In this document: one piece after another, positions 1 through 24,763 of the stretch | Layout: each line of letters starts with the position of its first letter | Numbering within the stretch: the stretch's first letter is position 1 | From: an uncultured Thiotrichaceae bacterium | GTDB lineage: Bacteria > Pseudomonadota > Gammaproteobacteria > Thiotrichales > Thiotrichaceae | Reading direction: 5' to 3' | Assembly (NCBI GenBank): GCA_938038645.1 | Contig: CALHTA010000057.1 | Span: 1 to 24,763, forward strand | Length of the DNA: 24,763 nt | Notes under the pieces: generated by a model | Databases searched by the model: none | What the model was told of the DNA's origin: nothing | The model's input: only the letters and a program-made list of their open reading frames with translations | Translations under genes and position numbers: made by a program

Positions 1-105
1 TCGACTACACCCAATAATCGTATTGCAATAGTTGGCTTTTTTTAAGGACATCGCCAGCGAACCACCGATCAAACCTACGCCAAATATTACTAATTTTTTT
101 ATCAT
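1..105 (-). CDS. tyrA: Prephenate dehydrogenase TyrA, N-terminal fragment (partial at window edge)
   Basis: Only the first 35 codons are inside the window. Read from the ATG at 105-103 they begin MIKKLVIFGVGLIGGSLAMS, which is the Rossmann nucleotide-binding loop GxGxxGG expected at the very N-terminus of NAD-dependent prephenate dehydrogenases (prephenate to 4-hydroxyphenylpyruvate in tyrosine synthesis). The start lies 9 bases beyond the pheA stop codon on the same strand, so the two are almost surely co-transcribed. The Rossmann loop alone would fit other dehydrogenases; the position after pheA is what makes TyrA the best call. No aminotransferase gene separates pheA from tyrA here. Confidence 0.75.
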   Translation of the reverse strand, partial: MIKKLVIFGVGLIGGSLAMSLKKANYCNTIIGCSR

Positions 106-114
106 ATCAGTCAG

Positions 115-1242
115 TTACATAATCGCTTTGGAGTAAGAACCTAGCACTCGAATGTATTCCGCTTCGGCTTCCAAATCCTTCATTGCTAGCTGCATCTTAT
201 CGCTACTAATATGACCATTGAGATCCAAAAAGAAAATATAATCCCACTGCGTATCAAGTGCTGGACGAGACTCAATACGGGTCATATCTAAGCCGTGGCG
301 CTTTATCGGTTCCAGCAAATGATACAAAGCTCCTGAACGATTCCTAGTGGATATCATCAATGAAGTACGATCATTACCACTCGCAGGAATCTCTTCGTTA
401 CCAATGACTAAGAAACGGGTCATGTTATTGGGTGAGTCTTCGATATGTGGCGAGACAATTTTTAGGTCGTAAAGGTTTGCCGCGTTTTCACCAGCGATTG
501 CCGCCGCATTGCTATCTTCAGCGGCTAATCTAGCGGCTTCAGCGTTACTGGTAACCGCTACTCTTTCAATGCCTGGATAGTTTCTATCCAGCCAGTCGCG
601 GCATTGCATTAGCGATTGCTCATGTGAATAAATGAGCCTAATGTCACCCATATCACCACTAACATGCATCAAATTCTGGTGAATGACCAGTTTTACCTCT
701 CCGCATATTTTAAGCGGTGAATTGATAAAACGATCTAATGTATTGGAAACAATACCGCCGGTGGAGTTTTCAATTGGCACTACCCCATAATCAGCCATGC
801 CAGCTTCAACTTGTCGAAAAACCTCAGGGATCAATCCAAATGGAGCGGTACTAACCGCAGTGCCAAAATGCTTGGTCGCGGCCAACTCAGTAAAAGTGCC
901 TGCTGGGCCAAGATAGGCCACTTTAATTTGCTGTTCTAGTGCTAGGCAAGAAGAAATGATTTCTCGATAAATTGCAGAAATCCTTTCATTAGCCAGCGGG
1001 CCGGGGTTAATTTCAGTCACGCGACGTAAAATCTGAGCTTCTCTTTCTGGGCGATAAAACTTAATGTCTTTCTCGCCGGCTTCACGTTTAGCGACTGCCA
1101 CTTCTTCTGCACAGTTAGCTCGATCACTCAATAGTTGTAGAATCTGTGTATCGATTGAATCAATTCGATCGCGAATACCAACTAATTTCTTCGTCATCGC
1201 CTGCTCGGCTTCGATAGCCAGCAGGTCATCTTTGTCACTCAT
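115..1242 (-). CDS. pheA: Bifunctional chorismate mutase / prephenate dehydratase (P-protein)
   Basis: This cytosolic enzyme converts chorismate to prephenate and then to phenylpyruvate for phenylalanine synthesis. At 375 residues it has the usual P-protein length. An AroQ-type helical chorismate mutase domain covers about residues 17-105 (RDRIDSIDTQ, KFYRPEREAQ). The prephenate dehydratase domain follows from about 107 (VAYLGPAGTF) to 285, with the family motif VPIENSTGG and a TRFLVIG segment. A C-terminal ACT domain from about 295 carries GALYHLL at 304-310 and ESRP at 324-327, the segments that bind phenylalanine in this family, so feedback inhibition is expected. The gene starts 27 bases after gyrA and ends 9 bases before tyrA. 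The ribosome binding site is weak, which fits translation downstream of gyrA in one transcript. About 15 residues precede the mutase core, so a slightly later start is possible. Confidence 0.95.
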   Translation of the reverse strand: MSDKDDLLAIEAEQAMTKKLVGIRDRIDSIDTQILQLLSDRANCAEEVAVAKREAGEKDIKFYRPEREAQILRRVTEINPGPLANERISAIYREIISSCLALEQQIKVAYLGPAGTFTELAATKHFGTAVSTAPFGLIPEVFRQVEAGMADYGVVPIENSTGGIVSNTLDRFINSPLKICGEVKLVIHQNLMHVSGDMGDIRLIYSHEQSLMQCRDWLDRNYPGIERVAVTSNAEAARLAAEDSNAAAIAGENAANLYDLKIVSPHIEDSPNNMTRFLVIGNEEIPASGNDRTSLMISTRNRSGALYHLLEPIKRHGLDMTRIESRPALDTQWDYIFFLDLNGHISSDKMQLAMKDLEAEAEYIRVLGSYSKAIM

Positions 1243-1269
1243 AAACAGCCCGTTTTATGTTCTTACCAA

Positions 1270-3930
1270 CTAGTCATCACTCTCAGGAGACGCTGCATCC
1301 GAGGCATTTGACTGATCACCAGAAGCTTTGCTCAAATCAGTATCATCATCAGAAGATTCAGCAGCAACGACAGGATTACCTTCTTCGTCTAACTCCTCGT
1401 CGTCGCCTTCCATTTTCGCGATACGCTCTATCTGAGTGAGTCGCTCTCCTTTACCAAGTTTGATTAACCTTACACCCTGCGTATTTCGACCGGTGACGGA
1501 AACATCTTTAACAGCAGTTCTTACTAAGACTCCACCATCAGAAATCATCATGATTTCATCATCATCGATTACTTGAACCGCGCCAATTGCATCACCGTTA
1601 CGCTCCGATGTTTGAATGGCTATCACACCAGAACCGCCACGTTTTTGAGGAGAGAATTGATCAACTTCAGTTCGCTTACCGTAACCATGCTCAGTCGCCA
1701 TTAGCAATCTACCTTCTTCTAAGATGAGCAATGCGTTAACTTTTACGCCTTCATCCATCTTAATACCGCGAACACCCGCCGCGGTTCGGCCCATAGCACG
1801 AACATCATTCTCATTGAAACGTATCGCTTTACCACTGGAGGTGAACATCATGACGTCACTATTGCCATCTGTAATGGCAACGTCAACTAGCTGATTGTCG
1901 TCGCGAAGGTCGATCGCGATAATTCCCGAAGCACGCTGATTAGAGAATGCCTTTAGATCTGTCTTCTTTACCGTACCATTTTCAGTCGCCATGAAGATGA
2001 ATTTGCCGTCTTCGTACTCGCGAATTGGAAGAATTGCCTGAATATGCTCACCTTCTTGCAACGGCAGCAAATTCACCATAGGCAAGCCACGCGAATTACG
2101 CGATGCGATTGGAAGCTGATAAACCTTCATCCAATACAAACGCCCCAAACTGGAGAAACAAAGAATAGTGTCATGCGTACTGGCAATGAATAACTTCTCA
2201 ATAAAGTCTTCATCTTTCATCTTGGTCGCTGTTTTACCGCGGCCGCCTCGTCGTTGCGCTTGATACACGTCAACCTGTTGCGCTTTGGCATAACCTGCGT
2301 GCGACAACGTAACCACGACATCTTCTTCTGGCACGAGGTCTTGCATGCCCAAATCTTCACCAATGGCGTTGATTTGAGTTCGACGCTCATCACCGTATTG
2401 CTCTAATGTTTCTCTGAACTCACCACGAATAACATCCAATAGACGCTCTGGGCTAGATAAGATATCCAAGAAATCAATGACGCGCTCTAAGATTTCACGG
2501 TATTCCGTTAAGATTTTATCTTTTTCAAGGCCGGTTAAACGATGTAAGCGCAGCTCTAGTATTGCAGTGACCTGAGCGTCTGAAAGCCAATAACCATCGT
2601 CTTTCAATCCAAAACGGGGATGAAGGTCTTCAGGTCTGGCATCTGAAGAATCTCCACGCTGCAGCATTTCTAGCACGATGTCCGCTGACCAAGGCTTTGC
2701 TAACAAAGCAACTCTTGCTTCAGCAGGGTTTAACGAATTTTTAATGGTCGTAATAACTTCATCGATACTGCCCAAAGCAACCGCAAGGCCTTCTAATATA
2801 TGCGCCCTTTCACGTGCCTTCCTCAACAAGTAGATTGTGCGACGAGTTACAACTTCGCGACGATGACGTATAAATGCAGCTAATATCTCTTTAAGGTTGA
2901 GCAGTTTTGGTAGGCCATCAATCAGGGCGACCATGTTAATACCAAAACTAGCCTGAAGCTGGGTATGCTTATACAGATTATTTAAAACAACCTCAGGCAC
3001 TTCACCACGCTTAAGGTCCACCACCATGCGCATGCCGTCTTTATCAGATTCATCTCGAAGCTCGGAAATACCTTCAATCTTTTTATCTTTTACCAGCTCA
3101 GCAATTTTTTCGATTAAGCGTGCTTTGTTAACTTGATAAGGTAGCTCGGTGACAACAATCTGATCACGACCGTTCTTATCTTGCTGAAAATCAGCAACAC
3201 CGCGAATACGAATACTTCCCTTACCTGTATGGTAAGCCTGATTAATACCCGCAGCGCCATTGATTACACCCGCCGTTGGAAAATCTGGGCCGGGGATGTA
3301 TTCCATTAACTCAGAGATATCCATATCAGGATTATCAACCAACGCCAAACAACCGTTAATGACTTCAGTTAAGTTGTGTGGCGGAATATTTGTTGCCATT
3401 CCCACCGCGATTCCAGAAGAACCGTTTATCAGCAAATTAGGAAGGCGTGTAGGGAAAACCGCTGGCTCAGACTCAGAACCATCATAGTTCTCAATAAAAT
3501 CAACCGTCTCTTTATCTAAGTCAGCCTGAAGCTCATGAGCAATACGGGACATCCGCACTTCGGTATAACGCATAGCAGCTGGTGAATCACCATCGACCGA
3601 ACCAAAGTTACCCTGTCCGTCGATAAGCATATAGCGCATCGAAAAAGGCTGGGCCATACGGACCATGGTGTCGTAAACCGCAGTATCACCATGAGGGTGG
3701 TACTTACCGATTACATCACCAACCACACGGGCTGACTTCTTGTAGGGTTTATTATAATCGTTGCCAAGGACGCTCATGGCATAGAGAACACGACGATGAA
3801 CAGGCTTGAGACCATCGCGAACATCAGGCAAAGCACGCCCGACAATTACGCTCATTGCATAATCCAAATAGGATTTACGCATTTCATCTTCAAGGTTTAT
3901 TGGTATTATTTCTTTTGCGAATTCTGCCAT
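1270..3930 (-). CDS. gyrA: DNA gyrase subunit A
   Basis: GyrA is the breakage-reunion subunit of DNA gyrase and acts with GyrB (not in the window) to introduce negative supercoils. The 886-residue product aligns by position with the E. coli protein: the quinolone-resistance region reads [11 protein letters not shown] with T83 and D87, and the catalytic tyrosine is Y122 in RYTEVR. The DNA-wrapping C-terminal domain begins with the GyrA box QRRGGRG at 559-565, which separates gyrase A from topoisomerase IV ParC. The tail after about residue 840 is very acidic and low in complexity. The start ATG has no convincing Shine-Dalgarno, but an extended -10 promoter lies 40 bases upstream. pheA and tyrA follow on the same strand. 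Residue 83 is threonine, which also occurs as wild type in some gammaproteobacteria such as Pseudomonas; it should not be read as a resistance mutation without further evidence. Confidence 0.98.
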
Positions 3931-3969
3931 GTTTTTTGTCTACGACATTTCCCTAAATATATACGTAGA

Positions 3970-3978
3970 ATTATAACA
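3970..3978 (-). promoter_or_regulatory. Extended -10 promoter for gyrA-pheA-tyrA
   Basis: On the minus strand the bases read TGTTATAAT: a perfect TATAAT at 3975-3970 preceded by the TGn extension. No good -35 hexamer lies 16-18 bases upstream (GATTCA at 17), which is normal for extended -10 promoters. Transcription would begin near 3963 and give a leader of about 33 bases before the gyrA ATG. The whole spacer 3931-4047 contains no terminator for the upstream fbpC gene, so some read-through from fbpBC is possible. Confidence 0.6.
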
Positions 3979-4047
3979 GAATTGTCATCTAATGAATCAT
4001 TTTAGGCAGCATAAAATTGGGTTTTAATCGCTTATTGAGAGTCTTTT

Positions 4048-5100
4048 TTAATCAATTTTAAAGATACTGACTTTGTCAGCTATTAAGGTGATTCTTACCG
4101 CCTCGCCTAATTGAAAATTTGCGAGTGACGGCAATAATGCTTGCACCTCTTCCCCGCTGTGAAGACTGACGGTGTAAAGGTAATATCCACCTCTAAACTC
4201 TCTTGAAAGCAGCGTTGCGGGATTGCCTGAGCCTTCGCATTTTCGTATATATTCTGGGCGAATTAAAACCTTAACCTGCAGCCCATCAGCTACTGCAATC
4301 GGCTCCTCTTCTGACTCTTTAAAAGCAAAACGCCCCAATGCAGTATCAACCTTATCACCCGTCACCACGCCGTTTAGAAAGTTACTATTCCCAACAAATC
4401 GTGCCACAAAGCGATTAGCAGGCGAATGATATAAATCCTCGGCAGTAGCCCATTGCAGGAGGCTCCCCTCATTTATCACGCCAATCCTATCCGCCATACT
4501 GAAAGCCTCATGCTGATCATGTGTCACCATAACCGCAGAGATTTTTTCATGCTTTAAAATGCTGCGAATTTCTTTCGCTAACGATGCACGCAGCTCAACA
4601 TCCATGCTGGAGAATGGCTCATCTAGCAGTAACAGATGAGGTTTCGGGGCAATAGCTCTGGCTAAGGCAACTCGCTGCTGCTGCCCTCCCGATAATTCAT
4701 GTGGGTACTTGTCTTCACTTCCCGCCAGACCGATCAAGCCGAGCAACTCTGATAGTCGATGGCTTTTTTCCTTTCTACTCTGCTGACGAATTCCAAAACA
4801 GATATTTTCAGCAATAGTTAGGTGTGGGAAAAGTGCAAAGTCCTGAAACACCATACCCACCCGCCTATTTTCAGGAGGAACGGTTTTGCTAGAAGAACTA
4901 AGAATACTGCCCGCAAAATCAATCGTTCCACTATGCAAGGGTTTGAATCCAGCAATGGCCCTTAACAGCGTGGTTTTCCCGCAGCCACTGGGGCCTAATA
5001 GGCAGGCGATTTCTCCATCTTTTAGTTTGAGAGAAACACTTTCAACCACGACCTGCTCATCAAATGCAAGGCTAACTGATTTAAGCTCCAAAACACTCAT
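4048..5100 (-). CDS. fbpC: Ferric-iron type ABC transporter, ATP-binding subunit
   Basis: This is the ATPase of a binding-protein-dependent importer. In order it shows Walker A GPSGCGKTT (36-44), the Q-loop Q86, the ABC signature LSGGQQQR (136-143), Walker B LLLLDEP (156-162) and the switch histidine in VTHDQHEA (H194). The segment from about 240 to 350 fits a TOBE-type regulatory domain of the FbpC/PotA/CysA group. The ATG overlaps the end of the permease gene as ATGA, so the two are translationally coupled. The iron assignment rests on the partner permease, the FbpC-like length of 350 residues and the Fur-like site in front of the operon; sequence alone does not exclude another substrate such as thiamine or sulfate. 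Confidence 0.85.
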   Translation of the reverse strand: MSVLELKSVSLAFDEQVVVESVSLKLKDGEIACLLGPSGCGKTTLLRAIAGFKPLHSGTIDFAGSILSSSSKTVPPENRRVGMVFQDFALFPHLTIAENICFGIRQQSRKEKSHRLSELLGLIGLAGSEDKYPHELSGGQQQRVALARAIAPKPHLLLLDEPFSSMDVELRASLAKEIRSILKHEKISAVMVTHDQHEAFSMADRIGVINEGSLLQWATAEDLYHSPANRFVARFVGNSNFLNGVVTGDKVDTALGRFAFKESEEEPIAVADGLQVKVLIRPEYIRKCEGSGNPATLLSREFRGGYYLYTVSLHSGEEVQALLPSLANFQLGEAVRITLIADKVSIFKID

Positions 5101-6788
5101 GACAGTGAGGCCATATTGGGAAGATGATTATTTTTGGGTAACTTAAGCGGGGAATTCCTCTTAAGCTGTGAGCGGGCGATTGAACGGCTTAGTAGAATCA
5201 CTGGGATAATACCCACGACGACAATCATTAATGCGGGTGCACCAGCATCTGCAAGACGCTCATCTGATGCCATTTCATAGGCTCGCACGGCAAGCGTATT
5301 AAAATTAAAAGGCCTGAGAATCAAGGTAGCCGGTAACTCTTTAAGCACATCAACAAAAACTAATAACAAAGCTGTCAGCACGGTTCCTCTCATCAGTGGC
5401 ACATGTATTGTTTTCAACACGCTCATCGGTGTTAACCCTAGGCTTCTCCCCGCATCATCCATTGATGGCTTTATCTTGGCTAAACCAGCATCAACTGCTT
5501 GAATTGAGACTGATAAAAACCGAACGGTATAGGCAAAAACCAAGGCGAATAAAGTACCGGAAAGCAATAAACCACTCGATATACCAAAAGCGCTAGTTAA
5601 CCAAGCATCTAAAGCATTATCAAACCACGCCAATGGCAGCATTACGCCAATAGCAATGACGGTTCCTGGAATCGCATATCCCATTGAGGCCACTGAGACA
5701 GCCCCTTTCACTGACGGTGTGTTTAGCAAACGTTTCGCATAGCAAAGCAGCAAAGCAAGACAGACTGCAACTAGGGCTGCAACGGTTGCTAGCAGCAGGC
5801 TATTGGTTGCTAATCGGAAAAAGCTTTCGTCTAAGGTTTGATCAGCAGTACTGATTGTCCAAAACAGCAACTGACCGGCCGGAACAATAAAACCAAATAT
5901 CACTGGTAAGCTGCAGGCCAAGGTTGCCCAGAAGGCTTTCCAACCACTAAGCTTAAATCGTGCTGCCCCTCCACTACCATTAGAAACGTTATGGAACTTT
6001 GCTTTTTGTCTAGACTGCCTTTCAAGGAAAATCAAGACCACGACAAAACTAAGTAGCAAAGATGCCAATTGTGCCGAGGTAACACTGTCATCTAAGCCAT
6101 ACCACGTTCTAAAAATCCCTGTGGTAAAAGTACTAATACCGAAGTACTGAACCGTACCGTAATCCGCTAAGGTCTCCATCAATGCTAAAGAAACACCTGT
6201 AATAATCGCAGGCCTAGCTAATGGCAAAGCAACACTTATAAAACCTTTGAGTGGTGAATATCCTAGCGTTCTACTTGCATCCAAGACTGAAACAGACTGC
6301 TCTAAAAATGCAGCCCTAGCCATCATATAAACATAAGGATACAGCACAAGGGATAGCATACACATCGCTCCGACTAACGAGCGGATTTCGGGAAACCAAT
6401 AATCCCCGTACCCCCAATCAAACCAATTGCGTAACTGCTCTTGAACAGGACCAGAGAAGTCTAATAAGCCAGTATAAGTGTAGGCGACGATGTAGGCTGG
6501 AATTGCCAGTGGTAATAATAGCGCCCAAGACAGAATCGAGCGACCGGGAAAATCACAACTTGAGGTTAACCATGCGGCAATGATACCCATACTGAGTACG
6601 CCTACACTGACCCCAAGCATGAGTAGCAATGAGTTGCTGACATATTCAAACAGAAGGTTGTCTAATAAATGCTGCCAGTTTTCATTAAATGGCTGCAGGA
6701 CAAACCCAAGTATGACTAATATGGGCAATGCCATAACGATAGCGATTGTTATGACCCACCAAGCTCGAATACCGAAAACTGACGCCAC
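5097..6788 (-). CDS. fbpB: Ferric-iron type ABC transporter, fused double permease
   Basis: This is an inner-membrane permease of 563 residues containing two fused permease halves, the FbpB/SfuB architecture. Each half has the cytoplasmic EAA loop that docks on the ATPase: about 168-190 (DASRTLGYSPLKG) and 444-464 (DDAGRSLGLTPMSV). The second loop is followed by VLKELPATLILRPF (481-494), typical of iron permeases of this family. The first codon is GTG (6788-6786), preceded by AAGAGA about seven bases upstream; no ATG fits the frame nearby. It heads the operon and overlaps fbpC by 4 bases. A promoter, a Fur-like box and a foldable leader lie directly upstream. No periplasmic FbpA gene is in the window, so the binding protein must be encoded elsewhere or has been lost. 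Confidence 0.87.
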   Translation of the reverse strand: MASVFGIRAWWVITIAIVMALPILVILGFVLQPFNENWQHLLDNLLFEYVSNSLLLMLGVSVGVLSMGIIAAWLTSSCDFPGRSILSWALLLPLAIPAYIVAYTYTGLLDFSGPVQEQLRNWFDWGYGDYWFPEIRSLVGAMCMLSLVLYPYVYMMARAAFLEQSVSVLDASRTLGYSPLKGFISVALPLARPAIITGVSLALMETLADYGTVQYFGISTFTTGIFRTWYGLDDSVTSAQLASLLLSFVVVLIFLERQSRQKAKFHNVSNGSGGAARFKLSGWKAFWATLACSLPVIFGFIVPAGQLLFWTISTADQTLDESFFRLATNSLLLATVAALVAVCLALLLCYAKRLLNTPSVKGAVSVASMGYAIPGTVIAIGVMLPLAWFDNALDAWLTSAFGISSGLLLSGTLFALVFAYTVRFLSVSIQAVDAGLAKIKPSMDDAGRSLGLTPMSVLKTIHVPLMRGTVLTALLLVFVDVLKELPATLILRPFNFNTLAVRAYEMASDERLADAGAPALMIVVVGIIPVILLSRSIARSQLKRNSPLKLPKNNHLPNMASLS

Positions 6789-6802
6789 GTAGTCTCTTTA
6801 TG

Positions 6803-6835
6803 TTGGAGAAAAACACCTCTCCAAGTGCTTGGAGA
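6803..6835 (-). promoter_or_regulatory. fbpB leader with two mutually exclusive hairpins
   Basis: Read on the minus strand, the leader contains TCTCCAA (6824-6818), which can pair with the TTGGAGA copy on either side in plus-strand terms. Plus-strand copies of TTGGAGA lie at 6803-6809 and 6829-6835 around one TCTCCAA at 6818-6824. In the mRNA the middle segment can form a stem with a short loop near the 5-prime end, or a 7-bp stem with an 8-base loop that ends about 14 bases before the GTG start. Only one can form at a time. The same layout could instead be overlapping half-sites for a DNA-binding protein. Confidence 0.45.
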
Positions 6836-6843
6836 ACGCGCAA

Positions 6844-6872
6844 ATGCTAATGCAAATGCAAACGATTATCAA
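6844..6872 (-). promoter_or_regulatory. Sigma70-type promoter of fbpBC
   Basis: On the minus strand there is a -35 TTGATA (6872-6867), a 17-base spacer and a -10 TAGCAT (6849-6844). Five of six and four of six positions match the consensus. Transcription would start near 6837, just in front of the leader hairpins, giving a leader of about 49 bases. The -35 lies inside the Fur-like box. Confidence 0.5.
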
Positions 6873-6876
6873 TAAC
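6858..6876 (-). promoter_or_regulatory. Fur-like iron box over the fbpB -35
   Basis: The minus-strand 19-mer GTTATTGATAATCGTTTGC matches the classical Fur consensus GATAATGATAATCATTATC at 14 of 19 positions, including the unbroken core TGATAATC. It overlaps the -35 hexamer of the predicted fbpBC promoter, the usual arrangement for Fur repression of iron uptake. This supports iron as the transported substrate. Confidence 0.6.
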
Positions 6877-7044
6877 TATCATTCCATCTAGGGACTCGGT
6901 ACTTCTATCCTTGAAATAGTGTTAATGCTTGCCACTTAATCTAGACTGTTCTGGCGATTGATTCGTTATTTCTGTGCAGATCCCCTCCACAATTGGGCTC
7001 TCTCAACACAGGAAAATATATAAGTAATAAAATAGGCCGTGTAA

Positions 7045-8103
7045 ATGGAAAAAATTGCCTTAGTGATAAGCTCACTAAGCTCCGGTGGTGGCGAACGCGT
7101 TGTAGCGACATTGTCACAGGAGTTTGCTAAAAAGTATGATGTTACGATCATACTTTTTGATTCCGCAAATATTGACTATGAATATGGCGGAAAGATTCTT
7201 GACATAAATTGCCCTGATAAACCGAGTTTTCTTGGTAAAACTTATAATCTTTTAAAAAGAGCTTATAAATTAAAAGGCGCTTTTGCTAAGCACAAGTTTG
7301 ACCACATTTTTGGATTCATGGAGTCTGCAAATTATCCATCAATACTAGCCTCAAGAAACACCATCGCTTCTCTCCATATTGATTATAATTTCCTCAACCC
7401 AACTGAACGTTGCTTAGTAAAATATATCTACCCTTTAGCAAAAGCGGTTGCACCGGTTTCTGACGACATTGCCAATACACTTGTAAAGGATGTATCTCTT
7501 GATAATGTCGTGAGGATTTATAACCCTGTCCCATTTAAAGAATTAGAAACACTTGCCAACGAACCTTTTCAACACCCCCGTAAATTTCTGATCGCTGTCG
7601 GACGCTTAACTTACCAAAAACATTTTGATTTAATGATTGATGCTTTTGCAGAAAGCAAAGCCATTAAAAACTGCGATCTTATTATTTTGGGAGAAGGTGA
7701 ATTAAGGGGCGACCTAGAACGACAAATCAAAACGCTAAAACTGGAAGAAAGTGTGCATTTACCAGGACGCCTTAAAAATCCATTCAAATACATGAAAAAT
7801 GCGGAGTTTATGCTTTTATCCAGTCGCGCAGAAGGCTTTCCAATGGTGCTAATTGAAGGACTTACTCTTGGCTGCCCTGCAGTTGCAACCGACTGTCCAA
7901 CAGGGCCAAGAGAAATAATAAAGGGAGGGGTCAACGGCTTTTTAATCAATACCGACGATAAACCTGCGCTGATTGAATCTATAGACACCCTTTTTCACAA
8001 TGATGAAATGCGCAGATCACTTTCTAAAAACTCCCAAGCCTCAGTAAATCATTTAGCGGTCGAAAATATCTGCAAAGAATGGATTAACTTGTCACAGAGC
8101 TAA
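7045..8103 (+). CDS. GT4-family glycosyltransferase
   Basis: The 352-residue product has the two-Rossmann GT-B layout of CAZy family GT4. Visible motifs are the N-terminal glycine loop SSGGGERVV (12-20), the hinge element IYNPV (158-162), the start of the nucleotide-sugar domain VGRLTYQK (185-192) and the E-x7-E donor motif EGFPMVLIE (E263 and E271). The YNPV and EGFPMVLIE combination is common in enzymes that extend O-antigen, capsule or glycan chains with N-acetylhexosamines, but the sugar cannot be read from sequence. The gene stands alone, opposite in strand to both neighbours, with no other glycan genes nearby. Sampled 60-base lines run near 37 percent GC, below gyrA, so it may have been acquired. 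The start ATG has only a weak AGG eight bases upstream. It converges on the phosphatase gene at 8147. Confidence 0.88.
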   Translation: MEKIALVISSLSSGGGERVVATLSQEFAKKYDVTIILFDSANIDYEYGGKILDINCPDKPSFLGKTYNLLKRAYKLKGAFAKHKFDHIFGFMESANYPSILASRNTIASLHIDYNFLNPTERCLVKYIYPLAKAVAPVSDDIANTLVKDVSLDNVVRIYNPVPFKELETLANEPFQHPRKFLIAVGRLTYQKHFDLMIDAFAESKAIKNCDLIILGEGELRGDLERQIKTLKLEESVHLPGRLKNPFKYMKNAEFMLLSSRAEGFPMVLIEGLTLGCPAVATDCPTGPREIIKGGVNGFLINTDDKPALIESIDTLFHNDEMRRSLSKNSQASVNHLAVENICKEWINLSQS

Positions 8104-8146
8104 TTGGCGAATGTAGTTACAGACGAGGGACGACAAACATAATTTA

Positions 8147-8743
8147 TTATCTATGTGAAAGTAAAGTTCCCCACTCCCCAGTCTCATCGCGATAAAGCCG
8201 AATCCGTGTATAACTAGCGTAATCTACATTTAAGCGAAATAGGTGTTCATCCTGCATACCCAAGATATGCATCATGATGACTCTGATAACACCAGCGTGA
8301 GTCACTATTAAAATATTCTCGTCGCCATTTTGGCTGACCACTTCATTAAAAGCCTTGAGTACTCGACTCCTAAAATCAAGAAAAGCTTCACCTTCAGGCG
8401 GCACAACTTTCGTTGGAGCTTTCCACCAAGCATTTAAGGCGTCTGATTCTTTTTCTAAAATATCTTTTGGATCCTGACCCTCCCACAATCCAAAATCTAT
8501 TTCTTGAAAACTCTGATTAATTGATAGCTCGATTTCTTCTTGGGAAGCCAATGACTCTGCGAACTCGTGGCAACGCTGCAAAGGAGAAGTAATAATTCTA
8601 TTCCATCCCTGCTCGGTTTCTACGGCTTTCTGCATTTGTGACCAACCAATATCACTCAGTTCAGGGTCAGTAGTTCCGCAAAATACGCTACCTAAATCTA
8701 CTTCACCATGGCGAAGTAGATTAATAATTGTAGTTTCAGACAT
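8147..8743 (-). CDS. Histidine phosphatase family protein (phosphoglycerate mutase / CobC-like)
   Basis: Members of this superfamily transfer phosphate through a histidine. The protein has the nucleophile motif LLRHGEV (H12 from the ATG chosen here), SPLQRC with R57, the acidic residue in QEIDFGLWEG (E81) and the second histidine in VTHAGVIR (H149), all in family order. The overall form is closest to CobC-like alpha-ribazole phosphatases, but no cobalamin gene is near, so I leave the substrate open. The frame is open back to a TTG at 8785, which would add 14 residues; I prefer the ATG at 8743 because it puts LRHG near the N-terminus as usual, though neither start has a good ribosome binding site. 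It follows greA on the same strand and is probably the last gene of the carAB-greA transcript. Confidence 0.88.
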   Translation of the reverse strand: MSETTIINLLRHGEVDLGSVFCGTTDPELSDIGWSQMQKAVETEQGWNRIITSPLQRCHEFAESLASQEEIELSINQSFQEIDFGLWEGQDPKDILEKESDALNAWWKAPTKVVPPEGEAFLDFRSRVLKAFNEVVSQNGDENILIVTHAGVIRVIMMHILGMQDEHLFRLNVDYASYTRIRLYRDETGEWGTLLSHR

Positions 8744-8805
8744 ATTTATAATTTTTCTAATTGCGTTATCAAACGCGTTACCCAAAAGGGTGGCTCTATC
8801 GCGAA

Positions 8806-9285
8806 CTAGCCGGTGTAGGTGGCCGAAATAATTTCGTATTCACGTAAACCGTTAGGTGCTTTGACAACCGCAACATCACCAACTTCCTTGCCGACTAAAG
8901 CACGAGAAATTGGGGAGGAGACAGCAATTTTATTCAACTTAATGTCAGCTTCAATATCACCAACAATTTGATAAATTACAATCTCTTCAGTTTCAAGATC
9001 TTCCAATTCAACCTTAGCGCCAAACACAACACGATCCTGTACATTGAGCGAGGTAACATCAATTATTTGACCCGAAGATAATGCTGACTCCAATGCCTGA
9101 ATGCGACCTTCAGCAAAGCTTTGCTGCTCTCTTGCAGCATGATATTCAGCATTTTCTTTAAGGTCGCCATGCTCTCTAGCTTCTGCAATAGCCTGAATGA
9201 TACGCGGGCGATCCACTGTTTTTAATCGGTTCAGCTCTTCTTTTAAAAGCTCCGCGCCTTGTGCCGTTATTGGAGGTCTATTCAT
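8806..9285 (-). CDS. greA: Transcription elongation factor GreA
   Basis: GreA enters the secondary channel of RNA polymerase and stimulates cleavage of backtracked transcripts. The 159-residue length is standard. An N-terminal antiparallel coiled coil (about 10-75) carries the tip acidic pair D41 and E44 in [13 protein letters not shown], the residues that place the catalytic metal. The C-terminal FKBP-like domain runs from about 80, with [10 protein letters not shown] and a final ANGLREYEI segment. The ATG overlaps the carB stop as ATGA, so its translation is probably coupled to carB. The carA-carB-greA order is a conserved arrangement in many gammaproteobacteria. Confidence 0.97.
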
Positions 9286-12200
9286 GATGCCTTCTTAATT
9301 CCTTCATGGAGGTCTTGCAGACGATAAACCTGCTCCTTATCTTTGAACGCCATTGCCTCACAAAGCGCCCAAGCACCTGCCATAGTTGTTGTGTAAGTGA
9401 CTTTACCTTGCAAAGCCTCTCTTCGTATCTCATACGAATCGTTTATTGCCTTCTTCCCTTCGGTCGTATTGATAATCAAGTTTACTTCATCATTCTTGAT
9501 CATATCAACTATATGGGGGCGTCCTTCACGAACCTTATTGATACTTCTGCAATCAATGCCTTTATCATTAAGCAGCCTTGCAGTGCCTCGCGTTCCAACT
9601 AAATCAAAACCTTGACTAACCAAGCTTTCTGCAACACCTACGATATATTTGCGATCGACTTCTCTTACACTAAGGAAAGCCGTTCCTGCATTCTTAGGAA
9701 AACTAATACTCGCACCGCGCTGTGACTTACCAAAAGCTTCAGCGAAACTCTTACCAACTCCCATCACTTCACCCGTAGACTTCATCTCAGGGCCAAGGAT
9801 TGGATCAACGCCAGGGAACTTAATAAATGGGAAAACTGCTTCTTTAACGGAATAGTAGTCTGGGACAACTTCCGTAAGACAGTCTTGCTCCTTCAAAGAA
9901 ACACCAGCCATACACCTTGCCGCAATTTTAGCTAAAGGTTGGCCAATTGCTTTTGATACAAACGGGACGGTCCTTGATGCTCGCGGATTAACTTCTAGTA
10001 CGAATATCTCGTCATCTTTTATGGCAAACTGGATATTCATCAAGCCAACAACGCTAAGAGCCTTGCCCATTTTTACGCATTGCTCACGCATCTGATCTTG
10101 AAGACTATCGCTTAAAGAATACGGAGGTAGTGAACAAGCTGAGTCACCAGAATGTACACCCGCCTGCTCAATATGCTGCATGATGCCACCGATTAAAACA
10201 TCTTCGCCATCACAAATAGCATCCATATCAACTTCTATCGCATCATCAAGAAAACGATCCAATAAAACTGGCGAGTCATTCGAAACTTCTACTGCAGTGC
10301 GCATGTAATAACGAAGGTCTTCTTCGTTATAGACTATCTCCATTGCACGGCCACCCAATACGTATGAAGGTCGTACAACAAGCGGATAACCGATCTCAGC
10401 AGCAAGTGTTACCGCCTCTTCTGGCTCACGCGCCGTTCTATTGGGAGGCTGTTTTAACCCAAGCTCTTGAATCATCTGCTGAAAACGCTCGCGATCCTCG
10501 GCCATATCAATTGAATCTGGACTTGTACCGATGATAACAGCACCACTCGCTTCTAACGCTTCTGCCAATTTCAGCGGTGTTTGACCACCATACTGCACAA
10601 TGACGCCTTTAGGCTTTTCAAGATGCACAACTTCCATCACATCTTCTAAAGTCAAGGGCTCAAAATACAACCGATCCGATGTATCGTAATCAGTTGATAC
10701 TGTCTCTGGGTTACAATTCACCATAATGGTTTCATAACCGTCATCGCGCATAGCTAGGGCTGCGTGAACACAACAGTAATCAAACTCAATTCCTTGACCG
10801 ATTCGGTTTGGACCTCCGCCCAAAACCATGATTTTATCTTTATTAGAAGGGGCTGATTCGCACTCTTCGTCATAAGAAGAGTACATATAAGCAGTATCTG
10901 TTGAGAATTCCGCTGCACAAGTATCCACACGCTTATAAATTGGCCTAACACCAATTCCTCTGCGGTAATCGCTCACTTCAGCTTCTTTGGTATTGAGTAG
11001 TTTAGCAAGACGACGGTCAGAGAATCCTTTGCGCTTCAGGTCAAATAGCTCATCTTTGTCGATATCAGAAATGACTCTGCCTTTTAAAGCCTCTTCCATT
11101 TCAACAAGCTCTTGAATCTGATCTAAGAACCAAGGATCTATAGCCGTTTGCTCAAATAATTCTTCTGCGCTCTGACCAAAGCGGAAGCCATCAGCAACAT
11201 AAAGAATACGCTCTGGACCTGCTTCGGTTAACTCGCGACGTAACTCATCCTTTGGAGAGTCAGCATTGAGATTTAACCTCTCGTCTAAACCGTCTATCCC
11301 TGTTTCAAGCCCACGCAATGCTTTCTGGAAAGACTCTTGGAAGGTACGACCAATCGCCATAACCTCGCCAACAGATTTCATTTGCGTTGTTAGACGTGCA
11401 TCCGCTTTTGGGAATTTTTCAAATGTAAATCGAGGGATTTTCGTGACAACATAATCGATTGAAGGCTCAAATGAGGCCGGAGTCGCACCACCCGTAATTT
11501 CGTTGCGCAATTCATCAAGCGTGTAACCAACAGCCAACTTAGCGGCTATTTTTGCAATCGGGAAACCGGTTGCTTTTGAAGCTAAGGCTGATGAACGAGA
11601 TACTCGTGGGTTCATCTCGATTACAATCATTCTGCCATCGACAGGGTTGATTGAGAATTGAACGTTTGAACCGCCTGTGTCAACACCAATTTTACGCAAC
11701 ACATCAATAGAGGCGTTTCGCAAAATTTGATATTCTTTGTCCGTTAGCGTTTGAGCCGGTGCTACGGTTATTGAGTCACCGGTATGCACGCCCATCGGAT
11801 CCACATTTTCTATCGCACAGATAATGATGCAATTGTCAGCGGTATCTCGTACCACCTCCATTTCGTACTCTTTCCAACCTAGCAAAGACTCTTCAAGCAG
11901 CACTTCTGTCGTTGGCGACATATCCAAACCGCGCGCAACAATTTCTTCAAACTCATCACGGTTGTAGGCAATACCACCACCGGAACCACCCATGGTGAAA
12001 GACGGCCGAATGATCGTAGGAAAGCCTAAGCCTTTTTGGATTTGATTGGCTTCTTCCATGCTATGAGCAACACCCGCACGGGCAGAGTTAAGCCCGATAT
12101 CCGTCATCGCATTTCGAAACTTTTCACGGTCTTCGGCCATATCAATGGCTTCTTTTCGTGCACCAATCATCTCAACATTGTATTCGTTTAGAATACCTTC

Positions 12201-12512
12201 GCGATCTAAATCAAGCGCACAGTTGAGAGCCGTTTGCCCACCCATTGTTGGGAGCAATGCATCCGGCTTTTCCTTCTCGATTATTCTCGCCACCGTTTCC
12301 CACTGAATTGGTTCGATATAAATCGCATCGGCCATTTCAGGGTCAGTCATGATGGTTGCAGGATTAGAATTAACTAAGATGACGCGGTAACCTTCTTCAC
12401 GTAGCGCTTTACAAGCTTGTGCGCCCGAATAATCAAACTCACATGCCTGACCTATAACAATCGGTCCAGCACCTATGATTAAAATACTTTTTATGTCTGT
12501 ACGTTTAGCCAT
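9282..12512 (-). CDS. carB: Carbamoyl-phosphate synthase large subunit
   Basis: CarB uses ammonia from CarA, bicarbonate and two ATP to make carbamoyl phosphate for arginine and pyrimidine synthesis. At 1076 residues it is full length. Two homologous ATP-grasp halves are visible: the first starts with [20 protein letters not shown] and contains GGQTALNCA and [18 protein letters not shown]; the second starts near residue 558 with [17 protein letters not shown] and contains [10 protein letters not shown] and [16 protein letters not shown]. The C-terminal MGS-like regulatory domain from about 937 has [10 protein letters not shown] and NTTEGKKAI, which bind UMP/IMP/ornithine-type effectors in this family. 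It starts 3 bases after carA, with AAGG about seven bases before the ATG, and overlaps greA. Confidence 0.98.
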
Positions 12513-12515
12513 GGG

Positions 12516-13652
12516 TTAACCTTGCGTCTCCATCATTGCAATGAATTTGTCAAATATAGGGGCTATATCATGCGGCCCGGGACTAGCTTCTGGGTGACCC
12601 TGAAAACTAAAGGCTGGGCAGTCTGTTCTTTCAATGCCTTGCAAGCTATCATCAAATAATGAACGATGCGTGGCTTTTAAAGTGTCGGGCAATGTTGTTT
12701 CATCAACTGCAAAACCATGATTCTGACTGGTAATCATCACTTTGTTGGTTGCTAAATCCTGCACCGGATGATTAGCGCCATGATGCCCAAACTTCATTTT
12801 AACGGTGCTTGCGCCACTTGCTAGACCTAGCAACTGATGACCTAAACATATACCAAAGGTCGGTACTTTATGCTCAAGAATTTGTGTAATTGCTGAAATA
12901 GCGTAATCACATGGCTCTGGGTCACCAGGGCCATTCGACAAGAATACTCCGTCCGGCTTCATCGCTAACACGTCAGCCGCTGACGTTTTTGCGGGCACTA
13001 CCGTTACACTACAGCCACGGTCCGCTAGCATTCTCAATATATTTTGTTTAACCCCATAATCGTAGGCAACCACTTGGAATTTTGCCGAACTGGGGTCAAC
13101 TGTAGTTTGCTGCTCTGGCTCTAGTTTCCATGTGCCTTCATTCCAAACATAGTTTGAATCTGTCGTGACCTCTTTTGCAAGATCCATGCCTTGCAACCCA
13201 GCAAAACCCTTTGCCGCGGTTAACGCTGCTGCTTCTGAAATATCATCACCAGCAACAATACAGCCACGCTGCGCGCCTTTTTCACGAAGTATTCGGGTTA
13301 GTCTGCGCGTATCAATGTCTGCAATCGCCACAATGCCTTTACGGTTAAGGTAGTGATCCAGGCTTTCATTGCTACGCCAATTACTGTAAAGACGCGGCAC
13401 ATCTTTGACTACTAAGCCCGTAGCATAGATATGCTGACATTCTTCATCCTCTGAGTTGACGCCAGTGTTACCAATGTGGGGATAAGTTAAGGTAACAATC
13501 TGTTGCGCATAAGACGGATCAGTTAATATTTCTTGGTAGCCTGTTAGCGAAGTATTAAAGACAACTTCTCCAACGCTCTGCCCATCGCTTCCAATCGACT
13601 TTCCCCGAAACACGTTTCCATCTTCCAAGACTAAAAGTGCACGTTTTTTCAA
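12516..13652 (-). CDS. carA: Carbamoyl-phosphate synthase small (glutaminase) subunit; UUG start preferred
   Basis: CarA hydrolyses glutamine and channels ammonia to CarB. A CarA-specific N-terminal domain is followed by a class I glutamine amidotransferase domain. Numbered from the upstream ATG at 13664, the nucleophile is C273 in GICLGHQ and the partners are H357 and E359 in [14 protein letters not shown] prefer a TTG start at 13652, four codons later: a strong GGAGG (13662-13658) sits five bases before it, while that same GGAGG would be inside the coding region if the ATG were used. The resulting start, (M)[11 protein letters not shown], aligns with the E. coli start [12 protein letters not shown] without overhang, and E. 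coli carA is itself known to start at UUG. carB follows after 3 bases. The 5-prime region holds several hairpins. Confidence 0.95.
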
Positions 13653-13657
13653 CGTAG

Positions 13658-13662
13658 CCTCC
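13658..13662 (-). promoter_or_regulatory. Shine-Dalgarno that decides the carA start
   Basis: GGAGG on the minus strand, five bases (CTACG) before the TTG at 13652-13650. It overlaps the alternative ATG at 13664-13662, which itself has no ribosome binding site upstream. Confidence 0.6.
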
Positions 13663-13740
13663 ATGTAGAACTATTTCAGTAATATGCTTGTTATCAGCTG
13701 TTGGGTAGTAAACGGATTAACCTGTCAAAGCAATCCGAAT

Positions 13741-13814
13741 TGTGAAAAACACTTGTTTTAAGTGTGTCACATAACAAAACGAGATGTAGCTTTCGAAGTG
13801 AAAACTCATCTCGT
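13741..13814 (-). promoter_or_regulatory. Two hairpins between the 13922 gene and carA (terminator-like / carA leader)
   Basis: First in the minus-strand direction is an 8-bp stem with arms ACGAGATG (13779-13786) and CATCTCGT (13807-13814) and a 20-base loop, followed on the minus strand by TTTGTTAT. Next comes ACACTT/AAGTGT (13749-13754 with 13760-13765), nested in TGTGA/TCACA (13741-13745 with 13767-13771). On the minus strand its inner stem runs into five T. Both could end transcription from the 13922 gene, or be part of a carA control region. A perfect TTGACA lies at 13728-13723, but no matching -10 is found 16-18 bases further on, so I do not place a promoter. Confidence 0.45.
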
Positions 13815-13881
13815 ATTTATGGCAGCGTAAACCTAATCTATTCTACTAGAGTCTATGAATAAGATCTACGTGAAAGAGAGA

Positions 13882-13903
13882 TTAAACAGCGCTTTCTGTT
13901 TAA
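13882..13903 (-). terminator. Weak hairpin just after the 13922 gene
   Basis: A perfect 8-bp AT-rich stem TTAAACAG/CTGTTTAA with a 6-base loop lies 19 bases beyond the stop codon. The minus-strand sequence after it is TCTCTCTTT, a poor U-tract. It may be a weak terminator or a 3-prime end stabiliser. Confidence 0.3.
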
Positions 13904-13921
13904 AGCTCAAGTGGTAAAAAA

Positions 13922-14869
13922 TTAGTTGGTAGAGGTAAAGGTTTTAATCTGGTTGTCTATATCGCGAATGATCTGAGCCAGTTGCTGATTATTGAGAACC
14001 GACATTTCGAATTGCCTTTGTAGCTGCGTATTCTCTTCATCTGCCGTACGTAATTTTGCATTAATGGAAATCAGCTTTGCCATTGTTGTGCGGTATTGCT
14101 TGCTGATTTCGCTATCTCCTTGCATCAACGCTTCATCTACTTCCGGCGTAGTAAAGACCGAAGCTTTATTTTCAGCTACAGGCTCCTGAATACTTTCTTT
14201 ATCTTCCGTCACCCCAAGGTCATAACTGACTAGCGCTTGGTTAATATCATCAACGATCAACTGATCCCCTTCTACAAGAACCATTTCTGGAGCAGTCTTT
14301 GTTTCCGTAAGATTTAAATCTAAAAATTCTGTCTGATCGGGAATGATTGAAACATCGCTTTCTTGTTCAAACTGAGCAACTTCCCCAGATGTCGTTGTAT
14401 CAAGAACCTGTGGCTGTGTAACTTTCGCTTCAGCCTTCAACTCAAAGGATAAAAATGAATCATCACCCTCTGCTCTTTTATTATTCATTTCAAATCGCTC
14501 GATAGCATCGTTACGAAATGGACTCTCAATTTCTGTTAAGGCGGTTGGTGTTTCCACTTCAGAAATCACTGCAGGAGCGCTCGCTTCAGAGTTTGCCAAC
14601 AAATCTTCACGGTAATTGGCAACAGGCCGATCAATTAACTTACTCTCTAGAGATGACTTAATCTGGCTATCACTCATCAATACAGGCGTATTAGCATCAT
14701 CCGACTCTATTTCAAAATCAGCCTTCATACTAGGCTCAGCCGGCTCTTCAATTCGAAGACTTTCATCTGAAATGATTTCTGAGTTATTACCCAATAGGCC
14801 ATAAGCCAAAACCATCAAAATTAATGAGAACAATCCTACGAGTATAATTTTTATATTACGTTTGAACAT
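13922..14869 (-). CDS. Hypothetical acidic membrane-anchored coiled-coil protein
   Basis: I do not recognise this 315-residue protein. Residues 7-27 form one hydrophobic helix after a basic start (MFKRNIKIILVGLFSLILMV), so it is probably anchored in the inner membrane with the rest in the periplasm. Residues 30 to about 250 are acidic, rich in Glu, Asp, Ser, Thr and Ala, and look disordered. Residues from about 255 to 310 are Gln/Glu/Leu-rich with spacing that suggests a coiled coil (LRTADEENTQLQRQFEMSV). There are no cysteines and no catalytic motif. AAGAGA lies 9-10 bases before the ATG. It is followed by carA after 257 bases with several hairpins and preceded by the DUF4190-like gene. A role in envelope or polar organisation is possible but unsupported. 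Confidence 0.75.
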   Translation of the reverse strand: MFKRNIKIILVGLFSLILMVLAYGLLGNNSEIISDESLRIEEPAEPSMKADFEIESDDANTPVLMSDSQIKSSLESKLIDRPVANYREDLLANSEASAPAVISEVETPTALTEIESPFRNDAIERFEMNNKRAEGDDSFLSFELKAEAKVTQPQVLDTTTSGEVAQFEQESDVSIIPDQTEFLDLNLTETKTAPEMVLVEGDQLIVDDINQALVSYDLGVTEDKESIQEPVAENKASVFTTPEVDEALMQGDSEISKQYRTTMAKLISINAKLRTADEENTQLQRQFEMSVLNNQQLAQIIRDIDNQIKTFTSTN

Positions 14870-15067
14870 GATGACTATCTCTTAAGTTAGCAGTCATTAC
14901 AGCAACAGAACCTGATCTGTTTTACCGCAATAACGAATTTAAGAAATAGATTAAGTTAATGCTTATTCAGGCACTATTCATATCCCGACGAACCACCCCA
15001 ACTGCTGGAACAGTAGAAAAAATATTCTTTCCAGAAAATCAAACGAACATAAAGTGACGATTAACGG

Positions 15068-15388
15068 TTAACGTTCGCTCAACAACAGACTATAGCCCGT
15101 ATATTCAGCAACTGTTTGTAAAGTCTCTGGGTACACGAACACATAAACAATAGTCATTAAGCTCAACGCAGCTGCTAGATAGGAAAGCATCAAGCCGGCA
15201 AGCGCAAGCCTATCACCACCAAAGCGATATGGATTATTACGAATTTGCGAACGTGCAGTGTGACCAATTATTATTCCTGGAACGGCAATCAGAAAGCCTA
15301 AAAACAAAGACAGGAAGCCGCAAACTAAGGCAGCTCTCGAGAGACTAAGACGTGGGTAAGAAACGTCTATTGATGAACTAAGTGACAT
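15068..15388 (-). CDS. DUF4190-like small membrane protein (start revised)
   Basis: The 106-residue product has two hydrophobic segments separated by a short hydrophilic linker, HTARSQIRNNPYRFGGD. The pattern LSLSRAALVCGFLSLFLG, then PGIIIGHTARSQI, then GDRLALAGLMLSYLA matches DUF4190 proteins, which have no known function. The open frame extends to 15436, but I place the start at the ATG at 15388, because GGAG lies about seven bases before it and DUF4190 proteins have short N-termini; the 16 residues upstream (MDRRRIALDL...) are basic and have no ribosome site. It is divergent from the PqiA-like gene at 15528 and followed, 198 bases later, by the coiled-coil gene. Confidence 0.75.
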   Translation of the reverse strand: MSLSSSIDVSYPRLSLSRAALVCGFLSLFLGFLIAVPGIIIGHTARSQIRNNPYRFGGDRLALAGLMLSYLAAALSLMTIVYVFVYPETLQTVAEYTGYSLLLSER

Positions 15389-15461
15389 TGTTACTCTCCA
15401 TTTCGCAAGGTCTAGCGCTATCCGCCTCCGATCCATCGTCAGCTTTATGGATAATTAACCA

Positions 15462-15488
15462 TTGAAAATGGCTAAGGTTTGCTAGAAT
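15462..15488 (+). promoter_or_regulatory. Extended -10 promoter for the PqiA-like gene
   Basis: TGCTAGAAT at 15480-15488 provides a TGn-extended -10 (TAGAAT, five of six). TTGAAA at 15462-15467 is only 15 bases upstream, short for a -35 but tolerable with an extended -10. The predicted leader is about 33 bases. The same nonamer precedes the DUF4124 gene. Confidence 0.45.
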
Positions 15489-15527
15489 GCATTTATTATA
15501 AATTTATCGAGCTAACAACAAGTAATA

Positions 15528-16028
15528 ATGTCGACATCCCTTATAAAACGTTTCACTGCGCAAGGAATCATTATCAATGTATTACTACTGTGCAGTCTTG
15601 TTGCACTTGTTGTGGGGGTAATAGCTCCATTACTTACTTTACAGAAGCTTTATTTTATTGAAAATACTATTTCTTTAATTTCAACCATTCAAACACTCTA
15701 TAACGACAACGATTGGTTACTTTTTATCCTTATTACCGTGTTCAGCCTGTGCATTCCCGTGATAAAGATAGTGAGCCTATTACTGATAACTAATGTTGAT
15801 TTTAAAAAAGGCTCTTTTCTTGATAAGACACTTACTGTCATTGAAACCCTTGGCAAATGGTCTATGCTTGATGTCTTTGTTGTGGCCTTGCTTCTCGTTT
15901 CGGTAAAACTGGGGGCTTTAGCGAAAGTCGAAGTACATTATGGTCTATATGTATTTGCATTTTCAGTCATACTCACGATGGGTTTAAGCTTTTGGATTTA
16001 TCATTTAGCTCACAAAAAAAACCAATAA
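15528..16028 (+). CDS. Single-domain PqiA-like membrane protein
   Basis: The 166-residue protein has four hydrophobic segments (about 15-38, 62-88, 108-130, 137-160) and the PqiA-domain signature ETLGKWSMLDVFVVALLLVSVKLG, followed by a GLYVFAFSVILTMG segment. PqiA belongs to the paraquat-inducible PqiABC system, thought to move lipids across the envelope with an MCE protein PqiB. Typical PqiA has two copies of this domain in about 420 residues; here there is only one, and no MCE gene follows. The ribosome binding site is weak. It is divergent from the DUF4190-like gene. The 272 bases after it, up to the next gene, contain only AT-rich sequence with a TATTAT that could be a -10, and nothing else I recognise. 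Confidence 0.85.
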   Translation: MSTSLIKRFTAQGIIINVLLLCSLVALVVGVIAPLLTLQKLYFIENTISLISTIQTLYNDNDWLLFILITVFSLCIPVIKIVSLLLITNVDFKKGSFLDKTLTVIETLGKWSMLDVFVVALLLVSVKLGALAKVEVHYGLYVFAFSVILTMGLSFWIYHLAHKKNQ

Positions 16029-16300
16029 GAAGCCCATATTAATTAAAAACAAGACGATCTATACTTTTTTAATGACCCTCTAGGACACAATTTGCTACTG
16101 ATATATCAAGTTTAACAAGCTTCATAATTTCAATAAGATTCCGCAACAACAGTACTCGACATTAAATTTTGCAAAATCGATAGGATTTCCCACAAAATTC
16201 ATGCAGTATTATTTTTTGACTTTAAAATTCTAGGAAAGTCGGTATATCCAGGATGGACATACATGACGCTAATGATTTCTCACAGGAGTTGACATTCATC

Positions 16301-17707
16301 ATGATAAAAAGAGCATTATTACTACTATTACTGACCGCCGTATGGGCATTTGGTAGTTGGTGGTATTACACCTGCATGATAAAGGGGTTCTGTCGCACAG
16401 ACGGCGCATTTACTAGTGCTGCTGATAGAGCAAAAACTATCGCTACTACAGGTGCCGCTGCAGTTGCCGTTACCGCAACTGGATTGGTCAATGATGAACA
16501 AGCCACTCCTGAAACCCTAGAATCTGAGCCCACCACGGAAACAACACAGGCAACAGAAGCCGCTGATCAGGAACCTTCATCTACGGCAACTCCTTCTACT
16601 ACAAGTGAATTTATCGATCAGGATAATGATGCGATTTCTGATGAAGACGAAAGGCGTCTTGGCACAAATCCAGCTAGCGATGACAGTGACGGAGATGGCC
16701 TTAAAGATAATGAAGAGCTTGGCGCTGACCTTCAAAACCCAACCGACACGGATAAAGATGGCATTATCGACGCGCTTGATGAAGATGACGACAATGACAC
16801 TTTGCCTACACTTCAAGAAGGCACAATAGGAACAGACCCTAGAAATGCTGACACCGACGATGATGCACTGAGTGATGCTGATGAAGTCAGCAATGAAAAA
16901 ATTGGAACGAATCCACTACTCGCTGATACAGATAATGACGGAGTGTCTGACGGCAGCGAAGTCGGCTCTGAACCAAGCAATCCTATGGATACTGATAAAG
17001 ACGGTATTATTGATGCATTGGATGAAGATGATGATAATGACGGAATTCCTACCGCATTAGAAATAAAAGCCAACAGCGACCCAATGAGCCAAGATAGTGA
17101 CGGCGATGGTGTGAGCGATGGGGAAGAGTTCGGTAGCAACCCTGATCAACCAAAAGACACTGATGGTGATGGTATCTTCGATATTGTTGACTCTGACAAT
17201 GGCAGTGACGAACCTGCTACTGCAGAGGAAACTGAAGCCAGTGAGACTCCTGCTGCTTCTGCCGAAACTGAGCAAACTCCTACTGCCGAGCCTGCGACAG
17301 AAGATCAAGTCACAATTAATAAGTCTGAAAGCACTGGTGACGATGCATCATCTAAAATCACAATCCAGAAGAGTAGACTGTATTTCCCTTCACGCTCATC
17401 AAATCCTGGCCTTTCAGAAGCTGCAACCAACTACTTTAAAGAAGTAGCAACTTGGCTAAATGCTGATGACTCTCACAGAGTCACTCTGACTGGACATACT
17501 GACAGCGTAGGTAAGGCCAAAAACAATCTGGATCTTGGTTTAAAACGAGCCGTTGAAATCAAAGATATGATGGTGAAGCTTGGGGCGAATGAGTCACAAA
17601 TTGATGTTGCATCCATGGGTGAAACCCAACCTATTGCTTCTAATAAAACGGACTCAGGAAGACGTCAAAACCGACGTGTAGAATTAATTCCTTCCCTTAA
17701 ACAATAA
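16301..17707 (+). CDS. OmpA-domain protein with thrombospondin type 3 repeats, membrane-anchored
   Basis: Numbered from the ATG at 16301 (468 residues). A basic start and one hydrophobic helix (5-22) are followed by WYYTCMIKGFC with two cysteines (C25, C31). An Ala/Thr-rich linker leads to a calcium-binding thrombospondin type 3 repeat region (about 106-300) with many DxDxDG units. After a second low-complexity linker comes an OmpA C-terminal domain (about 352-465) with TGHTDSVG (D401), R416 and QNRRVEL, the peptidoglycan-binding residues of the family. The frame opens at 16253, but the strong AGGAG at 16284-16288 and the hydrophobic helix favour 16301; the spacing of 12 bases is long. Because the helix has no clear cleavage site it may stay in the inner membrane rather than be secreted. 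It is the first gene of a three-gene cluster ending at the terminator at 19331. Confidence 0.88.
   Translation: MIKRALLLLLLTAVWAFGSWWYYTCMIKGFCRTDGAFTSAADRAKTIATTGAAAVAVTATGLVNDEQATPETLESEPTTETTQATEAADQEPSSTATPSTTSEFIDQDNDAISDEDERRLGTNPASDDSDGDGLKDNEELGADLQNPTDTDKDGIIDALDEDDDNDTLPTLQEGTIGTDPRNADTDDDALSDADEVSNEKIGTNPLLADTDNDGVSDGSEVGSEPSNPMDTDKDGIIDALDEDDDNDGIPTALEIKANSDPMSQDSDGDGVSDGEEFGSNPDQPKDTDGDGIFDIVDSDNGSDEPATAEETEASETPAASAETEQTPTAEPATEDQVTINKSESTGDDASSKITIQKSRLYFPSRSSNPGLSEAATNYFKEVATWLNADDSHRVTLTGHTDSVGKAKNNLDLGLKRAVEIKDMMVKLGANESQIDVASMGETQPIASNKTDSGRRQNRRVELIPSLKQ
16745..17041 (+). repeat. 81-codon internal duplication in the thrombospondin-repeat region
   Basis: Residues 149-166 and 230-247 of the protein are identical (DTDKDGIIDALDEDDDND), exactly 81 residues (243 bases) apart. 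Ten of the 18 codons differ, all synonymously, so this is an old duplication kept by selection on the protein. Confidence 0.75.
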
Positions 17708-17722
17708 GCTATTACATGGATC

Positions 17723-17741
17723 GTAATCACTTAATGATTAC
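17723..17741 (+). other. Intercistronic hairpin
   Basis: A perfect 7-bp stem GTAATCA/TGATTAC with a 5-base loop lies between the OmpA-domain gene and the small gene, ending eight bases before the GAGG ribosome site. It has no T-tract. It might protect or process the mRNA and set the ratio of the three products. Confidence 0.35.
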
Positions 17742-17759
17742 CGTGCTTGAGGATAAAAA

Positions 17760-17909
17760 ATGTTTGAACACGCTGTAACAAAAACACATGACCTTAAAGA
17801 TGCTAGTTTAGAGCTAATTGTCATGCTAGCAGGTGCTTTTCTTTTGGGCTGTTTATTTTGCTGGGCCTTAGGCTCACGCAAAAATAAGCGCAATCAGGAG
17901 GAGCTATAA
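17760..17909 (+). CDS. 49-residue single-helix membrane protein (small, hypothetical)
   Basis: An ORF of 49 codons starts at the ATG 17760-17762, with GAGG seven bases upstream, and ends one base before the next gene. The product begins MFEHAVTKTHDLKDASLEL, has one hydrophobic helix (about 18-38, with two cysteines, C31 and C34) and ends in a basic tail (SRKNKRNQEEL). Its segment DASLELIVMLAGAFLLGC is clearly similar to DATLEIFLMLLAAFLLGW at the start of the following protein, so the two helices are paralogous. The last codons contain the AGGAGG ribosome site of the next gene. Correct spacing, ribosome site, homology to the neighbour and tight packing make it a real gene despite its size. Its function is unknown; a helix-helix partner in the membrane for the neighbour is a reasonable guess. 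Confidence 0.8.
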   Translation: MFEHAVTKTHDLKDASLELIVMLAGAFLLGCLFCWALGSRKNKRNQEEL

Positions 17910-17910
17910 T

Positions 17911-19305
17911 ATGCCAACTGATTACACTTTAATGGATGCGACTTTAGAGATCTTTCTAATGTTATTAGCAGCCTTTCTTTTGGGTTGGTTTTTCTGCTGG
18001 CTAATGAAAAAACTTTTCGGAAGTAAAAAGGTAAGCAAGCAACCTCTTGATATCAATGAAACAACGATAAAGAGACCTGAAGGAACAGGCATTGTCAGCT
18101 CTAACAGGGAAAGGTTGTACAATTCCGACCCTGACTTCGATCAGGAGCTAAACGCTCCTGAGATCGATACCCCACAAGTCAACTTGAATGAAGTAGATTT
18201 ACCCAAACAAGCTAGAGTTGAGACACCTGACTTGGATATTCCTGAGCCAACGGTTACAACGCCGAGGCCTCGCATTGACTTACCTGACTTTAATGCGCCG
18301 GATATTGGGATTGATGAGAAGCTTGCCTCAGGAAAAGCCAGCCTTGGAAAAGGCTTAGGTATGGCATCTGCTGGTATTGGAGCTGTTGCTGTTGGGGCTA
18401 GCGCTTTCAAAGATAAGGTTGTCGATAAAGCAGAAGACCTGACGGGTAACATTAACGCCCCTGAAGTGCCAGATTTATCACTCACCCCCCCTGAGCCTAC
18501 ACCAGCAGACGTCGAAATAGATCTACCTGATCTAGACATGAGTTCCAGCATTGACTCAGAGATAGACTTACCTGAAGTTGATAGCAAAAGTTTTGAGACG
18601 GAAATTGATTTACCTGAGGTTCCTGAAATAGGGGCATCAGAAATGATCGACACAGTCGATCTGGATGACTCGATTAGTTCCACAGGCACTTTAGGCGTAG
18701 CCGCTGCAGGAATTGGAGCTGCTACATTGGGAGAGGAAGCCAGCGTCGACAAGCCATTAACCGATGTTGATGACCTAAATAAAATCACTGGAATTGATGA
18801 GCAAGTTACTAGGGTTCTCAATGAAAGAGGAATATACAGCTACAAAGACCTTCAGGCCGCGAACCGTACTCAACTAAAAGAGTATCTTGATGCAACGGGT
18901 GACTCCAAGCTTCGAGAAATTGAACCGGCCAGCTGGCCGCATCAAGCGACACTTTGTGCAAATGGAAATTGGTCGAAACTCACTGAGTACCAGTCTTTTC
19001 TAACTGGCAGCAATTTAGGTGTTCGCCAAACGACTGGCCCAGAAGGCACTTCTAGCTCAGACGATCTAAAAAAAGTTGAAGGTATTGGCCCATTCTTCGA
19101 AAGCCTACTAAACGATGCGGGCATTACGACTTACGAGCAGCTCAAAAATTCGGATCGCGACACACTTAAAGAAATTATTGATGCCGCAGGACCGGATTAT
19201 CGCATGCATGAGCCAGAGACTTGGCCCTATCAAGCTGGTTTAGCCTATCGTGGAGAATGGAAAAAACTGCAAGATTATATCCACTTTATGACTGGACGTA
19301 GCTAG
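17911..19305 (+). CDS. Membrane-anchored protein with IDLP repeats and two C-terminal helix-hairpin-helix modules
   Basis: The 464-residue protein starts one base after the small gene, with AGGAGG nine bases upstream. A single helix (about 12-33) is followed by a long acidic region with repeated IDLP/VDLP motifs (for example 95-98, 122-125, 203-206, 218-221, 232-235). Two glycine/alanine-rich hydrophobic stretches (147-166 and 260-274) may touch membrane or be amphipathic. Two homologous modules of about 80 residues end the protein: 287-365 and 384-461. The second starts DDLKKVEGIGPFFESLLN and ends with TWPYQAGLAYRGEWKKL, the pattern of helix-hairpin-helix domains seen at the end of some OmpA-family and other bacterial proteins. 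The first has lost the GIGP turn (TGIDEQV). Such domains often bind nucleic acid or protein; here the role is unknown. Two repeat copies and the anchor suggest a scaffold. Confidence 0.82.
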   Translation: MPTDYTLMDATLEIFLMLLAAFLLGWFFCWLMKKLFGSKKVSKQPLDINETTIKRPEGTGIVSSNRERLYNSDPDFDQELNAPEIDTPQVNLNEVDLPKQARVETPDLDIPEPTVTTPRPRIDLPDFNAPDIGIDEKLASGKASLGKGLGMASAGIGAVAVGASAFKDKVVDKAEDLTGNINAPEVPDLSLTPPEPTPADVEIDLPDLDMSSSIDSEIDLPEVDSKSFETEIDLPEVPEIGASEMIDTVDLDDSISSTGTLGVAAAGIGAATLGEEASVDKPLTDVDDLNKITGIDEQVTRVLNERGIYSYKDLQAANRTQLKEYLDATGDSKLREIEPASWPHQATLCANGNWSKLTEYQSFLTGSNLGVRQTTGPEGTSSSDDLKKVEGIGPFFESLLNDAGITTYEQLKNSDRDTLKEIIDAAGPDYRMHEPETWPYQAGLAYRGEWKKLQDYIHFMTGRS

Positions 19306-19330
19306 AACAATCTAAACCATTAACTCTTAA

Positions 19331-19356
19331 AAGCCTCTAACTTAGAGGCTTTTTTT
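19331..19356 (+). terminator. Rho-independent terminator of the OmpA/HHH cluster
   Basis: Stem AAGCCTCT/AGAGGCTT with a short AACTT loop is followed by a run of seven T (19350-19356). It starts 25 bases after the stop codon and separates the cluster from the DUF4124 gene. Confidence 0.88.
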
Positions 19357-19431
19357 ATGGTTCAGTTCATCTGAATTGTCTGTAAAAAACGACGAACTGA
19401 TGCTCTATGAATTTTATTAATCAAATCACCA

Positions 19432-19440
19432 TGCTAGAAT
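19432..19440 (+). promoter_or_regulatory. Extended -10 promoter for the DUF4124 gene
   Basis: TGCTAGAAT (TGn plus TAGAAT) lies 65 bases before the ATG, without a clear -35 (TTTTAT at 17 bases). The nonamer is identical to the one before the PqiA-like gene. Confidence 0.4.
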
Positions 19441-19505
19441 TTTTGAGGAAACATACAATTACTGACCCCAACGCTACAAATAATTAAAATAAGCTAGGAA
19501 TAAAC

Positions 19506-19967
19506 ATGATTAAACTAATCCTGCTCAGCCTCTTTGCGACTATTAGCCTATCTCAAGCAGTTCATGCCAAAATTTATAAATGGACTGACAGTGAAGGCAG
19601 GGTTCATTACTCAGCCACTCCGCCGAAAGACACCAAAGAGAAAGCGGAAAATATTGAAGATAAAATCAAATTCAATATTGGCAAAAAGCAGCCAGCTAAG
19701 TCACATCATACTTCAGAATCTAAAACCGAAAAAGAAGGCGATCAAAACGCAAAAAAAACAGCTTCTAAAGAGAAATACAGTGAAGACACGTCTAAAGCAA
19801 GAGTCGCTTACTGCAACGGCCTAAAACGAAACATCCACACTTTAGAAACCAGCAAAAATGTAAACCTTGCTGAAGAAGGCGATCTCAAGCCTCTAAATGC
19901 TAAACAAATTAGCGAGCGCCTTGCCAAAGAAAAAAGTAATCTAGAAAAAAACTGCGCTGGACTATAA
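19506..19967 (+). CDS. DUF4124 domain-containing periplasmic protein
   Basis: The 153-residue protein has a typical signal peptide (hydrophobic 4-17, cleavage likely after AVHA at residue 21). The mature protein begins with a DUF4124 domain (about 22-45), KIYKWTDSEGRVHYSATPP, a short beta-rich unit found in many proteobacterial secreted proteins of unknown function. The middle (50-95) is very rich in Lys, Glu and Ser and looks disordered. The C-terminal part has two cysteines (C103, C150) that could form a disulfide. TAGGAA lies a few bases before the ATG. The gene stands alone between a terminator and proS; 100 bases separate it from proS and a weak -10 lies there. Confidence 0.88.
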   Translation: MIKLILLSLFATISLSQAVHAKIYKWTDSEGRVHYSATPPKDTKEKAENIEDKIKFNIGKKQPAKSHHTSESKTEKEGDQNAKKTASKEKYSEDTSKARVAYCNGLKRNIHTLETSKNVNLAEEGDLKPLNAKQISERLAKEKSNLEKNCAGL

Positions 19968-20001
19968 AAATCTGCTTTCACAATCATAACCTCAGCAGTG
20001 C

Positions 20002-20030
20002 TTTCTGATTAATTGAAATCGCAGTATACT
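20002..20030 (+). promoter_or_regulatory. Possible proS promoter
   Basis: TATACT at 20025-20030 is a good -10, with TTTCTG 17 bases upstream as a poor -35. The leader would be about 31 bases. This is a weak prediction. Confidence 0.35.
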
Positions 20031-20067
20031 TGCCGATCAATATTAATCAGAAGCCAGCTGAGCAACT

Positions 20068-21780
20068 ATGAAAGTATCACAGTTTCCTATCTCGACCTTA
20101 CGAGACACGCCTGCAAACGCAGAAGTCATTAGTCATCAATTGATGCTTAAAGCTGGCATGATTAAGCCCATCGCCTCAGGTTTGTATACTTGGGCTCCGC
20201 TAGGCCTCAAAGTGCTGCGCAAAGTAGAAAATGTTGTACGTGAAGAGATGAACCGCGCTGGTGGCGTTGAGGTTTTAATGCCATGCGTCCAACCTGGCGA
20301 GTTATGGAAAGAATCGGGACGCTGGGTAGAATATGGTCCAGAACTATTACGATTTAATGATCGAGGTGATCGCGAGTTCTGCTTTGGCCCAACTCATGAA
20401 GAAATAATAACGGATTATGTGCGTAACGAAATCACTAGTTACAAACAGTTACCGATAAATTACTACCAGATTCAAACTAAATTTCGCGACGAGGTGAGAC
20501 CACGTTTTGGTGTCATGCGCTCTCGTGAATTTATTATGAAAGACGCCTATTCTTTTCACCAAAACCAAGAGTCATTACAGGCAACTTATGATGCCATGTA
20601 CGATGCCTATCAAAAGATTTTTACTCGCCTAGGACTAAACTTCAGAGCAGTTGAAGCTGACAATGGGTCTATCGGTGGTAACGCTTCTCATGAGTTTCAT
20701 GTTTTAGCCAGCAGCGGTGAAGATGATATCGCATTCTCTGATTCCGGAAATTACGCTGCCAACATTGAGAAGGCAGCCACCCTACCCTCTACGGCTAGAC
20801 GTGCCGAACCAACACAAACAATGGAAGAATTCGCTACCCCAGGCCTTAGAACCATTGATGCCTTAGCGACTGCCATGAATATACCGGCAACTCAGCAAAT
20901 CAAGATCCTGCTTGTGGAAGGAGATAACGATAACACGGTCGCTTTATTGGTTCGTGGCGATCACAGCTTAAATGAAATTAAAGCTGAAAAAATTGACGGC
21001 ATTAAAGCGCCACTAACATTTGCAACTGAAGAGACGATTATCTCATTAACTGGAAGTAAGCCCGGATCGCTTGGGCCTGTTAATTTGAACCTTCGAATTA
21101 TCGCAGATTACGCAACAGAGACGCTTTCTGACTTTGTCTGTGGCGCGAACAAAGAAGGACATCATTTAAAAGGCGTTAATTGGCTGCGTGACTTACCGGA
21201 GCCAGAATTCCAAGATATTCGTAACGTGGTTGCGGGTGACCCAAGCCCTGATGGTGACGGCAAATTAGAAATTCGTCGCGGTATTGAGGTTGGTCATATC
21301 TTCCAGCTCGGTACCAAGTACTCTGAAACAATGAATGCCAAAGTGCTTGATGAAAATGGAAAGTCACAATTGATGACTATGGGTTGTTATGGTGTGGGTA
21401 TTTCCAGAATCGTAGCCTCGTGCATCGAGCAAAACAGCGATGATAAAGGGATAGTATGGCCAGCAGCAATGACACCTTTTCAGATAGCGATTGCACCACT
21501 CAATTACCACAAATCAGAAGAAGTTAAACAGGCTGCTGATGACTTATACCAGTCACTGATGGAAGCGGGCTACGAAGTATTACTGGATGACCGAAATATA
21601 AGGCCTGGTGCGATGTTTGCAGACTTAGAACTCATCGGTATCCCTCATCGTGTTGTTATTTCAGATCGCGGCTTAAAGAACCAGCAATTTGAATACAAAT
21701 CTCGAACAGCGGAAGAAGCGGAACTACTTGAGATAGATGGCGCTCTTGACTATATAAATGATCAGCTCCAGCCTAGCTAA
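20068..21780 (+). CDS. proS: Prolyl-tRNA synthetase, bacterial type with editing insertion
   Basis: ProS is a class II synthetase that charges tRNA-Pro. The 570-residue length is that of the bacterial form with an inserted editing domain. Motif 1 lies around [16 protein letters not shown], motif 2 is in [21 protein letters not shown], and motif 3 is [11 protein letters not shown] near residues 438-448. The insertion, a YbaK-like domain that removes mischarged alanine, occupies about 225-405 and includes [12 protein letters not shown]. The anticodon-binding domain is C-terminal from about 475. It has its own probable promoter and is followed by a strong terminator that overlaps the end of the convergent gene. 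Confidence 0.97.
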
Positions 21781-21806
21781 TTACACAGTAAAAAAAGAAG
21801 ATATAC

Positions 21807-21843
21807 AGTAACGGCTATTAGTTGAAAAAAGCCGTTACTTTTT
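21807..21843 (+). terminator. proS terminator reaching into the convergent gene
   Basis: A perfect 10-bp stem AGTAACGGCT (21807-21816) and AGCCGTTACT (21830-21839) runs into five T (21839-21843). It starts 27 bases after the proS stop. The right arm and T-run lie within the last codons of the minus-strand gene ending at 21818. Read on the minus strand the same stem has no immediate T-run. Confidence 0.85.
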
Positions 21844-22870
21844 CTAGAAAGCGCGACAACACACCATCATTAGAATCACCTTCAGCGATATCTTCATTAT
21901 CTGCCACCGTCTGAAATAACGCCTGAACGACTTTTGACATGACTTGATAATCCAAAGGGTAATCAATAGCTGCCTGCCCTTTTGGCAGACGGTAATCTAA
22001 TAGGTCACTCACTTGCAATGCAGCAAAATCTTGCACCCAATAGTTCTCATGATCTGCGCCACCAATTAATGGGAAGTTTTCTGGGCCACTAACAGACGCT
22101 ACCAGCAAGTCTGGAACGCGACTAAAACTACTCTTAACTGAGCGTATTATCCCAAAGTCTTCTAAACGGCTAGACAAGCTAATAAAATTCGCCGTATCTG
22201 GATACAACATTTTCATAAACGAGAACGGGTATTGCTGGGTATAAGCCTTATCTCTATAGTAGCCGACGCTTTTCAAGGCTAGCATTACAATTAGATCAAC
22301 TTTTTGGGTTTTAAGCGCTTTAGCATGATGAAAGCTACCCATATCAAGCGTTCCATTCGCAGCCATTCCCGCTGTAGCGTAGGCAACCAGTTCAACCGTC
22401 ACCGGTAGCTTCTCTTGGTTTGCGCCTAGAACTCGCGCAGCTTCCAGCAAAGCTGCCACCCCACTAGGGTTCCAAGCCTGCTTAGTATTCCCTTTAGGAG
22501 GAGAATACTGCACACCAATAACAACCCTTTTCCCATCCTTTGGGCCAATCAAAAGGCTAACGTTGTTATATCGCCCACTCATTCCTACGAAGCCTTGCTT
22601 GGTAGGCTTACCTATTCGTGAGAAATAGCTGAAGATATAGTCATCGGTGCTTAATGAGCCTTTCATCATTTGCTGAGAAGCTTCTAACTTCCGCAAATTG
22701 ATCACATGATTCTTAAGGTTGGCCTGATTGACCTGTGGAAGCCCTTCAGCACTTTGCAAAGGCAGTATTGGCTGGGTAATAAAAAACCACAGTAACGAAC
22801 ATACTATTAAGATAGCAACCAACCAATCGACAAGTCGTGCAACGAATCTGCTGAACATTAATTTACCCAT
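21818..22870 (-). CDS. M28-family peptidase homologue, membrane-anchored, probably inactive
   Basis: The 350-residue protein has an N-terminal anchor (about 12-32) and a periplasmic domain with the outline of M28 (aminopeptidase-type) zinc peptidases: NPSGVAALLEAARVL (134-148), ELVAYATAGM (160-169), DMGSFHHAKAL (176-186) and ADHENYW (272-278). Key residues of the active family are changed. The first zinc-ligand motif HxD is QYS (121-123), the DNASG-type aspartate is asparagine in WNPSG (133-137), the Glu-Glu pair after VAY is TA, the expected glutamate in SLEMIGY is K200, and the C-terminal histidine is absent around 298-305. Only D273-H274 remains. I infer a pseudo-peptidase with a binding or regulatory role. 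The first ATG has AAGGA directly against it; the second ATG (residue 5, position 22858) has a better distance, so the true start may be there. It lies downstream of the rpsT terminator, and a TATAAT at 22972-22967 could drive it. Confidence 0.75.
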   Translation of the reverse strand: MGKLMFSRFVARLVDWLVAILIVCSLLWFFITQPILPLQSAEGLPQVNQANLKNHVINLRKLEASQQMMKGSLSTDDYIFSYFSRIGKPTKQGFVGMSGRYNNVSLLIGPKDGKRVVIGVQYSPPKGNTKQAWNPSGVAALLEAARVLGANQEKLPVTVELVAYATAGMAANGTLDMGSFHHAKALKTQKVDLIVMLALKSVGYYRDKAYTQQYPFSFMKMLYPDTANFISLSSRLEDFGIIRSVKSSFSRVPDLLVASVSGPENFPLIGGADHENYWVQDFAALQVSDLLDYRLPKGQAAIDYPLDYQVMSKVVQALFQTVADNEDIAEGDSNDGVLSRFLEKVTAFFN

Positions 22871-22989
22871 TCCTTAGTAAATAGATTACAGAGAAGTGTT
22901 TATCCCTGACCTCCCCAAATGAACTATACAGCCCTTATCGTGAGTTGTTACTGATTTACTTTTATTATTATATAGAATGCATAAAAAAA

Positions 22990-23010
22990 CCGGCTAAAGC
23001 CGGCTTTTTA
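22990..23010 (-). terminator. rpsT terminator
   Basis: Stem CCGGCT/AGCCGG with flanking A and T runs on both sides. On the minus strand AGCCGG is followed by seven T. It lies 14 bases after the rpsT stop. The shape is symmetric, so it would also work on the plus strand. Confidence 0.85.
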
Positions 23011-23023
23011 TTTCACCGCTTTA

Positions 23024-23284
23024 TTAAAGCGCGCGAATACGAGAATTCAAACGACTTTTATGTCTTGCCGCTTTATTCTTGTGAATGAGTCCTTTTGACA
23101 CACCAGAGTCAATAGAAGGGATTGCAGCTGTGTAAGCTTCTGTTGCTGCTTCTTTGTCGCCAGCTTCGATCGCTGTTACCACACGCTTGATGTGAGTACG
23201 CATTGTCGAAGTGTAGTGTTTCTTGTGTATACGACGCTCTTCAGATAGACGTACACGTTTTTTTGCTGATTTAATATTAGGCAA
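23024..23284 (-). CDS. rpsT: 30S ribosomal protein S20, UUG start
   Basis: S20 binds 16S rRNA early in small-subunit assembly. The 86-residue basic helical protein reads MPNIKSAKKRVRLSEERR at its start and ends NKAARHKSRLNSRIRAL, both typical of the family. The start codon is TTG at 23284-23282, with GGAG seven bases upstream (23295-23292). The E. coli rpsT gene also begins at UUG, which is linked to its low translation efficiency and autoregulation, so the rare start is likely conserved for control. The gene is monocistronic, with its own terminator, and its leader contains two hairpins. Confidence 0.97.
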   Translation of the reverse strand: MPNIKSAKKRVRLSEERRIHKKHYTSTMRTHIKRVVTAIEAGDKEAATEAYTAAIPSIDSGVSKGLIHKNKAARHKSRLNSRIRAL

Positions 23285-23302
23285 AGTTACTCTCCCATTC
23301 GG

Positions 23303-23354
23303 GCGTCAAAATTAAGACGCGTATTGTGCCGCATCTTGCCCCCTATGGGCAAGA
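23303..23354 (-). promoter_or_regulatory. rpsT leader hairpins
   Basis: Two stems lie upstream of the rpsT ribosome site: GCGTC/GACGC (23303-23307 with 23316-23320, 8-base loop) and a perfect 8-bp TCTTGCCC/GGGCAAGA (23334-23341 with 23347-23354, 5-base loop). Neither is followed by a T-run on the minus strand. They may be part of the S20 autoregulatory leader, or the larger one may end the transcript from 23461. I could not place a promoter with confidence. Confidence 0.4.
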
Positions 23355-23421
23355 CCAAATTTAATCTTTTTTCTACAAAACAAAACACCAGGTTGACTAA
23401 ACGCCTACAACCCTTAGCAGG

Positions 23422-23437
23422 GCCACCTAGAGGTGGC
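23422..23437 (-). other. Hairpin after the beta-trefoil gene
   Basis: A perfect 7-bp arm pair GCCACCT/AGGTGGC separated by AG lies 24 bases beyond the stop codon. It has no T-tract, so it could be a weak or Rho-assisted transcript end, or an mRNA stabiliser. Confidence 0.35.
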
Positions 23438-23460
23438 TTGTATAGCTCAGCATAACTGCT

Positions 23461-24024
23461 TTACAAGCTAAACAAAAACCAAGTCTGATACTTTGCGTTG
23501 TCTTCACTACACGCTTGTAGCGACAGAGGTCTCATCACATGCACAGGAGTAGATCCTCGCCCTTCGCGCTTTTCCGTGGCATTGACCGTGATACACAGTT
23601 CTGGCTTCGTTTTCATCACTAGATTGCCATTCTCTTGCAGAGAGAACTGCTGCGTTTCAGCATTGTCGTCACAAGATGCCAAAGCAATTGATGCGTCTTT
23701 CTCAACAGCCGAAGCCGCCATGCAAATATCAAAGTAGGGGATTTTAAACTGACCTTCTTTCAACAAGGCCTCGTCAAAGCTTTGATCTACTAACAACTCG
23801 CCCGTGTAATCGTAGCAAGTATGCGCTTGCATACCTTTATCCAATGGCGCTCGGGTACCTTTACCGCCCGCAATATCCAGACAGTAACCACGATCTTCAT
23901 CGATTGTGTCATTGAGCCTTACTTCGACCAACTTCTGTTCTGTCGTTTCGGTGGCATGCAATGTAGGTGCGGCCCCAACAAAAAGACCCAGTGTGATAAG
24001 GCCTGTGATCAATAATTTAGTCAT
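23461..24024 (-). CDS. Secreted ricin-type beta-trefoil protein
   Basis: The 187-residue protein has a signal peptide (MTKLLITGLITLGLFVGAAP, cleavage near HA at 23-24). The mature part looks like one beta-trefoil of the ricin B-lectin type. It contains three units, each with two cysteines (C48/C70, C101/C118, C144/C172) and a QxW-like element (QSF 81-83, QQF 125-127, QTW 180-182), plus GYCLDIAGG in the first unit. Only the last QxW is exact, so the family call is based on pattern. Such domains usually bind sugars; no catalytic domain is attached. AAGGAAG precedes the ATG at a normal distance. It is divergent from a probable membrane regulator, with three inverted repeats between them. Confidence 0.72.
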   Translation of the reverse strand: MTKLLITGLITLGLFVGAAPTLHATETTEQKLVEVRLNDTIDEDRGYCLDIAGGKGTRAPLDKGMQAHTCYDYTGELLVDQSFDEALLKEGQFKIPYFDICMAASAVEKDASIALASCDDNAETQQFSLQENGNLVMKTKPELCITVNATEKREGRGSTPVHVMRPLSLQACSEDNAKYQTWFLFSL

Positions 24025-24044
24025 AACGTCTTCCTTGTTTTAGT

Positions 24045-24104
24045 GTATATCCTATACCTTAAGGCCTGGCCTTACATAAATCGTCCAAATGGCGGCATTT
24101 GGAC
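24045..24104. promoter_or_regulatory. Three inverted repeats in the divergent spacer
   Basis: Within 60 bases lie GTATA/TATAC (24045-24049 with 24053-24057), TAAGGCC/GGCCTTA with a single central T (24060-24074), and a perfect 9-bp GTCCAAATG/CATTTGGAC with the 4-base centre GCGG (24083-24104). The last two are long for chance. They lie between the divergent starts at 24024 and 24159 and are good candidates for an operator used by the adjacent regulator. Confidence 0.5.
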
Positions 24105-24158
24105 TAAATTTTACTGATTTAAAACAACGATTCACGCTTTAACGATGACGGTCGCATT

Positions 24159-24763
24159 ATGGAAAATTGGACATGGGAAGTTTGCATCATTGGTGTTGCG
24201 CTCACGACGTTTACCCTGATCAATATTCTGAGTAAATCTTACAAACACCAATCAGACTGGCTACTTGGCATTTGGTTAGTCTTACTTAATATCCCATTAC
24301 TTCACACCATACTGTTCTATCTTGGGCATGACTTACCAACGTTTAATTTATTCACCAATCCCACACTTAATTTGTTGCACGGGCCTATCCTGTATTTGTA
24401 TGTGCAGTCGCTGATTAGGAATCAAAGAACCACCCTAGGAAAATCAGAGTTACTGCATTTCATTCCATTTGCAGTGTTTTATTTAGCATTCATCACCATG
24501 GATCATCCACGCCCAATGCGGCCAACATTGGATAACCCCGAAGGTTCCTCCTCCTTGTTAGCGCCACTCATGTCGCAGTTTGGACTCATCAATGGATTAT
24601 TCTTTATCGCTTATTCAATCGTGACTGTCTACGCGCTGATGAAGCACCAAAAGAACATTACAGGTATTTTTTCACGCAATGATAATCAAATCAGCTTGAG
24701 CTGGTTGTACGCATTACCTGCGGCATTTGCAGTGTTAGTTATTTTGAATTTTTTAAATGAAAC
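24159..24763 (+). CDS. Membrane-sensor half of a probable AraC-family regulator (partial)
   Basis: An open frame runs from the ATG at 24159 to the window end (201 codons, no stop). The product has about six hydrophobic segments in the visible part. Features such as NPTLNLLHGPILYLYVQSLI, a KSELLHFIPF segment, and a later cytoplasmic loop FSRNDNQISLSWLYAL are typical of the integral-membrane N-terminal domain of a group of AraC-type transcription factors, in which a C-terminal helix-turn-helix follows. That DNA-binding part would be outside the window, so the regulator call is an inference from the membrane part. The ribosome site is weak. It is divergent from the secreted beta-trefoil gene, suggesting that the regulator controls it. 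Confidence 0.65.
   Translation, partial: MENWTWEVCIIGVALTTFTLINILSKSYKHQSDWLLGIWLVLLNIPLLHTILFYLGHDLPTFNLFTNPTLNLLHGPILYLYVQSLIRNQRTTLGKSELLHFIPFAVFYLAFITMDHPRPMRPTLDNPEGSSSLLAPLMSQFGLINGLFFIAYSIVTVYALMKHQKNITGIFSRNDNQISLSWLYALPAAFAVLVILNFLNE

Follow-up and report, generated by a model that had tools for sequence, protein, structure and literature searches.

What do three closely packed genes of an uncultured Thiotrichaceae bacterium, encoding an OmpA-family protein, a small helix protein and a helix-hairpin-helix (HHH) protein, make together, and on which side of the membrane does the HHH part lie? In the window (the whole stretch of DNA analysed, 24,763 nucleotides) they occupy the forward strand: the OmpA/TSP3 gene (gene 1) at 16301-17707, the gene of a 49-aa membrane protein (gene 2) at 17760-17909 and the IDLP-HHH gene (gene 3) at 17911-19305, followed by a terminator. 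Genes 1 and 2 are 52 bases apart, genes 2 and 3 a single base (17910). The one-strand cluster, the tight packing and the terminator described in an initial annotation were all found in the sequence; terminator-like sites numbered 12 in the region, compared to a mean of 3.9 after shuffling. The features discussed below are:

15528..16028, + strand, PqiA-domain membrane protein, upstream neighbour and candidate member of the cluster (PF04403, 7.6e-24)
16301..17707, + strand, gene 1, OmpA-family protein of 468 aa with N-terminal membrane helix and TSP3-like repeats (ORF, Pfam, alignment, structure prediction)
16304..16393, + strand, gene 1 membrane helix and juxtamembrane motif W-x-Y-x-C-x-[IVL]-K-x-x-C, residues 2-31, WWYYTCMIKGFC (alignments, including cross-phylum; predicted helix 2-26)
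16604..17200, + strand, gene 1 TSP3-like acidic repeat region, residues about 102-300, lineage-specific (five TSP3_bac stretches, sub-threshold)
17405..17674, + strand, gene 1 OmpA peptidoglycan-binding domain with conserved Asp and Arg (PF00691)
17760..17909, + strand, gene 2, single-helix membrane protein of 49 aa, stand-alone version of the gene 3 anchor helix (ORF, sequence comparison)
17911..19305, + strand, gene 3, membrane-anchored HHH protein of 464 aa (ORF, Pfam, alignment of relatives)
17947..18006, + strand, gene 3 N-terminal membrane helix, acidic before and K-rich after, predicted N-out C-in (sequence, charge statistics)
18043..18750, + strand, gene 3 acidic IDLP-repeat linker (sequence)
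18769..19005, + strand, gene 3 HHH unit 1, residues 287-365, degenerate hairpin GID (structure model, fold matches)
19060..19293, + strand, gene 3 HHH unit 2, residues 384-461, hairpin GIGPF, tail WPYQAGLA (PF14520, structure model, fold matches)
19329..19353, + strand, intrinsic terminator at the cluster end (stem of 11 pairs, 4 of them G-C, T-run after)

For gene 1, the ORF list gives a start at 16253 and the initial annotation one at 16301; the latter is backed by relatives, whose ORFs open at the same Met (MIK..., alignment). Its C-terminal part matched PF00691 over residues 369-458 (E 2e-18, 67 bits against a cut-off of 27.2), with Rv0899, Pal, YfiB and MotB among the relatives in the PDB. 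A conserved Asp and a conserved Arg of OmpA domains bind diaminopimelate; the former was present in 80/82 OmpA partners, the latter in all 82, and gene 1 has both. As had been proposed, gene 1 has the look of a membrane-anchored protein that binds peptidoglycan, and its OmpA domain, which carries the ligand residues, appears from its family to grip the wall. Pal, YiaD and Rv0899 have this domain in common with gene 1, but gene 1 shows no lipobox by eye and has an HHH partner next to it. An assignment as Pal lipoprotein was rejected, TIGR02802 reaching 67.9 bits for a cut-off of 125.35. Rv0899 itself combines BON with OmpA, an architecture that recurred in three of the partners (L091, L107 and L211).

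A single N-terminal inner-membrane helix, a periplasmic OmpA-type domain and a membrane partner also characterize MotB, TolR and ZorB. Gene 1 has the same anchor-plus-OmpA layout beside a membrane partner, and its OmpA domain gave partial matches to ZorB models and also to MotB models, as would be expected if the locus were a defence or motor system of the Zorya, MotAB or TolQR kind. These matches were limited to the OmpA part, however (for ZorB, about residues 391-465), and the partner is a single-helix HHH protein instead of a multi-helix ring of the MotA/ExbB type. Pfam detected no MotA-, ZorA- or ExbB-like domain in the three cluster products or in four neighbouring proteins, and genes 2 and 3 had no PADLOC match at E ≤ 0.1. 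A Zorya or motor function was rejected on the partial ZorB match and the lack of a motor subunit domain among the seven proteins, and we regard it as extremely improbable.

Gene 3 matched PF14520 (HHH_5) in two stretches (E 9.5e-10, 39.3 bits against a cut-off of 27), and both units were modelled with the HhH fold at a mean pLDDT of 89.9, in agreement with the two HHH modules first read from the sequence. Although relatives carry a nuclease name at JGI, a nuclease function was dismissed: at E ≤ 1 Pfam detected no nuclease domain in gene 3, and where NCBIfam models of a RecB-like nuclease and of DNA polymerase IV matched, the alignment spanned just the HHH part and scored far under cut-off. The linker between helix and HHH varied from 39 to 797 aa in 82 pairs. 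Gene 2 is related to the N-terminus of the HHH protein (2.7e-6 in a search of a small ORF set), which bears out the claim of a shared helix.

The side of the membrane was assessed from the charges flanking the helix of the HHH protein. They indicated a cytoplasmic HHH in 58/82 pairs, with 12 ties and 12 contrary cases; the helix of the OmpA protein obeyed the positive-inside rule in only 46/82 and was contrary to it in 19. The flanking charges thus favour the side away from the wall, and the HHH domain of gene 3 appears to face the cytoplasm. ComEA, compared by description, is likewise membrane-anchored and ends in HHH; its HHH is periplasmic and binds incoming DNA, whereas that of gene 3 is cytoplasmic by the charge rule and HHH units of its kind are mostly acidic. 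No ComEA-named model was present among the 15 NCBIfam matches of gene 3 at E ≤ 1.

The charges bear directly on the initial annotation, which had placed the HHH within a membrane-to-wall scaffold whose length or stiffness depends on calcium. With all three proteins periplasmic, the TSP3 repeats would set the stiffness. Gene 1 does contain 10 D.D.D-type motifs (regex) and five TSP3_bac stretches (PF18884, E 9.7e-5), sub-threshold at 22.6 bits against the Pfam cut-off of 25; structure prediction gave a helix at residues 2-26 and folded two stretches with confidence, about 102-176 and 200-300, and peptidoglycan binding by the OmpA domain would suit such a scaffold. The charges, however, put the HHH inside. 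Moreover, TSP3-like motifs (regex) were seen in the Leucothrix family only; none was found in partners outside it, and five loci that belong to the family or resemble it (L046, L049, L051, L055 and L115) lacked them. We consider the calcium-tuned scaffold very unlikely; TSP3 as the core of the system was abandoned, and a calcium-set length as its central idea found no support. In the explanation preferred below, the repeats would be a spacer specific to the Leucothrix family. A further locus, L131, had a motif count of zero on an incomplete ORF call.

Whether the three genes occur together in relatives was examined in a family sample of 29 loci and the window. The OmpA gene lay directly upstream of the membrane-HHH gene in 25/29 fetched loci as well as in the window, more often than chance would give, so that absence of co-occurrence, which the initial annotation had named as refuting the cluster, was not observed and the arrangement is kept in the Leucothrix family. 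The three-gene set as the unit was not supported: a separate small gene stood between the two in 17/26 (25 family loci and the window), and what recurs more widely is OmpA together with a membrane-anchored HHH. The PqiA-domain gene adjoined the cluster in the window and in 14/29 fetched loci and is kept in three genera.

The juxtamembrane motif follows the pair closely within the family. In 63 family genomes, 46 of the 50 motif-bearing gene starts were accompanied by an HHH close by, on the same strand of the contig; of the other four, one was at a contig edge and three had a small helix protein in place of the HHH. Two further matches were discarded as chance, one antisense to a queC-like gene by eye (G232) and one inside a long unrelated reading frame (G490). 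Across all 82 OmpA partners, only 45 matched the Cys motif. Either end domain may be missing. In G092 and G228 a 57-aa helix-plus-motif protein, from which the OmpA domain is absent, precedes the membrane HHH directly, and in three loci of genus g7 the small helix protein is kept beside OmpA without an adjacent HHH, these genomes carrying HHH matches elsewhere. G023 additionally has another OmpA locus, whose HHH is divergent.

Adjacency was then counted over 186 non-redundant HHH gene clusters, with 10 at contig ends set aside. Rows L206, L208, L210, L213 and L215 had been dropped in favour of wider fetches (L220-L224), as had repeats with the same C-terminus. Besides the family sample, the loci came from a class survey (HHH match in 62/369 genomes; 20 regions opened, best matches), 80 genome contigs, a Dyadobacter phylum sample (match in 76/296 genomes; 30 loci and 12 regions, best matches) and a phylum survey (match in 103/398 genomes; 29 loci, best matches). 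Among the Pseudomonadota and Bacteroidota loci examined, OmpA was directly upstream of 87/104 HHH clusters with a clear membrane helix, a rate biased by the sampling, which used HHH queries that in part include the helix and went no further than the best matches. It adjoined 4/9 clusters with a weak membrane helix and 1/63 without one. That single locus (L104), kept as scored, had its ORF called too far upstream; the helix is visible by eye and an OmpA neighbour lies downstream. A previous count with two pooled groups, from which the last locus set was absent, gave 85/102 versus 1/47 (Fisher 6e-23, rows not phylogenetically independent). On sequence grounds, the window cluster is a decorated, single-lineage form of this wider pair, an anchored OmpA gene followed by a helix-plus-HHH gene. 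Literature searches, with subscription papers mostly outside their scope, found no described system of this make-up, as the initial annotation had supposed.

The 17/104 membrane-HHH clusters without OmpA directly beside them comprised seven from the Dyadobacter-phylum sample, four from the 80 contigs, three from the class sample, which form one group (L101, L105 and L106), two from genus g3, which belongs to the Leucothrix family, and one from the phylum sample. They would suit co-transcribed genes with separate functions, gene 1 being a general wall anchor and gene 3 bringing HHH-tagged enzymes to the membrane, with no complex between them. So would protein-O of Dinoroseobacter, which has membrane helices and the same C-terminal unit and whose gene lies between nuoE and nuoF (PMC12079452). 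Adjacency across phyla and the paired helices retained where either end domain is missing speak against separate functions, which we hold to be unlikely. As an observation apart, a contig of Thermaceae scored as having no OmpA (L145) encodes downstream a protein that combines Ig-like repeats with a LysM domain, a single but suggestive case.

The explanation we prefer, to which we give about an even chance, is an inner-membrane complex bridging peptidoglycan and cytoplasm. Gene 1 would be signal-anchored by a helix ending in the conserved W-Y-C-IK-C collar, with its C-terminal OmpA domain on peptidoglycan. Gene 3 would expose a short outer tail and cross the membrane once, its charges pointing to a flexible acidic linker and at least one C-terminal HHH unit in the cytoplasm. 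That the genes are often adjacent, and that each helix stays with the other where an end domain is absent, suggests that the two helices pair within the membrane. Gene 2, which repeats the gene 3 helix as a protein of its own, is probably a second partner. The weakest step concerns the HHH, whose probable role is to hold a protein or a large assembly at wall-fixed sites. Counting against the complex are the clusters without adjacent OmpA, the tied or contrary helix charges, the HHH matches elsewhere in the g7 genomes, the second OmpA locus of G023 and the partners lacking the Cys motif.

If the HHH instead bound chromosomal DNA, the pair would pin the nucleoid to peptidoglycan. The HhH fold, for which DNA polymerase theta, RadA and Pol iota gave matches, is consistent with this, as is the hairpin GIGPK, kept in 39/50 aligned C-terminal units (GIGPF in the window). 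The units are mostly acidic, however, with a mean charge of -2.55 over 110 of them, which argues against simple DNA binding, and such a wall-to-DNA tether seems distinctly unlikely.

The bridging complex could be extended, tentatively and with little confidence, to a widespread, undescribed transenvelope linker, in which a two-helix membrane core would run from peptidoglycan to HHH-held cytoplasmic cargo, functionally comparable to the LINC bridge of eukaryotes. Candidate cargo would be DNA or HHH-tagged assemblies such as ribosomal proteins, complex I and granules. The same C-terminal HHH unit, in partial matches, forms the tails of bL21, uS2, NuoE and phasins (NCBIfam PRK12278, PRK12311, PRK12373 and PhaH), which differ in having no membrane anchor. 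Protein-O of the Dinoroseobacter shibae RC-LH1 complex (8yy9_O) resembles gene 3 in its membrane N-terminus and C-terminal domain (E 1e-10). It differs in being photosystem-bound, in its N-terminus, which has more than one helix and a disulfide, and in its nuoE/nuoF context; the structure report calls its function unknown and that of the HHH unit obscure (PMC12079452). If the linker exists, many proteobacterial and bacteroidotal genomes would hold a conserved, unnamed device joining cell wall to cell interior, and a testable role would be gained for an HHH unit that ribosomal, respiratory, granule and photosynthetic proteins carry as well. In relatives, the HHH member is named only 'helix-hairpin-helix domain-containing protein' or 'predicted flap endonuclease-1-like 5' DNA nuclease'.

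Three genes on the forward strand, between a PqiA-domain gene and a terminator, make up the cluster in the window:
15528-16028, PqiA-domain gene directly upstream of the cluster
16301-17707, + strand, gene 1, OmpA/TSP3 protein (sequence, Pfam)
17760-17909, + strand, gene 2, membrane protein of 49 residues (sequence)
17911-19305, + strand, gene 3, helix-hairpin-helix (HHH) protein of 464 residues (sequence, Pfam)
19329-19353, terminator at the cluster end
Gene 1 encodes a signal-anchor-like helix, a TSP3-like stretch, the Pfam match of which remained under the cut-off, and a C-terminal OmpA domain. The N-terminal helix of gene 3 is related to gene 2; after it come an acidic IDLP linker and two HhH units, whose predicted structure has a mean pLDDT of 89.9.

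In the Leucothrix family (Thiotrichaceae), the gene for a membrane HHH protein, i.e. one with an N-terminal membrane helix, was directly preceded by an OmpA gene in the window and in 25 of the 29 fetched loci. The association of the three genes put forward in the initial annotation is borne out, as is its conservation. A separate small helix gene lies between the two in 17 of these 26 loci, from the genera g1 (Leucothrix), g2 and g6 (with Thiothrix contigs), and g4, and is missing in the other nine, from g8 and from g5, the genus of Cocleimonas flava. Some Thiothrix loci have a second membrane-HHH gene downstream. A two-anchor theme, with a small helix or a second HHH protein, recurs across different lineages. 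Tandem second membrane-HHH genes were seen at loci L110-L112, L123, L127, L139-L141, L149, L153 and L157.

Among loci taken from 80 genome contigs, the same arrangement was found in Bacteroidota (Dyadobacter, Siphonobacter, Runella, Flectobacillus, Pseudarcicella, a dozen Saprospiraceae, one contig each of Flavobacteriales and Bacteroidales) and in one Acidobacteriota MAG. It was confirmed in draws from the phylum of Dyadobacter (HHH match in 76/296 genomes, of which 30 loci and 12 wider regions were inspected) and from that of the window (103/398 genomes; 29 loci opened besides the window's own). The latter added six pairs outside the window's class, which are probably alphaproteobacterial, judging by the types of gene that bear HHH tails in that sample. 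In a pool of 186 non-redundant HHH clusters, 10 of them at contig ends and set aside, OmpA lay directly upstream in 87 of 104 clusters with a clear membrane helix and was adjacent in 4 of 9 with a weak helix and 1 of 63 with none; these counts cover best matches only, lack phylogenetic independence and were obtained with queries biased to family-like sequences. Inspected by eye, some of the genes without a helix encode ribosomal or other soluble proteins that end in an HHH tail. The same unit forms a C-terminal tail, a general tag, on proteins that by eye resemble bL27, bL21, bL17, NuoE and phasins (L205, L207, L216, L259, L260, L266 and others). The reverse order, membrane HHH and then an anchored protein, occurs at L057:2802-4409, L104:6835-8070 and L145:3735-4817; the anchored protein has an OmpA domain in L057, there with Ig-like domains as well, and in L104, and Ig-like repeats with LysM in L145, a Thermaceae contig.

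Just outside the helix of the OmpA partner, the family and several Bacteroidota have the motif W-x-[YH]-x-C-x-[IVL]-K-x-x-C or a near variant of it; a loose form matched 45 of 82 partners. Among 63 family genomes, 49 had the motif and 61 an HHH match, including all 46 of high quality. By comparison of coordinates by eye, 46 of 50 motif genes in this survey had an HHH gene close by, on the strand and contig of the motif gene. Of the other four, one ends at a contig edge, and the three from genus g7 are accompanied by the small helix protein with no adjacent HHH. All three g7 genomes have HHH matches elsewhere, and G023 (g7) has a second motif gene, behind which lies the gene of a helix protein whose HHH is divergent. 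When 369 genomes of the class were searched with the N-terminus, eight matched, three of them from the family. In G157 and G272 the motif is on an OmpA protein, with a complete membrane HHH in G157 and its helix only, at the contig end, in G272. In G092 and G228, two genomes of another gammaproteobacterial family, a 57-residue protein that comprises the helix and the motif but lacks an OmpA domain (L247:1456-1629 and L248:1107-1280) lies 2 bases from the membrane-HHH gene. The match in G232 was rejected as chance. The search of 296 Bacteroidota genomes gave six motif places, five of them beside a membrane HHH; the sixth was likewise discarded as fortuitous. The G092 and G228 loci therefore indicate that the OmpA domain can be missing while both helices persist, and the three g7 loci indicate the same for HHH. 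With these missing-end loci as the best evidence, the two membrane helices would be the meeting point of the pair.

In 82 unique pairs, the mean charge was −1.13 before and +0.99 after the HHH helix. The side after it was the more positive one in 58 pairs and the less positive one in 12, and the two sides were equal in another 12. By the positive-inside rule, HHH is predicted to face the cytoplasm. The OmpA helix was more positive before in 46 pairs, equal in 17 and contrary in 19. The OmpA domain would be periplasmic, because contact with peptidoglycan requires that side; the peptidoglycan ligands are kept in the partners (Asp in 80/82, Arg in 82/82). Given the cytoplasmic HHH predicted from charges, the membrane-to-wall scaffold proposed initially would fit better as one that crosses the inner membrane than as one that runs from membrane to wall alone. 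As to calcium, TSP3-like repeats are indeed present but are a lineage decoration rather than core: among the 82 partners, a regular-expression search found such motifs in none outside the family, and they are also missing in some family members. Outside the family, many partners contain a second OmpA-like stretch, and BON domains occur in three tested partners.

Fold comparison matched the HHH units with HhH domains from Pol theta, RadA, NusA AR2 and Pol iota. The units are mostly acidic (mean charge −2.55; 85 of 110 negative, 14 positive), and the GIGPK hairpin, which 39 of the 50 C-terminal units aligned retain, deviates in the window to GID in unit 1 and GIGPF in unit 2. Among sequences with a solved structure, the nearest are protein-O from the Dinoroseobacter RC-LH1 complex and a 41-kDa subunit of complex I. 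Because of the acidic units, the altered window hairpins and these relatives, we tentatively favour a putative protein-holding role over DNA. The function of protein-O-type HHH domains is termed obscure in the protein-O paper (PMC12079452).

A single-lobe PqiA-type gene is upstream of OmpA in the window and in all 14 fetched loci of g1, g5 and g8, whereas none was found in the remaining 15 family loci fetched; by eye, L236, a g8 contig end, has one too. Its product may be a local partner of the cluster. Finally, the IDLP linkers of the window (18322-18441) and of L031-L035 contain recurrent Gly/Ala-rich, Lys-bearing stretches (GKGLGxAxAGIGAVAxGA..KDK), which look amphipathic and might contact the membrane.
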